The translations under genes and the position numbers were made by a program. Shown here piece after piece: positions 1 to 64,000 of a DNA stretch of 64,000 nucleotides. Origin of the DNA: Thiocystis violascens DSM 198 (GTDB taxonomy: Bacteria > Pseudomonadota > Gammaproteobacteria > Chromatiales > Chromatiaceae); the NCBI RefSeq assembly GCF_000227745.2, contig NC_018012.1:372001-436000 (forward strand), in the 5' to 3' direction. Position 1 is the stretch's first letter, and each line of letters opens with the position of its first letter. Below the pieces are notes generated by a model. It had not been told where the DNA came from. It did not search any database and saw only the letters and a program-made list of their open reading frames with translations.

Positions 1-202
1 GGAAGAGGAACTCAAAGAGAAGATCTTCAAGAACATGTCCAAGCGTGCCGCCGAGATGCTGCGCGAGGATCTCGAATCCAAGGGCCCCGTGCGCGTGAGC
101 GACGTCGAGGGCGCGCAGAAGGAGATTCTCGCCGTGGCGCGCCGCCTCGCGGACAGTGGCGAAATCATCCTGGGCGGCAAGGGCGGGGAGACCATGCTGT
201 GA
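1..202 (+). CDS. fliG: Flagellar motor switch protein FliG, C-terminal end (partial)
   Basis: Only the last 66 codons are present. The frame opens at base 2 and ends with TGA at 200-202. The peptide holds the end of the FliG C-terminal domain: a charged helix (EEELKEKIFKNMSKRAAEML), the conserved SKGPVRVSDVEGAQ turn and a last helix with LADSGEI. In the family this domain carries the charged ridge that meets the stator and makes torque in the C-ring. The assignment rests on this peptide and on the fliH-fliI-fliJ order that follows. The stop overlaps the GTG start of fliH (GTGA), so the two are probably translationally coupled. Confidence 0.93.
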   Translation, partial: EEELKEKIFKNMSKRAAEMLREDLESKGPVRVSDVEGAQKEILAVARRLADSGEIILGGKGGETML

Positions 203-990
203 ACCGGTCCCGGTCAGGGTTGGCGGAACAGATGTTTCCGGACGCGCAGCGCTGGATGCCGCCGGATGTGACCACCCCGCCGTTGTGCGAACCCGAACCC
301 GAACCCGAACCTCTCGTCCATCGGCCGACGGCGGACGAACTCGCGGCTATCGAGGAGGCCGCGCGAGCGGCCGGAGCCGAGGCTGGTTTTGAAGCGGGCT
401 ATCGGGAGGGACTCGAACAGGCGTTGCAAGAGGCCGGAGAAGAGCGCGATGCGCGCCTGGCGCGCGAGACGGAACTGCGGACACTTCAGGAAGCGACATT
501 GCAAGAAACGATCGCGGCGCTGGAGGGTATCGCGGCCGATCTTGCCGATCCCCTGGCCCGCTCCGCGGATGACCTGGAGCCCGAATTACTAATGCTGGTG
601 GAGACGCTGGCCAAACGGGTCGTCATGGATGAATTGCGTCAACGTCCCGACCTCATTGCGCGTGTTCTCCGACAGGCGCTGGCCCAGTTGCCCTCGCGCA
701 ATCGTCCGCTGCGGGTGCATGTCCATCCTGACGACCAGGCCATTCTGGATGCCTATGCCAATTCCATCGGCGAATCGTTGACCTGGCTCGCGGACCCCGC
801 CATCGAGCGCGGCGGTTGTCTTATCGAAAGCGGCGCCAGTCGCATCGATGCCAGACTGGAGACGCGGCTGCGGCAGTCCATCGATGCGATCTGGGGGGAA
901 CTGGCGCAGCCGATGGAATCCGCCCCTGCCGAGCCGCCGGAAGCGCAGATGGAAGTCCCGCCGGAAGCGCCGCTGGAGAACGATGCATGA
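199..990 (+). CDS. fliH: Flagellar assembly protein FliH
   Basis: A 263-residue protein starting with GTG that overlaps the fliG stop. FliH is the cytoplasmic stator-like partner that holds the FliI ATPase and docks it at the export gate. Visible features are a short Glu-Pro run near residues 31-38, a helical middle with the GxxxG-type pattern [17 protein letters not shown] at about 60-75, and a C-terminal domain ending [23 protein letters not shown], which is typical of FliH/HrpE/YscL proteins. The tail after about residue 235 is rich in Pro, Glu and Ala. The stop overlaps the ATG of fliI (ATGA). Position between fliG and fliI supports the call. Confidence 0.93.
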
Positions 991-2369
991 CCGAGGTCAT
1001 TCGAGATCTACGGGAGCAGGGTTCGCGTCAATTGGTTCATGGATTGCGCGAACGCCTTGAGCAATCGCGCCAGCGGATCGAGAAGACGCCCGATCCGCAG
1101 CCGGAAGGCCGACTCTCGCGCATGGTGGGCATGACCCTGGAGGCCGAGGGCATCCGATTGCCGGTGGGCGGGCGGGCCGCCATCCATACCGTCAACGGGA
1201 CGCAACTGGCCGCCGAGGTGGTGGGTTTCCAGGGCGAGCGGACCTTTCTGATGCCCGAGGGCAAGCTGGAGGGTCTGATTCCGGGCGCCCGCATCGAACC
1301 GCTGGAGCAGAGCCGCCGTATCCCGGTCGGTCCCGAACTGCTCGGGCGCGTGATCGATGCGCTCGGCCGGCCACTGGACGGCGGCGGGCCGCTGCGCACT
1401 CAGGAACTGGTGCCGCTCGAAGGTCGCCCGATCAACCCGCTGACCCGCGCGCCGGTCAGACAGCCGCTGGATGTGGGGATTCGTACGCTCAATGGACTGC
1501 TCTCGGTCGGTCGCGGACAACGGCTCGGACTCTTCGCCGGTAGCGGCGTCGGCAAGAGCGTCCTGTTGGGCATGATGACCAAGCACACCGAAGCCGACGT
1601 GATCGTGGTCGGTCTGATCGGCGAGCGCGGTCGCGAGGTCAACGAATTCATTCAGGATATTCTCGACGACGAATCGCGCCGGCGAACCGTGGTGGTGGCG
1701 GTGCCCGCCGACCAGTCGCCCTTGCTGCGTCAGCATGGCGCCTGGGTGTCGACCACCGTGGCCGAATATTTTCGCGACCGCGGGCTCAACGTGCTGCTGT
1801 TGATGGACTCCCTGACCCGCTTTGCCCAAGGCGCGCGCGAGATCGCCATGGCCATCGGCGAGCCGCCGGCCACCAAGGGCTATTCGGCCTCGGTGTTCGC
1901 CCGTCTGCCGCAACTCGTCGAGCGCGCCGGCAACGGGGATCATGGCGGCGGCTCGATCACGGCCTTTTATACCGTGCTGGCCGAGGGCGACGATCAGAAC
2001 GACCCGATCGTCGATTCGGCGCGCGCCATCCTGGACGGCCATGTGGTGCTGTCGCGCGAGATTGCCGAAAGCGGCCGCTATCCCGCCATCGATGTCAGCG
2101 CCTCGGTGTCGCGCGTCATGAGCGCCGTGGTGACCCCCGAGCATCAACGCGCGGCCTATCGTTTCCGGAGTCTGATGTCGACCTATGCGCGCAACCGCGA
2201 TCTGATCGCCGTGGGCGCCTATCGCAAGGGTTCCGATCCGCAGTTGGACGAGGCGGTCGCGATGAACCCGCGTCTGGAGTCGTATCTTGGACAAAACCGC
2301 ACCGAGGCGGCCAGCTTCGAACAGTCGCGGCGCGAGTTGTTCGACCTGCTGGGCATGCCGAGCGGATAG
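987..2369 (+). CDS. fliI: Flagellum-specific ATP synthase FliI
   Basis: A 460-residue F1-beta-like ATPase that powers or gates export of flagellar subunits. The Walker A motif FAGSGVGKS is near residue 183, with the Walker B region [15 protein letters not shown] and the conserved GEPPATKGY and [10 protein letters not shown] segments further on. The start was placed at ATG 987 because it overlaps the fliH stop and the protein then begins like other FliI proteins. A longer upstream frame exists but would run through fliH. Length is normal for the family. It acts with FliH and FliJ, which flank it. Confidence 0.97.
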
Positions 2370-2386
2370 GCGCGAGGAGACAACCC

Positions 2387-2824
2387 ATGAGCGTGAAACG
2401 CTTCGAGCGCCTGCGCAAGATCCGCGAGGCGCAGGAAAACGAGGTGGCGGTCGTCCTGGCCAGCCGTCTGGCGGAATTGAACCGTGCCGAGCAGCAGCGT
2501 GACCAGTTGTCCGAGTATCAGAGCCAGTATTTGCATTCCGGCTTGCCGAGCGATGCCCGCATGCTGAAGCAGATGGCCCAGATGCAGCAGCAGTTGCGCG
2601 AGGCATTGCAACAACAGGCGTTGCGCGTCGCCGCCGCCGAGTCGCAGGTGGAACAGGCCCGGTCGGTCTGGATGGAAAGGCATCAGGCAACCTTGTCGCT
2701 GGCAAAACTCATCGAGCGTCGCCGCCGGACCGAGAGCGTTCTGGACGGTCGCAAGCAACAGCGCGAGCAGGATCTCTGGGCGACCCGACAGGCTTTCCAG
2801 AAACACGCGAACGCGGATTCTTGA
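2387..2824 (+). CDS. fliJ: Flagellar export protein FliJ
   Basis: A 145-residue, strongly helical, Gln/Arg-rich protein that follows fliI by 17 bases with GAGGAGA upstream of its ATG. FliJ is the coiled-coil stalk that fits in the FliI ring and links it to FlhA. The sequence is almost one continuous coiled coil (RFERLRKIREAQENEVAVVL to the end), without membrane segments. FliJ proteins share little sequence, so size, coiled coil and position between fliI and fliK carry the call. Confidence 0.9.
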   Translation: MSVKRFERLRKIREAQENEVAVVLASRLAELNRAEQQRDQLSEYQSQYLHSGLPSDARMLKQMAQMQQQLREALQQQALRVAAAESQVEQARSVWMERHQATLSLAKLIERRRRTESVLDGRKQQREQDLWATRQAFQKHANADS

Positions 2825-2861
2825 AAGGGCGTTGTCATGATCATGCACACGAGGGCTTGAG

Positions 2862-4886
2862 ATGATTCAATTCAATCTTTGCACCGACCTCCTGTCTCAA
2901 GTGTACGCAGGCGCATCTGGCGAGACGGTTTCCCTGGAAACGCCGGAAGACGGTGGATTCATGGGCGCCCTTGGCACGCAATTGCAAAATATCCTGGTCG
3001 AATGGGGGGAGGATCCGGCCGAGATCGCGGCGCTTGACGGTCCGTCGCTCCTGGCGCAATTCCTGGCGCTCGCACAGGACCGCTTGCCGCCCGCCGACGA
3101 GCCGAGAATGACCGCTCAACCCCCGGCGTCGCTCCGTGCGGCGGCATCGAGCCCGCCGGAGATGCCTACGGATCTGTTGAACAAATTGCTGGAATCGTCG
3201 ATCGCCGGCGCATCGCCGGCGAGCGCGCAAGGCGCCGCCACGCTGTCGGAGATGCGTTCCGAAGGCGCCGGGCAGTCCGAGTCGCCGACGGCGATGCCCG
3301 CGGATCCGCTTCGGCGGTTAGTGCAGCCAACGCTGGCGGATGGCGTGGATCTTCCCCCGACGGCCGCCGCCTTCGCGCGTTCGCTGGAGTCAGAAGAAAC
3401 CGCGGCGTCGACGGCGATTCCCGCGGATCCGCTTCGGCGGTTAGTGCAGCCAACGCTGGCCGATGGTGTGGATCTTCCCCTGGCGACCGCCGCCCTCGCG
3501 CGTTCGCTGGAGTCAGAAGAAACCGTGGCATCGACGGCGATGCCCGCGGATCCGCTTCGGCGGTTAGTGCAGCCAACGCTGGCCGATGGCGTGGATCTTC
3601 CCCCGACGGCCGCCGCCCTCGCGCGTTCGCTGGAGTCAGAAAATACAGCGCCATCGACCGCGATGCCCGCGGATCCGCTCCGGCGGTTAGTGCAGCCAAC
3701 GCTGGCGGATGGCGTGGAAAGCGCCGATCCGACGGTCGCCGCCCTGGCGACTCCAATGGAGTCAGGAAAAACCGGGCCGCCGACGGCGGTTCCGGCGGAT
3801 CTACTCCGGCGATTGTTGCAGCCAACGCCAGCGGATGGCGTGGAAAGCGCCGGCCCGAGGGCAGCCGACCTTGTGAATCCGCTGGAATCAGAAGAAACCG
3901 CACCGCTGACGGCGATTCCCGCAGACTTGCCGCAGCGTTATTTGCAGCCGATGCCAGGGGATGGCGTGGCGACTTCCAAACCAGCGACTGCCGCTGCTCT
4001 GGTGAAATCTGGCGAGATCGTGCCGGCCTCGCTGCCGCAGGCGTTTCCCGCAGAGGCGTTAAGGCAGTGGTTGCCGTCGATTCCCGCGGATGACGTTGCG
4101 GCCATCCCAACGACCGCCGCCCTGGCGGATTCCGGTGAGTCCGGTCAGGCATCGATCCTGAAAGCAACCGCTCCGATCTGGTTGAACCAGTTCCCGCCGG
4201 GAGCGCGCGATACTGAAATCGGTGCGGCGCAGTCCGGAAACCCGCTGGCTGGAGAGGGGCAGGGTTTGCCGATGGTCTTCTCGACCCGTGGCGCCCTGCT
4301 CGATCTGGCACTGAAGGCGACGCACGAAACGGAGCGCCTCGCTGTCCGGGGCGCGTCCGACGAAGCGGCTGAGTTGCCCGAAACGGGGTTGCCCGCGACG
4401 AGCGTGACCTCGGTTGGGACTCAAAGCGGTTCCGGGCCGGCGCGGATATTCGATCTGTCCAATGTGTTGCGGCCCGGCGGCGAGACGGGCCTCGCGGAGC
4501 AGGTGAAATGGGTCATGCGGTCCGGTCTGGGGACGGCCGAGTTAACCCTGCACCCGCGGAGTCTGGGCGCCATGGAGGTGCGGGTGACCATGGAGGCCGA
4601 TCAGGCGCATGTCCAGTTTCTGTCGCCTCACCCGATCGTGCGCGAGGTGCTGGAAGCGGCACTGCCGCGGTTGCGGGATGCGCTGGCCCAGGATGGTTTG
4701 TCGCTGGGCAACGTGTCGATTTCCGAGCAAGCCCCCGAAAGACGCGGCGAACAGGATCGGGAGCGGGCTGGCAGCGCCCAAAACCGCCAGGATTTTGACG
4801 GTTCTGTCGGGGATGGTGTCGAGTCTCCGGATCTCGCCGGCAGCACCCTGTCCGCCTTAGCCGGGAGACTGGATTATTTTATTTGA
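2862..4886 (+). CDS. fliK: Flagellar hook-length control protein FliK (first copy)
   Basis: A 674-residue protein. The C-terminal about 110 residues form the hook-length control domain (LAEQVKWVMRSGLGTAELTL, then RSLGAMEVRVTME and VREVLEAALPRLRDAL), which in the family contacts FlhB and switches export from hook to filament subunits. The N-terminal two thirds act as a ruler and are poorly conserved. Here they hold about seven tandem units of 41-43 residues built on PADPLRRLVQPTLADGV (see separate repeat entry). It lies between fliJ and fliL. A second fliK-like gene lies at 24651-26711 on the other strand, so this one is taken as the main flagellar copy by position. Confidence 0.93.
   Translation: MIQFNLCTDLLSQVYAGASGETVSLETPEDGGFMGALGTQLQNILVEWGEDPAEIAALDGPSLLAQFLALAQDRLPPADEPRMTAQPPASLRAAASSPPEMPTDLLNKLLESSIAGASPASAQGAATLSEMRSEGAGQSESPTAMPADPLRRLVQPTLADGVDLPPTAAAFARSLESEETAASTAIPADPLRRLVQPTLADGVDLPLATAALARSLESEETVASTAMPADPLRRLVQPTLADGVDLPPTAAALARSLESENTAPSTAMPADPLRRLVQPTLADGVESADPTVAALATPMESGKTGPPTAVPADLLRRLLQPTPADGVESAGPRAADLVNPLESEETAPLTAIPADLPQRYLQPMPGDGVATSKPATAAALVKSGEIVPASLPQAFPAEALRQWLPSIPADDVAAIPTTAALADSGESGQASILKATAPIWLNQFPPGARDTEIGAAQSGNPLAGEGQGLPMVFSTRGALLDLALKATHETERLAVRGASDEAAELPETGLPATSVTSVGTQSGSGPARIFDLSNVLRPGGETGLAEQVKWVMRSGLGTAELTLHPRSLGAMEVRVTMEADQAHVQFLSPHPIVREVLEAALPRLRDALAQDGLSLGNVSISEQAPERRGEQDRERAGSAQNRQDFDGSVGDGVESPDLAGSTLSALAGRLDYFI
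3291..4160 (+). repeat. 123-bp tandem repeat inside fliK
   Basis: Unit starts (codon before the Met/Ile/Val-Pro-Ala-Asp motif) fall at 3291, 3414, 3537, 3660, 3786, 3912 and 4041, so the period is 123 bp for the first units and 126-129 bp later. The first four units are nearly identical at the DNA level over the PADPLRRLVQPTLADGV segment, while the last ones have diverged. All changes keep the frame. A weak earlier unit may start near 3163 (MPTDLLNKLLESS). This is an array growing or shrinking by whole units in the ruler part of FliK. Confidence 0.93.
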
Positions 4887-4962
4887 TTTCAACTGGTTAC
4901 TTTTGCGATGATCGTCTGCTACCAGAGGCCGGATGCGCGGTTCAGAGGGATCGATGCGTTTT

Positions 4963-4978
4963 TGGTATCTGGTATGCT
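4963..4978 (+). promoter_or_regulatory. Candidate sigma-54 promoter before fliL
   Basis: TGGTATCTGGTATGCT has GG and GC separated by exactly ten bases, as required for the -24/-12 elements of RpoN promoters (consensus TGGCACG-N4-TTGC). It lies in the 131-base gap between fliK and fliL, 40 bases before the fliL start. In pseudomonads the fliL-flhB operon is RpoN dependent, which fits. The -12 element is imperfect (ATGC for TTGC). Confidence 0.55.
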
Positions 4979-5017
4979 GGTCCGCATACATTCGATGACT
5001 ATCCGTCAGGGTGAAAC

Positions 5018-5587
5018 ATGGCCGAGAAAGCGACCGAACCGAAACCGAGCAAGGGCTCCAGCGGCAAGCTCAAGCTGATAATACTGATTTTGGTTGTCTT
5101 GTTGATCCTCGCCGCGGGAGGCGGTGCCGCCTATTATTTCCTGTTCCGGGGCGCCGCGGAACCGGCCGAAGAGGGGGGGGCGTCGGATGAATCCGCATCC
5201 GAATCCGCGTCCGAACCCGTTGCCGAACCCGTTGCCGTTACCGCGCCGCCCAAGCCGCCACTGGAAGAGGCGCCGTTGATCTACCATGCGCTCGAGCCGG
5301 TGACGGTCAATATCACGGCACCCGGTCCGGTGCGTTTTCTTCGTCTCAATATCACCGTCGTCACGCGCGATCAGAATGTCATCGCCGCCGTGGAGAAGCA
5401 CCTGCCATTGATCCGCAACGATCTGCTCGCGCATCTCTCGGGACAGAATTACAGCACGGTCAATACACCGGAAGGCAAGGACGCATTGCGCGGAGAATTG
5501 AAGAGCATGCTGATCAATGTCTTGACTCGGGCCAGGGAGCCCGCGGGAGTCGAGGATATTCTGTTCACAGACCTGGTCATGCAGTAG
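5018..5587 (+). CDS. fliL: Flagellar basal body-associated protein FliL
   Basis: A 189-residue single-pass inner membrane protein. A Lys-rich cytoplasmic N-terminus is followed by a transmembrane helix at about residues 17-40 (LKLIILILVVLLILAAGGGA), an acidic Ser/Glu/Pro linker, and the periplasmic FliL domain containing the conserved FLRLNITVV strand and the GKDALRGEL...LFTDLVMQ end. FliL rings surround the stator and raise its output. It begins the fliLMNOPQR-flhB operon, with a possible sigma-54 promoter just upstream. Normal length. Confidence 0.95.
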   Translation: MAEKATEPKPSKGSSGKLKLIILILVVLLILAAGGGAAYYFLFRGAAEPAEEGGASDESASESASEPVAEPVAVTAPPKPPLEEAPLIYHALEPVTVNITAPGPVRFLRLNITVVTRDQNVIAAVEKHLPLIRNDLLAHLSGQNYSTVNTPEGKDALRGELKSMLINVLTRAREPAGVEDILFTDLVMQ

Positions 5588-5602
5588 GAGCGCGACGCGG
5601 CA

Positions 5603-6583
5603 ATGGCGCAGCAGAGCGACATTCTCAGCCAGGACGAAATCGACGCGCTACTGCATGGCGTCGACGATGGCGATATCGATACCGATGCGAATCCTTTTCC
5701 GGTGGACGGGAATGCGCGATCCTTCGATTTTGCCACCCAGGAGCGCATCGTCCGCGGGCGCATGCCCACGCTCGATATGATTAACGAGCGCTTTGCGCGA
5801 TACCTGCGAATCCATCTCTTTAACATGCTGCGCCGCTCCTCCGAAATCTCCGTGGTTGGCGCCCGTGTCACGAAATTTTCGGAATATCTTCACGGGCTCT
5901 TTGTTCCGACGAGCCTGAACCTGGTGCGGGTCATCCCACTGCATGGAACCGGACTGTTCGTGTTCGATCCCAAGCTGGTTTTCAGTCTGGTCGACAACTT
6001 TTTCGGCGGCGACGGACGCTATTACTCCCGTATCGAGGGACGTGATTTCACGCCCATGGAACTGCGGGTGATCAAAAATCTGCTCGATGTCGCCTTCGAG
6101 GACATGCAGAAGGCATGGGAGCCGGTCATGCATCTGCAATTCGAGTTCATCAACTCGGAGGTCAATCCGCAGTTCGCCAATATCGTGAGTCCAACCGAGA
6201 TCGTGGTCATCAACGATTTTCATATCGAACTCGATGGCGGGGGCGGGAATCTGCATGTGACCCTGCCGTATTCGATGATCGAGCCGATTCGCGAGGTCTT
6301 GGACACGGGTTTGCAATCCGATCGCTCCGGCGTCGACGAACGCTGGCTGCGCGCGCTTAAGGAAGAGATCCCCACGGCTCAGGTCGAGATCAGCTCGGTT
6401 CTTACCGAGGCTACTCTGACGGTCCAACAATTGCTTGATATGCGTCCAGGCGACATTATTCCGATCAACCTGCCCGAATCGGTGGTCCTCAACGTCGAGG
6501 ATATTCCGCTGTTGCGCGGGAAGTTCGGTGTTGCCAACGGCTCCAATGCGATCAAAATTTCTGAATTTATTAATAAAAATTAG
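5603..6583 (+). CDS. fliM: Flagellar motor switch protein FliM
   Basis: A 326-residue C-ring protein. The N-terminal peptide LSQDEIDALLHGV is the conserved CheY-P binding motif. The middle domain (CheC-like fold) and C-terminal SpoA domain (LLDMRPGDIIPINLPESVVLNVEDIPLLRGKFG) follow. It receives CheY-P and passes the signal to FliG to reverse rotation. It starts 15 bases after fliL and is followed closely by fliN. Full length with no visible damage. Confidence 0.97.
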   Translation: MAQQSDILSQDEIDALLHGVDDGDIDTDANPFPVDGNARSFDFATQERIVRGRMPTLDMINERFARYLRIHLFNMLRRSSEISVVGARVTKFSEYLHGLFVPTSLNLVRVIPLHGTGLFVFDPKLVFSLVDNFFGGDGRYYSRIEGRDFTPMELRVIKNLLDVAFEDMQKAWEPVMHLQFEFINSEVNPQFANIVSPTEIVVINDFHIELDGGGGNLHVTLPYSMIEPIREVLDTGLQSDRSGVDERWLRALKEEIPTAQVEISSVLTEATLTVQQLLDMRPGDIIPINLPESVVLNVEDIPLLRGKFGVANGSNAIKISEFINKN

Positions 6584-6594
6584 CGGGTTGTGAC

Positions 6595-7128
6595 ATGAGT
6601 ACCGATACCGATACCGATCTCGATCCGAATGACGCCATTGCCGACGATTGGGCCGCGGCGCTGGAAGAGCAGAAAGACGCCACGACCGAGTCTGCGGCGT
6701 CTGCGGCGGTGCCGCCTCCTGCGCGGGATGCCGCGCCCCAGCGAGGCGCCGGGGAACGGACGCCCGCGTCGGCCAACCGCGGCGTTGGCGGGGGATCCAT
6801 GGATGCGCTGCAGGCGAAGCCCATGAATCCCGAAGATTTTTCCGGTATGCAGGCATCCGGTCGCGAAGACCTCAACCTCAACATGCTGCTGGATGTGCCG
6901 GTCACCATTGCGATGGAAATCGGCCGTACCAAGATCGCGATTCGCAATCTTTTGCAGTTGAATCAGGGCTCCGTAGTGGAGTTGGATCGTCTCGCCGGAG
7001 AGCCGCTGGATGTGCTCGTGAATGGCACCCTGATTGCCCATGGCGAGGTGGTGGTGGTCAACGAAAAATTCGGCATTCGTCTGACCGACGTGATCAGTCC
7101 CAGCGAACGGGTTCGCAAGCTCCGGTAA
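6595..7128 (+). CDS. fliN: Flagellar motor switch protein FliN
   Basis: A 177-residue protein whose last about 80 residues are the SpoA domain (LLDVPVTIAMEIGRTKIAIRN, then GSVVELDRLAGEPLDVLVNG and VVNEKFGIRLTDVIS). FliN forms the base of the C-ring and helps dock FliH. The N-terminal about 90 residues are an Asp/Ala-rich disordered extension, longer than in E. coli FliN but common in pseudomonad-type proteins. No CheC/CheX phosphatase domain (as in FliY) is present, which matters because cheZ is broken. Confidence 0.95.
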   Translation: MSTDTDTDLDPNDAIADDWAAALEEQKDATTESAASAAVPPPARDAAPQRGAGERTPASANRGVGGGSMDALQAKPMNPEDFSGMQASGREDLNLNMLLDVPVTIAMEIGRTKIAIRNLLQLNQGSVVELDRLAGEPLDVLVNGTLIAHGEVVVVNEKFGIRLTDVISPSERVRKLR

Positions 7129-7132
7129 ACCC

Positions 7133-7576
7133 ATGACGCTCCGTCGGCCTCGTTCCCGTCATCCGGCAGCGCGCGATCTGGGCCTGCTGATCGCCCTGGC
7201 CGCGCCGCCATTGCTGGCGGCTCCCGCGGCGGAGTCCGCACGGGCTGCGTCAGGGTACCTGGCCCAGTTGGTGGGCGGTCTGGTGCTCGTCATCCTGACG
7301 ATTCTGGTAATGGCCTGGATCCTGCGCCGCATGCCGGGCATGGCGGGCCAGGGACGGCAGGTCATCGAGATTCTGGCGGTGCGTGCGGTTGGGACGCGCG
7401 AACGCCTGATGCTCGTGCAGGTTGGGGAAGAGCAGATTCTGGTCGGGTTGACGCCGACCGGCATGCGCCATCTCCATACCCTGCGCACGCCGGTCGTCGT
7501 CGCGCCGGTGGAGCCGCGGGCGGGCGAGTTCGCGAGCCTGTTGCAGCGCGCCAGATCGCAGTGGGCGGGAAAATGA
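7133..7576 (+). CDS. fliO: Flagellar biosynthetic protein FliO
   Basis: A 147-residue protein with a hydrophobic N-terminal segment and a main transmembrane helix near residues 40-65 ([26 protein letters not shown]), followed by the small cytoplasmic FliO domain ([33 protein letters not shown]). FliO is a scaffold for FliP ring assembly. It follows fliN by four bases and overlaps fliP by ATGA. Weak sequence conservation is normal for this family. Position and topology make the call safe. Confidence 0.92.
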
Positions 7577-8322
7577 AGGGCGCCATGCGACTGGGGCTTG
7601 TGTTGGCGTTCGCGCTGGTGCCCGGACTTGTCCTGGCCCAGATCGGGGGAATGAATGCGGTCACCGTCACCAGCGCGCCGGATGGCGGGCAGGTCTATTC
7701 GGTGACCCTGCAGATCCTGCTGTTCATGACCCTGCTGACCTTGCTGCCGTCGGCGCTCATCATGCTGACCTCGTTCACGCGCATCATCATCGTGCTGGGC
7801 ATTCTGCGCCAGGGGTTGGGCACCTCCCAAACGCCCTCGAACCAGATCCTGCTTGGATTGGCGTTGTTTTTGACCCTCTTTGTCATGGCGCCCGTGTTCC
7901 AGGAAATTTATGACACGGCCGCCATTCCCTACATGGAGGAGAAACTCGGCACCGAGGAGGCGCTCGGCAAGGCGATCAAACCGCTGCGCACCTTCATGCT
8001 GGCGCAAACCCGGGAAACCGATCTGTCGCTCTTCGCCGAGATCCGGGGACTCGACGGTTTCGACTCGCCCGACGCCATTCCGCTCAATCTGCTGGTGCCG
8101 GCCTTTGTGATCAGCGAATTGAAAACCGCCTTCCAGATCGGCTTCCTGATCCTGATTCCCTTTTTGATCATCGACCTGGTGGTGGCCAGCGTCCTCATGT
8201 CGATGGGCATGATGATGCTGTCGCCGATGATCATCTCGCTGCCTTTCAAGATCATGCTGTTCGTGCTGGTCGATGGCTGGTCGCTGGTGATGGGCACCTT
8301 GGCCCAGAGTTTTTTTACCTGA
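7573..8322 (+). CDS. fliP: Flagellar export gate protein FliP
   Basis: A 249-residue polytopic inner membrane protein with an N-terminal signal peptide ([19 protein letters not shown]) and conserved segments [47 protein letters not shown] and [19 protein letters not shown]. FliP5-FliQ4-FliR1 forms the export gate. The start was taken at ATG 7573, which overlaps the fliO stop. A GTG at 7561 would add four residues. Confidence 0.96.
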
Positions 8323-8333
8323 GGTGATGCGCG

Positions 8334-8603
8334 ATGACGCCCGAAATGGTGATGGATATTGGCAAAGAGGCCGGCGAGGTCATCGTTTTGTTGGCGGCGC
8401 CGCCCCTGCTGGCTGGATTGACCATCGGTCTGATCGTCAGCATGATCCAGGCCGCGACCCAGATTCAGGAAATGACCCTCAGCTTCATTCCCAAGCTGCT
8501 GGGTGTCGGGGCCTCGCTGATCTTCGCGGGCCACTGGATGCTGTCGCTGATCACCGACTACATCATCCGTCTCTATCACAGTATTCCGAACCTGATCGGG
8601 TGA
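8334..8603 (+). CDS. fliQ: Flagellar export gate protein FliQ
   Basis: An 89-residue protein with two transmembrane helices ([22 protein letters not shown] and LLGVGASLIFAGHWMLSLITD) joined by the conserved loop IQAATQIQEMTLSFIPK. This size and pattern are diagnostic of FliQ, the small helical-hairpin subunit of the export gate. It sits 11 bases after fliP and 21 before fliR. Confidence 0.95.
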   Translation: MTPEMVMDIGKEAGEVIVLLAAPPLLAGLTIGLIVSMIQAATQIQEMTLSFIPKLLGVGASLIFAGHWMLSLITDYIIRLYHSIPNLIG

Positions 8604-8624
8604 TCCGAGCGGTCGCAATCCGTC

Positions 8625-9398
8625 ATGAACTTTGCCGCCGAGGAGATCGTGCTCTGGGTCGGCGCGCTGATGTGGCCATTCGTGCGCATCAGCGCCGCAC
8701 TGCTGGTCGCGCCGCTCTTCGGTGCCCGCAATGTCAATGTGCGCGCCCGGCTGGCGTTAGGGCTGCTGCTGGCGCTGGTCGTGGCGCCGCAGTTGGCCGC
8801 TCAGCCGACGGTCGATCCGCTCAGTCTGGGCGGATTGGTGGTGGCCATGCGGCAGATCCTGATCGGGGTCGCCATGGGCTTTATCCTGCAAATGGTCTTT
8901 TCGGCCCTGACCCAGGCAGGCGAATACATCGCGCTCTCGATGGGGCTGGGTTTCGCGTCGGCCGTCGATCCGGTCGGCGGGGTCCAGGTACCGATGATCT
9001 CGCAGTTTCTTACCATCCTGGCGACTTTGATCTTTCTGGCCTTGAACGGCCATCTGGTGCTGATCGAGTTATTGATCCGCAGCTTCGAGACCTTTCCGGT
9101 GACGGGCGCCGGATTGACCTCCGACGATTTGTGGGCGGTCATCGGCTTTGGCAGTCAGATGTTTTCCGGTGCCGTCCTGATTGCCCTGCCCGCGATGGCC
9201 TCGCTGCTTCTGGTCAATCTCGCGATGGGCGTGGTCACGCGGGCGGCGCCCCAGCTCAATATTTTCGCCGTGGGTTTTCCCGTGACCATTCTGGCCGGCT
9301 TTCTCATTTTGATACTGACGCTGCCGGCCTTGTCCGCGCGGATCGGCGAATTGCTCCTGATCGCGTTTGCGCTGATCCAGCAGATCACGAGAACCTGA
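8625..9398 (+). CDS. fliR: Flagellar export gate protein FliR
   Basis: A 257-residue polytopic inner membrane protein with the family segments VRISAALLVAPLFGARNVNVR, MGFILQMVFSALTQAGEYIA, MSQF-like ISQFLTILATLIFLALNGH and VNLAMGVVTRAAPQLNIFAVGFP. FliR closes the FliP/Q ring and contacts FlhB, whose gene begins one base after the fliR stop. Normal length. Confidence 0.95.
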   Translation: MNFAAEEIVLWVGALMWPFVRISAALLVAPLFGARNVNVRARLALGLLLALVVAPQLAAQPTVDPLSLGGLVVAMRQILIGVAMGFILQMVFSALTQAGEYIALSMGLGFASAVDPVGGVQVPMISQFLTILATLIFLALNGHLVLIELLIRSFETFPVTGAGLTSDDLWAVIGFGSQMFSGAVLIALPAMASLLLVNLAMGVVTRAAPQLNIFAVGFPVTILAGFLILILTLPALSARIGELLLIAFALIQQITRT

Positions 9399-9399
9399 C

Positions 9400-10554
9400 A
9401 TGGCCGAAAACGAAAATGGTCAGGAACAAACCGAACAACCGACCGCGAAGCGTCTGCGCGAGGCCCGTGAAAAGGGCCAGGTCGCCCGCTCGCGCGAATT
9501 CAATACCCTGGTGATCCTGATCGCTGGCGGCGTCTTTTTGCTGTTTCTTGGTGGCGATCTTGCCGGGGGCCTGAGTGCGCTGTTGACGGATGCCTTAACG
9601 CTTGAGAGGAGCCTGATTTACGATCCGGGTCTGCTGCTGCCGTATCTGCGCGATCTGATGACCCGCGCACTGCTGATTGTCGCGCCGCTTTTTGTCGTCA
9701 TGATGACCATTGCGATTCTTGGTCCCATCCTGATCGGCGGCGCGAACTTCTCCGCGAAGGCCTTCGCGCCGAAATTCTCGAAACTCAATCCGATTACCGG
9801 AATCAAGCGCGTTTTTTCGGTTCAGGGCTTGATGGAACTGGTCAAGTCGCTCGGTAAGTTCGTTCTGGTGGGTCTGGTCGCCGGCCTGGCGATCAGCGGC
9901 ATTTGGGAGTCGTTGATGCATCTGGGCGAACTGCCGGTGGAGGTCGCGATCACGCGGACGGGAGAGATGGCGGTCAACCTGTTTCTGATCGCGTCGGCCG
10001 CCTTGCTGCTGGTGGCGGCCATCGATGTGCCGTTTCAACTCTACAATCACAACAAACAGTTGAAGATGACGCTTCAGGAGATCAAGGACGAGTTCAAGGA
10101 AAGCGATGGCAAACCCGAGGTCAAGGGACGGATCCGCCAGATGCAGATGGAAATGTCGCGGCGCCGGATGATGTCCGAGGTGCCCAATGCGGATGTCATC
10201 ATCACCAATCCCACCCACTATGCCGTGGCCATCGCCTATGCGGCCGCGACCATGCGCGCCCCGCACCTGCTGGCGAAAGGCGCCGATGACGTCGCGGCGG
10301 CCATCCGCGAACTGGCCGAGACGCATGACATCCCGCGGATCGAGGCGCCCAGGGTGGCGCGCGCGATCTATTTCACCACCGAGATCGGCCAGGAAATCCC
10401 CAACGGACTCTTCGTGGCCGTGGCCCGGCTGCTGGCCTATGTCTACCAGCTCAAGCGCGAGGATCCCGAGGTCGAGATGCCCGACGATCTGCCGGTCCCC
10501 GAGGAGTATCTCGATCCGCGGGTCTCCCGCCAGGCGCGGAGAGAAGCCCGATGA
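9400..10554 (+). CDS. flhB: Flagellar export switch protein FlhB
   Basis: A 384-residue protein with an N-terminal export-gate membrane domain of four helices and a cytoplasmic domain. The self-cleavage motif NPTH is near residue 270 (DVIITNPTHYAVAIAY). Cleavage after Asn, prompted by FliK, switches export specificity from rod/hook to filament. The GTPK-type N-terminus EQTEQPTAKRLREAREKGQVARS is also conserved. The stop overlaps flhA by ATGA. A shortened paralogue of the C-terminal half is encoded at 24337-24654. Confidence 0.97.
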   Translation: MAENENGQEQTEQPTAKRLREAREKGQVARSREFNTLVILIAGGVFLLFLGGDLAGGLSALLTDALTLERSLIYDPGLLLPYLRDLMTRALLIVAPLFVVMMTIAILGPILIGGANFSAKAFAPKFSKLNPITGIKRVFSVQGLMELVKSLGKFVLVGLVAGLAISGIWESLMHLGELPVEVAITRTGEMAVNLFLIASAALLLVAAIDVPFQLYNHNKQLKMTLQEIKDEFKESDGKPEVKGRIRQMQMEMSRRRMMSEVPNADVIITNPTHYAVAIAYAAATMRAPHLLAKGADDVAAAIRELAETHDIPRIEAPRVARAIYFTTEIGQEIPNGLFVAVARLLAYVYQLKREDPEVEMPDDLPVPEEYLDPRVSRQARREAR

Positions 10555-12659
10555 CGACCGTGAGCGACCGTCTCGGCGGTCTTCGCCAGCTTGGTCTCGG
10601 CGTGCCCGTGATGCTGATGGCGCTGCTCGCCATGCTGGTGCTGCCGCTTCCGCCATTCGCGCTCGATCTGCTTTTCACCTTCAACATCGCCTTGTCGCTG
10701 ATCGTGGTCATGGTGGCCGTCTATACGCCGCGACCCGTCGAATTCGCCGCCTTTCCGACAGTTCTGCTGCTGGCGACCCTACTGCGTCTGGCGCTGAACG
10801 TGGCCTCGACCCGCGTCATCCTGCTCTATGGCGGCGAGGGGACGGACGCCGCCGGCCAAGTCATCAAAGCCTTCGGCGAGTTCGTCCTGGGAGGCAATTT
10901 CGCCATCGGTCTGGTGGTGTTCACGATCCTGGTCATCATCAATTTCGTGGTGGTCACCAAGGGCGCGGGGCGGGTGTCCGAAGTCAGCGCCCGCTTTACC
11001 CTGGACGCCATGCCGGGCAAGCAGATGGCGATCGACGCCGATCTGAACGCGGGTCTGATTTCGCAGGAAGACGCGCGCACGCGCCGCGCGGACGTGGCCC
11101 AGGAGGCGGATTTCTACGGCTCCATGGACGGTGCCAGCAAATTCGTGCGCGGGGACGCGGTGGCGGGAATCCTGATTCTCTTCATCAACATTCTTGGCGG
11201 CATCGCGATCGGGACGACCCAGCATGGCATGTCGTTCGGGGATGCCGCGAATGTCTATGTCCTCCTGAGTATCGGCGATGGTCTGGTCGCGCAGATTCCG
11301 GCGTTGCTGCTGTCGTCCGCCACCGCCATCGTCGTCACTCGGGCCAACACCCCCCAGGACATGGGCCAGCAGTTGACCAAGCAACTGCTCTCCAATCCCC
11401 GCGTGCTCTACGTGACTTCGGGTGTCATCGGAATCCTCGGGGTGATCCCGGGAATGCCGAATCTGGTTTTCCTCGGACTGGCCTCGATGCTGGCCGGTGG
11501 CGCCTATCTACAGGGACGCAAACCGCCCGAACCCAGTCCCGATGAGGTGGAACAACTGCCCCCGGGCATGGAACTCCCCGCGCCGGAAGATCGCGATCTG
11601 TCCTGGGACGATGTTCCGCCGGTCGATCTGGTCTCGCTGGAGGTCGGTTATCGCTTGATCCCGCTGGTCGATCGCAGCCAGGATGGGCAACTCATGGGCC
11701 GGATCAAGGGCATTCGACGCAAGCTCTCGCAGGAATTCGGGTTTCTCATTCAGCCAGTGCATATCCGCGACAATCTGGAGCTGGGCCCGAATCAGTATCG
11801 CATCGCGCTGCTGGGGGTGAATGCCGCCGAGGCCGAGGTCTTCCCGGATCGGGAACTGGCGATCAATCCCGGACAGGTCTTCGGGACCGTGGCGGGGACA
11901 CCAACCAAGGATCCGACCTTCAATCTGGACGCGCTCTGGATCGACCCGGCCGATCGGGAATCCGCGCAGGGCGCCGGTTACACCGTGGTGGATGCCGCGA
12001 CGGTCATCGCGACCCATCTGTCGCAGGTGTTTCGGGATAATGCGCATCGTCTGATCGGCTACGAGGAGGTCCAGCACCTGCTCGACCAACTGGCGCGCCG
12101 CTCGCCCAAGCTGGTCGAGAATCTGATTTCCTCCAAGGCCCTGCCGCTTGGGGTCGTCCTGAAGGTGCTGCAGAATCTGCTGGCGGAACAGGTGTCCATC
12201 CGGGATTTGCGGACCATCGCCGAGATCTTGGCGGAACGCGCGGTCAAGAGTCAGGATCCCGCCACCTTGACCGCGGCGGTGCGGGTCGCGCTCTCCCGCT
12301 CCATCGTGCAGGATCTGATCGGTCCGGAGGACGAATTGCCCCTGATCGCCTTGGATCCGGCGTTGGAGCAGATTTTGCATAAGTCGCTGCAAGGCAGTCA
12401 GGGCGAAACCATCGGGATCGAGCCTGGGCTGGCGGAGCGGGTGCAGCGGTCGGTGACCGATGCCGCGCGACGTCAGGAAACGGAAGGAGCGCCCGCGGTG
12501 CTGGTGGTGGCTCCGGAGATTCGTTCCTGGATCGCGAGCTGGCTTCGCGGCGCGGTGCGCAATCTGACTGTCATGGCCTTCACCGAGATCCCGGATAACC
12601 GGCGTATCCGGGTCGTTGCCACCGTGGGCAAGGGCGATACCGCGCAGGCGCGGGCATGA
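10551..12659 (+). CDS. flhA: Flagellar export protein FlhA
   Basis: A 702-residue protein with about eight N-terminal membrane helices (to about residue 320), including the highly conserved VVFTILVIINFVVVTKGAGRVSEVSARFTLDAMPGKQMAIDADLNAGLI loop region, and a large cytoplasmic domain that docks chaperone-substrate complexes and forms a nonameric ring. Full length. It overlaps flhB at the start and is followed after 22 bases by flhF. Confidence 0.97.
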   Translation: MTTVSDRLGGLRQLGLGVPVMLMALLAMLVLPLPPFALDLLFTFNIALSLIVVMVAVYTPRPVEFAAFPTVLLLATLLRLALNVASTRVILLYGGEGTDAAGQVIKAFGEFVLGGNFAIGLVVFTILVIINFVVVTKGAGRVSEVSARFTLDAMPGKQMAIDADLNAGLISQEDARTRRADVAQEADFYGSMDGASKFVRGDAVAGILILFINILGGIAIGTTQHGMSFGDAANVYVLLSIGDGLVAQIPALLLSSATAIVVTRANTPQDMGQQLTKQLLSNPRVLYVTSGVIGILGVIPGMPNLVFLGLASMLAGGAYLQGRKPPEPSPDEVEQLPPGMELPAPEDRDLSWDDVPPVDLVSLEVGYRLIPLVDRSQDGQLMGRIKGIRRKLSQEFGFLIQPVHIRDNLELGPNQYRIALLGVNAAEAEVFPDRELAINPGQVFGTVAGTPTKDPTFNLDALWIDPADRESAQGAGYTVVDAATVIATHLSQVFRDNAHRLIGYEEVQHLLDQLARRSPKLVENLISSKALPLGVVLKVLQNLLAEQVSIRDLRTIAEILAERAVKSQDPATLTAAVRVALSRSIVQDLIGPEDELPLIALDPALEQILHKSLQGSQGETIGIEPGLAERVQRSVTDAARRQETEGAPAVLVVAPEIRSWIASWLRGAVRNLTVMAFTEIPDNRRIRVVATVGKGDTAQARA

Positions 12660-12681
12660 ACGAGCGAACAGGAGCGGACAG

Positions 12682-13896
12682 ATGAATGTACGGCGATATC
12701 GGGCACGGGACATGCGGGATGCGATGCGGCAGGTGCGCGAGCAGCAGGGCGCGGACGCGGTTATTCTTTCCAGCCGCCGGGTCGATGGGATGCTGGAAGT
12801 GGTTGCCGCGCTGGAACCCGCCCCGGCGGCCGATTCCGGCGGTTCAGCGAGCAAATTCGTCCACACCCTCCCCGTCGATCCCGAACTGGCCGCCATGCGT
12901 CGGGAATTATCCGATTTGCGCACGCTCCTGATGCAACAGGGCGCCTTGAGCGAACGCGATCAATGGGCGGTTCGCCATCCCCTGGCCGCCGAGTTCGTCG
13001 AGCGTCTCCAGAAATGCGGCTTCAGCGACAAATTGGCGCGCAGTCTCGCGGGCAGTATTCATGAAGACTCGACGGCCGAGACCGCCTGGTCGCGTCTGCG
13101 CACTCGCCTGTCGGCCTCGATTGCCACGGCCGCGCCCACCGTCCTCGAACAGGGTGGTATGCTTGCGCTGGTGGGATCGACCGGCGTTGGCAAGACCACG
13201 ACCCTGAACCGTCTCGCGCTGCGTCAGATCCGGCGGATGGGCCGCGATTCGGTGATTCTTGCCACGCTTGATCGGCAGCGCATCGGCGCGTACAAACAAT
13301 TGCAGGCCTTTGGTCAGATGGCCGGAATTCCCGTCATGCTGTTGGAAAGCGAACGGGATCTGGTCGCCTTGTCGAACCGTGAGGGAGACGGAAAGCTGGT
13401 GTTGATCGATACCGAGGGACAGGCCGCGCGCGATGCGGCCGAGCGCAATCTGTTCGCCAAGGTGCGTCACCAGATCCCGCTCGAGACCTGGTTGGTGATC
13501 CCGGCAACCCATCAGGCGATGGTGTTGCGGCAAGTGTTGCAGTCGTTTCAGGGGAGCGAACCATCGGCGTTGGTTTTGACGAAGGTTGACGAAGCGGAAC
13601 AATTGGGGGAAACCTTGTCCGTTCTCCTCGAACAGCGTTTGGGTCTGGTGTTTTACAGCGACGGACAGCGGATCGACGAGGACTTCCATAAAACGGATAC
13701 CACCTGTCTCACGCGCCTCGCGCTCCAGGAGCCGGCCCGGCCCGCCGGGATCCTCTTCGAGGACCACGTCGCTCCCGCCGAGCCCGTGCCGCTGAACCGA
13801 GCGCCTTTTGCCTCGCCGCCTCGGAAGCCGCGCGAGACCATGGTCTTGGAGTCGGTGTTGCCTTTCAGGAAAACCGTTCATGCAGCCTCCCATTAG
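12682..13896 (+). CDS. flhF: Flagellar biosynthesis GTPase FlhF
   Basis: A 404-residue SRP-type GTPase that marks the pole for flagellar assembly. The N-terminus MNVRRYRARDMRDAMRQVREQQGADAVILSSRR is typical. The G1 loop GSTGVGKTTTLNRLA is near residue 168, with DTEGQ in place of the usual DTAG and TKVDEAEQLG as the G4/G5 region. ATG 12682 was chosen because GGAGCGG lies upstream and the family N-terminus begins there. The longer frame would run back into flhA. The 3' end overlaps flhG by 17 bases. Found with flhG and fliA in polar flagellates. Confidence 0.95.
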   Translation: MNVRRYRARDMRDAMRQVREQQGADAVILSSRRVDGMLEVVAALEPAPAADSGGSASKFVHTLPVDPELAAMRRELSDLRTLLMQQGALSERDQWAVRHPLAAEFVERLQKCGFSDKLARSLAGSIHEDSTAETAWSRLRTRLSASIATAAPTVLEQGGMLALVGSTGVGKTTTLNRLALRQIRRMGRDSVILATLDRQRIGAYKQLQAFGQMAGIPVMLLESERDLVALSNREGDGKLVLIDTEGQAARDAAERNLFAKVRHQIPLETWLVIPATHQAMVLRQVLQSFQGSEPSALVLTKVDEAEQLGETLSVLLEQRLGLVFYSDGQRIDEDFHKTDTTCLTRLALQEPARPAGILFEDHVAPAEPVPLNRAPFASPPRKPRETMVLESVLPFRKTVHAASH

Positions 13897-14710
13897 GCAC
13901 CGGCCCCTCCTGAGCATCGCGATTGCCAGTGGTAAGGGCGGTGTCGGCAAGACGAACGTTGCGGTCAATCTGGCGGTGTCGTTAGCCAGGCTAGGGCGTC
14001 GCGTGATGCTCTTCGACGCCGATCTCGGTCTGGCGAACGCGGATCTTCTGCTCGGACTGCGCCCCACGAAAAGCTTGCACGATCTGGTCGCGGGGACGGC
14101 GGACACCCTCGAAGAGATTCTTGTCGAAGGGCCGGACGGCCTGCTTCTGGTGCCGTCCGCCTCCGGCATCGGAACCATGGCGAATCTCACGCCAGTCGAG
14201 CATGCCGGGCTGATCCGCGCATTCAGCACCTACGACAAGCCGCTCGATGTCCTGATCGTCGATACGGCCGCAGGCGTGCAGGATTCGGTCACCAGTTTTT
14301 GCAAGGCGGTTCAGCATGTGTTCGTGGTGGTCTGCGACGAGCCGGCTTCCTTGACGGATGCTTATGCCTTGATCAAGGTGCTGCGTCAGGAACATGGCCT
14401 GCGCCGCTTCCGGGTGATCTGCAATATGTTGCGCACTCCGGAATCCGGACGGCGCCTGATGCGCAAACTATCCTCCGTGTGCGCGCAATATCTGCCTGAC
14501 GTGATCCTGGATGCATCGGGTATGATTCCCATGGATGAGCACCTGCGGCACGCCGTGCGGAAACGCGAGCCAGTCGTGAAGCTCTATCCCGGGAGTTTGT
14601 CGGGACAGGCGCTGATCGAGCTGGCCAGACAGGCCAATCGCTTGACGGTGTCCGAGACCGGCATGGGCGGGATCGGCTTTTTTGTCGAGCGGATGCTGCA
14701 AAGTGCCTGA
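13880..14710 (+). CDS. flhG: Flagellar number regulator FlhG (FleN), MinD-like ATPase
   Basis: A 276-residue ParA/MinD-type ATPase that limits flagellar number by acting on FlhF and on the FleQ-type activator. The deviant Walker A motif SGKGGVGKTNVAVNL begins at about residue 16. LFDADLGLANADLLLGL and VDTAAGVQDSVTSFCKA are the further family motifs. ATG 13880 was chosen because the protein then starts just before the P-loop. Its start lies inside the 3' end of flhF, and its stop overlaps fliA (TGATG). Confidence 0.95.
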   Translation: MQPPIRHRPLLSIAIASGKGGVGKTNVAVNLAVSLARLGRRVMLFDADLGLANADLLLGLRPTKSLHDLVAGTADTLEEILVEGPDGLLLVPSASGIGTMANLTPVEHAGLIRAFSTYDKPLDVLIVDTAAGVQDSVTSFCKAVQHVFVVVCDEPASLTDAYALIKVLRQEHGLRRFRVICNMLRTPESGRRLMRKLSSVCAQYLPDVILDASGMIPMDEHLRHAVRKREPVVKLYPGSLSGQALIELARQANRLTVSETGMGGIGFFVERMLQSA

Positions 14711-15456
14711 TGACCACGCATCGCTCCTTGACAGGCTATTCGGGTACCGCTGATCAATCGGAGCAATTGGTGACGGCAAACCTCGAACTCGTGAGACGCA
14801 TCGCCCACCATCTGGCGGCGCGTCTTCCCGCGTCGGTCCAGATCGAGGACTTGGTTCAATCCGGTATGATCGGCTTGATCGAGGCATCCCGTCAGTTTCA
14901 TAGCGGTCAGGGGGCGACCTTTGCCACCTATGCGGGCATTCGCATCCGGGGTGCCATGATTGACGAACTGCGACGTTCCGACTGGACGCCGCGTTCGGTT
15001 CATCGGAACAGCCGCCGGATTGCCGAGGCGATCCAGCAGGTGGAGTCGCGCGAGGGACGGGCGGCAGCGGATCGCGAGATTGCAAGCGAGCTCGGAATCG
15101 CACTCGACGACTATCACACGATGCTTCAGGATTCGGCCAACGCTCAGATTCTTGGATTGGAGGATCTTTTCGGCGAGGATACGGATCCTGATCGCTTGTT
15201 GCCGGGCGGCGGTCCGGGGCCGGGCGAACATTTCGAGCTGGATCGGCTGCGTGACGCGCTGGCTCAGGCGCTCGCGGGTCTGCCTGAAAAGGAACGCCTG
15301 GTGCTTGCGCTGTATTACGACGAGGAACTGAATCTCCGAGAAATCGGCGCCATTCTTGGCGTCACTGAATCGCGTGTGAGCCAGATTCGCAGCCAGGCAC
15401 TCCACCGTTTGCGCGTCCGCCTGAACGAGTGGATTCAGGTTGCAACTGGTTCATAA
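14710..15456 (+). CDS. fliA: RNA polymerase sigma-28 factor FliA
   Basis: A 248-residue sigma-70 family factor. Region 2 is at about 20-90 (VRRIAHHLAARLPASVQIEDLVQSGMIGLIEA and ATFATYAGIRIRGAMIDELR), region 3 follows, and region 4 is at about 190-240 (GLPEKERLVLALYYDEELNLREIGAILGVTESRVSQIRSQAL). It drives late flagellar and chemotaxis genes when FlgM, encoded here at 28112-28417, is exported. It overlaps flhG at the start and is followed by cheY. Confidence 0.96.
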   Translation: MTTHRSLTGYSGTADQSEQLVTANLELVRRIAHHLAARLPASVQIEDLVQSGMIGLIEASRQFHSGQGATFATYAGIRIRGAMIDELRRSDWTPRSVHRNSRRIAEAIQQVESREGRAAADREIASELGIALDDYHTMLQDSANAQILGLEDLFGEDTDPDRLLPGGGPGPGEHFELDRLRDALAQALAGLPEKERLVLALYYDEELNLREIGAILGVTESRVSQIRSQALHRLRVRLNEWIQVATGS

Positions 15457-15490
15457 TCGTTAACCCGGCCAATGCCATTGGGGGCTCCGT

Positions 15491-15877
15491 GTGGATAAAG
15501 GCATGAAAATTCTGATCGTGGACGACTTTTCCACGATGAGGCGTATTATCAAGAATCTGCTTCGCGAACTGGGGTTTAACAACACCATGGAAGCGGACGA
15601 TGGCAGTACCGCGCTGCCGATGTTGAAGAATGGCGGTTTCGATTTTCTGGTGACGGACTGGAACATGCCGAATATGGAGGGGATCGATCTGCTGCGAGCG
15701 GTTCGCGCCGATCCGGCCCTGAAGACGCTCCCGGTCCTGATGGTGACGGCCGAGGCCAAGCGGGATCAGATCGTCGAGGCGGCACAGGCCGGAGTCAACG
15801 GCTACATTGTCAAGCCCTTTACCGCCGAGACGCTCAAGGAGAAGATCGACAAAATCTTCGAGCGCCTTGAAGCCTAG
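15491..15877 (+). CDS. cheY: Chemotaxis response regulator CheY
   Basis: A single receiver domain of 128 residues. The phosphorylated Asp is residue 56 ([17 protein letters not shown]), with the acidic pair DD at 11-12, Thr in MVTAEAKR and Lys in IVKPF. The sequence is of the pseudomonad CheY type. CheY-P binds FliM and reverses the motor. The GTG at 15491 has GGGGG at good distance. An ATG at 15503 would remove four residues, and either is possible. Its partner phosphatase CheZ is disrupted downstream. Confidence 0.95.
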
Positions 15878-16468
15878 TGACTTCGAGATCCGAACTGTTG
15901 GTTATTGTGGCCAATCGGGCATCCTAGATGTCCGGCAAGGAATCATCGATGGACAATGACGAAGAAAGCAAGGCATTCGAACTGAGCCTGGCGAGGCAAT
16001 TGGTCGAGCATCTGGAAGCGGGCCATGGAGATCGGGCCGCCGAGGTGGTCCGCCAGTTGAGGATTCCCTACGAACGAGAACTCTTCGAGGAACTCGGCAA
16101 GCTGACACGCGATTTGCACGAGGCGCTGAACAGTTTTCGTGGCGATTCCCGGCTGGTGGAACTCACGCGCGACGAGATTCCGGATGCGAAGGAACGCCTC
16201 GATTATGTCGTCACCATGACGGAGCAGGCGACTCACCGGACGCTCAACGCGCTCGACGAGGGGATGCCGATCGCGGAATCTCTCCATGCCCGCCTGCTGG
16301 AACTCACGGACACCTGGAACCGGTTTCGCCAGCGCGAGTTGTCGGTCGATGAATTCCGCGAATTTGCCCGCGCCCTGGATGTCTTTTTCGCCGCGAGCGG
16401 CGAAGAGACCGAGCGTTTGCGGTCGTTGATGTCCGAAGTCATGATGGCTCAGGATTTTCAGGATCTTA

Positions 16469-17662
16469 GAGGGTGTAGACAAAAATAATTGAGCTGCTAT
16501 TTGTATACCAGTCTACAACTGAGCTGGTGTGCGCTGATGTCGAAAGCTGGTCGTCCCCCCAAGATTCACGAGGCGGAGCAAGCGGTATTGCGTCAAATTG
16601 TCACGGATCGCCCGACCTCCACGCTGTCAGAGATTGCCCGGGAACTCGCGGCACGGACGGGAATCGAGGCTCATGAAGCAACGATTCGCAAGTCCTTGCG
16701 GGAGGCGGGCGTCACGCGCCTCCGGGGCGAGAGTGGTCTCGAGGCGCAAGCGCGCGCAACGCCGCGTCGGTATGGGTATACGGATGCGCATCGTCGCCAC
16801 GACCCCGACCAAAGCTACCCAAGTTGTCTGACCGATGCGGAGTGGGACTTGGTCGCCGCTCTCTTTGAGATGCCGGGCGGGCGGGGTCAACCGCCCCGCG
16901 TGTCGCGCCGGAGCATCCTGGAGGCGTGTTGCTACGTGGTGCGCACGGGGTGCGCGTGGCGGATGCTGCCGCACGATTTCGCGCCTTGGCAGAATGTCTA
17001 CAAGACGTTTCGCCGTTGGAGTGCGGCTGGGAAGTTTGAGCAGATGCATGATCGACTGCGGGGGCAATGGCGCGAACGCGAGGGGCGTGAGATCGCGCCG
17101 ACGGCGGCGGTGCTGGATGCGCAATCGACCCGCGGCTCGCCGCAGGGTGGACCGAGCGGCTTTGATGCGGGCAAGCAGGTCAAGGGGCGCAAGCGCAGCC
17201 TGGTGGTCGATACCTTGGGGTTCGTGTTGGCGGTGAGCGTGGTCGCGGCCAATCTTCAGGACCGCGATGCCGCCTCGGGCGCCGTCGCTGACGCGGCCGC
17301 CAAGTACCCCCAGATCAACACGCTGTTTGTCGATAGCGCCTACGCCGGTCAATTTGCCCAAACCACCGAGCAGACCCACGCGATCCGCGTGGAAGTCGTG
17401 CGCCATCCAGCCAACAAAAGCGTTGGCTCCTGGCACGTGGACGGGGCGCCTGACCGAGTGGTGATCGCCAACGCCGACGGCTTCGTTCCGCTGCCGAAGC
17501 GCTGGGTTGTCGAGCGCACCCATGCGTGGAATGAGCGTGCCCGTCGATTGATCATGCATCATGACCGTCTGCCAGCGGTCTCCGAAACCTGGGTTTGGCT
17601 GGCGGAGGCGCGCATCCTGCTGCGGCGGTTGACCACAACGGTTTGATTTTGTCTACACCCTC
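16469..17662 (+). mobile_element. IS5-family insertion sequence, copy 1 (in cheZ)
   Basis: The element is 1194 bp with perfect 16-bp terminal inverted repeats GAGGGTGTAGACAAAA at 16469-16484 and the complement at 17647-17662. It is flanked by the direct repeat TTA at 16466-16468 and 17663-17665, a 3-bp target duplication of the TNA type known for IS1031-like members of IS5. One transposase gene fills it. Copy 2 (44018-45211) encodes the same 385-codon frame residue for residue, and copy 3 begins at 63749. Confidence 0.96.
16537..17646 (+). CDS. IS5-family transposase with N-terminal helix-turn-helix domain
   Basis: A 369-residue DDE transposase from ATG 16537. An upstream TTG at 16489 would add 16 residues and is less likely. 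Residues about 5-65 form a helix-turn-helix region (GRPPKIHEAEQAVLRQIV, then TIRKSLREAGVTRLR) like that of IS630-type transposases. Then comes the IS5 N-terminal domain (LTDAEWDLVAALF to WQNVYKTFRRW) and the catalytic domain with Asp in VLDAQSTRGS, Asp in FVDSAYAGQF and Glu in WVVERTHAWNERARRL. The Asp, Asp and Glu of the catalytic triad are all present, so the enzyme looks active. Confidence 0.95.
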   Translation: MSKAGRPPKIHEAEQAVLRQIVTDRPTSTLSEIARELAARTGIEAHEATIRKSLREAGVTRLRGESGLEAQARATPRRYGYTDAHRRHDPDQSYPSCLTDAEWDLVAALFEMPGGRGQPPRVSRRSILEACCYVVRTGCAWRMLPHDFAPWQNVYKTFRRWSAAGKFEQMHDRLRGQWREREGREIAPTAAVLDAQSTRGSPQGGPSGFDAGKQVKGRKRSLVVDTLGFVLAVSVVAANLQDRDAASGAVADAAAKYPQINTLFVDSAYAGQFAQTTEQTHAIRVEVVRHPANKSVGSWHVDGAPDRVVIANADGFVPLPKRWVVERTHAWNERARRLIMHHDRLPAVSETWVWLAEARILLRRLTTTV

Positions 17663-17940
17663 TTACCGGGCAAATCATCCGCCGCGTCATCCGCCTGGTG
17701 CACGAGGTCGAGGAAAATCTCGTCGGACTGATTCGCTTGTCCAGCGCTCGCATGGAGCCTGGCAAGGCGGCGAAGCAGGCGGCGCTGGCGAAGGACGCGG
17801 AACATGCCGGTCCGCAGAGTCACGGTCCCATCGTGCCCAATACTCAGGATACGGCTTCGGATGTCGTCAGTGGGCAGGACGACGTGGATGATTTGCTTTC
17901 CAGCCTGGGCTTCTAGCCCGCTGACATCAGGTGATTTTGC

Positions 17941-20121
17941 ATGGCAATCGATCCGCAAGACGAGATTCTTCAGGATTTCCTGGTCGAGGCGGGAGAACTG
18001 CTCGAAGCGCTGAATGAGCAACTGATCGATCTGGAGCAAAACCCCGAAGATCGAGATCTTCTGAATGCGGTCTTTCGCAGCTTCCATACGATCAAGGGTG
18101 GCGCGGGGTTTCTGAACCTCAACTCGATGGTGGTCATCTGCCACCATGCCGAGGACGTCTTCAATCTTCTGCGGAACAATCAGCGCAAGATCGAGCCCTT
18201 CCTGATGGACACCGTTCTGCGTGTTCTCGATGTGCTCAATGTCATGTTCGGCGATCTGAAGTTAGGCAACGAACCGGAACCCGCGCCCGATCAGTTGATC
18301 GAGGCCCTGGCGAAACTGGCGGTTCCCGGTGCCCCCTCGCCCGCGCCGGCGGAAACGGCGCCCGTGTCCCCGGTCATACGGCCAGAGGCGACCGTGCGCG
18401 AAGCCATTCCGACGCCTGGCGCGCCGAGGTCGGCCCCTGAACCCGATCCAGCCAAAGGCGGTGCCGAACGCGCGGATTCGAATGTTTCGGACGACATCAC
18501 GGAAGCCGAGTTCGAGGCACTGCTCGACATTATTTCTGGAACAGACAAAGTCGTCGCCGACGCGCCCGACGCGCCCGACACGCCCGACGCGCCCGACGCG
18601 CCCGACGCGCCCGCTGCGTCAGCGCCCACGCCCGAATCCTCATCCAGCGATCTGATCACAGCCGATGAGTTCGACGCGCTGCTCGATCAGTTGCACGGGC
18701 AGAGAGCGGTGGAATCCCGGGCGGCTCCAGCCGCTTCCCAGCCATCCGCGCCAGAGGTTCTGGCGCCGAGTCCGCCCCGCTCCCCGACCGTTGGGGATCG
18801 GTCGGTGAACTCCGTCGATGCCGCCGCCGCGTTCGGCGAGAAAGAGGATGCCGCGGTTTCGTCTTTAGCGAAGAACGCGCGAGGGACTGCGGCCGGAGCC
18901 GGCGCCGAAACCTCGGTACGGGTCGATACTCAGCGACTGGACGAGATCATGAACCTGGTCGGCGAACTGGTGCTGGTGCGCAACCGCATGAGCATGCTGC
19001 GCACCCGCACCATGGACGAGGAGTTGGGCAAGGCGATCGGCGCCCTGGCGCTGGTGACCGCCGACCTGCAAACGGCGGTGATGAAGACCCGGATGCAGCC
19101 GATCAAGAAGGTCTTCAGCCGCTTCCCGCGCGTCGTGCGCGATCTGGCGCGCAGTCTGGGGAAGGAAATCGATCTGGAGATCTTCGGCGAAGAGACCGAC
19201 CTCGACAAAAATCTTGTCGAGGCTTTGGCCGATCCGCTGGTCCATTTGATCCGCAACGCCGTCGATCACGGGGTCGAGTTGCCCGGTGCGCGCGAGGCGC
19301 ATGGCAAGCCGCGCAAGGGAACCATCGTGCTGGGTGCCGCGCAGGAAGGCGATCATATTTCACTGATTATCCAGGATGACGGACGTGGCATGGATCCGGT
19401 GGTGTTGCGCCGCAAGGCCGTCGAGAAAGGGTTGCTGGAACCCACGATGGCCGAGCGCATGAGTGATCGGGATTCGTTCAATCTGATCTTTCTGGCCGGT
19501 CTTTCGACCAAGGACGAGATATCCGACGTCTCCGGGCGCGGGGTCGGCATGGATGTCGTCAAGACGCGCATCGCCCAGCTCAACGGTACGGTCGAAATCG
19601 ACTCGGAGATCGGACGCGGCACCAAACTGACAGTCAAATTGCCCTTGACCCTGGCCATCCTGCCCGCGCTGATGGTGATTCTGGATGGACGTCGGTTCGC
19701 GATTCCGCTGGCGTCGGTCTCGGAGATTCTCGATCTCGATCTGACCCGCAGTCACTTTGTCGACGATCAGGAAGCCATCATGGTGCGCAGCCATGCCCTG
19801 CCGCTCTATTACATCGGGCGCTGGCTGCATCCAAACCGACTCATCGAACCCAAGACCGAGGCGCATGTCGTCGTGGTGCATGTCGCGCAGCGCAAGGTCG
19901 GGCTGGTCGTGGACGGACTGGTCGGTCAGGAAGAGGTCGTGATCAAACCGCTGGGCCGCGGCTTGCAGGGCGTCCCTGGGTTGGCGGGCGCGACCATCAC
20001 GGGCGACGGCGGAATTGCCTTGATTATCGATGTCCCCGAGCTCTTGCGGCTCATGGGCCGTCCAGGGTATGGAGGACGCGGTTCGCGAGCCGTCCGTCAG
20101 TTGGCGCAAGCGGGAGCCTGA
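17941..20121 (+). CDS. cheA: Chemotaxis histidine kinase CheA
   Basis: A 726-residue protein. The HPt domain has the phosphorylated His49 (FRSFHTIKGGAGF). A long linker at about 120-315 is rich in Ala/Pro/Asp with a 9-bp repeat giving DAP units at about 18560-18612. Within it EAEFEALLDII and ADEFDALLDQL look like two short CheY-binding-type helices. The dimerisation helix hairpin (TQRLDEIMNLVGELVLVRNRM), ATPase domain (RNAVDHGVE, DDGRGMD, GRGVGMDVVK) and CheW-like regulatory domain follow. It phosphorylates CheY, CheB and probably CheV. It begins 24 bases after cheZ and three bases separate it from cheB. Confidence 0.97.
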   Translation: MAIDPQDEILQDFLVEAGELLEALNEQLIDLEQNPEDRDLLNAVFRSFHTIKGGAGFLNLNSMVVICHHAEDVFNLLRNNQRKIEPFLMDTVLRVLDVLNVMFGDLKLGNEPEPAPDQLIEALAKLAVPGAPSPAPAETAPVSPVIRPEATVREAIPTPGAPRSAPEPDPAKGGAERADSNVSDDITEAEFEALLDIISGTDKVVADAPDAPDTPDAPDAPDAPAASAPTPESSSSDLITADEFDALLDQLHGQRAVESRAAPAASQPSAPEVLAPSPPRSPTVGDRSVNSVDAAAAFGEKEDAAVSSLAKNARGTAAGAGAETSVRVDTQRLDEIMNLVGELVLVRNRMSMLRTRTMDEELGKAIGALALVTADLQTAVMKTRMQPIKKVFSRFPRVVRDLARSLGKEIDLEIFGEETDLDKNLVEALADPLVHLIRNAVDHGVELPGAREAHGKPRKGTIVLGAAQEGDHISLIIQDDGRGMDPVVLRRKAVEKGLLEPTMAERMSDRDSFNLIFLAGLSTKDEISDVSGRGVGMDVVKTRIAQLNGTVEIDSEIGRGTKLTVKLPLTLAILPALMVILDGRRFAIPLASVSEILDLDLTRSHFVDDQEAIMVRSHALPLYYIGRWLHPNRLIEPKTEAHVVVVHVAQRKVGLVVDGLVGQEEVVIKPLGRGLQGVPGLAGATITGDGGIALIIDVPELLRLMGRPGYGGRGSRAVRQLAQAGA

Positions 20122-20124
20122 GCG

Positions 20125-21198
20125 ATGGCGCTTCGAGTCGTCGTGGTCGATGATTCCGGATTTTTTCGGAGACGGATCGTCGAAATTCTCAACGCCGACA
20201 TCGGGATCGAAGTGGTCGGAACCGCCGCCAACGGTCTGGAGGGGATCGAGGTCGTCAAGCGTCTGAACCCGGACGTAGTGACCATGGATATCGAGATGCC
20301 CGTGATGGATGGGATTACCGCGGTTCGTCGTATCATGGCGGAATCCCCAAGGCCGGTCCTGATGTTCTCGACGCTGACGACCGAGGGCGCCAGGGCGACC
20401 CTGGATGCGCTGGATGCGGGTGCGATGGATTTTCTCCCCAAACGCTTCAGTGAAATCGCCAAGGACGAGGATGCCGCCAAGGTGATGCTGCGCCGTCGTG
20501 TTCGTGCATTGGCCCGCACCCGGCATCAGGCGCTCAGCCGTCCCGCGGCCCGGGAGCGGCCGTCGACGCATGAGCCCGAACTGACGGCACCCTCCGCGCG
20601 GCGGGCGCCGGTCAGCGCCACTCCGCTGCATTCATTGCGCGCTGTGCTTATCGGTACCTCGACCGGTGGTCCGGTCGCCCTTCAGGAAGTGCTGAAGGTA
20701 CTGCCGAAAAGTTTTCCCTTGCCGATTATCCTGGTCCAGCACATGCCCGCGAGCTTCACCCCGGCATTTGCGGAGCGTCTGAACAATCTCTGCCAGATCG
20801 AGGTCCGCGAGGCGGTTTCGGGTGATGTGCTGAAACCCGGCTGCGCGCTCCTTGCGCCAGGCGGTCAGCAACTGGTGCTGGAAGGGGGGGCGCAGACCCG
20901 TGTCAGGATCCAGGAAAATCCGCCGGGAACCATTTACAAGCCGAGCGTCGATATCACCTTTCAATCGGCGGTCACTGCGTTGAAATCCCAGGTGCTCGCC
21001 GTGGTGTTGACCGGCATGGGGGCCGATGGCCGCGAAGGGACACGGGCATTGCAAGGGCAGGGCGCCCATGTCTGGGCACAGGATGCGGCCAGTTCGGTCG
21101 TGTTCGGCATGCCGGCGGCGGTGATCGATGCGGGTCTTGCGGATCATGTCCTGGCGCTGAAGGATGTGGGGCCGGCACTGGTAAAGGGTTTCTGCTGA
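20125..21198 (+). CDS. cheB: Chemotaxis protein-glutamate methylesterase CheB
   Basis: A 357-residue protein with an N-terminal receiver domain (Asp55 in VVTMDIEMPVMDG) and a C-terminal methylesterase/deamidase domain with the catalytic Ser in LIGTSTGGPVALQ, His in VQHMPASFT and Asp in LTGMGADGREG. It removes methyl groups from receptors as negative feedback. The cognate methyltransferase CheR is encoded apart at 30835-31647. It abuts the stator gene: its TGA is directly followed by ATG. Confidence 0.97.
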   Translation: MALRVVVVDDSGFFRRRIVEILNADIGIEVVGTAANGLEGIEVVKRLNPDVVTMDIEMPVMDGITAVRRIMAESPRPVLMFSTLTTEGARATLDALDAGAMDFLPKRFSEIAKDEDAAKVMLRRRVRALARTRHQALSRPAARERPSTHEPELTAPSARRAPVSATPLHSLRAVLIGTSTGGPVALQEVLKVLPKSFPLPIILVQHMPASFTPAFAERLNNLCQIEVREAVSGDVLKPGCALLAPGGQQLVLEGGAQTRVRIQENPPGTIYKPSVDITFQSAVTALKSQVLAVVLTGMGADGREGTRALQGQGAHVWAQDAASSVVFGMPAAVIDAGLADHVLALKDVGPALVKGFC

Positions 21199-21942
21199 AT
21201 GGATATCCTAAGCGTGGCCGGGATCCTCCTGGGTCTCGTCGCCATCCTGGGTGGCGCGGTCGCGAAGGGCAGCAGTTTGGGGGCACTCTGGAATCTGGCC
21301 GCCTTTGTCATTGTGATCGTCGGAACCCTGGGGGCCACGCTGGTGCAGACGCGCGCCCCGATCTTTTTGCACGCCTTCAGGATCGTGCCCTGGGTGTTCA
21401 TGCCGCCGAGCCTCAATCCGCGATCCATGATCGCACGCCTTGTCGAATGGTCCCATCTGTCGCGCAAGGAGGGTCTGCTGGGACTGGAAGATCAATCGGA
21501 AGTCGAGGCCGATCCCTTTGTCCGCAAGGGACTCCAACTGCTGGTCGACGGAACCGAGCCGCTGGCGTTGCGGCAAATCCTGGAAGCGGATCTGGACAAC
21601 CGCGAATCCTTCGATCTGCAGGGCGCCAAGGTGTTCGAGAGCATGGGAATCTATTCGCCGACGCTCGGGATCATTGGCGCCGTCATGGGATTGATGGCGG
21701 TCATGCAGAATCTGGCCGATCCCAGTAAGCTTGGGCATGGCATCGCGGCGGCCTTCGTCGCGACCATCTACGGCGTTGGACTGGCCAATTTGCTTTTTCT
21801 ACCCATGTCCAACAAACTCAAGGGAATCGTTCAGGCACGGACAAATTATCAGACGATGCTGCTCGAAGGGTTGATTGCGATTGCCGAGGGTGAGAATCCG
21901 CGCCATATCGAAAACAAGCTGAACGGCTTTATCCAGGGCTGA
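21199..21942 (+). CDS. motA: Flagellar stator protein MotA (MotC-type)
   Basis: A 247-residue, four-helix inner membrane protein. The last two helices carry SPTLGIIGAVMGLMAVMQNL and GIAAAFVATIYGVGLANLLFLPM, and the charged cytoplasmic loop follows the second helix. With MotB it conducts protons or sodium ions and drives rotation. Location in the che cluster matches the motC gene of pseudomonads. The coupling ion cannot be read from the sequence with certainty. It starts right after cheB and is followed by motB after nine bases. Confidence 0.94.
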   Translation: MDILSVAGILLGLVAILGGAVAKGSSLGALWNLAAFVIVIVGTLGATLVQTRAPIFLHAFRIVPWVFMPPSLNPRSMIARLVEWSHLSRKEGLLGLEDQSEVEADPFVRKGLQLLVDGTEPLALRQILEADLDNRESFDLQGAKVFESMGIYSPTLGIIGAVMGLMAVMQNLADPSKLGHGIAAAFVATIYGVGLANLLFLPMSNKLKGIVQARTNYQTMLLEGLIAIAEGENPRHIENKLNGFIQG

Positions 21943-21951
21943 CAACCGGTC

Positions 21952-22866
21952 ATGGCGAGGCGAAAAACGCGCGAGGAACATGGGAACCATGAGGCATGGG
22001 CGATCCCTTATGGCGATCTGGTGACCCTCCTGATGGCCTTTTTTGTCGTGCTGTATGCCGTGTCCGTGGTCGACGCCGGCAAATACCGCGTCTTATCCAA
22101 CTCGCTGGTCGAGGCCTTCGGCTCGCAGGTGCCGGTGGATCCCATCCAGATCGGGGAACCGAGTTTTGCGCTCAATCTGATGAACGACGACGTGCATCGT
22201 TCGCTCGTACCGATCGAAATCGAGAGCGGCGCCGCATCCCGACAAAGCGAAATCGCCATCCAAAATCTGTTGTCGCCGACCGATGTCGCCATCGAGAATG
22301 TACTCGATTTGCTTGAAGGCGAGGAACGCGCGCGCATTCTCAACGAAATCGGGGAGATGTCCGAGGAGATCGAGTCGTCGCTGGGATCGCTGATCCAGGA
22401 TGACGACATTCAGGTGACGCGCAAACCCTACTGGCTTGAGATCGCGATCAACTCCAATCTCCTGTTTTCGAGTGGATCCGCGACGCTGGAAGCGGTAGCG
22501 CGTCCCGTGCTCAAGAACGTGGCCGCGATCCTGGCCAAGCGGGACGCGCGGATCCATGTCGAGGGCCACACCGATAATTTACCGATCAGCAATTCGACCT
22601 ATCCGTCCAATTGGGAGCTGTCGTCTGGTCGCGCCGCGACGGTGGTGAACCTCTTCGCCCAGAATGGGGTCGATCCGGAGCGGATGGTCGCGATCGGATA
22701 CGCCGAATTTCAGCCACTGGCCAGCAATGCGGCGGAACCAGGGCGGGCGCGGAATCGTCGTGTCGCGGTGATCGTGCTGCCTGGCCCGCCTCCACGCGCG
22801 GGCAAGGCCATCGAACCCGAGCGGCTACGAAGCGACTACGAAGCCGGGATCGGACGAATTCAATAA
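21952..22866 (+). CDS. motB: Flagellar stator protein MotB (MotD-type)
   Basis: A 304-residue protein with a single membrane helix holding the ion-binding Asp22 (WAIPYGDLVTLLMAFFVVLY), a periplasmic linker and a C-terminal OmpA-like peptidoglycan-binding domain (FSSGSATLEA, VEGHTDNLPIS and NWELSSGRAATVV, ending GRARNRRVAVIV). It anchors the stator to the cell wall. Matches motD by position. In Pseudomonas parC and parP follow here; in this window the next gene is cheW. Confidence 0.94.
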   Translation: MARRKTREEHGNHEAWAIPYGDLVTLLMAFFVVLYAVSVVDAGKYRVLSNSLVEAFGSQVPVDPIQIGEPSFALNLMNDDVHRSLVPIEIESGAASRQSEIAIQNLLSPTDVAIENVLDLLEGEERARILNEIGEMSEEIESSLGSLIQDDDIQVTRKPYWLEIAINSNLLFSSGSATLEAVARPVLKNVAAILAKRDARIHVEGHTDNLPISNSTYPSNWELSSGRAATVVNLFAQNGVDPERMVAIGYAEFQPLASNAAEPGRARNRRVAVIVLPGPPPRAGKAIEPERLRSDYEAGIGRIQ

Positions 22867-22900
22867 TGATGGGTTTCGCAATGAACCGCGCGAGGATGTA

Positions 22901-23383
22901 ATGACCGCAGAAGACACGAACGTGAATGGCAAGGGAACTTCTTCGTCGTATGTGACGTTCAGTCTGGAGGACGAGACCTACGCCATCGATGTATTACAGG
23001 TACAGGAAGTCCTGAAGCTCACCGAAATCGCACCGGTTCCCGGTGTGCCCGATTACATTCTCGGCATCATCAATCTGCGTGGCGACGTGGTCACCGTTAT
23101 CGATGCCCGCCGGCGCATGCTGCTCCCCGAGCGCGCGCCCGACGATGCCTCCCGGATCGTCATCATCGATGTCGATAATCAGAATGTCGGCATCCTGGTC
23201 GATTCGGTTGCCGAGGTCGTGCGGATACCGCCGGATGCGGTCGATCCCGCGCCCGCGGTCGGTAACGATCAGACGAGCCGCTTTATCCTGGGCGTCAGCA
23301 GTACCGAGGAGGGACTGACGATCCTGATCGATCTCAATAAATTGTTGTCCGACGATGAGTGGGCGGCGATTCGCGAACGTTAG
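22901..23383 (+). CDS. cheW: Chemotaxis coupling protein CheW
   Basis: A 160-residue single-domain CheW that bridges receptors and CheA. Signature segments are FSLEDETYAIDVLQVQEVL, PGVPDYILGIINLRGDVVTVIDARRR and VGILVDSVAEVVRIP. The start at 22901 has CGAGGA six bases upstream. It is followed by the ERR-repeat gene. Confidence 0.96.
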   Translation: MTAEDTNVNGKGTSSSYVTFSLEDETYAIDVLQVQEVLKLTEIAPVPGVPDYILGIINLRGDVVTVIDARRRMLLPERAPDDASRIVIIDVDNQNVGILVDSVAEVVRIPPDAVDPAPAVGNDQTSRFILGVSSTEEGLTILIDLNKLLSDDEWAAIRER

Positions 23384-23458
23384 CCGTTCCTCCGCGGCAG
23401 TTGCACCGGCGTCATCGTGTCGTCAGCCCCGGCGATGCGGAACGCCCAGGAGATTTCC

Positions 23459-23860
23459 ATGCGCGACTTGATCGGGCCGCTCCGGCCAGTCCAGCCGCAA
23501 ACCTCCTCGCGGCCATCGGGCGACGAGCAGGATCGGAGCTTGGCGCGTCAGGTTACCGCGGCTCGCCCGCGAAAGAATCGTGGCGATCTGCGTGATCGGC
23601 AGCGTCGCTCGGGTGAACGCCGTCAATTCGAGCGTCGCTCGGTCGAGCGTCGCGCGGACGAACGCCGTCTGGACTCGCGTCTCTCGGAAGAGCGGCGTCT
23701 GGAAGAGCGGCGCTCGGACGAACGGCGGGCCGGGGAGCGGCGTTCGACGGAGCGGCGTTCGTTCAAGGGTCGATTGGGTCGCAGCAATGGAAAGCGGGAA
23801 TCTGGGCCGCCATCGTCGTCGACCGAAAGACGCCGAGGATTGATCGATGACTATGCCTGA
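23459..23860 (+). CDS. Unrecognised Arg/Glu-rich protein with ERRxx pentapeptide repeats
   Basis: A 133-residue protein whose function I do not recognise. The start at ATG 23459 has AGGAG upstream. Its first about 50 residues are Pro/Arg/Gln-rich and it opens MRDLIGPLRPVQPQ. From 23615 to 23764 ten 5-residue units follow, nine of form ERRxx (ERRQF, ERRSV, ERRAD and so on) and one altered (SRLSE). The end GRLGRSNGKRES...RRGLIDDYA is basic. There is no membrane segment. A five-residue period fits neither a normal coiled coil nor a known repeat fold that I can name. It lies between cheW and the DUF2802 gene in the same direction, 75 and 15 bases away, so a link with the polar chemotaxis cluster is possible but is inference only. 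Confidence 0.72.
   Translation: MRDLIGPLRPVQPQTSSRPSGDEQDRSLARQVTAARPRKNRGDLRDRQRRSGERRQFERRSVERRADERRLDSRLSEERRLEERRSDERRAGERRSTERRSFKGRLGRSNGKRESGPPSSSTERRRGLIDDYA
23615..23764 (+). repeat. 15-bp coding repeat (ERRxx), ten units
   Basis: Ten units of 15 bp, each beginning GAA/GAG then CGN CGN, except the fifth (TCGCGTCTCTCGGAA). Codon choice varies between units (CGC, CGT, CGG), so the array is not a fresh slippage product. The protein pattern has been kept while the DNA diverged, which suggests selection on the peptide. Confidence 0.85.
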
Positions 23861-23875
23861 ACGAACGCGTGTTGA

Positions 23876-24328
23876 ATGAACGAAAATCTGCTGTTTGGTG
23901 CGGTCCTGGCGCTTTTTGTCCTGATCCTCCTCGCCATGCTGATGGCTGGCGTTGCCCTGAAGTCCATCTCGACTCTGCGGCGCCAGATTCGGGAGATCCG
24001 ACAGGATCATCAACGTCAAAATACGTCGCTTCTGGCATTGCATGGGGCTATGAAGATGATCTCCGAGGATGTGATCAGCCATGGTCAGGCGCAGTCCTCG
24101 GTCAGGCGAACCCTCGAACATCTGGCCGATCAGCAGAACGAGATGCGTCTGCGCGATGTCGACGATGGACTCTATCCCCAGGCCATCCAACTGATCCAGG
24201 AGGGACGCGGCCGCGAAGAGGTCCGTAAACTCTGTGGCTTGACAGACTCCGAGGTCGGTCTGCTGTTCAGTCTGCATGGCCAGGGGCTCGGTGTCGGAGC
24301 GAACTCGACAGCTTCAACGCGACGTTGA
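23876..24328 (+). CDS. DUF2802 membrane-anchored protein
   Basis: A 150-residue protein with an N-terminal transmembrane helix (LLFGAVLALFVLILLAMLMAGVAL), a helical middle (STLRRQIREIRQDHQRQNTSLLAL), and a conserved C-terminal helix-turn-helix-like segment YPQAIQLIQEGRGREEVRKLCGLTDSEVGLLFSLHG. This matches the DUF2802 family, usually found right after cheW in gammaproteobacterial polar flagellar clusters (for example PA1465). The function is unknown. It is the last + strand gene before a convergent block. Confidence 0.85.
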   Translation: MNENLLFGAVLALFVLILLAMLMAGVALKSISTLRRQIREIRQDHQRQNTSLLALHGAMKMISEDVISHGQAQSSVRRTLEHLADQQNEMRLRDVDDGLYPQAIQLIQEGRGREEVRKLCGLTDSEVGLLFSLHGQGLGVGANSTASTRR

Positions 24329-24336
24329 GCTGTGCC

Positions 24337-24654
24337 TTATTCCTGTTGCGCCGATTCTCGATCGAGAAGTGTCGGTTTGCGCGGGTCAATCCCTTCTAGC
24401 ATGAAAATAAAGGCGAGGACTTCGGCAACCGCGATGTAGAGGTTCCTGGGGATCTCGTCGCCGATCGGAATTTGCGCCAGCGCTTCGACCAGAATCGGAT
24501 CGGATTGCAAAGGAATCCCCTGTTCCCCGGCGATGCGCAGAATTTCCTCGGCGGTGAGTCCCTTGCCCGCAGCGGTGATGCGAGGTGCGTTCAGGCGATC
24601 CCATTGCAGCGCAACGGCCTGTGGGACGGCGTCTTGACGCTGGTTTTTCGTCAT
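24337..24654 (-). CDS. FlhB C-terminal domain paralogue (export switch-like)
   Basis: A 105-residue soluble protein aligned with the part of FlhB after the NPTH cleavage site. PQAVALQWDRLNAPRITAAGKG matches the HYAVAIAY...APHLLAKG region, and DPILVEALAQIPIGDEIPRNLYIAVAEVLAFIF matches the FlhB end. It has no membrane domain and no NPTH motif. It overlaps the fliK-like gene upstream by ATGA. Such FlhB-like proteins (FhlX/YscU C-terminal family) are known beside a second fliK in several proteobacteria. In the family they can stand in for the FlhB C-terminal fragment, but the role here is inferred. Confidence 0.85.
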   Translation of the reverse strand: MTKNQRQDAVPQAVALQWDRLNAPRITAAGKGLTAEEILRIAGEQGIPLQSDPILVEALAQIPIGDEIPRNLYIAVAEVLAFIFMLEGIDPRKPTLLDRESAQQE

Positions 24655-26711
24655 GCCCGCTCGCTCACCATGGGCGGGCGCCGGGCGGGTTGCGTGCCGC
24701 CGCCGGGCCGATGGCTTGCGTGCAGGCTGACGACCTCGATCTTTCGGTCCAGCAACTGTTGACGCAAGGTCTCCAGATGTTCTCGCAGGATGTCGGCGCC
24801 GGTCGCGTTCTCTGCCTGAAGACCCGCATTCAGCCGATCCGAGCGAAGACTCAGATTGATCGACAAAGGACCCAGGCGGGGTAAATTCAGCCTGATCCGC
24901 ATGCTCCAAACGTCGTCCTCGGATTGATCGCCGCGGTTCTCCCGTCGAATATCGGCTTCCAGCGCCGTTAAACCCGACGGTGTCTTGAAGGGTAATTCCA
25001 GGATCCATTGCGGCTGATCGGTTCCCGCTTCCAGGCTTCGCAACTGTTGAGTCACCACGTGTTTAATCATGGCGTCGACTTCCTTGGCCAAGATCTCTGG
25101 CGCGGTCGTTCGCGAGTGAGGCGTTTCGTCGTGAAGGCGAGGCGAGGCTGGAGGCGGCTCCGGCGCGACTGATCGGGCTTTAGGAGAGGCGGGGTCTGGG
25201 GGCCGCTCCGAATGGTCCGCGCTGTTTGGCTTCGTCGGTACCGGGGGTAAGGCGTTCGGCGAGGTTTCCGCTGGCACGACGACGGTCCGCGTCTGCGGCA
25301 TCGGTCCCGAGGACGATGGCGACGGCGACTGATCGACGGTGCGGAGCTGCTCGGCGAGACGCTGCAATTGCGCCTTGAGATCGAGCGAGCGATCGCGGGC
25401 GCACGCGGGGTGCGCGTTCGTTTGCGCCATCAGCGCCTCAAGCCAGATGCCGGATTGCGTCATCGCGGTGTACCGGCGCTTCGGAGCGATCCGTTCCTGT
25501 GGCGTGGTGGAGCGGGATGGAAGGTTAGGAGAGGGGGGCGGGGCGGTCCCCGGCGCGCGTACTTGGGATTGTGCCGGACGCGCCGCTGGAAGAGTCGACC
25601 GATCTGCGAGGCGTGGCAACTGTGCCTGGAGATCGAGCGAGCGATCACCGACGCGTGCGGGGTTCGATGCCTCCCGCGCCACGAAGAGATCAAGCGAGCG
25701 CGCGGATGGCGTGAGCGGGCGCTCTGGGGCGATCCGTTCCTGTGGCGTGGCAGGGCTGGATGGAAGGTTAGGGGAGATGGGCGGCCGCGCCGGATTGCCG
25801 ACAGGCTCGGCCGGTTTTGGGGGCAGGGCGGTCGGTGGGGCACTCTCCGAAGCGAGTGACTGAAGTGGTGCCGGACGCGCCACTGGAAGAGTCGACCGAT
25901 CGGCGAGGCGGATCTGTTCGGCGAGGCGCAGCAATTGCGCCTTGAGATCGAGCGAGCGATTATTAGAGTCTGCGGGGTGCGCGGTCGTCTGCGCCACCAG
26001 CGCCTCAAGCCAGATGCCGGATTGCGCGATGGCGGAGGACAGACGCTTCGGGTCGACCAGATCCTTCGTCGTGGTCAAGCCTCCAACGAGGGTTTCGATC
26101 ATGCGTTGGGTTGCGACAATCGTGGTGGATGGCTCGATCGTTCGCTGGATTGCGTCAGTCCTTGGAGACGTCTCTGCCGGCGGCCGGGCGGGGCATCCAT
26201 CGGGACTCTTCAGTCGAGCGACCCAACCCTGAAGCGTGGTCGTGAGCGGCCGGGATTGAGGAAGGTTTTGGCGGAGTTGAACATCCAGCCATTCGCGCGA
26301 TCCAGCGGCCGGGGATGCAACCTTCGGAGCCGGGGCCGGTTCGGTCCGCGTTCCGATGCGCAGGATCAGCGTTGGGCTGACGGAGACAACCTCCGCCTTC
26401 GTGCGTAAGGCATCGACGGACGTCGAGCGCGTCTCGGTCATCGTGTCCGCTTGGCGCGCTGGCGGTTCTGGCAAGGGCGCGGTCAACTGGACGCGCGTGG
26501 TCGCCGACCAGGGCGCGTTGCCTTCCAGGGGGCGCAGGCGGGCCTCGATGAGCGTCGAGGAAAGCCTTTGCGCCAATTGGATTTCCAACGACATTCCAAC
26601 CTTGAGGGAGAGTGGGGGGCCGGAATTCCCCGTCTCGGAAACGTCCGCTCTAGCGGACGGATTGAGTGCGCTGTTTCGTCCGGGCAAGACCGATGGGATA
26701 AACTCGCTCAT
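24651..26711 (-). CDS. Second FliK-like hook-length control protein
   Basis: A 686-residue protein. The last about 130 residues match the C-terminal FliK domain (WSMRIRLNLPRLGPLSINLSLRSDRLNAGLQAENATGADILREHLETLRQQL), and the middle is Pro/Ala/Arg rich. Internal repeats are visible: SGIWLEALVAQTTAHPA followed by RSLDLKAQLLRLAEQIR occurs once around 25920-26040 and once around 25340-25470, and a shorter RSLDLQAQL copy lies between. It shares an operon with the FlhB-like gene and follows ycgR/flgN in the minus-strand block. It differs from the fliK at 2862, so one may set hook length and the other may have another substrate. Confidence 0.83.
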   Translation of the reverse strand: MSEFIPSVLPGRNSALNPSARADVSETGNSGPPLSLKVGMSLEIQLAQRLSSTLIEARLRPLEGNAPWSATTRVQLTAPLPEPPARQADTMTETRSTSVDALRTKAEVVSVSPTLILRIGTRTEPAPAPKVASPAAGSREWLDVQLRQNLPQSRPLTTTLQGWVARLKSPDGCPARPPAETSPRTDAIQRTIEPSTTIVATQRMIETLVGGLTTTKDLVDPKRLSSAIAQSGIWLEALVAQTTAHPADSNNRSLDLKAQLLRLAEQIRLADRSTLPVARPAPLQSLASESAPPTALPPKPAEPVGNPARPPISPNLPSSPATPQERIAPERPLTPSARSLDLFVAREASNPARVGDRSLDLQAQLPRLADRSTLPAARPAQSQVRAPGTAPPPSPNLPSRSTTPQERIAPKRRYTAMTQSGIWLEALMAQTNAHPACARDRSLDLKAQLQRLAEQLRTVDQSPSPSSSGPMPQTRTVVVPAETSPNALPPVPTKPNSADHSERPPDPASPKARSVAPEPPPASPRLHDETPHSRTTAPEILAKEVDAMIKHVVTQQLRSLEAGTDQPQWILELPFKTPSGLTALEADIRRENRGDQSEDDVWSMRIRLNLPRLGPLSINLSLRSDRLNAGLQAENATGADILREHLETLRQQLLDRKIEVVSLHASHRPGGGTQPARRPPMVSERA

Positions 26712-26764
26712 GGACGCATGACTCGGCTCTGCGGTGCGCGCGCGAGACCTGGAGAGGGATGCCG

Positions 26765-27628
26765 CTAAATCCCCGCCCTTCTCGCCTCGCGCTGATAGTA
26801 AAGCGCTGCGCGCATCAGAGATCTTTCGACCTGAGGATCGAGATTGGCGATGACAAAGCCAGCGGAGAGGGCGCCGGGCCTTGGAGATGGTCGCAGGTTG
26901 ACCAACACCGCTTCGCCGGACAGCGTGCTTCTCAGATCCGGTAACTTCATTCCGATGTACTCGAATCGTGATCCGAGTTGCGTTCGATCAATATCGGTTT
27001 CGTTTAATTCCACGCAAAATCCTTTGACCGAGAGGTCGATGATCTGGGCGCTGAACGCGTTCTCCGATTCCTTGTGCTGGAGTCTGACACGGCGTCGATC
27101 ATGAAGCGGGAGATGCACCCGAAAAATGCCGCGTCTCTGCAGAAAGCTGATTTCAGTTGGATATTGTCCGACATACAAAGGCCGCCCATCTTCGATCGGA
27201 ACCTCGTCGATGGTTATCGAGAAGCGAATCGCGATGCCGCGTAGACTGACATGAAGATGGATACGCTGACCTGGGCCGAGCCGAGCGTGGTCCTCGACTG
27301 GACCGGAGAGATCTAGAGAGAGTCTTGTGCGGGCCGTATCGAGTCGAATCAACACCGATTCGTACAGAGGGCCGTCGGGATCCATCCGTACCCCGATCAG
27401 TACCAGGTGACGATGGATATCGTCGAGAATTGCTGAAATGCGGTTGGGTGTCGTCACCAATTCACCGTGGGCCAGGTGTGCTCGGTCAACCCCGATTTGC
27501 TGGCCTGAGAGTGCCTGACTCAAGATTCCGAATCCTGCGTTGTCTGCATTAGGCTTGGCTGAAGGTGCGGCTGCGTGGAGTTGTCGATTCGGTGCGTCCA
27601 CGTGGATTATAGGTCGCCGAGGTGCCAT
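26765..27628 (-). CDS. ycgR: Flagellar brake protein, YcgR/PilZ family
   Basis: A protein of up to 287 residues with an N-terminal YcgR domain (about 65-150) and a C-terminal PilZ domain. The c-di-GMP binding residues are visible as QRRGIFRVHLPLHDRR and, after a strand, DLSVKGFCVEL. Family members bind the motor when c-di-GMP is high and slow swimming. The start is uncertain. ATG 27628 gives an 80-base overlap with the end of flgN in another frame; a TTG near residue 35 of this frame, preceded by AGGA, would avoid most of it. Position next to flgN/flgM matches other gammaproteobacteria. Confidence 0.85.
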   Translation of the reverse strand: MAPRRPIIHVDAPNRQLHAAAPSAKPNADNAGFGILSQALSGQQIGVDRAHLAHGELVTTPNRISAILDDIHRHLVLIGVRMDPDGPLYESVLIRLDTARTRLSLDLSGPVEDHARLGPGQRIHLHVSLRGIAIRFSITIDEVPIEDGRPLYVGQYPTEISFLQRRGIFRVHLPLHDRRRVRLQHKESENAFSAQIIDLSVKGFCVELNETDIDRTQLGSRFEYIGMKLPDLRSTLSGEAVLVNLRPSPRPGALSAGFVIANLDPQVERSLMRAALYYQREARRAGI

Positions 27629-28055
27629 CGTCACCAATTAGGATGCGTAGCGACGTGGCGACGCGTTTGCGGCCGCGCTCGATCAAGCGTGCATTGGAGC
27701 GATTCATGCCATCGCAGCGGGTACTGGATTCGCGCAGAATCGACCACAGACCGAGAAGCTGGCCGTCGTCGCCCACTCCGGCGAAGAACTTCGTCATGCC
27801 GACCGGCGTGAAGGGGTGATGAGCGAGTGCAACCCATTGCTTTTGAAGGAGCGTTTCTTCTTCGAGTCGCGCGACCAAGTCCCTTTTGCTGGCGAGAACC
27901 CGTAGCAGCGAATCGCTTTCCCGTGTCTCGATGGCGCGGGTTTCCTCCAGCATCGCTGCTTCCAGGTCACCCATCAGTTGAATCGACAGCTTCAGCGATT
28001 GGGCAAACTGGGCCGCGGTATTGGGGAGCGCCAGGTTGGGGTTTGCACGATCCAT
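27549..28055 (-). CDS. flgN: Flagellar hook-filament junction chaperone FlgN
   Basis: A 168-residue helical protein (LSIQLMGDLEAAMLEETRAIETRESDSLLRVLASKRDLVARLEEE) with the FlgN pattern of a long first helix and a tail segment RSNARLIERGRKRVATSLRILIG. It chaperones FlgK and FlgL, both encoded in this window. ATG 28055 has GAGAGA upstream; a longer frame starts at 28106. It follows flgM and its 3' end overlaps the ycgR frame. Confidence 0.85.
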   Translation of the reverse strand: MDRANPNLALPNTAAQFAQSLKLSIQLMGDLEAAMLEETRAIETRESDSLLRVLASKRDLVARLEEETLLQKQWVALAHHPFTPVGMTKFFAGVGDDGQLLGLWSILRESSTRCDGMNRSNARLIERGRKRVATSLRILIGDDGTSATYNPRGRTESTTPRSRTFSQA

Positions 28056-28111
28056 TTCATTCAATCTCTCAGAATGGCGACGGTCGACCGGAAACGCCCG
28101 GCGCATCGAAG

Positions 28112-28417
28112 TCAGGCCAGCAGGCGCTCGAATGCGAGCATCCGATCCGCCAGCCGCTGATTGTCGATGGAATAGCGGCCTTCGGCAATGGCGACCGTGA
28201 GTTCCGCGACCTTTGCTTCGTTGATAGGAACATTGTTCGCTTGATCGCGCGCGGCACTCATAATCCGGGCGGTTTGCGTGAGTGTCACGGGCTCGCCGAT
28301 CGCGCCGGGCGTATTCGGGGTGGACGGCCTGTCGGCGGTTGACGTCACGCGCGGCTTGACCCCCGAGGGAGAGCCTTCGGTGCGGAGGTTGCCGCCAGTC
28401 AGGTTTTTAATGTCCAT
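28112..28417 (-). CDS. flgM: Anti-sigma-28 factor FlgM
   Basis: A 101-residue protein of normal FlgM size. It starts MDIKNLTGGNLR and ends with the sigma-28 binding helices VPINEAKVAELTVAIAEGRYSIDNQRLADRMLAFERLL. It holds FliA inactive until exported through the finished hook. The start was chosen at ATG 28417 because the upstream part of the frame is unlike FlgM. It lies between flgA and flgN in the usual flgAMN order. Confidence 0.93.
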   Translation of the reverse strand: MDIKNLTGGNLRTEGSPSGVKPRVTSTADRPSTPNTPGAIGEPVTLTQTARIMSAARDQANNVPINEAKVAELTVAIAEGRYSIDNQRLADRMLAFERLLA

Positions 28418-28586
28418 GGGCTTAATCCAGGTCGGTTCGGGCTTGCCTTGTTTAACGGCCGGATGAAAGAGAACTGTAGAGGCATTCCCACGGCGGATTA
28501 AATATCCCGCTTCAGCCACGTTTGCGACGACGTTCGTCGGTTTGCGTGGGCTGATGCGATACCGAAATGGCCTGTGCCGCGTCTGA

Positions 28587-28683
28587 CAGAGTTTAAGGCG
28601 ATTTCTGAAGAAGTTTATACCAAATTGATGGACTCAGGACGAACGGGAAATCGGTACAGTCTTTTCCGGAAATTGCCTAAAAA
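28587..28683. repeat. Small palindromic element, AGGCGATTT family (copy 1)
   Basis: The ends TTTAAGGCGATTTCTGAAGAAG (split: TTTAAGGCGATTTC at 28587, then TGAAGAAG) and the complement of TTTTAGGCAATTTCCGG at the right (28667-28683) form imperfect inverted repeats about 20 bp long. The interior holds a segment GGACTCAGGACGAACGG that recurs in the flgH element near 37211. The right end contains the flgA stop codon (28677-28679, minus strand). Other members lie at 31727-31899 and 37046-37260, and a single end lies at 51055-51073. Confidence 0.7.
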
Positions 28684-29423
28684 GCGGTTCGGATCGCTCC
28701 CGAAGGTTCCACATAGCCTTCCACGATGCGCTTAGAGGATTTGTTGCGCACCCGAATGCGCTGTCCGACCGTCCCGGCTTCCAGCGCCTCGCCTTTCATC
28801 CTGACCGTCAGTCCGGGTCTGGCCGAGAACAGGGTGACTTGTTGACCACGCTCGACCAAGGTCCGCTGGGTCACATGGGCGTCAATCAACACCTGCTCCG
28901 GAACCAGCGTTCGTCGCGCCTCCAGGCCAATGATTGGGGCCAGTTCCTGGAAATACCCTCTCGCGAGTTGCGATGTCTCCATGCGCTTCAGCCGCACGTC
29001 GGCGGGTTGAATGACCTGTTGGCGAGAGAGCGGCCGCGCGACGGTCACAACCTCCGTATAGCGCTCCACGCGAAACGGTACAAAGATGGACCAGGCGACA
29101 GGTTCGCTGCAGCGGACATTGACCGTGCCGTTTCCTCCCGTGCGGGCGCCCGGCGCAAGCTCGGAGCTTGGCGCGCGAGCGCAGCGCGCCAAGCGGAGCC
29201 GGCTATCCAACTGACCGATCTCGATGCGCGTCTCGACGCTGGCATCCGTATTTAGCGAATCGGTCAGAAACGCACGCGCCGTCTCCAGGATACGCTCCAG
29301 CGGTTCGCTCGGTTTGTCTGCCGCGCGGATGGTGCCGGCGTTCAGCGTCGCCAATAGAATGACGGTCAAGGAAAGCAGTCGGCGCAAGGCGTGATCGATC
29401 CGATGCGGTCGGGCGTGAGACAT
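28677..29423 (-). CDS. flgA: Flagellar P-ring assembly chaperone FlgA
   Basis: A 248-residue periplasmic protein with a signal peptide (LRRLLSLTVILLATLNAGTIRAAD) and a C-terminal SAF-type domain (RPLSRQQVIQPADVRLKRME, then LVPEQVLIDAHVTQRTLVERGQQVTL and MKGEALEAGTVGQRIRVRN). It helps FlgI form the P-ring. ATG 29423 was chosen because the signal peptide begins there. The frame runs farther upstream without support. It is transcribed away from cheV, across a 431-base gap filled with palindromic repeats. Confidence 0.94.
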   Translation of the reverse strand: MSHARPHRIDHALRRLLSLTVILLATLNAGTIRAADKPSEPLERILETARAFLTDSLNTDASVETRIEIGQLDSRLRLARCARAPSSELAPGARTGGNGTVNVRCSEPVAWSIFVPFRVERYTEVVTVARPLSRQQVIQPADVRLKRMETSQLARGYFQELAPIIGLEARRTLVPEQVLIDAHVTQRTLVERGQQVTLFSARPGLTVRMKGEALEAGTVGQRIRVRNKSSKRIVEGYVEPSGAIRTAF

Positions 29424-29556
29424 GGCGAGTATCCTGCGTGATGTGTTTGACAATCGACAAGCAGGAAATGCGCCTTGCCTTGCGGAAGCCTGGGTTCCTG
29501 GCTGGTACAATCCAGTCCACCCGCTAAGCTATCATGCTGTTAGACTTGAACCACGT

Positions 29557-29822
29557 CTAAACCGCGCCCGGCGCGGTAGGCGATGTTTTATGGATTGAAT
29601 CGACCCCGGAAGCCTCCATGATCGTCGGAGCTGGCGCGGTTTAAAATGTTTAAAAATTAAATCGTTAAACCGCGTCAACGCCGACATCGCAGATGGATGC
29701 CAACTTGGCTGACCGCTCAAAACGACGCATACCGTACCGGACGCGGTTTAGCATGAAATGCGTTGTTTTCGAGTTGGATCGGCCTTGCATGAGCCAACCG
29801 GCGTCGCGGCGGACGCGGTTTA
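29557..29822. repeat. Cluster of three TTAAACCGCG palindromic elements
   Basis: This occupies most of the 431-base flgA-cheV gap. Unit A (29557-29644) and unit B (29665-29750, opposite orientation) each have ends TAAACCGCG and CGCGGTTTA and are separated by a 20-base AT-rich spacer. A third unit follows to 29822, sharing the CGCGGTTTA of unit B. Unit A is clearly related along its length to 48462-48548 (both contain CGGAGCT or TGGAGCT before the right end). Apart from these units I see no gene in 29424-29854. The cheV promoter must lie in or beside the repeats. Confidence 0.85.
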
Positions 29823-29854
29823 CGTGATGGTCAATTTCGATCTGGAGACGTTGG

Positions 29855-30778
29855 ATGAGTCAGTTTATTGACGATATCGATCAGCGCACCCGCATGGTTG
29901 GGCAGAATCGCATGGAATTGCTGCTGTTTCACCTGGGTGGCAAACAGATGTTCGGCATCAATGTCTTCAAGGTTCGAGAGGTGATCGCCAAACCCACGCT
30001 ACGACACCTTCCCGGCTCCAGCCCGACGGTTCGCGGCGTGGCCAACATTCGCGGCAGGACGGTTTCCGTGATCGATCTGGCGCTGGCGATCGGCTTTGCC
30101 GCACGACCGATCGACGATGATCGGGACGCCAAGGTGATCGTCACCGAGTTCAACCGATCGGTCCAGGGTTTCTGGGTGTCCGCGGTGGATCGGATCGTCA
30201 ACGTGAATTGGGAGACGGTCAAGCCGCCGCCACGCGGAACCGAGCGTGAAAGTTATCTGGTCGCGGTCACCGAGGTGGACGACCGGTTGGTCGAAATCAT
30301 CGACGTCGAACGCGTGTTTGCGCAGATCAATCCGCTCAAGTCCGATGTCTCCGACGAGGTGCAGAAACAGGCCGCCATCCTGCCTCATGATCGTCGGATC
30401 CTGGTCGTCGACGATTCGCTGGTCGCGCGCAAACAGATCGAGCGCGCCATCATGGAACTGGGCTTTCGCACCGAAACCCGTTCCGATGGTCGAGCGGCGC
30501 TGGAGTATCTGGAAGAGCTGGCCGCCGCGGACATGGTGGAGTCGTCCATCGAAATGGTCATCGCAGACATCGAGATGCCGCGCATGGACGGGTACACCCT
30601 GACACGCAAGATTCGCGAACATGGCAAGCTGAAGGATCTGCGGGTGATCCTGCATTCATCCTTGAGCGGCCAGTTTAATCACGACATGGTCAAGCGGGCT
30701 GGCGCCGACGATTTTCTGGCGAAGTTCGACCCGGACGAGTTGGCGACGACGGTGCTCAAGTATGCGAAGAAATCCTGA
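29855..30778 (+). CDS. cheV: Chemotaxis protein CheV (CheW domain fused to receiver)
   Basis: A 307-residue protein. Residues about 20-170 are a CheW domain (FGINVFKVREVIAKPTLRHLPGSSPTVRGVANIRGRTVSVIDL), and residues about 180-305 a receiver domain (ILVVDDSLVARKQIE, Asp in MVIADIEMPRMDGYTLT, and Lys in FLAKFDPDEL). CheV couples receptors to CheA and may act as a phosphate sink, which could matter in a cell lacking CheZ. cheV-cheR order before flgB is common in gammaproteobacteria. Confidence 0.96.
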   Translation: MSQFIDDIDQRTRMVGQNRMELLLFHLGGKQMFGINVFKVREVIAKPTLRHLPGSSPTVRGVANIRGRTVSVIDLALAIGFAARPIDDDRDAKVIVTEFNRSVQGFWVSAVDRIVNVNWETVKPPPRGTERESYLVAVTEVDDRLVEIIDVERVFAQINPLKSDVSDEVQKQAAILPHDRRILVVDDSLVARKQIERAIMELGFRTETRSDGRAALEYLEELAAADMVESSIEMVIADIEMPRMDGYTLTRKIREHGKLKDLRVILHSSLSGQFNHDMVKRAGADDFLAKFDPDELATTVLKYAKKS

Positions 30779-30834
30779 TGAACGCAGGCTGTCGCAACCG
30801 ACCTCGATTTCCAGATCACTCCTAAGGTTCAGCC

Positions 30835-31647
30835 GTGATTGATGCGCAGGATTACGCCGAGTTTTCCCGATTCCTCTCCGACTGTTGCGGTCTGGTGCTC
30901 GGCGAGAACCGCCAATATCTCGTCTCCAGTCGTCTGTCGCGTCTGCTCGACGAATTTTCGTTCGCGAAAGTTGAAGATTTGCTGAAGGCGTTGCGGCGTT
31001 CCGCCAATCCCACGCTGAAATCCCGCGTGATCGATGCGATGACGACCAACGAGACATCCTGGTTTCGCGATAACTATCCCTTTGATATCCTTCGTCAAAT
31101 CGTGCTTCCTGAACTGGCGGCCAAGCAAAAGCCGATCCGGATCTGGTCGGCGGCCTGCTCCAGCGGCCAGGAGCCCTACAGCATCTCCATGATCGTTGCG
31201 GAATGGGAAGGAAGCTATCCGCCCAAGACCGCGAGCGTCAGTATTTTGGCGACGGATCTTTCGGAAAGCGTGCTGGCCGATGCCCGCGCCGGTGTCTATG
31301 ACGGGCTGAGCATCGTGCGCGGACTCAGTCCCGAGCGTCGGCAGCGTTTTTTCGAGTCGATCGAGAACGGGCATCGGATCAAGCCGGAGATTCAGCGCCG
31401 GGTGCGTTTTCAGAAGCTCAATCTGATGGAATCCTACGCGACGCTCGGTAAATTCGACATCGTCTTCTGTCGCAACGTCCTGATCTATTTTTCGGCCGAA
31501 ACCAAGCGTCGGATCTTTGACGGAATCGCCCGTCAGATGGATCCTGGCGGCTATCTGTTTGTCGGCGCGTCCGAAGCGGTCGGCTCCTACACCGAAGCCT
31601 TCGAGATTCTGCGCACGCCGCAAGGCTCCATGCTGCGTCGGCGTTAA
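30835..31647 (+). CDS. cheR: Chemotaxis protein methyltransferase CheR
   Basis: A 270-residue SAM-dependent enzyme that methylates receptor glutamates. The N-terminal helical domain has MTTNETSWFRDNYPFD, and the SAM-binding region has IWSAACSSGQEPYSI, ILATDLSESVLADARAG and FDIVFCRNVLIYF. It starts with GTG, since no in-frame ATG lies near it. Its stop codon TAA (31645-31647) is part of the TTAAACCGCG end of a palindromic element. Confidence 0.96.
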   Translation: MIDAQDYAEFSRFLSDCCGLVLGENRQYLVSSRLSRLLDEFSFAKVEDLLKALRRSANPTLKSRVIDAMTTNETSWFRDNYPFDILRQIVLPELAAKQKPIRIWSAACSSGQEPYSISMIVAEWEGSYPPKTASVSILATDLSESVLADARAGVYDGLSIVRGLSPERRQRFFESIENGHRIKPEIQRRVRFQKLNLMESYATLGKFDIVFCRNVLIYFSAETKRRIFDGIARQMDPGGYLFVGASEAVGSYTEAFEILRTPQGSMLRRR

Positions 31648-31730
31648 ACCGCGTCTAGAGCGAAATGCGTAATTTTCAGTTTGTGTTTGATTTTGGGGAT
31701 TTTATCGACATCGGTGGAGACGCGGTTTAG
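31644..31730. repeat. TTAAACCGCG palindromic element, single copy after cheR
   Basis: An 87-bp unit between TTAAACCGCG (31644-31653) and CGCGGTTTAG (31721-31730). It matches the reverse complement of 48570-48653 along most of its length, including AGAGCGAAATGCGTAATTTTCA, written here as AGAGCG-AAATGCG-TAATTTTCA. The cheR stop codon is inside the left end. Confidence 0.85.
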
Positions 31731-31899
31731 ACGATTTCCTGAAAAGTTCATCTCTGCGCTCGGATCGAATAGACAGGATTTCGCAGGATGAACAGGATAG
31801 AAGTCATTGTTTTCAACCCTGTGAATCTTGAAAAATCCTGTTAATCTCGTCCATTTGAAGCGTTGATTCCGATAGGAATTTCCCCGGAAATCGCCCTAA
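31727..31899. repeat. Palindromic element, AGGCGATTT family (copy 2), with CAGGAT repeats
   Basis: The left end TTTAGACGATTTCCTGAAAAG starts in the last bases of the preceding element. The right end (GGAATTTCCCCGG then AAATCGCCCTAAA) runs into the TAAACCGCG of the next one. The interior carries partly inverted CAGGAT-type repeats (ACAGGATTTCGCAGGATGAA near 31770 and AAAAATCCTGTTAAT near 31830), a pattern I have seen between genes of other proteobacteria. No gene is visible in 31648-32048. Confidence 0.6.
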
Positions 31900-31934
31900 A
31901 CCGCGTCCGGTATGACGACTGGTTGGCGGTTTAA
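31897..31934. repeat. Short TAAACCGCG palindromic element (38 bp)
   Basis: TAAACCGCGTCCGGTATGAC at the left and GGTTGGCGGTTTAA at the right form a shortened member of the same family, as though the middle of a full unit had been lost. It lies 48 bases before the sigma-54 promoter of flgB. Confidence 0.7.
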
Positions 31935-31981
31935 ATCCGGTCACTGGAAGCCTTGCTTTCGCTTTTCCCTCCCGCGTCTAC

Positions 31982-31997
31982 TGGCGCGCGGCTTGCA
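31982..31997 (+). promoter_or_regulatory. Sigma-54 promoter before flgB
   Basis: TGGCGCGCGGCTTGCA matches the RpoN consensus TGGCACG-N4-TTGCA at nearly all positions, with GG and GC ten bases apart. It lies 51 bases before the flgB start and reads toward it. In polar flagellates the flgBCDE rod-hook operon is activated by RpoN with a FleQ/FlrC-type activator, so position and sequence agree. Confidence 0.82.
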
Positions 31998-32048
31998 TGA
32001 TCTCCCGCAAAGAGATTGACGGGTCATTGCAACCCATGAGCCGCACCC

Positions 32049-32456
32049 ATGAGCCTTTCACTCGATAAAGCCTTTGGCATCTTGCCAGCGTCGGTCAAGC
32101 TTCAGGATCGGCGCGGCGAATTGCTGGCCTCCAATCTGGCCAACGCCGATACCCCGAACTACAAATCACGCGATTACGATTTCAGGGGCACCCTGGCGGC
32201 GATCGAAGGCCGGGGCAAGGGGTTGGCATTAGCCCAAACGCAATCCAATCACCTGCCGCTGCCCGGTCAACCGGACGTCAATACCGTGCCCGATATGCTC
32301 TATCGCATTCCCGCGCAGCCGGCCCTCGACGGCAATACCGTCGACCCGCAGCTGGAGCGGGCGGCCTTTGCCGAAAACGCCATGCATTATCAGAGCACGC
32401 TTGAATTCCTGAATCGACGCGTGTCGGGTATCCGCGCCGCCCTGCGAAAGGAATAA
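32049..32456 (+). CDS. flgB: Flagellar proximal rod protein FlgB
   Basis: A 135-residue rod protein with the N-terminal rod signature LLASNLANADTPNYKSRDYDF and a C-terminal helix ending FLNRRVSGIRAALRKE. It starts the rod-hook operon behind a sigma-54 promoter. Several ATG codons are close together. 32049 fits the family start, and flgC follows four bases later. Confidence 0.95.
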   Translation: MSLSLDKAFGILPASVKLQDRRGELLASNLANADTPNYKSRDYDFRGTLAAIEGRGKGLALAQTQSNHLPLPGQPDVNTVPDMLYRIPAQPALDGNTVDPQLERAAFAENAMHYQSTLEFLNRRVSGIRAALRKE

Positions 32457-32460
32457 CGCC

Positions 32461-32880
32461 ATGAGCAATCTGTTCAGCATCTTCAATACCTCGGCCTCGG
32501 CGCTCACGGCGCAATCGATCCGGCTCAATACCGTGGCCTCCAATCTGGCCAACGCCAGTACCGCCGCCAAGACGCCGGAAGAGACCTACAAGTCGAAACA
32601 GGTTCTGTTCCAGACGATTCTGGACCGAGAGGATCCTGATCGGGCCGCCATGCCGGTGCGGGTTGCTGACATCGTCGACTCTCCGGCGCTGCCCATCCCG
32701 ACCTATGAGCCGAATCACCCCCAGGCCAATGATGACGGCTATGTCTTTCGGCCCGCGATCAGCGTGGTCGAGGAAATGGCCAACATGATGTCGGCCTCGC
32801 GCAGTTACGAGGCCAATGTGGAAGTCATGAATACCACGCGGCAATTATTGGAACGCACGCTGCGGGTCGGTCAGAGTTAA
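32461..32880 (+). CDS. flgC: Flagellar proximal rod protein FlgC
   Basis: A 139-residue rod protein with LFSIFNTSASALTAQSIRLNTVASNLANAST at the start and the conserved C-terminal MMSASRSYEANVEVMNTTRQLLERTL. Its stop codon (TAA at 32878-32880) lies in TTAAACCGCG at 32877-32886, the left end of a palindromic element. No matching right end was seen in the 107-base gap before flgD. Confidence 0.95.
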   Translation: MSNLFSIFNTSASALTAQSIRLNTVASNLANASTAAKTPEETYKSKQVLFQTILDREDPDRAAMPVRVADIVDSPALPIPTYEPNHPQANDDGYVFRPAISVVEEMANMMSASRSYEANVEVMNTTRQLLERTLRVGQS

Positions 32881-32987
32881 ACCGCGTGCAGTGTGAATCA
32901 ACCGTGACGTGCGTTGCGCAACCCTAGGCGAACGTCCATTGCGCGAACAACGCGCACCCTATTGGATACAGTGTCGGAGAACAGACC

Positions 32988-33665
32988 ATGGCGGAAATAT
33001 CCTCGGATGTCTTGAGCGGACTGGGGCTGACGAGTTACGGGGCTCAGACCGCCAAGGAGAGCAGCGGCACACTCGGACAATCGGATTTTCTCAAACTGAT
33101 GACCACGCAACTGGCTACTCAGGATCCGATGAAGCCGATGGAAAACGGCGATTTCCTCAGTCAGATGGCCCAATTCTCGACCGTCACCGGCATTGAGGCG
33201 CTGACCGAGAAATTCGGTGCCTTGTCGCTGTCGCTCAATCAGGGGCAGGCGTTACAGGCGGCCGCGCTGGTGGGTAAGGAGGTTCTGTCGCCCGCGACCA
33301 AGTCTCAACTGGACGCGGGACAGGGCATGCGGGGGTCGGTCGGGTTAAGCGCGTCGGTGAATCAATTGACGGTTGGTGTCTACGATTCCACTGGCCAACT
33401 GATGCAGACTCTGGATTTGGGCGCCCAGGCATCGGGCATGGCCGACTTTACCTGGGATGGACTCACGTCCGATGGGCAGCCCGCGCCCGAGGGTATTTAT
33501 GAATTTCGCGCCACCGCTTCCAGCGGCGACGCTTCGGCGGCGGTCGAGACCTTTCTTGGAGGTCAGGTGCAAAGTGTGACCGCCGACTACGCCAGCGGCG
33601 GTCTGATTCTCAATGTACAGGGTTTGGGCGGGGTCGCATTCGGCGATGTTGCCCGGATTGGCTGA
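32988..33665 (+). CDS. flgD: Flagellar hook scaffold (cap) protein FlgD
   Basis: A 225-residue protein with the conserved N-terminal segment SDFLKLMTTQLATQDPMKPMENGDFLSQMAQFSTVTGIE and a C-terminal FlgD Ig-like/Tudor region (LGAQASGMADFTWDGLTSDGQPAPEGIYEFRATA). It caps the growing hook. It is followed by flgE after 74 bases. Confidence 0.95.
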   Translation: MAEISSDVLSGLGLTSYGAQTAKESSGTLGQSDFLKLMTTQLATQDPMKPMENGDFLSQMAQFSTVTGIEALTEKFGALSLSLNQGQALQAAALVGKEVLSPATKSQLDAGQGMRGSVGLSASVNQLTVGVYDSTGQLMQTLDLGAQASGMADFTWDGLTSDGQPAPEGIYEFRATASSGDASAAVETFLGGQVQSVTADYASGGLILNVQGLGGVAFGDVARIG

Positions 33666-33739
33666 AGCCGGGGATCGTCGCGTTGCGCATTCGCGCCGGT
33701 TGAGCGTTAACCACCCAATATTCACGAGGGAGCAACCTC

Positions 33740-35194
33740 ATGGCTTTTAACATCGGATTGAGCGGACTGACCGCTGCGGCCGCGGATCTCAAGGTGACCG
33801 GCAACAACATCGCGAATGTCGGCACCATTGGCTTCAAAGGATCCCGCGCCGAGTTCGGCGATATCTTCACCCGGTCCTATGGAACCATCGGCAAAACCAA
33901 TATCGGTGCCGGGGTGCGGCTGATCTCCAACAGCCAACAGTTTACCCAGGGGACGCTCGAGTTCACCGACAACAGCCTCGATATGTCCATCACCGGCCGC
34001 GGCTTTTTCGTTCTGAACAGCGCTGGGAGCGACGATAACGTCTATACCCGCGCCGGTGCCTTCCAGGTTGATAATGAGGGATATATCGTCAATAACGGTT
34101 CGCCGCCAATGCGGCTCCAAGGCTTTCCGCCGACCGATCCGACCGATCCCAACAGCCTCTTTCGCACCGGACTGCGGTCCGATATGCAGATCAATCTGGG
34201 CGACTCGCCGCCGAATGCGACGGCCGAGATTGCCGCCCAGCTCAATCTGCGTTCGGATGCGTCGAATCCGATCGACGAGACGGTGGTTCCTCAGACGACC
34301 CCCCCCACGCTCATCGATCCAACAGTTTTATATGTGGCACCTGTGGTAGATCCAGTAACCGGACTGGTAACAACGCCAGCAGTGCCCGGATTCAACATCG
34401 ATGACCCCGATACCTACAACTTTTCGACCTCGACCACGATCTATGACTCGTTGGGGACACCGCGTCCCGTGACGATGTATTTCATTAAGGATGAGGTCAA
34501 TGCGGCTGCTGCAGGCGGTTCCAGTGTGTGGCAGGTCCATGTACAGATGGATGGCGAAAACACGGGCGCCAGTCCTCCGACGTTTCCGACGAACTCGCCA
34601 ATGCAGTTGGAATTCGATACGAATGGTCTGCTGATTCCACCAACAAGCGCCGATTTAACATTCGACATGACAAAATACGATCCGGTGAATGGCGCCACGG
34701 TTGGTGAGGACGATCCGACGCAGCCGGTCCCCCCTCCCTCGACCGTCGGCACCAACATCATTTCGCTCGATTTCACCGGCACGACCCAGTATGGCGAGCG
34801 CTATGCCGTGAGTAGCCTGGAACAGGACGGCTACACCACGGGACGCATCACGGGCGTCGACGCCGACGAGGAAGGCGTGCTCTTCATCCGCTATTCCAAC
34901 GGTCGGGCGCTGCCGCTCGGTCAGGTTGCGCTGGCCGATTTCGACAATCCGCAGGGACTCCAGCAGATCGGCGACACCTCCTGGGCCGAGACCACGGACT
35001 CCGGGGGGCCGGTGATCTTCTCGCCCGGCACCGGCAGCCTGGGAAATATCCAGGGCGGTGCGCTGGAGACCGCGAACGTGGACCTGGCGACCGAACTGGT
35101 CAACCTGATCACCGCCCAGCGCAACTATCAGGCGAATTCGCAGACCATCAGCGCCGCCAATCAAATCACCCAGACGATTCTGAATATCCGGTAA
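33740..35194 (+). CDS. flgE: Flagellar hook protein FlgE
   Basis: A 484-residue hook subunit. The N-terminal D0/D1 region has FNIGLSGLTAAAADLKVTGNNIANVGTIGFKGSRAEF and the C-terminal end has LVNLITAQRNYQANSQTISAANQI. The surface-exposed middle carries several Pro/Thr-rich stretches. Codons between about 34310 and 34680 use more A and T (for example ccaacagttttatatgtggc) than the rest of the gene, which suggests replacement or faster drift of the exposed domain. Confidence 0.95.
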   Translation: MAFNIGLSGLTAAAADLKVTGNNIANVGTIGFKGSRAEFGDIFTRSYGTIGKTNIGAGVRLISNSQQFTQGTLEFTDNSLDMSITGRGFFVLNSAGSDDNVYTRAGAFQVDNEGYIVNNGSPPMRLQGFPPTDPTDPNSLFRTGLRSDMQINLGDSPPNATAEIAAQLNLRSDASNPIDETVVPQTTPPTLIDPTVLYVAPVVDPVTGLVTTPAVPGFNIDDPDTYNFSTSTTIYDSLGTPRPVTMYFIKDEVNAAAAGGSSVWQVHVQMDGENTGASPPTFPTNSPMQLEFDTNGLLIPPTSADLTFDMTKYDPVNGATVGEDDPTQPVPPPSTVGTNIISLDFTGTTQYGERYAVSSLEQDGYTTGRITGVDADEEGVLFIRYSNGRALPLGQVALADFDNPQGLQQIGDTSWAETTDSGGPVIFSPGTGSLGNIQGGALETANVDLATELVNLITAQRNYQANSQTISAANQITQTILNIR

Positions 35195-35276
35195 CGCCCA
35201 CGGGACGCCGGACGCCACGGGCGCGTCCGGCGCGCAGGAGCCGCCCGAGCCGGCCTGACCGCCAGGAGTCACGACC

Positions 35277-36017
35277 ATGGACCGCTTTCTCTATCTCGCG
35301 ATGTCCGGCGCCAAGGAAAACCTTTACGCGCAGGCCATCAACAACCACAACCTGGCGAACGCCAATACGCATGGCTTTCGTCAGGCGCTCGGAGAAGCCT
35401 ACACGGCGCCGGTGCGCGGTCCGGTCTACGATTCGCGCGATTACGTCCAGACCGGGAACGAAGCCATCGACTTCACCCACGGCGCGCTCCAGAGCACCGG
35501 GCGCGATCTGGATATCGCCATCGAGGGCGAGGGCTTCATCGCCGTCCAGGCACCCGACGGCGGCGAGGCCTATACCCGCGCCGGCAATCTGCACATCGAC
35601 GCGCTGGGCATGTTGCGCAACGAGCGCGGCCTGCCGGTGCTCGGGGATGGCGGCCCGATCGCCATCCCGCCCAACGAAACCCTGCTCATCGGCACCGATG
35701 GAACCATCACCGTGCGGCCCGTGGGCTCGGCGCCGAACGCGCTGGCGGCGGTCGAGCGCATCCGTCTGGTCAATCCGGATGTCAAAAGCCTGAAACGCAC
35801 CGAGGATGGCCTGATTCGTGCTGGAGATGGTCAAGCCCCGCCCGCGGACGCCAACGTGCGGGTGGTGACCGGGATGCTGGAGACCAGCAACGTGAACACG
35901 GTGGCGGCGCTGACCAAGATGATCGAACTCTCCCGCCATTTCGAGATGCAGGTGAAGATGATGGAAAGCGCCAACAATGTGGAACAGAACCACAATCGCC
36001 TCCTGGCGATCGGTTAA
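35277..36017 (+). CDS. flgF: Flagellar proximal rod protein FlgF
   Basis: A 246-residue rod protein with MDRFLYLAMSGAKENLYAQAINNHNLANANTHGFR at the start, the FlgF/G middle region (LQSTGRDLDIAIEGEGFIAVQ) and the end VAALTKMIELSRHFEMQVKMM. Its TAA stop (36015-36017) is within TTAAACCGGG, the left end of an inverted pair of palindromic elements. Confidence 0.95.
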   Translation: MDRFLYLAMSGAKENLYAQAINNHNLANANTHGFRQALGEAYTAPVRGPVYDSRDYVQTGNEAIDFTHGALQSTGRDLDIAIEGEGFIAVQAPDGGEAYTRAGNLHIDALGMLRNERGLPVLGDGGPIAIPPNETLLIGTDGTITVRPVGSAPNALAAVERIRLVNPDVKSLKRTEDGLIRAGDGQAPPADANVRVVTGMLETSNVNTVAALTKMIELSRHFEMQVKMMESANNVEQNHNRLLAIG

Positions 36018-36202
36018 ACCGGGTTCGGCATGACAGGCCCGGTGACGGCGATCTTCGCCTAACGGTGATTCGCGGCGCAGGGCGAGACGCGGTTTCAAGC
36101 TTCAAAATTCAATATTTAAACTGCGTCAGCTCCGGCTTTTGCAGGTTCCGGCGAAACCGAATCAAGCGACGAATCATCGTTGCCGTGCCGGACGCAGTTT
36201 AA
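36014..36202. repeat. Inverted pair of TTAAACYGCG palindromic elements
   Basis: Unit 1 (36014-36096) runs from TTAAACCGGG to CGCGGTTT. Unit 2 (36115-36202) runs from TTTAAACTGCG to CGCAGTTTAA, in opposite orientation, with the AT-rich spacer CAAGCTTCAAAATTCAATA between them. In unit 2 both ends carry the matching change (ACTGCG with CGCAGT instead of ACCGCG with CGCGGT), so pairing is kept. Reversed, unit 2 aligns with 29557-29644. The pair fills the flgF-flgG gap up to the flgG ribosome site. Confidence 0.85.
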
Positions 36203-36214
36203 CGGAGAGAGACC

Positions 36215-37006
36215 ATGAACCAATCGCTCTGGGTCGCCAAGACCGGGCTCGACGCGCAACAGACCCGCATGACCGTGGTCGCCAATAATCTGGCCAACGT
36301 CAACACCAACGGCTTCAAGAAGGGGCGGGCGGTGTTCGAGGATCTGATCTATCAGACCATCCGCCAGCCGGGCGCTCAGGCCACGCAGGAGGCGCAACTG
36401 CCCTCCGGACTCACGCTCGGAATGGGCGTGCGCACGGTCGCGACCGAAAAGCTGTTCGGGCAGGGCGGGTTCGTGCAGACCGAAAATTCGCTGGACATGG
36501 CCATCGAGGGACGGGGGTTCTTCCAGATCCTCATGCCCAATGGCGACATGGGTTACACCCGCGACGGTACCTTCCAGCTCAATGCCGACGGCGAGATCGT
36601 GATGTCCAACGGCTACGCCCTGCAACCGGGGCTGACGGTACCGGCCAACGCGCTGTCGGTCGCCATCGGCAAGGACGGCACCGTGTCCGCGCAACTGCCC
36701 GGCGAAGCCGCGCCGCAGGAATTGGGCAACATTCAACTCGCCGATTTCGTCAATCCCGCCGGACTTCAAGCCGTGGGCGAAAACCTCTATCTGGAGAGCG
36801 GCGCATCCGGCGCGGCGCAGATCTCCGCCCCTGGCGAGAATGGCGTCGGCACCGTGATGCAGGGCGCCCTGGAGACCAGCAACGTCAACATGGCCGAGGA
36901 ACTGGTCAACATGATCGAGACCCAGCGCGCCTATGAGGTCAACTCCAAGGCCGTGTCGGCGGCGGACCAGATGTTGCAGTTCGTCAATAACAACCTCGCA
37001 CGCTAA
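36215..37006 (+). CDS. flgG: Flagellar distal rod protein FlgG
   Basis: A 263-residue rod protein: [47 protein letters not shown] at the start, then [16 protein letters not shown] and the end [37 protein letters not shown]. It has normal length and a GGAGAGAG ribosome site directly after a palindromic element. Confidence 0.96.
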
Positions 37007-37024
37007 GCGCCAGACGCGAACGCC

Positions 37025-37942
37025 ATGCAGATCATCCTTACTTTTAGGCAATTTTTGGAAAAGAACTTACCCAGACTGCATCCGTTCGTGGTGAGTCCTG
37101 AGCCCGTCGAAGGGTCGAACCATGAACGGATGCAATGTCGGCCTCGGAGCGCGATTTCCGCCCGTCCTTCGACCCTTCGACAAGCCTGTCCTGAGCGAAG
37201 CCGAAGGGCTCAGGACTCAGGACGAACGGAAATCGGCAAAGTCATTCCCGGAAATCACCTTGGTCGTTTGGTTCTACTGCTGCTGGCAGCAGGACTCACG
37301 GCCTGCAGTACGCTCAATCCGCCGAAACCGGGCGATTCGTCGGAATATCGTCCCACGCCACCGCTCCTGCCGCTCGCCCCGACCGACAATCACGGCGCGA
37401 TCTTTCAAGCCACGCAGGGCCAGGGTCTGTTTGAAGATTACAAGGCGCGTCGGGTCGGCGATCTGGTCATGGTCGAGTTGGCGGAGCAGACCAACGCCAA
37501 AAAGTCGGCGGAAACCACGACCGCCAAGAAGTCCGAGCTGGACATGAATGCGGGCAGTTTGAGCCTTGCCGGGCGTGATGTTCTTCCCGGCGGGCTGTCG
37601 CTCTTTAAAGCCTCCAGCAGCGGCGATCGCACCTTCGACGGTTCTGGCGACTCCAGCCAGAGCAACCAGCTCAGTGGCGAGATTACCGTCACCGTCGCCG
37701 AGGTGCTGCCGAACGGGAATCTGGTGGTGCAAGGCGAGAAGTGGCTGGGCATCAATCAGGGCAATGAATTCGTGCGTCTGCGCGGCATCATCCGTCCGGT
37801 GGACATCAGCGCGGCCAATACCGTGAAATCGACCCAGGTCGCCAACGCCCAGCTCTATTACGGGGGCACGGGGGCGATCCCGGACAGCAACGCGCAAGGT
37901 TGGCTCTCGCGCTTTTTCAACAGCCCGATCTGGCCCTTATGA
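37025..37942 (+). CDS. flgH: Flagellar L-ring protein FlgH, start uncertain
   Basis: The mature part is clear: [19 protein letters not shown] is a lipoprotein signal with lipobox LTAC, followed by [60 protein letters not shown] and [21 protein letters not shown]. It forms the outer-membrane ring. The open frame reaches back to ATG 37025, but the 71 codons or so before the signal (37046-37260) are a repeat element whose translation ([25 protein letters not shown]) is typical of intergenic repeat DNA. No good start lies between the element and the lipobox; TTG 37268 would give [13 protein letters not shown] without a basic N-region. A start at 37025 would bury the signal. The gene may be impaired or may use an unusual start. 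Confidence 0.85.
37046..37260. repeat. Palindromic element, AGGCGATTT family (copy 3), at the flgH start
   Basis: The left end AGGCAATTTTTGGAAAAG (37046-37063) and the right end CATTCCCGGAAATCACCT (37243-37260) are imperfect inverted repeats. The interior holds CCTTCGACCCTTCGACAAG and AAGGGCTCAGGACTCAGGA, which form a long palindrome of the kind known between genes in many bacteria, and a GGACGAACGGAAATCGG segment shared with the copy at 28587. It is open in the flgH frame over its whole length. Confidence 0.75.
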
Positions 37943-37980
37943 GCCGGGTTCGGGATGACAACGCATTACCGAGGTTTGTC

Positions 37981-39147
37981 ATGAGCAGGATCAGACTCGT
38001 CACAAGTATCGCGCTGCTGGCAGGGATTTGCCTCGGATCGGCCAATCTTCTGGCCGGGAACGAATCGGCCTATGACGGTACCGACGACGGCAACTCGATG
38101 GGAAGCGAGCGGATCAAGGATCTGGCCAATATCGCCGGCGTGCGCGATAACCAACTGGTCGGCTATGGTCTGGTGGTCGGTCTCAATGGCACCGGCGACC
38201 AAACCACCCAGGCGCCCTTTACCGTCCAGAGTCTCAAGAACATGCTGGGTCAGCTTGGCGTGACCATTCCGCCCAATGTCAATCCGCAGCTCAAGAACGT
38301 GGCGGCGGTCATGATCACCGCCGACCTCGCGCCTTTCGCCAAGCCTGGGCAGCGCATGGACATCACCGTCTCCTCGCTCGGAAACGCCAAAAGCCTGCGC
38401 GGCGGGACGCTCCTGATGACCCCAATGAAGGGCGCCGATGGCCAGGTTTACGCCATGGCTCAGGGCAATCTGACCGTCGGCGGTTTCGGGGTCGGGGGCG
38501 ACGATGGCAGCAGCATCACCGTCAACGTCCCGAGTGTCGGGCGTATTCCCAACGGCGCCACGGTGGAGCGCGAGGTTCCCAGTAGCTTCGGGCAGGGCGA
38601 TTCGCTGGTCCTCAATCTCAAGCGTCAGGATTTCACCACCGCCAACCGGATGTCGGAGGTCATTAACGAACGGTTCGGCGGGGATGTCGCGCAACCGCTC
38701 GACGGCTCCTCGGTGCAGGTTCGCGCGCCGACCGATATGGGGCAGCGCGTCGCCTTCGTCTCGATGCTCGAAAACCTGTCGGTGGCGACCGGCGATCCGC
38801 CGGCGCGGGTGGTCATCAATGCGCGGACCGGCACGATCGTGATCGGCTCCGGCGTCAAGGTGACGCCGGCGGCGGTGTCTCACGGTAACCTGACGGTGAC
38901 CATCAGCGAAAACCCACAGGTGTCGCAGCCAGGTGCATTCGCGGGCGGCCAGACCGCCATCGTCCCGCAGACCGATATCGCGGTTGAGCAAGACAAAAAC
39001 CGCATGTTCCTCTTTGCCCCAGGGACTTCATTGGGCGAGATCGTCCAGGCCGTCAACGATGTCGGTGCCGCGCCCGGCGATCTGGTGGCCATCCTCGAAG
39101 CCCTGCGTGAAGCCGGTGCCCTGCGCGCCGACCTGGTCGTCATCTGA
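37981..39147 (+). CDS. flgI: Flagellar P-ring protein FlgI
   Basis: A 388-residue periplasmic ring protein with signal peptide [25 protein letters not shown] and the conserved [46 protein letters not shown]. It ends with the typical [41 protein letters not shown] 37981 was chosen because the signal peptide starts there and GAGG lies upstream. Confidence 0.96.
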
Positions 39148-39156
39148 GCCGCGGCC

Positions 39157-40233
39157 ATGCTGCCCTCCGGCTCCACGACCTTGCTCGGAACTGGCGTCAC
39201 GAAGGGCGGCGAAACCGCGCTGTCGGCTCCGACCGGATTGGTCAGCGATCCGGCCAGTTTCGGCGCGCTGGCCAAATCCGCCCGCACTGGCAACCGCTCC
39301 GGACTGGAGGCCGCCGCGCGGGCCTTCGAGGCGCTGCTGACCGGTCAGATGCTTAAACAGATGCGCTCGGCATCCACGGGTGGCGGGCTGTTCGATTCCG
39401 AGCAGACCAAGCTCTACCAGGATCTCCACGACCAACAGTTGACGAGCCTGTTGAGCGAAGGCGAGGGTTTGGGCATCCGCAAGGCGCTGATGCGTCAACT
39501 GGCGCCCGAGCAGGCCGCCGGCACCACCGATTTCGCCGCGCGCGATCCCGCGGATCTGCGCATCCCCGAACGCAATCGCTGGCTGAAAAGCCTGCGGCGT
39601 CGGGAAGTTGACGCCGCCTCCGCCGACACCGCCGAGACGCTGACGGAGACTGTGTCGTCCACCGTCAACGCCGGCAAAACGGCCAGTTCCGCCATCGTTC
39701 CTCAGGGTAAATGGCCGCCGAGCAGTCCCGAGGAATTTCTCGCCTATCTGAAACCCTATGCCGATCAGGCGGCGGAGACGCTCGGCATGGACACCGATGT
39801 CTTGTTGGCGCAAAGCGCGCTTGAAACCGGTTGGGGCAAGCATGTGCCACGCCGCGCGGACGGCGGTTCCAGTTTCAACCTCTTCGGCATCAAGGCCGAC
39901 CGGAGTTGGGAGGGCGACAAGGTCGCGGTCGGCACGCTGGAATACCGCAATGGCGTGGCCCAGCGCGAGCGGGCGCAGTTTCGCGCCTACGCCAGCCCGG
40001 CGGATTCGTTCGTCGATTATGTCGCCTTTTTGCGTCGCAACCCGCGCTATCGCGGCGCCCTGGCCAGCACCAACGGCGAGGATTTCATCCGCGGCTTGCA
40101 AAAGGCCGGTTATGCGACCGACCCGCGCTACGCGGCTAAAGTTCTTGGGATTCGCGAGCGGCTCGAACGCATGAGCGCCAACGCCGAGTCTCAAGTTTTG
40201 TCCACTCAGGCCGATGCAGTGGCAAAGAGTTGA
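39157..40233 (+). CDS. flgJ: Flagellar rod cap and peptidoglycan hydrolase FlgJ
   Basis: A 358-residue protein with an N-terminal rod-binding domain (ARAFEALLTGQMLKQMRSAS, then SEQTKLYQDLHDQQLTSLLSEGEGLGIRKALMRQL) and a C-terminal glucosaminidase domain (QSALETGWGKHVPR, FNLFGIKADRSWEGDKV and the FRAYASPADSFVDYVAFLRRNPRY region). It opens the wall for the rod. Dual-domain FlgJ is usual in gammaproteobacteria. Confidence 0.95.
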   Translation: MLPSGSTTLLGTGVTKGGETALSAPTGLVSDPASFGALAKSARTGNRSGLEAAARAFEALLTGQMLKQMRSASTGGGLFDSEQTKLYQDLHDQQLTSLLSEGEGLGIRKALMRQLAPEQAAGTTDFAARDPADLRIPERNRWLKSLRRREVDAASADTAETLTETVSSTVNAGKTASSAIVPQGKWPPSSPEEFLAYLKPYADQAAETLGMDTDVLLAQSALETGWGKHVPRRADGGSSFNLFGIKADRSWEGDKVAVGTLEYRNGVAQRERAQFRAYASPADSFVDYVAFLRRNPRYRGALASTNGEDFIRGLQKAGYATDPRYAAKVLGIRERLERMSANAESQVLSTQADAVAKS

Positions 40234-40263
40234 GCGAGCGACTCATGCACACAGGATAATGCA

Positions 40264-42693
40264 ATGAGCATATTGAACATCGGCGTATCCGGTTTGCTGG
40301 CCGCGCAGCGGTCCCTGGCGACGACCAGTCACAACATCGCCAATGCGGCGACGGAGGGCTACAGCCGTCAGCGCACCGAATTAGAGAGTCGCGCCCCCCT
40401 CTTTCATGGCGGAAGTTATCTCGGTCAGGGAGTTCAGGTCGGAAATGTCCAGCGGATTCAGGATGATATCGTGACAGCGAATCTGCGCGCCAACCTCACG
40501 AACAACAGCAACGCCGAGGTGCGCACGGCCTTCGCCGAGCGGGTGGAGAACCTGCTATCGGACGAAAGCACCGGGCTGACCCTGACCCTGCAGAATTATT
40601 TCTCCGCCGTCCAGGACGTGGCCAGCGACCCGACCTCGCTCCCGGCCCGCAGCGTCTTGCTGAGCCAGGCCGAGACGCTGTCGGAGCGCTTCGATAATGT
40701 CAACGATCAGATTAATGAGCAGCGCGCCATGGTCAACGACCAGATGCGCACCGCCGTCGACGAGATCAATCAATACGCGCAATCCCTGGCCGATCTCAAT
40801 CGCCGGATCGTCTCGGGCTCCTCGGGGCAGGGCGGCCTGCCCAACGATCTGCTCGATCAGCGCGATCTCGTGCTCAATCGGTTGGCGGAAAAGATCGATG
40901 TCAGCGCCGTGCGGCAGGACGATGGCGCGCTCAATGTCTTTATCGGCAGCGGCCAATCGCTGGTCATGGGGGGCAATGCGCGCGAACTGGTGGCCGAGCG
41001 CCTGACGGGCGACCCGAACAACCTGGATATCGGCTACCGAACCAGCAACGGCGCGATCGTCGATATCACGCGCTTTATGACCGGGGGCGAGATTGGCGCC
41101 TTGGTGGAGACCCGGCGCAGCGTTCTCGATACCGCCCAGAACCAGTTGGGGCTGATCGGTCTGACCCTGGCGACCGAATTCAACGAACAGAACCGACTGG
41201 GCCTGGATCTGAACGACGAATTGGGTGGCGACATCTTCAATCTGCCGCAGCCGGATGTCTATTCGCTTCCGGGCAATTCGGTTAATGCCATACCGGCGGT
41301 GACCGTCGACGACGTGAACGAGTTGACCGCGAGCGATTACCGCCTGAGTTACAACGGCACGACTTTTCTGCTCACCCGTCAGCCCGAAAACGAGCCTGTG
41401 CAGCCCCCCCTCGCGCCCGCGCTGCCCGCGACCGCCGCCACGCCAGCCGGGGGCAACACGGCAACCGGTCAACTCGGGGTGACGGTTGATGACCCCACGG
41501 CGCTGCAAGAGACCGACTACACTCTGACCTACGACGGCGCCAATTATCAATTGACGACCAATCCCGGCGGCGTAGCTGTCCCGCTCGTCGCCGATCCGAG
41601 CGATGCCACCATCCTCGTCGGCGATGGACTGAACTTTCACACTGGGGATCTCGCGGGCGCCGTAGCGGGCGATAGCTGGACGATTACCTCGGATTACGAC
41701 CCGGATGTCCTCGTTGGGGATGGCCTGCGTATCGATACCACCGCGATCGCGGCCGCCGCAGCAGGCGACGAGTGGCTGATTCAGCCCACCCGCAACGCGG
41801 CCAGCAGGATGACGGTCACCATGACCGACCCAGCTGATCTCGCGGCCATCTCCGGCGCGCTAGAGGATGCCGCCAATACGGGTGAGGCCGACATTGCCGC
41901 TCTGCGCGTGACCGCTGCCGGGACGCCGGAGACCTATCTGCCGGCCACCGTGGTCGTTAATGGTGCGGGCGATATTTACAACGTGGTGAGCCCGAGTTAT
42001 GGCGCGAACGCCGGCGCGGCCACCGTCGAGAGCTTCCGCGTCCTCGATCCGAAGGATGCCGACCTGTTCGCCGCGGCGACCCCGATCACTTACGACTCGA
42101 CGCAGCAGCAGTTCGTCGTAAACAACGAGCGTTTTGCCCTCGACCCTTCCGGCGTCACCACCATCCGCGCCAACGGTTGGGAACTACAGGTCAGGGGCGA
42201 GCCGACCGGCGTCGGCCCGGCCCTCGACGCCTTCACGATCAATGTCACGCCCACCCCCGCGGAGACCCTCCCCACCGCCACCACGACCGTGACCGGCAAC
42301 GGTTGGGAGATGGATGTTCGCGGCACCCCGGCGGCCTACGATACCTTCACCGTGGATCTCAGCCGGGGACGTCCAGGCGACGCGCGTAACATCCAGGCCA
42401 TGGCCGAGCTGCAGGACGCACGGGTGGTGGGAGGGGAGACCAGCTTCCAGAACGGCTACACCAATATCCTGGCCGAGGTCGGCAACGAGACGCGCCAGGC
42501 GCAGATCGCGCGCGATTCCAGCGCCACCCTGCTGGCGGACGCCCAGGCCCAGCGCGAGTCGGTTTCGGGCGTGAACCTGGACGAGGAGGCGGCCAACATG
42601 CTGCGTTTTCAGCAGGCCTATCAGGCCGCGGCGCAGGTCATCGCCGTGACCAGCACCCTGTTCGACACACTCATCGCCGCCACGCGGCGTTAA
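40264..42693 (+). CDS. flgK: Flagellar hook-associated protein FlgK (HAP1), enlarged
   Basis: An 809-residue protein. The N-terminal segment LNIGVSGLLAAQRSLATTSHNIANAATEGYSRQRTE and the C-terminal NLDEEAANMLRFQQAYQAAAQVIAVTSTLFDTLI are FlgK signatures. Most FlgK are about 540-680 residues. The extra length lies in the middle, where related modules recur: VTVDDVNELTASDYRLSYNG and VTVDDPTALQETDYTLTYDG, and later NGWELQVRGEPTG and NGWEMDVRGTPA. These look like duplicated exposed domains. FlgN is its chaperone. Confidence 0.94.
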   Translation: MSILNIGVSGLLAAQRSLATTSHNIANAATEGYSRQRTELESRAPLFHGGSYLGQGVQVGNVQRIQDDIVTANLRANLTNNSNAEVRTAFAERVENLLSDESTGLTLTLQNYFSAVQDVASDPTSLPARSVLLSQAETLSERFDNVNDQINEQRAMVNDQMRTAVDEINQYAQSLADLNRRIVSGSSGQGGLPNDLLDQRDLVLNRLAEKIDVSAVRQDDGALNVFIGSGQSLVMGGNARELVAERLTGDPNNLDIGYRTSNGAIVDITRFMTGGEIGALVETRRSVLDTAQNQLGLIGLTLATEFNEQNRLGLDLNDELGGDIFNLPQPDVYSLPGNSVNAIPAVTVDDVNELTASDYRLSYNGTTFLLTRQPENEPVQPPLAPALPATAATPAGGNTATGQLGVTVDDPTALQETDYTLTYDGANYQLTTNPGGVAVPLVADPSDATILVGDGLNFHTGDLAGAVAGDSWTITSDYDPDVLVGDGLRIDTTAIAAAAAGDEWLIQPTRNAASRMTVTMTDPADLAAISGALEDAANTGEADIAALRVTAAGTPETYLPATVVVNGAGDIYNVVSPSYGANAGAATVESFRVLDPKDADLFAAATPITYDSTQQQFVVNNERFALDPSGVTTIRANGWELQVRGEPTGVGPALDAFTINVTPTPAETLPTATTTVTGNGWEMDVRGTPAAYDTFTVDLSRGRPGDARNIQAMAELQDARVVGGETSFQNGYTNILAEVGNETRQAQIARDSSATLLADAQAQRESVSGVNLDEEAANMLRFQQAYQAAAQVIAVTSTLFDTLIAATRR

Positions 42694-42707
42694 GGAGGGG
42701 TAAGCCG

Positions 42708-44009
42708 ATGCGTATCTCCACACCCCAGATGTTCCAAACCGGCGTCAAGATCATGCAGAACGCGCAGGCGGAGCTCAATCGCACCAGCCAGCAGATGTCC
42801 ACGGGCCGGCGCATTCTCACGCCCTCCGACGACCCCAGCGGCGCGGCGCTCTCGGTGCAACTGAGCGACGCCATCCATTCGACCAAGCAGTATCAGCGCA
42901 ATGTCGATTACGCCCAGCCGCGGCTCGAACAGGAGGAGTCGCAGATCGAAGCCGTGCTGAACGCGCTGCAGCGGGTCCGCGAGTTGGCGGTCACCGGCAG
43001 CAACGACACCTACAACCGGGATAACCGCGCGGTCATCGCCGGCGAGATCCGTCAGTTGCGCGACGAGATTTACGATCTCGGCAACACCAAGTTCGCCAAC
43101 GGCGAGTATCTCTTCGCCGGCACGCGCTCGCAGACGGCCCCCTTCGTCATCGCCGATGACGGACAGGTCTCCTACGTCGGCGCCACGGGAGAGGGCGCCG
43201 TGCGCGAGGTCGCGATCACCAATACCCGAAAAATGGCGACTGGCGATACCGGCGCGCATCTCCTGATGGAGATCCCCGAGCGGAGCGGGCTGTTGACGGA
43301 GGCGGTGCCCAAGGCCACGAATGCGGGCGACCTGGGAGTGACGACGGTCGCGGTCGCTGACCTGGAAGATGCGCTGAACAGCGCCGGCGAGACCTACCGG
43401 ATTCGCTTCACCGTCCCGGCGGCCCCGGGTGGCGACGTGGAGTACGACATCCTCGATCTCGACGGCAATGCCGTGCGCGACGCCAACGGCGATCTGCTCA
43501 GCGGGACGCATGGCTCGGTCGATGCAGGCGGCAACTATGTCACGCCCGTGCCCAACGACCCGATCGTCTTCGCCGGGCGCAGCGTCACCCTCACCGGTGC
43601 GCCAACCGCGCCGGACAACGGCGACGAGATCATCTCCCGCCCGATCGAGCGCGTCAGCCTGTTCCAGACGCTCGACAGCATCGCCACCGCCTTCGAGACC
43701 GCCGGGACCGATGACGCCGGACGCGAGGCGCTCTCGCGGGCGAGCAGCATCGCCCTGCGCAACATCGACTCCGGCCTCGATCGGTTGAACGATGTTCGTG
43801 CCACGGTCGGCGTGCGGATTGCCGCCATGGAGACCCAGACGGACCTGAACGATCAGAACGTCCTGGATCTCACATCCACGCTTTCCGATGTGCGCGACCT
43901 CGACTACGCGGACGCCATCAGTCGTTATAAGCTCCAGGAAGTCGCTCTGCAGGCCGCCCAGCAGACCTACGTGCAGGTCAACAAGCTCTCGCTGTTCGAT
44001 TTTTTGTGA
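42708..44009 (+). CDS. flgL: Flagellar hook-associated protein FlgL (HAP3)
   Basis: A 433-residue protein with the flagellin-like N-terminus MRISTPQMFQTGVKIMQNAQAELNRTSQQMSTGRRI and C-terminal DLTSTLSDVRDLDYADAISRYKLQEVALQAAQQTYVQVNKLSLFDFL. It joins hook to filament. Its stop (44007-44009) lies only eight bases before the left end of IS copy 2, so the IS did not damage it but may affect the end of the transcript. Confidence 0.95.
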   Translation: MRISTPQMFQTGVKIMQNAQAELNRTSQQMSTGRRILTPSDDPSGAALSVQLSDAIHSTKQYQRNVDYAQPRLEQEESQIEAVLNALQRVRELAVTGSNDTYNRDNRAVIAGEIRQLRDEIYDLGNTKFANGEYLFAGTRSQTAPFVIADDGQVSYVGATGEGAVREVAITNTRKMATGDTGAHLLMEIPERSGLLTEAVPKATNAGDLGVTTVAVADLEDALNSAGETYRIRFTVPAAPGGDVEYDILDLDGNAVRDANGDLLSGTHGSVDAGGNYVTPVPNDPIVFAGRSVTLTGAPTAPDNGDEIISRPIERVSLFQTLDSIATAFETAGTDDAGREALSRASSIALRNIDSGLDRLNDVRATVGVRIAAMETQTDLNDQNVLDLTSTLSDVRDLDYADAISRYKLQEVALQAAQQTYVQVNKLSLFDFL

Positions 44010-44017
44010 GGCACTTA

Positions 44018-45211
44018 GAGGGTGTAGACAAAATCAAACCGTTGTGGTCAACCGCCGCAGCAGGATGCGCGCCTCCGCCAGCCAAACCCAGGTTTCGGAG
44101 ACCGCTGGCAGACGGTCATGATGCATGATCAATCGACGGGCACGCTCATTCCACGCATGGGTGCGCTCGACAACCCAGCGCTTCGGCAGCGGAACGAAGC
44201 CGTCGGCGTTGGCGATCACCACTCGGTCAGGCGCCCCGTCCACGTGCCAGGAGCCAACGCTTTTGTTGGCTGGATGGCGCACGACTTCCACGCGGATCGC
44301 GTGGGTCTGCTCGGTGGTTTGGGCAAATTGACCGGCGTAGGCGCTATCGACAAACAGCGTGTTGATCTGGGGGTACTTGGCGGCCGCGTCAGCGACGGCG
44401 CCCGAGGCGGCATCGCGGTCCTGAAGATTGGCCGCGACCACGCTCACCGCCAACACGAACCCCAAGGTATCGACCACCAGGCTGCGCTTGCGCCCCTTGA
44501 CCTGCTTGCCCGCATCAAAGCCGCTCGGTCCACCCTGCGGCGAGCCGCGGGTCGATTGCGCATCCAGCACCGCCGCCGTCGGCGCGATCTCACGCCCCTC
44601 GCGTTCGCGCCATTGCCCCCGCAGTCGATCATGCATCTGCTCAAACTTCCCAGCCGCACTCCAACGGCGAAACGTCTTGTAGACATTCTGCCAAGGCGCG
44701 AAATCGTGCGGCAGCATCCGCCACGCGCACCCCGTGCGCACCACGTAGCAACACGCCTCCAGGATGCTCCGGCGCGACACGCGGGGCGGTTGACCCCGCC
44801 CGCCCGGCATCTCAAAGAGAGCGGCGACCAAGTCCCACTCCGCATCGGTCAGACAACTTGGGTAGCTTTGGTCGGGGTCGTGGCGACGATGCGCATCCGT
44901 ATACCCATACCGACGCGGCGTTGCGCGCGCTTGCGCCTCGAGACCACTCTCGCCCCGGAGGCGCGTGACGCCCGCCTCCCGCAAGGACTTGCGAATCGTT
45001 GCTTCATGAGCCTCGATTCCCGTCCGTGCCGCGAGTTCCCGGGCAATCTCTGACAGCGTGGAGGTCGGGCGATCCGTGACAATTTGACGCAATACCGCTT
45101 GCTCCGCCTCGTGAATCTTGGGGGGACGACCAGCTTTCGACATCAGCGCACACCAGCTCAGTTGTAGACTGGTATACAAATAGCAGCTCAATTATTTTTG
45201 TCTACACCCTC
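44018..45211 (-). mobile_element. IS5-family insertion sequence, copy 2 (between flgL and fliT)
   Basis: A 1194-bp copy, opposite in orientation to copy 1, with the same 16-bp ends and a TTA duplication at 44015-44017 and 45212-45214. Before insertion, flgL and the convergent FliT-like gene were separated by five bases. The duplicated TTA is the reverse complement of the FliT-like TAA stop codon, so both neighbours stay intact. The transposase frame is identical in translation to copy 1. Confidence 0.96.
44034..45143 (-). CDS. IS5-family transposase (copy 2)
   Basis: A 369-residue DDE transposase identical in translation to the gene at 16537-17646, including the N-terminal helix-turn-helix region and all three acidic catalytic residues. 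Start at ATG 45143, with the same alternative TTG 16 codons upstream (45191). Intact. Confidence 0.95.
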   Translation of the reverse strand: MSKAGRPPKIHEAEQAVLRQIVTDRPTSTLSEIARELAARTGIEAHEATIRKSLREAGVTRLRGESGLEAQARATPRRYGYTDAHRRHDPDQSYPSCLTDAEWDLVAALFEMPGGRGQPPRVSRRSILEACCYVVRTGCAWRMLPHDFAPWQNVYKTFRRWSAAGKFEQMHDRLRGQWREREGREIAPTAAVLDAQSTRGSPQGGPSGFDAGKQVKGRKRSLVVDTLGFVLAVSVVAANLQDRDAASGAVADAAAKYPQINTLFVDSAYAGQFAQTTEQTHAIRVEVVRHPANKSVGSWHVDGAPDRVVIANADGFVPLPKRWVVERTHAWNERARRLIMHHDRLPAVSETWVWLAEARILLRRLTTTV

Positions 45212-45556
45212 TTAGGATGGCTGGCTGTTGCCTAAGGCACCATAGGCCTTGCGCATCCGGTTTTGCTTTCCCGCCCGTAAACCCGCGCGCGTCTCGACCA
45301 GCGCCTGACCCAATACGCGCCGTCGGGCGTCCGCTCGCGCGGCAATGAAGCTCTCCTGTTCGCGCACCTTGCTCAGTTCCAGTGTCTGCTCCTTGGTCAG
45401 GGGTTCGCTGCCTGCCCGTTCGACGATCCGCTCGATCAGCGGCGCGCGCCGTTTCTGTATCTTTTCGACCAATGTCCAATCGTCCTTCATCGCGGCCTGT
45501 TGCATCTGGCCGGTTGCCGCGCAAAGTTCATGGAGCAGATCCGTTACAGTAGACAT
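45212..45556 (-). CDS. fliT: FliT-like flagellar chaperone (probable)
   Basis: A 114-residue, mostly helical, Gln/Arg/Glu-rich protein starting [45 protein letters not shown]. The pattern of a first helix with W(T)[14 protein letters not shown] fits the FliT/flagellar protein family, and position next to flgL agrees. GGAGAA precedes ATG 45556. Its TAA stop is the base triplet duplicated by IS copy 2. The exact partner (FliD in enterics) is not in the window, so the name is provisional. Confidence 0.65.
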
Positions 45557-45597
45557 GCGAGTTCTCCGGCTATTTTCAGAGGCGATTTCAGTTGCGG

Positions 45598-46578
45598 ATG
45601 ATGACACGAACGCATCAAGTTCCGTCGCAAGACATTCCCGATCAACGGCCCCTGGCCATCCTGTTGATGGGACCGACCGCCTCCGGCAAGACCGATCTGG
45701 CCGTCGAATTGGTCCGGCGCCTGCCATGCGACATCGTCAGCGTCGATTCGGCCATGGTCTATCGCGGCATGGATATCGGGACAGCCAAACCCGGCCCCGA
45801 GATCCTGGCCGAGGCGCCGCATCGACTGATTGACATTTTGGACCCGGCCGATGCCTATTCGACCGCGCGTTTTCGCGCCGATGCCCTGGCGGCGATGGCC
45901 GAGATTGTCGCGCAGGGTCGCATTCCGCTGCTGGTCGGCGGAACCATGCTGTATTTTCGCGCTCTACAGCAAGGCTTGGCCTGGCTGCCGAGCGCCGATC
46001 CCGAGGTCCGTCGCGCGCTCCTGGAGGAGTCCGCCTTGCTTGGTTGGCCGGCCATGCACGACCGTTTGGCCCGCGTCGATCCCGATTCCGCGCGCCAGAT
46101 CCATCCGAACGATCCGCAACGCATCCAGCGCGCACTGGAGGTCCATGTCCTCACTGGCCGTTCGATGAGCGAACTGATCCGATCCGCCGGAGTATCCCAG
46201 CAACTTCCGTACCGGTTGCTGAAGCTGATCCGCGCGCCCCTGGAGCGCAGTGTCCTGCACGCGCGGATCGAACGGCGCTTTCGCGCCATGCTGGATCAGG
46301 GGCTGGTAGAGGAGGTGGCGGGTCTGCTGGAACGTGGCGATCTGAACGAGGATCTGCCATCGATGCGGTGCGTGGGGTATCGGCAGGTCTTGAAATATTT
46401 GCGGGAAGAGTACAAATGGGATCAAATGCTGCACTGCGGTATCGCGGCATCGAGACAACTCGCCAAACGTCAATTGACCTGGCTCCGTCCGGAGCCCGCC
46501 GCCCATTGGCTGGCCGACGATCCAGCCCCGTTGGAGCAGGCGCTGGCGCTGATTGAGCAGGCCACGATTGCATCATAA
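45598..46578 (+). CDS. miaA: tRNA dimethylallyltransferase MiaA
   Basis: A 326-residue enzyme that adds a dimethylallyl group to A37 of tRNAs reading UNN codons. The P-loop [16 protein letters not shown] is near the start, followed by [37 protein letters not shown] and the [13 protein letters not shown] segment. ATG 45598 or the adjacent ATG 45601 are both possible starts. A TTG at 45592 is less likely. It is divergent from the FliT-like gene, with a 41-base gap. It starts the miaA-hfq-hflX block. Confidence 0.95.
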
Positions 46579-46582
46579 TGAT

Positions 46583-46725
46583 ACTGACCACTGACCACTG
46601 ACCACTGACCACTGACCACTGACCACTGACCACTGACCACTGACCACTGACCACTGACCACTGACCACTGACCACTGACCACTGACCACTGACCACTGAC
46701 CACTGACCACTGACCACTGACCACT
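46583..46725. repeat. Heptanucleotide tandem repeat (ACTGACC) x20
   Basis: From 46583 to 46722 the sequence ACTGACC repeats 20 times without error, with ACT left over. It lies in the 268-base gap between miaA and hfq. Read on the other strand it is open in all frames as VVSGQWS units, so long frames there are artefacts. Perfect short repeats of this length change copy number by slippage. Confidence 0.97.
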
Positions 46726-46729
46726 CTTT

Positions 46730-46763
46730 CGTTGGGTGTGCCTGTCCCGGCTGCAACCCAACG
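46730..46763. promoter_or_regulatory. Inverted repeat upstream of hfq
   Basis: CGTTGGGT (46730-46737) and ACCCAACG (46756-46763) are perfect complements with an 18-base loop. No T-run follows, so it is not a clear terminator. It could form a hairpin in the hfq leader or mark another repeat remnant. Confidence 0.45.
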
Positions 46764-46846
46764 GATCCTTTCGTGGACCCGAATCGGGGCCACGGATTTT
46801 CAAGCCGGGCATTCATGCCAAGCAACAACAAGAAGGAGATAACCCC

Positions 46847-47113
46847 ATGTCCAAGGGCCAAAGCCTGCAAGACCCCTTTCTCAACGCACTACGGAAGGAG
46901 CGCGTTCCCGTGTCGATCTTTCTGGTCAATGGCATCAAATTGCAGGGGCAGATCGAATCCTTCGATCAATTCGTGGTTTTGCTGAAGAACAATGTCAGCC
47001 AGATGATCTATAAACACGCGATTTCGACCGTGGTGCCCGCCCGTAACGTCAAGTTGCCACTCGCCGACGACGCACTGCCTGAGCCAGACCTGCTAGAGCC
47101 AGGCAATCGTTGA
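46847..47113 (+). CDS. hfq: RNA chaperone Hfq
   Basis: An 88-residue Sm-like protein. [48 protein letters not shown] covers the first Sm motif and [15 protein letters not shown] the second, with the conserved YKHA. It forms a hexamer that pairs small RNAs with mRNAs. A strong site AGAAGGAGAT precedes ATG 46847. Its stop overlaps a TTG (47110) that could start hflX. Confidence 0.97.
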
Positions 47114-47172
47114 AAGCGACGACACACGTTTCAGCCGGGCACGGAACGCCCGCTCCGTCCGGGGGCTCGCTC

Positions 47173-48465
47173 GTGTTCGAGCGCCCCAAACTTGGCGAGC
47201 GGGCGGTGCTGGTGCATCTGGATATTGGTTCGACCGTCTTGCCGGACGAGCGCGAGGAGTTCGCGCTTCTAGCGACGGCGGCCGGCGCCGAAGTCGTTGG
47301 CACCCTGGGCGGCTCGCGCGCGGTGCCCGATCCGCGACTCTTCGTCGGGACCGGCAAGGCCGAGGAACTCAAGTCAATGGTCGCGGCGCTCGATGCCGAT
47401 CTGGCGATCTTCAACCATCCCCTGTCGCCAGCCCAGGAACGCAATCTGGAGCGTCTGCTGCAATGTCGGGTGGTGGATCGTTCAGGTCTGATCCTGGATA
47501 TCTTCGCGCAGCGCGCGCGCTCGTTCGAGGGCAAGCTCCAGGTCGAGCTGGCGCAACTCAAGCATCTGTCCACCCGTCTGGTGCGGGGCTGGACCCATCT
47601 GGAGCGCCAGAAGGGTGGTATCGGTCTGCGCGGCCCCGGCGAGACCCAGCTTGAAACCGATCGGCGCCTGCTTTCCAAGCGGGTGGACACGCTCGACCGG
47701 CGTCTGGAGCGCATCGAGGTTCAGCGCGCCCAGGGCCGCAAGGCGCGGGCCAGAGCCGAGCTGCCGGTGATCTCGCTCGTCGGCTATACCAACGCCGGCA
47801 AGTCGACCCTCTTTAATCAATTGACCGCGGCGGGCGTCTTCGAGGCCGACCAGTTGTTCGCGACCCTGGATCCGACCCTGCGGCGTCTCGCGCTGCCGAG
47901 CGGCGGACGGGTGTTGGTCGCCGATACCGTCGGATTTGTCAGTCACCTGCCGCATGAATTGGTCGCCGCCTTCCGCTCGACCCTGGAAGAGGCCCGCAAC
48001 GCCAATCTGCTGCTGCATGTCGTGGACGCGGCGGCCATCCAGCGCGCGCGCCAGATCGACGATGTGGAACACGTCCTGGCCGACATCGGCTGCGACGAAT
48101 TGCCGCGCCTGGAGGTCTTCAACAAAATCGACCTGCTCGATGACGCCTTGCCGCGCACCGAGCGCGACGCGAACGGCATGCCGACCCGCGTCTGGCTGTC
48201 GGCCCGCACGGGCGCGGGCATCGAGGCTCTCCTGATGGCGCTGGGCGAACTGACCGGCGGCAGCCAAACGCGGAAGCGTTTTCGTCTGGAGCCAGGCGAC
48301 GGCAAACTCCGGGCCTGGCTCTTCGAGCATGCGCGGGTGCTGTCGGACCAGCCGGTCGAGACGGGTGGCTGGACCATCGAGTTCGTCGTCGGGAGCGCTC
48401 AGCTCGACCGGCTTCTGGCCACCGACGATGCGCTGCGACGGCGACTGCATGCGCTCTCCCGTTAA
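47173..48465 (+). CDS. hflX: GTPase HflX (ribosome-associated)
   Basis: A 430-residue GTPase that binds the 50S subunit and splits stalled ribosomes. The HflX N-terminal domain has GSRAVPDPRLFVGTGKAEELKS-like text and the GxGE motif GPGETQLETDRR. The G domain has SLVGYTNAGKSTLFNQLT, DTVGFVSHLPHELVAAF and FNKIDLLD. GTG 47173 gives VFERPKLGERAVLVHL at the start, in line with family N-termini, with GGGGG upstream. TTG 47110, overlapping the hfq stop, would add 21 residues. The stop TAA lies in the left end of a palindromic element. Confidence 0.94.
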   Translation: MFERPKLGERAVLVHLDIGSTVLPDEREEFALLATAAGAEVVGTLGGSRAVPDPRLFVGTGKAEELKSMVAALDADLAIFNHPLSPAQERNLERLLQCRVVDRSGLILDIFAQRARSFEGKLQVELAQLKHLSTRLVRGWTHLERQKGGIGLRGPGETQLETDRRLLSKRVDTLDRRLERIEVQRAQGRKARARAELPVISLVGYTNAGKSTLFNQLTAAGVFEADQLFATLDPTLRRLALPSGGRVLVADTVGFVSHLPHELVAAFRSTLEEARNANLLLHVVDAAAIQRARQIDDVEHVLADIGCDELPRLEVFNKIDLLDDALPRTERDANGMPTRVWLSARTGAGIEALLMALGELTGGSQTRKRFRLEPGDGKLRAWLFEHARVLSDQPVETGGWTIEFVVGSAQLDRLLATDDALRRRLHALSR

Positions 48466-48654
48466 ACCGCGCCCAGCGCGGTATGCGCTGTTTTTGCATT
48501 AGACCGGCCCCGGCAGAATCAACGACCGCTGGAGCTTGCGCGGTTTAACTTATTAAAAAATATAAATTTCAAACCGCGTCTCACCGAGATCGAGGACATC
48601 TCCACAGCTAGGCACAAAATGAGAATTACGCATTCCGCTCTGGCCGCGGTTTAG
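48462..48654. repeat. Inverted pair of TTAAACCGCG palindromic elements after hflX
   Basis: Unit 1 (48462-48548) is related to the unit at 29557-29644. Unit 2 (48570-48654, opposite orientation) is related to the unit at 31644-31730. They are separated by the AT-rich CTTATTAAAAAATATAAATT. The hflX stop codon is within the first TTAAACCGCG. The rest of the hflX-hflK gap (48655-48888) shows no gene. TATACT at 48765 is a possible -10 box, but no well-spaced -35 box is clear. Confidence 0.85.
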
Positions 48655-48888
48655 CGGCTTATTTGCCGTTACCCGGTCGGTCACATACAATCGGACCCTC
48701 GTCCGGTTCTCGTCGCGCGCCTTGACGCTGCCCGAACTTGATATCGATCGCCAGCGTCGGCACCTATACTCCCAAGCTAAAGACGGGCAAGATCATTGAT
48801 GTCTTTCGCAACCGTGTTTGATAGGCCATTCGAGCAGTGGCCGTCCCAAACACCCCCATACCTTGAAACATGAACAGACGGAGTAGCT

Positions 48889-50061
48889 ATGGCCTGGAAT
48901 GAGCCAGGTGGCGGTAACCAAGACCCTTGGAGCGGCAAGAGCGGCGGCGATCAAGGTCCACCCGACCTCGATGAAGTCGTGCGCAAGCTTCAGGAGCGAC
49001 TCGGCGGATTATTCGGCGGCAACAAGCCCCCGGGGAACGGTTCCTCTGGCGGTGGCTCCGGAATCGGTCTGCCGGGCGGTCAGTTCAGCTCGCGAGCCAT
49101 TGGTATTATTGTCGGCGTTCTGGTCGTCGTCTGGCTGGCCTCCGGAATCTACATCGTCGAGCCCGCCGAGCGCGGCGTCGTCATGCGGTTCGGACGCTAT
49201 GTCGATACCACCGGCCCCGGTCCGCACTGGCATATCCCGATGCCGATCGAGTCGGTCGTCAAGGTCAATGTCGACGAAATTTCCACCTTCAGTCATCGCG
49301 CGGCGATGTTGACCCAGGACGAGAATATCGTCGAGGTCGAACTGACCGTGCAGTCGCGCATTCAGGACGCCGCCGATTATCTGTTCCAGGACCAGGATCC
49401 GGAGAAGACCCTCAATGACGCCACCGTGACGGTGGTGCGGGTCACCATCGGGCAGAGCAAGCTCGACTATGTCATGACCGAGGGGCGTGGCGCGGTGGCG
49501 GTCACCATCAAGGAACGCATCCAGGCCTTGATGGATCAGTATCGAACTGGCCTGGTCGTGACCTCCGTCAACATGCAGCCGGCCAAGCCGCCGGATCAGG
49601 TCAAGGCGGCCTTCGATGACGCCATCAAGGCGCGCGAGGACAAAGAACGGCTCGAAAATCAGGCCGAGGCCTATTCCAACGAAGTGCTTCCGCAGGCGCG
49701 TGGCGCGGCGGCGCGCATCCTGGCCGACGCCAAGGCGTATCGCGACAAGGTGATCGCCGAATCCGAGGGCGAGGCATCGCGCTTCACGGCGGTCCTGACG
49801 CAGTACGCCAAGGCCCCCGAGGTGACCCGTCAGCGTCTGTATCTGGAGACAATGGAACAGGTGTTCACCGAGAACAGCAAGGTTCTACTCGACGTCCAGG
49901 ATGGCGCGAACAGTCTTCTCTATCTGCCGGTCGAACAACTCATGAAACAGCGTCAGATGCCGGTCGAACCCGCGCGGACCGAGCCGGTTGGCGCCTTGCA
50001 TGTACCGGAGAACATCGATCCTCCTCAACGGGTGGTCGATCGCGATCGGAGGTCGCGTTGA
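48889..50061 (+). CDS. hflK: HflK, FtsH protease modulator subunit
   Basis: A 390-residue membrane protein of the SPFH/stomatin family. A Gly/Pro-rich cytoplasmic N-terminus (about 1-62) precedes one transmembrane helix (AIGIIVGVLVVVWLASGIYIV) and the band-7 domain (GVVMRFGRYVDTTGPGPHWHIPMPIESV). A long coiled-coil region has NEVLPQARGAAARILADAKAYRDKVIAESEGEASRF. With HflC it forms a cage around FtsH. It overlaps hflC (TGATG). Confidence 0.96.
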   Translation: MAWNEPGGGNQDPWSGKSGGDQGPPDLDEVVRKLQERLGGLFGGNKPPGNGSSGGGSGIGLPGGQFSSRAIGIIVGVLVVVWLASGIYIVEPAERGVVMRFGRYVDTTGPGPHWHIPMPIESVVKVNVDEISTFSHRAAMLTQDENIVEVELTVQSRIQDAADYLFQDQDPEKTLNDATVTVVRVTIGQSKLDYVMTEGRGAVAVTIKERIQALMDQYRTGLVVTSVNMQPAKPPDQVKAAFDDAIKAREDKERLENQAEAYSNEVLPQARGAAARILADAKAYRDKVIAESEGEASRFTAVLTQYAKAPEVTRQRLYLETMEQVFTENSKVLLDVQDGANSLLYLPVEQLMKQRQMPVEPARTEPVGALHVPENIDPPQRVVDRDRRSR

Positions 50062-50942
50062 TGAGCCAGTCCAATCAATTAAAGACCTTTGTTCCCGTCG
50101 GCCTCGCCGCGCTGGTGATCTTTCTCTATGCCTTTACCTTCGTGGTCCGGGAATACGAGGTCGCCATCAAGCTGCGTCTCGGCGAAATCATCTCGGACGA
50201 CTATCGCGCGGGTCTTCATTTCAAGATCCCGATTCTCAACCAGATCAAGACGTTCGACCGCCGCATCCAGACTCTGGATTCGCAGCCGGAGCGCTTTTTG
50301 ACGATCGAGAAAAAGGACGTGATCGTCGATTCCTACGCAAAATGGCGGATCGCGAATGCCGCCCAGTTCTACCGTTCCACCGGCGGTATCAGTGCCCGCA
50401 CCAGTCGGCTGCTCTCGGAGCGCATCAATACCAGTCTGCGCGACGAATTCGGCAAGCGGACCATCCAGGAAGTCGTCTCGGACGATCGTCTCGCCTTGAT
50501 GGATATCCTGACCAAGGAGGTCAACGCCAATGCGAGCGATCTGGGTGTCGAGGTCGTCGATATTCGGGTCAAGAAGATCGACCTGCCGCCGGAAGTTAGC
50601 GAATCCGTGTATCAGCGCATGCGCGCCGAGCGTGAACGGGTGGCGCGCGATCTGCGGGCCAAGGGCGCGGAGGCTGCGGAGCGGATTCGCGCCGATGCCG
50701 ACCGGCAGCGCACCGTCATTGTTGCCGAGGCATACAAGGAATCCGAGGAACTGCGGGGCGAGGGCGATGCCCGCGCGACTGAAATCTATGCCGCGGCCTT
50801 CAATCAGGATCCCAGCTTTTATGCCTTTTACCGCAGCCTGAATGCCTATCGGACAACCTTCGGCAAGGGCGGCGACATGATGGTTCTGGAGCCTGATTCC
50901 GAGTTTTTCCGCTTCTTTCGCGAGTCGTCCGGGCAACCCTAA
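50061..50942 (+). CDS. hflC: HflC, FtsH protease modulator subunit
   Basis: A 293-residue partner of HflK with an N-terminal membrane helix (TFVPVGLAALVIFLYAFTFVV), band-7 domain (EVAIKLRLGEIISDDYRAGLHFKIP) and the C-terminal NQDPSFYAFYRSLNAYRTTFGKGGDMMVLEPDSEFF. The start at ATG 50061 overlaps the hflK stop. In most gammaproteobacteria the DUF2065 gene follows directly; here 3.8 kb of other DNA comes between. Confidence 0.96.
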   Translation: MSQSNQLKTFVPVGLAALVIFLYAFTFVVREYEVAIKLRLGEIISDDYRAGLHFKIPILNQIKTFDRRIQTLDSQPERFLTIEKKDVIVDSYAKWRIANAAQFYRSTGGISARTSRLLSERINTSLRDEFGKRTIQEVVSDDRLALMDILTKEVNANASDLGVEVVDIRVKKIDLPPEVSESVYQRMRAERERVARDLRAKGAEAAERIRADADRQRTVIVAEAYKESEELRGEGDARATEIYAAAFNQDPSFYAFYRSLNAYRTTFGKGGDMMVLEPDSEFFRFFRESSGQP

Positions 50943-50945
50943 AGG

Positions 50946-51044
50946 CGCCCCGCCTCTCTCTGAGTGCCAACGCAAGCTGTTCGTGGCTCGATGCGTCTGT
51001 TCGAGGCGACGTCGGACTTGCCACGAACGGCTTCAGGCGGGGCG
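50946..51044. repeat. Nested inverted repeat after hflC
   Basis: Outer arms CGCCCCGCCT (50946-50955) and AGGCGGGGCG (51035-51044) are exact complements. Inside them AGCTGTTCGTGGC (50975-50987) and GCCACGAACGGCT (51020-51032) pair with one mismatch. A 99-bp palindrome of this kind just past a stop codon could be a transcript end or a small mobile element. A single end of the AGGCGATTT family follows at 51055-51073. Confidence 0.7.
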
Positions 51045-51111
51045 AATGGCATGCGCTTTTTCGGAAATCGCCTTAACCTAATGCCATTGACCCCGCCGCT
51101 GGACACGCGCC

Positions 51112-51258
51112 ATGACCCCGGAGCAGTTCGTCGCCAAATGGACCGGCGTCACCCTCAAGGAACGCTCGGCGGCCTAGGAACACTTCTGCGATCTCTGTCG
51201 CCTGCTCGACGAACCCACGCCCGCCGAGGCCGACCCGACCGGCGCCTGGTACTGCTGA
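51112..51258 (+). pseudogene. Remnant of a DNA methyltransferase N-terminus
   Basis: In one frame the sequence reads MTPEQFVAKWTGVTLKERSAA, a TAG stop at 51175, then EHFCDLCRLLDEPTPAEADP, TGAWYC and TGA. I recognise this as the start of large class I DNA methyltransferase/type IIG (MmeI-like) proteins, where the TAG position is normally Gln (CAG). Only about 48 codons remain and nothing of the catalytic domain follows. It is a decayed fragment of a restriction-modification gene. The recognition is from memory of the family and should be searched. Confidence 0.7.
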
Positions 51259-51348
51259 TCTTCAGCGTATGATGGGCGGTGTCGAAAGGGCGGTCGTTTA
51301 TCACTGCCTCGCCAGTCCAACGCAGAATACGCCTTCGGGAGGCGGTGC

Positions 51349-54300
51349 ATGTCAACGACTGACCCCAAGAGCATCCGTGCGGGGCAAGGCTTGCCGGCTC
51401 TGACGCATGGCGAGGCGATATTGGCCAGTGACCTGTCTAGCAAGTTGTTGGAACTCATGCCCAACGGCCTGGCGGTGTGCCGGATGTTGTTCGAGGAGGG
51501 GATTCCCTGCGACTACATCCATCTCTATACGAATCCGGCCTTCCACGCGCAAACCGGGCTGGGACCGGTCTGCGGTCAGCGGATCACGGACGTGATTCCC
51601 GGGATCCGCGAGGCCGATCCCCAGTTGTTCGAGATCTACGGACGGGTGGCGGCGGGTGGCGACCCGGAACGCGTCGAACTCGCGATCAACGCCCTCAACA
51701 AGCGGTTTTCGATTCAAGTCTTTTGCCCGCAACCCGATCACTTCGTCGTCATTTTCGATGACATCACCCAGCGTCAGCAGGACGAGGTTCAGCTCCGCCT
51801 CCAGGCGCTAGTGCTCGATCAGATCCAGGATCATGTCACCATCACGGATCTGAACGGCGTCGTGACCTACGTCAACCGCACCCAAGTCGAAGCCTTGCAA
51901 TGTCCGCCCTCCGCGATGATCGATCAGCATGTCTCGGCCTATGGCGAAAGCCTCCAGGCGGATGCGACCCAGCAGGAAATCGTGGAGGCCACGCTGACGC
52001 AAGGGGCGTGGAACGGCAAGGTGGTGAACGTTCGGCCGGATGGCTCATCCCTCTTGCTCGATTTACGCACCACCTTGATCAAGGACGACGCCGGCAAACC
52101 CGTCGCCATGGTGGGAATCGGGACCGATATCACCGCGCGGCTTCAAGTCGAGGCCGCGTTGCGCGACAGCGAACGCCATTACCGCGTCCTGTTTGACAAC
52201 CTCTTCGCCGGGGTGGTGGTGCATGGCCCCGACACCGGCATCTTGTTTTCCAATCCGATGGCCTCGCAGCTACTGGGGCTGACGACCGCCCAGATGCGTG
52301 GCCTCACGGCCATCGATCCGGCGTGGTGTTTCATCCGCGAAGACGGAACCCGGATGCCCGTGGAGGAGTATCCGGTGCATCGCGTCGTCGCGTCCGGCGT
52401 CGCGACGCACCAGGTGATCTTGGGGATTCTCAGGCCCGACCGCAAAGGACCGACCTGGGTGCAGTGTCAGGCGCATCCCATCCTGGGGGATCAGGGTCAA
52501 ATCGAGCAGATTGTCGTGATCTTTTTCGAGATGACCGAACGCAAGCAGGCCGAGGAGATCCAGGCGTTTTTAGCGCAGACCAGTAGCAAGGCGACGGATG
52601 CATCCTTTTTCCAGGCGTTAGCGCGTTTCCTGGCCGAGCGTCTGGACGTGTTTTACGTGTGCATCGATCGTCTCGAAGGAGATGGCTTGAACGCCCGTAC
52701 CCTGGCCGTCTGGTGCGATGGACACTTCGAGGATAACGTCACCTATGCCTTGCGGGACACGCCCTGCGGCGAGGTCGTCGGCCAGCAGATCTGTTGCTTC
52801 CCGGCCCGCGTCTGTCAAAGCTTCCCGCGGGATCAGGTGCTCCAGGATCTGCGCGCCGAGAGCTATATCGGGACGACGCTCTGGAGTCATACCGGCCAGC
52901 CGATCGGTCTGATCGCCGTCATTGGACGGGAACCGTTGAACCACCGCCCGCAGGCGGAAGCGATCTTAAAGCAGGTGGCGATCCGGGCGGCAGGCGAATT
53001 GGAACGGCTGTTTGCGGAGGAATCGCTGCGCGAGAGCGAGCAGCATTTCCGCACCCTGGCCAATGGCGGCGAAACGCTGATTTGGGCCTCCGGGCAAGAC
53101 AAGCTGTGCGACTACTTCAATGAACCTTGGTTGCGGTTTACCGGACGCGCGCTCGCGCAGGAGGTCGGCAATGGTTGGTCAGAGGGCGTGCATCCCGAGG
53201 ATTTCGACCGGTGTTTGCAGACCTATGTCACCGCGTTCGACCAACGCCAACCCTTCAGCATGAACTATCGCTTGCGCCATGCCGACGGCGCCTATCGCTG
53301 GCTGCGCGACGATGGCAATCCGCGCTATGACAGTCAGGGCGTCTTTCTCGGCTATATCGGGTTCTGTGTCGACATCACCGAACAGAAGGCGGCCGCCGAG
53401 GAACTGGATCGCTACCGTCAGCATTTGGAACAACTGGTCGAGGCGCGGACCCGCGAACTCGTTATCGCCAAGGAGGCCGCTGAAACGGCCAATGTGGCCA
53501 AGAGCGCCTTCCTCGCGAACATGAGCCATGAAATTCGCACCCCATTGAATGCGATCACGGGGATGACGTATCTGCTCAAGCGCGCCGGTGTCACCGCCCA
53601 ACAAGCCGAACGACTCGGCACGATCGAGACGGCGGGACGCCACCTGTTGGAGATCATCAATGCCGTGCTGGATCTCTCCAAAATCGAGGCCGGCCAGTTT
53701 GCCCTTGAGGACGTCGAGGTCAATGTGGTCACCCTCGTCGCGAATGTCGCCTCGATCCTCTCCGAAGGCGCGCGCGCGAAAGGGCTCACCTTGGTGATCG
53801 ACATCCAACCACTCCCGTCTTCGCTGCGCGGCGATCCCACCCGACTCCAGCAAGCCTTGCTGAACTATGCCACCAATGCGATCAAGTTCACCGTGACGGG
53901 GACCATCACCCTGCGCACGCGGGTTGAGGTGGACCTGAGCGACCGCGTGTTGGTCCGATTTGAGGTGCAGGACACCGGCATTGGGATCGCCCCGGCCATC
54001 CTTCCCAAGTTATTTTCCAACTTCGAGCAGGCCGACAATTCGATCAGCCGCAAGTACGGCGGCACCGGGTTAGGGTTGGCCATCACGAAAAAACTCGCGC
54101 AGTTGATGGGCGGAGAGGTCGGCGTGGAGAGTACGCCGGGCGTGGGAAGTACCTTCTGGTTCACGGCACGACTCAACAAAGACCCGTGCGCGACCAACGC
54201 TTCCCCCGCGCTCACGGATTCCGCCGAAGCCAGCCTCCTGCGGGACTATTCGGGCCGGCGGATTTTGTTGGTCGAGGATGAACCGATCAATCGCGAGGTG

Positions 54301-54624
54301 GCCAGAATGCTGCTGGACGATCTGGGGATGATCGTCGAGATGGCCGAGGATGGGGCGCAAGCTGTTGAGCTGGCCTGCCGCTATGATTATGACCTGATCC
54401 TGATGGACATGCAGATGCCGAACCTCGATGGGTTAGAAGCCACCCGGCGCATCCGGCAGTGGCCTGACCGTTCCCTGGTGCCCATCCTGGCCTTGACCGC
54501 CAATGCCTTTGCCGACGATAAAGCGCGCTGTTTCGCGGCGGGGATGAACGATTTCATCGCCAAGCCGATCGATCCGGAGGTGCTGTTCGCGGCCCTGTTG
54601 ACTTGGTTGGCCAAGTTTGGCTGA
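51349..54624 (+). CDS. Hybrid sensor histidine kinase with PAS, GAF and receiver domains
   Basis: A 1091-residue, apparently soluble kinase. In order: PAS-like region about 25-140 ([14 protein letters not shown]), PAS about 150-270 ([24 protein letters not shown]), PAS about 280-400, GAF about 405-560 ([24 protein letters not shown]), PAS about 565-690 ([24 protein letters not shown]), kinase core with the phosphorylated His in [19 protein letters not shown] and ATP-binding [10 protein letters not shown] and [13 protein letters not shown], and a receiver about 960-1085 with Asp in [14 protein letters not shown]. No membrane helix and no partner regulator nearby. It breaks the usual hflC-DUF2065 neighbourhood. 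The signal is unknown. GGGAGGCGG precedes the ATG. Confidence 0.93.
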
Positions 54625-54784
54625 CGCATCACGCGAACGCGTCGATGATGAAGCTAAGTCATGAAAGACATTTTCCGAGGTTGGACAAACGCCGGGCTGT
54701 CTGAAAAGATAACACCCTTTGGGCGCACTGATCTCCTGGCGGGGCATGGCGTTCTTCAATCCGAGGCTCGGGACACAACCGTTC

Positions 54785-54967
54785 GTGCATGACATCCTCG
54801 TCGCTTTTGCGCTCCTGCTGGTCATCGAAGGCATCTGGCCTTTTCTGAATCCAGCCAGCTTCCGGCGCGTGCTGGCCATGATCGCCGCGGAGGGCGAGCG
54901 GCCGTTGCGCATCTCCGGACTCATAAGCATGCTCGCGGGTCTCGGGCTCCTGTATCTGGTGAATTGA
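54785..54967 (+). CDS. DUF2065 (YjeT-like) small membrane protein
   Basis: A 60-residue protein with two hydrophobic helices (ILVAFALLLVIEGIWPFLNP and ISGLISMLAGLGLLYLV) matching the DUF2065/YjeT family, which sits between hflC and purA in many gammaproteobacteria. I chose GTG 54785, which gives the usual VHDILVAFALLLVIEG start. An ATG at 54746 or 54719 would add 13 or 22 residues that do not look like the family. Function unknown. The stop overlaps the hisZ start (TGATG). Confidence 0.8.
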   Translation: MHDILVAFALLLVIEGIWPFLNPASFRRVLAMIAAEGERPLRISGLISMLAGLGLLYLVN

Positions 54968-56193
54968 TGACTGCGACGAACGAAGAACGCTGGCTGCTGC
55001 CCGCCGGCATCGAAGAGGTGCTGCCGCCCCAGGCGCGGATCATGGAATTCCTGCGGCGCGAGTTGCTGGATCTCTACGCGAGTTGGGGTTACGAACTCGT
55101 GATTCCGCCGTTTATCGATTATCTGGAGTCGCTGCTGACCGGGACCGGGCAGGATCTCGACCTTCAGACCTTCAAGCTGACCGATCAGCTGACTGGCCGC
55201 CTGCTCGGGGTGCGCGCGGACATGACCCCACAGGTCGCGCGCATGGATGCCCATCATCTGCGTCGCGACGCTCCAACCCGTCTCTGCTATCTGGGCACGG
55301 TGCTGCACACCCGCGCCGACGGCTTCGGGGGCACCCGCAGTCCGCTCCAGATCGGCGCCGAGATCTACGGTCACTCCGGAATCGAGAGCGATACCGAAAT
55401 CCTGCGTCTCATCCTGCTGACCCTGCGCGCGGCCGGAATTGCCGAAAGCTATCTCGATCTCGGTCATGTGGGCATCTTTCGCGGTCTGGCGCGTCAGGCG
55501 GGCCTGGACGCGAACCAGGAACACGCACTTTTTGGCGCGCTGCAACGCAAGGCGATCCCTGAAATCGAGTCGTTGATCGGCGGCTTCGGCGTCACTGGCG
55601 CCCCGGCGCGGATGCTGATCGCGCTGGCCGAACTCAACGGCAGCGACGCACTGACCCGAGCGGATGCCTTGCTGAGCGCCGCCGACCGTCCGGTACGCGA
55701 GGCGGTGGATTATCTGCGTCGGCTCGCCGACGAACTGAACCGCTGGCATCCGGAGGTTTCGGTCCACTACGATCTCGCCGAGCTGCGGGGCTATCATTAT
55801 AAAACGGGTTCCGTGTTCGCCGCCTTCGTTCCCGGCTGGGGGCTGGAGGTCGCGCGGGGCGGACGCTATGACGATATCGGTCGGGTGTTCGGGCGGGCGC
55901 GTCCGGCGGTCGGTTTCAGCACCGATCTGAAAAGTCTCCTGCAACACGGGCAGGGACTCGAACAGCGCTATCGGGAGACCGATCCGGTCTATGCGCCCTG
56001 GTCCGCGGATCCGGCCCTACGCGAGACCGTGGAGCGGTTGCGCGCGTCCGGCGAGCGCGTGATCAACGCCTTGCCGGGACAGCAACAGGATCCGCGCCAG
56101 CTCGGCTGTCGGCGGATGCTCGCGGAGCGCGATGGCCGTTGGGAGCTACAGACGCTCGGCAAGGTTGATTCACCGTCGTTCGATAACCAGTAG
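54967..56193 (+). CDS. hisZ: ATP phosphoribosyltransferase regulatory subunit HisZ
   Basis: A 408-residue protein related to the class II histidyl-tRNA synthetase core but without its anticodon domain. It opens RWLLPAGIEEVLPPQARIMEFLRRELLDLYASWGYELVIPP and has RADMTPQVARMDAHHL, RLCYLGTVLHTRADG and VARGGRYDDIGRVFGRARPAVGFS. HisZ joins a short HisG to make the first enzyme of histidine synthesis. Location just before purA is common in gammaproteobacteria. Confidence 0.95.
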   Translation: MTATNEERWLLPAGIEEVLPPQARIMEFLRRELLDLYASWGYELVIPPFIDYLESLLTGTGQDLDLQTFKLTDQLTGRLLGVRADMTPQVARMDAHHLRRDAPTRLCYLGTVLHTRADGFGGTRSPLQIGAEIYGHSGIESDTEILRLILLTLRAAGIAESYLDLGHVGIFRGLARQAGLDANQEHALFGALQRKAIPEIESLIGGFGVTGAPARMLIALAELNGSDALTRADALLSAADRPVREAVDYLRRLADELNRWHPEVSVHYDLAELRGYHYKTGSVFAAFVPGWGLEVARGGRYDDIGRVFGRARPAVGFSTDLKSLLQHGQGLEQRYRETDPVYAPWSADPALRETVERLRASGERVINALPGQQQDPRQLGCRRMLAERDGRWELQTLGKVDSPSFDNQ

Positions 56194-56205
56194 GAAGCGT
56201 GATAG

Positions 56206-57501
<1,296 letters not shown>

Positions 57502-57568
57502 ACCGCGATGCGATCATGCGGGTGTTCGAGTTCCCACTCTCTTGCCACTGACATGATGGAGGTATCCG

Positions 57569-58147
57569 ATGTCCTACCGAAAGCTGTGTACTGCGTTGAC
57601 GCTTGCCACCGGACTGTGCGCGACTTTTCCGACATTTGCCGCCGATGGGGATCTGCCTGACGCCGTGAATCGAATCCTCCCGATGCTGCAGGAATGGGGC
57701 TCCAATCCGATCCTGGTCGAGGCCGTGCGGGAGCAGAATGCACTCGCCCGGCCGCTGGACGAAATCAAGCGGCTCGACGCGGAGTGGATGGCCGCCAGCG
57801 GCGTGACGCCTTTCATGGAAGGCATGATGAACAATGTTCCCGCGCAGGAGCTGAAGCGACTGGAGCAGACCAAGCCCTATTTTCTCGAAGTCTTCCTGAT
57901 GGACGGTCAGGGCGCCAACGTGGCCATGACCAACAAGACCTCGGATTATTGGCAGGGCGATGAGGAAAAGTTTACGTACTCATTCAAGGACGGGCAGGGC
58001 GCCCTGCATATCGGCGAGGTGAAGTTCGACGAGAGCGCCCAGGTCTATCTGGTGCAGGTCTCGGTGCCGGTGCTGGATGGGGGGAGCGCGATTGGCGCCA
58101 TGACCATCGGCATCGATCTCGACCAGCTCGGGGAGTCGAATCAGTAG
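57569..58147 (+). CDS. Secreted PDC/Cache-type sensor domain protein
   Basis: A 192-residue protein with a clear signal peptide ([20 protein letters not shown]) and one periplasmic domain resembling the PDC/Cache sensor fold. It has a long first helix ([28 protein letters not shown]), then [32 protein letters not shown], and the end [26 protein letters not shown], which is typical of these domains. It has no transmembrane anchor or output domain. It lies 85 bases before the receptor gene and may supply it with a ligand-binding module. GGAGG precedes the ATG. Confidence 0.75.
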
Positions 58148-58232
58148 CAATGTGTCGGTCGTGGGACAAGGACTCAAGGCGCAAAGTAGGTTCACGCACG
58201 AATTCAAGTACGTCATCAGGAGCGACCGGCGA

Positions 58233-59897
58233 ATGAAATGGTTTCAGAATCTTGCGTTTCGCTACAAATTGCTGCTTCCGCTGGGATTGATCGCGCTGCT
58301 GTTCATCCTGTTCGCCTGGGGCACGCTGCGCCGGGTAGACACGCTCGGCGAGGAAGTCGCCAGCCTGGCGCGGGTCAACATGCCGGTGGCCGCCCTGCTG
58401 CTGCAGGCCGACCGCGACCTCTATCAGGCATTGGTGGCGGAGCGCACCCTGATCTTCATGAACGTCGGATCGCCGGACTATGCCGGGATGGCTGCGCAGC
58501 ACGCCGAGAATGTCAAGCAAGCGCGCGAGCGAATGGATCGCGCGGCCGCGATCATCGCAACCAGCCATCTGGGATCCATCCCTGAAGTTTCCGAAAAGCT
58601 CAAAACATTCGGAGAATTGCGCCAAGTCTGGGAGGATCTCAGTAACCGGGTGGTGCGCGAGCGTGGCTTGGATACCAGGGCTGGGCGCTCGACCGCGATC
58701 GATCTCACGCTGCGCGAAGCGCGCGAGGCTTTCGAGCAAATGCGGACGATCCTGGACCAGCTCGAAGAGGTCGTCACGGATTTCTCCGAGCAAGCCGCCG
58801 GGCGTACCGAGTCGGCGGTGTCGGCCAGCCGACTGCAAACGCTTGTCCTGCTGGCGATTGGCATGGGATTCCTGATGCTGATGGCGTTGGGACTGCCGCC
58901 GCTGATCATTGGCCCCCTACGACGTATCCTGCATCGTGTGCAAGACCTCGCCGAGGGCGAGGGCGATCTGACGGCGCGGCTGAACGAGGACACGCGCGAT
59001 GAGGTTGGCGAATTGGCGAAGCACTTCAACCGGCTGCTCGCCAAGCTGCATCGGTTGGTCGCGCAGGCCGCGACCTCGGCGAAGCAGGTCGATGACGCCT
59101 CCGAGAACCTGGCGTCGGTCGCGACCAAGAGCGACGAGGCCTTGCTGGAGCAGTCGACCCAGATCCAGATGGTCGCCACGGCCATGCACGAGATGGCGGC
59201 CACGGTGAACGAGGTCGCGCTCAATACCTCGCGCGCCGCCGAGAGCGCACGCACCGCCGACGTTGGGGTTCGCTCCGGAGCCAAGGTGGTGGGCGAGGCA
59301 TCGGTGGCGATCGGACAACTCGCCGAGGTCGTTTCCAGGGCCGCCGAGGCGATCGCCGCGCTGGAGTCCGAGACCAAGCGGATCGGCGCCGTGCTGGAGG
59401 TCATCAAGGGCATCGCCGAGCAGACCAGCCTGCTCGCCTTGAACGCGGCCATCGAGGCGGCGCGCGCGGGCGAGCGCGGGCGAGGCTTCGCCGTGGTCGC
59501 GGCCGAGGTCCGTAACCTCGCCTCGCGCACCCAGCAGTCGACGGGCGAGATCGAGTCCATGATCGCTTCCCTGCAATCGAGCGCCCGGAATGTGGTCGGC
59601 GTCATGCAGGCGGGACGCGGCATGGTCGACGAGACCCTACAAAAAGCCTCCCAGGCCAGCCAATCGCTGGAGGAGATCACCCGCGCGGTCGCCACCATCA
59701 ACGCGATGAATGACCAGATCGCGAGCGCCGCCGAGGAGCAAACGGCGGTGACCGAGGAAATCAACGGCAACACACTCAGTATCCAGCGTTTGGCCGAGCA
59801 TGCGGTGGCGGCGAATCGTCAGACCGCGCTCGCGCGCGGCGAGCTGGTCTCGCTCGCCCAGTCGTTGAATGCGGGTCTGTCGCAATTCAAGGTGTGA
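58233..59897 (+). CDS. Methyl-accepting chemotaxis protein
   Basis: A 554-residue receptor. TM1 is at about 15-35 ([20 protein letters not shown]), then a periplasmic four-helix-bundle type domain about 36-205, TM2 ([22 protein letters not shown]), HAMP ([24 protein letters not shown]) and the signalling domain with the hairpin tip [37 protein letters not shown]. The C-terminus has no CheB/CheR tether pentapeptide. ATG 58233 was chosen because it has AGGAG upstream and starts just before TM1. A GTG frame reaches back to 58152. Confidence 0.93.
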
Positions 59898-59919
59898 ACC
59901 GACGCAGGAATCACTGGTT

Positions 59920-62291
<2,372 letters not shown>

Positions 62292-62292
<1 letters not shown>

Positions 62293-63728
62293 TGGCCGCG
62301 AAGATCCCCCGGCTGGCAATCATGGGACACCCGAACGCCGGGAAGTCCTCCGTAGTGGCGACCCTGACCGAAAACGATCAGGTCGCCATCGACAAGCGCG
62401 CGGGCACCACGACCGAATCGGATGTCTACCCCGTCGTCATCGATGGCCGCACGGTCATCGAGTTCATCGACACCCCAGGGTTTCAGAACCCGAACGCGAT
62501 CCTGGAATGGTTTCAGGCCAACGAGGACAAGCGGGATCTGGCCCGCGCCTTCGTCGCCGCCCACCGCGCGGACCCGCTCTTTTCGCACGACTGCGCCCTG
62601 CTGGAGCCGGTCGCCGAGGGCGCTGGCATCATTTTGGTGGTCGACGGCTCCAAGCGGATCAAGGAAAAAGATCGGGTCGAGATCGAACTGCTGCGTCTCA
62701 CCGCCCGTCCGCGCATGGCGATTCTCAATAATCTGACCAGGCAGGATCGCTACATGAGTCAGTGGCAGGACGCACTGAGCAAGGCGTTCAACTCGGTGCG
62801 CGAGTTCAACGCCCATCGCGCGACCTATGCCGAGCGCATCAAGCTGTTGAACGCGCTCAAAAGCATCGACCAGCGTTGGGAGCATCTGGTCGAGAATGCC
62901 ATCAATGCCTTCGCGATGGATTGGGATCGGCGCACCGATCAGGCCGCCGCCACTATTCTGGATCTGCTCAAGGAGTCGCTGACCTACAAGGTGTCCAAGA
63001 CGGTCAAGGACAGCAAGCTCATCTTCAAGAGCGGTCGGGATCGGGTCAAGGCCGAGATCATGGCCGAGTTCGAGGACGGGTTGCGACAATTGGAGATTGC
63101 AGCCCAGGAGCAGATCCGCGCGCATTTCCGACACAACGTCTGGAATGTCTCGTCCAACTCCGTGCTGGGACAGGATCTGCTTTCCGACGAGGTCGGACAG
63201 GCGCTCGGTCTGTCGCGGCGTCAGCTTGCGCTGGTCGGCATGGCCGCCGGAGCGGCCTCCGGGGTGACCCTCGACCTGGCCACCGCCGGCCATTCCTTGG
63301 GGGCTGGCGCCTTCTTTGGCGCGGCCGCTGGCGGCGTGCTGGGCATGGTCGGCGGCAAGGCGCTGGCGAAGTTCGATATCGAGCGCGCGCCCGGTACCCA
63401 CCGTTTCACCATCGGCCCGGTCTCCAATCCGCGTTTCCCCTTCGTGCTGCTCGACCGCGTCATGCTCTATAGCGCGCGGGCGATGAACTGGGCGCATGGC
63501 CGTCAGGCCGCCGAGGAAGACGCCCCCGACAAGGTGCCCGACAAGGACATTCGCCGGCAGGGTTTCAGCGAGGAACTCTCCGCCCAGCAGCAGCGTGAAC
63601 TTGCACGCTTCTTCAACTCCGCGCGGCGCGGCAAGGAATCCGAGCACGAGGATGCATGCCGGGAGATCGTCAAGGGAATTCTGCGCGGCGTGTCGTTGAG
63701 CGAGATCGACAGTCGCAGCGATCTTTGA
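62292..63728 (+). CDS. GTPase with DUF3482 domain
   Basis: A 478-residue GTPase. The N-terminal G domain has G1 LAIMGHPNAGKSSVVATL (about 8-22), the KRAGTTTESDVYPV switch region, and G3 EFIDTPGFQNPN. The usual NKxD is not seen; LNNLTRQDRYMSQW takes that place, so nucleotide selectivity may differ. The C-terminal half is DUF3482, with a glycine-rich hydrophobic segment (LALVGMAAGAASGVTLDLATAG and GAFFGAAAGGVLGMVGGKAL) that could lie on or in the membrane. It is coupled to the DUF2868 gene by TGATG at 62290. The stop is 20 bases before IS copy 3. Confidence 0.87.
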
Positions 63729-63748
63729 TTGTCATGCGCGCGGGCTGA

Positions 63749-64000
63749 GAGGGTGTAGACAAAAATAATTGAGCTGCTATTTGTATACCAGTCTACAACT
63801 GAGCTGGTGTGCGCTGATGTCGAAAGCTGGTCGTCCCCCCAAGATTCACGAGGCGGAGCAAGCGGTATTGCGTCAAATTGTCACGGATCGCCCGACCTCC
63901 ACGCTGTCAGAGATTGCCCGGGAACTCGCGGCACGGACGGGAATCGAGGCTCATGAAGCAACGATTCGCAAGTCCTTGCGGGAGGCGGGCGTCACGCGCC
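63749..64000 (+). mobile_element. IS5-family insertion sequence, copy 3 (cut by window end)
   Basis: The left 252 bases of the same element, in the orientation of copy 1 and with the same sequence as far as it can be read. It starts GAGGGTGTAGACAAAA at 63749. The flanking triplet TGA at 63746-63748 fits the TNA target pattern. The right end lies outside the window. Confidence 0.95.
63817..64000 (+). CDS. IS5-family transposase (copy 3, partial 5' end)
   Basis: The first 61 codons of the transposase from ATG 63817, equal to copies 1 and 2 and covering most of the helix-turn-helix region. The catalytic domain is beyond the window. Confidence 0.92.
   Translation, partial: MSKAGRPPKIHEAEQAVLRQIVTDRPTSTLSEIARELAARTGIEAHEATIRKSLREAGVTR

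Follow-up and report, generated by a model that had tools for sequence, protein, structure and literature searches.

FliK has an N-terminal ruler that is secreted through the export gate. Its last five residues have an important part in export switching; a suppressor mutation, A405V, lies in the last residue and neither inhibits nor helps FlhB binding, and an effect on FlhA was suggested (PMC10965912). In another proposal the same five residues flip the switch and contact the C-domain of FlhB (PMC13344023), and a further study reported that FlhB is bound by the FliK core domain while the tail controls FlhB activity (PMC6972891). Because PMC10965912 points to FlhA and PMC6972891 places FlhB binding in the core, the partner of the FliK tail is disputed; these statements are those of the accessible portions of the three papers. 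The second described system is FipA, the DUF2802 protein, which binds FlhF and is needed for normal polar flagella (PMC11620751). The accessible text of that paper states that FipA occurs only alongside FlhF and FlhG, and it contains no mention of the small protein described here.

The stretch of DNA analyzed here (the window; 64,000 nucleotides) is part of a 5.02-Mb one-contig genome, and the closest named relatives of its FipA are from Thiocystis (91–95% identity). The original prediction noted a reading frame with ERR repeats between cheW and a DUF2802 gene, and Pfam matches to the two neighbors (PF01584 and PF10975) bore out this placement. The features of the locus are as follows.

2841–4886, +: fliK frame, with the end GRLDYFI
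12616–13896, +: flhF frame, upstream in the same cluster
22901–23383, +: cheW (PF01584, E 1.6e-38)
23448–23452, +: AGGAG ribosome-binding site, 6 bases 5' of the ATG
23459–23860, +: long (ERR) form, 133 aa, of the small cheW-fipA protein, with homologues in the same position and pN < pS
23459–23512, +: conserved N-terminal stretch MRDLIGPLRPVQPQTSSR; family consensus M.(E/D).I..P..P(V/I)..P from alignments
23594–23773, +: ERR pentad array, residues 46–105, predicted to be one continuous helix
23843–23857, +: C-terminal tail IDDYA, with the pattern of the FliK C-terminus
23876–24328, +: fipA (DUF2802; published FlhF-interacting protein; PF10975, E 1.4e-20)
24337–24660, −: FlhB C-terminal-domain homologue (flhB_rel), a convergent neighbor
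24651–26711, −: second FliK-like protein, with the Flg_hook domain and lacking the tail

The ERR array

The window protein has the ten ERR triplets originally noted, all in a single register of five, with nine inside the array and the tenth at residue 123. Its ten same-register [ED]RR triplets compare with a maximum of five across 20,000 shuffles. The codons are diverged, as had also been claimed: five different codon combinations occur over the nine array triplets, which rules out recent slippage. The register was kept in a 16-sequence alignment (40–54% identity to the window protein), and an interruption after residue 70 was common to 15 of the 16 sequences, L034 being gapped there. Because the register and the interruption are common to several genera, we conclude that the array is old; codon diversity and the conserved register together exclude a recent repeat expansion.

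AlphaFold predicted one helix for residues 46–105 of the window protein (block pLDDT 48–83) and no structure outside the array except a short helix at residues 23–29, and a short form of the family was predicted to be wholly unstructured. The period of five spreads arginine around such a helix, as the original prediction held (arginine moment, 0.05 per residue). A single α-helix domain is a charged helix that is stable as a monomer. The array resembles single α-helix (ER/K) linkers in its predicted long charged helix and in the 22 basic-to-acidic pairs at i+3 or i+4 in the window protein; when set against the classic rules for such linkers, it differs in having a period of five and in the rarity (1) of acidic-to-basic pairs at i+4. 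The label of pentapeptide-repeat protein proved misleading in the Pfam sense. Pfam pentapeptide repeats have the form A(D/N)LXX and fold as a β-helix, whereas the window protein and 16 ERR members had no Pfam match and a helix is predicted for the array.

Membership in a known Pfam or NCBIfam family was rejected, because no family model covers the protein. When 40 short members were searched against Pfam, only three families were matched, with a single weak match each (best E 0.0042), and NCBIfam gave no match to the window protein or to these 40. Identity with FliK, FipA, or CheW/ParP was likewise rejected, as Flg_hook (PF02120), PF10975, and PF01584 were all unmatched in the window protein, the 40 short members, and the 16 ERR members. 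A PDB search gave a single chance-level match (E 0.9), and a Foldseek search with the L088 read-through model, in which only FipA folded, gave weak HTH-like matches only (best E 0.71). The small protein was not described anywhere in the literature found, subscription journals being largely outside that search. It is a widespread protein of a well-studied gene cluster, yet it has no Pfam or NCBIfam model.

Distribution and anatomy of the family

The surveys were anchored on the downstream gene, DUF2802, rather than on the repeat, and the sequence preceding DUF2802 was then read. DUF2802 was present in 69 of 116 genomes of the window's taxonomic family, 68 of which were read (G043 was left out). 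In 61 of these 68 loci DUF2802 was preceded by a small ORF on the same strand whose tail resembles [VIL]D.[YF][AV], clearly contradicting the idea that no relative might have a homologue at this place. In the class, 122 of 274 genomes passed the DUF2802 cut-off; of the 121 other genomes over the cut-off 120 were read (G258 was left out), and the tail rule found the small ORF in 65 of the 120 loci. A profile added 6 more genomes, including one (G225) in which the small gene is on another contig. The order survey found the gene in all 11 new loci read, out of 79 matching genomes, and the phylum survey gave 50 of 150, with 15 over the cut-off.

The profile, built from 40 short members, was run against the 274 whole genomes and matched 62, 53 of them already found by the tail rule; the rule favors the tail, and the profile also contains it. 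In 58 of the 62 the match was the gene immediately before DUF2802, in the same orientation, and two of the remaining four follow cheW at contig ends. The collected members number 134 (58 + 11 + 65), after three incomplete family copies (L046, L053, and L056) were dropped. Five members found by the profile have no clear tail pattern (G159, ending IDEQV; G324, IDEHV; G406, IDEVV; G166; and G246), and some found by the tail rule are doubtful, such as L200 (IDIFV).

The usual form has 51–80 residues (about 60 in Thioalkalivibrio), with a proline-rich start, typically MAEI.DI.PL.PVWPTRP, a charged and variable linker whose sequence is little conserved, and a tail of the pattern [IVL]D[DE][YF][AV]-COOH, typically HIDEYA. 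In 21 of the 134 proteins an array of ERR or DRR pentads fills the linker; these proteins have 112–143 residues, and all belong to the window's taxonomic family (purple sulfur relatives), the named carriers including Thiocystis, Thiobaca, Thiorhodococcus, Imhoffiella, and Allochromatium. The other 113 lack the array, having fewer than four [ED]RR. These comparisons indicate that the small protein has short conserved ends, one on either side of a charged linker that can be replaced, and that the ERR repeat is its least general feature; in the ERR form the linker was exchanged while both ends stayed fixed.

In all 20 pairs tested, which included ERR and short forms, pN was below pS. Pooled, uncorrected pN/pS for these pairs was 0.195 for the first 20 codons, 0.369 for the middle, 0.211 for the last 12, and 0.076 for the last six. 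Both ends are under purifying selection, and these values place the strongest selection on the tail. Ribosome-binding sites precede many of the starts. To judge from the homologues, polar-flagellum gene clusters encode a conserved and unnamed small protein, of which the ORF in the window is the long form.

The gene appears in several states of decay in Chromatium: C. okenii DSM 169 has none, C. okenii LaCa has a frameshifted copy, and C. weissei has a 79-residue form.

The C-terminal tail and FliK

The small protein ends in a FliK-type C-terminus. The pattern [VILM]D.[YFW][AVIL]-stop ends 25 of 30 FliKs (the best 30 of 149 genomes with a match) and also the FliKs of E. coli (GVDIFA) and the window (GRLDYFI). 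It fits 129 of the 134 small proteins, although a related tail rule had served to collect most of them. As a control, 169 non-overlapping ORFs of 150 residues or more were taken from the window and from stretches of E. coli; the pattern ended two of them, both FliKs, against an expectation from letter frequencies of 4.8e-4 per protein. The stricter pattern [VIL]D[DE][YF][AV] ended only 2 of the same best 30 FliKs. The third tail residue is free in FliK and is D or E in 127 of the 134 small proteins, whose usual last residues are A and V.

A search of 18 genomes for DNA encoding [IV]D[DE]YA-stop gave 13 matches. Seven were at the cheW-fipA locus, one of them the frameshifted Chromatium copy; the others were one FliK, two copies of one further frame, two proteins from one unnamed family (about 102 residues), and one ERR protein elsewhere. 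This last protein (G004; L261 1504–1902) is away from cheW-fipA and beside a putative DNA polymerase I gene. The proteins of about 102 residues end in GIDDYA and GVDEYA (L264 1504–1809 and L265 1504–1812), lie away from flagellar genes, and had no Pfam or NCBIfam matches.

Besides the last five residues, the small protein and FliK share a disordered stretch before the tail, which is described for FliK in the accessible portion of PMC6972891. They differ in that the small protein lacks the Flg_hook core domain, has 51–143 residues rather than several hundred, and mostly has D or E as its third tail residue. The small protein may work as the end of FliK does, which would make it a carrier, not described before, for a switch tail that is already known.

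The reading that we tentatively favor is that the tail binds the target of the FliK tail. The tail would dock on the export switch, most likely on the FlhB C-domain or on the FlhA ring on which FlhB acts, and the small protein, as a soluble molecule dedicated to carrying this tail, would hold the switch, compete for it, or help to trip it close to the pole machinery of FlhF and FipA. A second partner would be held by the proline-rich start, and the ERR array of purple sulfur bacteria would serve as a basic helical spacer, about 9 nm long at 0.15 nm for each of its 60 residues. This proposal is supported by the occurrence counts of the small protein in the family and class, by the pooled pN/pS values, by the tail pattern shared with FliK, and by the accessible portions of the papers on the last five residues of FliK (PMC10965912; PMC13344023). 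It is weakened by the third tail residue, free in FliK and mostly D or E in the small protein, by the disputed partner of the FliK tail, by the absence of the small gene from 29 of the 85 genomes in which one contig carries both FlhF and DUF2802, and by the low confidence of the conserved ends in both read-through models with FipA.

In the window the FlhB C-terminal-domain homologue and the second FliK-like protein (24337–26711, −) face fipA. Among the 104 loci whose sequence reached far enough past fipA, 29 had a match to an FlhB-like gene. This gene occurred in 10 of 22 class loci with the small protein versus 2 of 7 without, and in 13 of 66 versus 4 of 9 loci in the window's taxonomic family, with the partial copies L046, L053, and L056 scored as lacking the small protein. 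The FlhB-like neighbor was rejected as a specific partner because it does not track the small protein; this result and the occurrence of the tail in a protein away from flagellar genes argue against too simple a reading of tail docking.

If the tail works like that of FliK, the hook-to-filament switch of polar flagella would gain a missing regulator. Fluke of Salmonella was the only comparable accessory factor found in the accessible literature. We consider doubtful the broader proposal that a second, soluble switch tail of the FliK type is encoded with the FlhF/FipA pole genes in many polar flagellates, where it would lock or co-trigger the export switch and so couple pole choice to export order, comparable to the role proposed for Fluke, and with its reach in purple sulfur bacteria set by the basic 9-nm helix. 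The small protein also makes it possible to test cleanly which partner the last five FliK residues recognize, since a natural carrier of 55 residues is much more tractable than FliK itself.

Gene neighbors and alternative functions

The small gene and fipA are gene partners, with fipA directly downstream on the same strand; FipA differs in being a membrane protein with a DUF2802 domain, which the small protein lacks. The suggestion that the gene is linked to the cell pole gained support, both from the neighbor being FipA, a published FlhF partner (accessible text of PMC11620751), and from loci in which the small gene is beside flhF-flhG-fliA or stator genes without an adjoining cheW. The order is flhF-flhG-fliA-small-fipA in G202 and G324; of the other clusters without an adjoining cheW, four have stator genes preceding the small gene and one has motD and a parC-like gene. 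In G220 and G420 the small gene is near flhF-flhG, and these genomes had no DUF2802 matches and only three weaker CheW-domain matches each. When the gap between flhF and fipA was below 6.5 kb, too close for a full chemotaxis cluster, the small gene was found in 8 of 21 genomes (7 firm, the genome of the doubtful L200 being counted among the 8); with a long gap it was found in 48 of 64. Because the gene is kept in loci without an adjoining cheW, and in G220 and G420, its occurrence tracks the polar flagellum more closely than chemotaxis, and its reading as a chemotaxis protein is weakened.

In the FlhF survey the best 8 candidates per genome were scored. The one-contig genome G192 (L250) has the small gene, fipA, and a chemotaxis cluster, with no FlhF over the cut-off, which runs counter to the published statement on the occurrence of FipA. 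The same picture was seen in G237, which is 81% complete.

It is possible, if on the unlikely side, that the small protein is a pole-machinery adaptor, with one end on FipA or FlhF/FlhG and the other on a landmark such as HubP/FimV. The tail would then occupy a carboxylate-clamp pocket, for example in the FimV TPR domain, and the ERR array would lie on the FimV acidic region; HubP/FimV are described with a cytoplasmic part that is acidic and a TPR domain at the C terminus (accessible text of PMC12918733). The 58 of 62 profile matches directly before DUF2802, the gene order in G202, and the retention of the gene near flhF-flhG in G220 and G420 are consistent with an adaptor. The structure prediction with DUF2802 that had been proposed did not help this case, as the AlphaFold read-through models gave no confident contact with FipA, and both G192, which has the small protein and fipA with no FlhF over the cut-off, and the 29 of 85 genomes lacking the small protein argue against it.

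We consider it unlikely that the small protein is a chemotaxis-array factor that binds CheW, CheA, or ParP, with the ERR array having replaced a lost ParC/ParP in the purple sulfur clade. Where cheW was matched, the small gene usually comes after it, and parC was missing from all 11 ERR loci with enough upstream sequence; among the short-form loci it was missing from 10 of 51. Nor did parC show up in 14 named ERR loci that had a motD match. The ERR genomes G000, G057, and G033 had distant ParA relatives but no close ParC relative, the best identity being 36–37% versus 62% for the ParC of G192. However, this ERR/parC pattern is confined to one clade, and thus to few independent events, which makes it a lead rather than a test, and Thiospirillum (L227) lacks parC and has the short form. 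Seven clusters have the small gene before fipA with no cheW beside it, and G220 and G420 lack both an adjoining cheW and fipA; CheW may lie elsewhere in some such genomes. The small gene occupies the same part of the cluster as the ParP/ParC pair, but its product has neither a CheW-like nor a ParA domain, and parC and the small gene coexist at 41 of 51 short-form loci.

Binding of nucleic acid or acidic membrane by a basic helix, which the original prediction had raised, is very unlikely to explain the family. The net charge of 16 ERR forms is +12 to +19, with arginine evenly distributed around the predicted helix; that of short members is −5 to +10. Because the array is absent from 113 of the 134 proteins and the short members have these charges, such binding cannot be the general role of the family. 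Finally, high-GC DNA gives long frames on both strands, but a spurious frame is almost certainly not the explanation here, given pN below pS in both forms, the ribosome-binding sites, and homologues with conserved ends at a conserved place.

Elsewhere in the window, cheZ is broken by an insertion element (16468–17665), which has 17-base inverted ends with TTA on each side and contains a transposase frame at 16489–17646.
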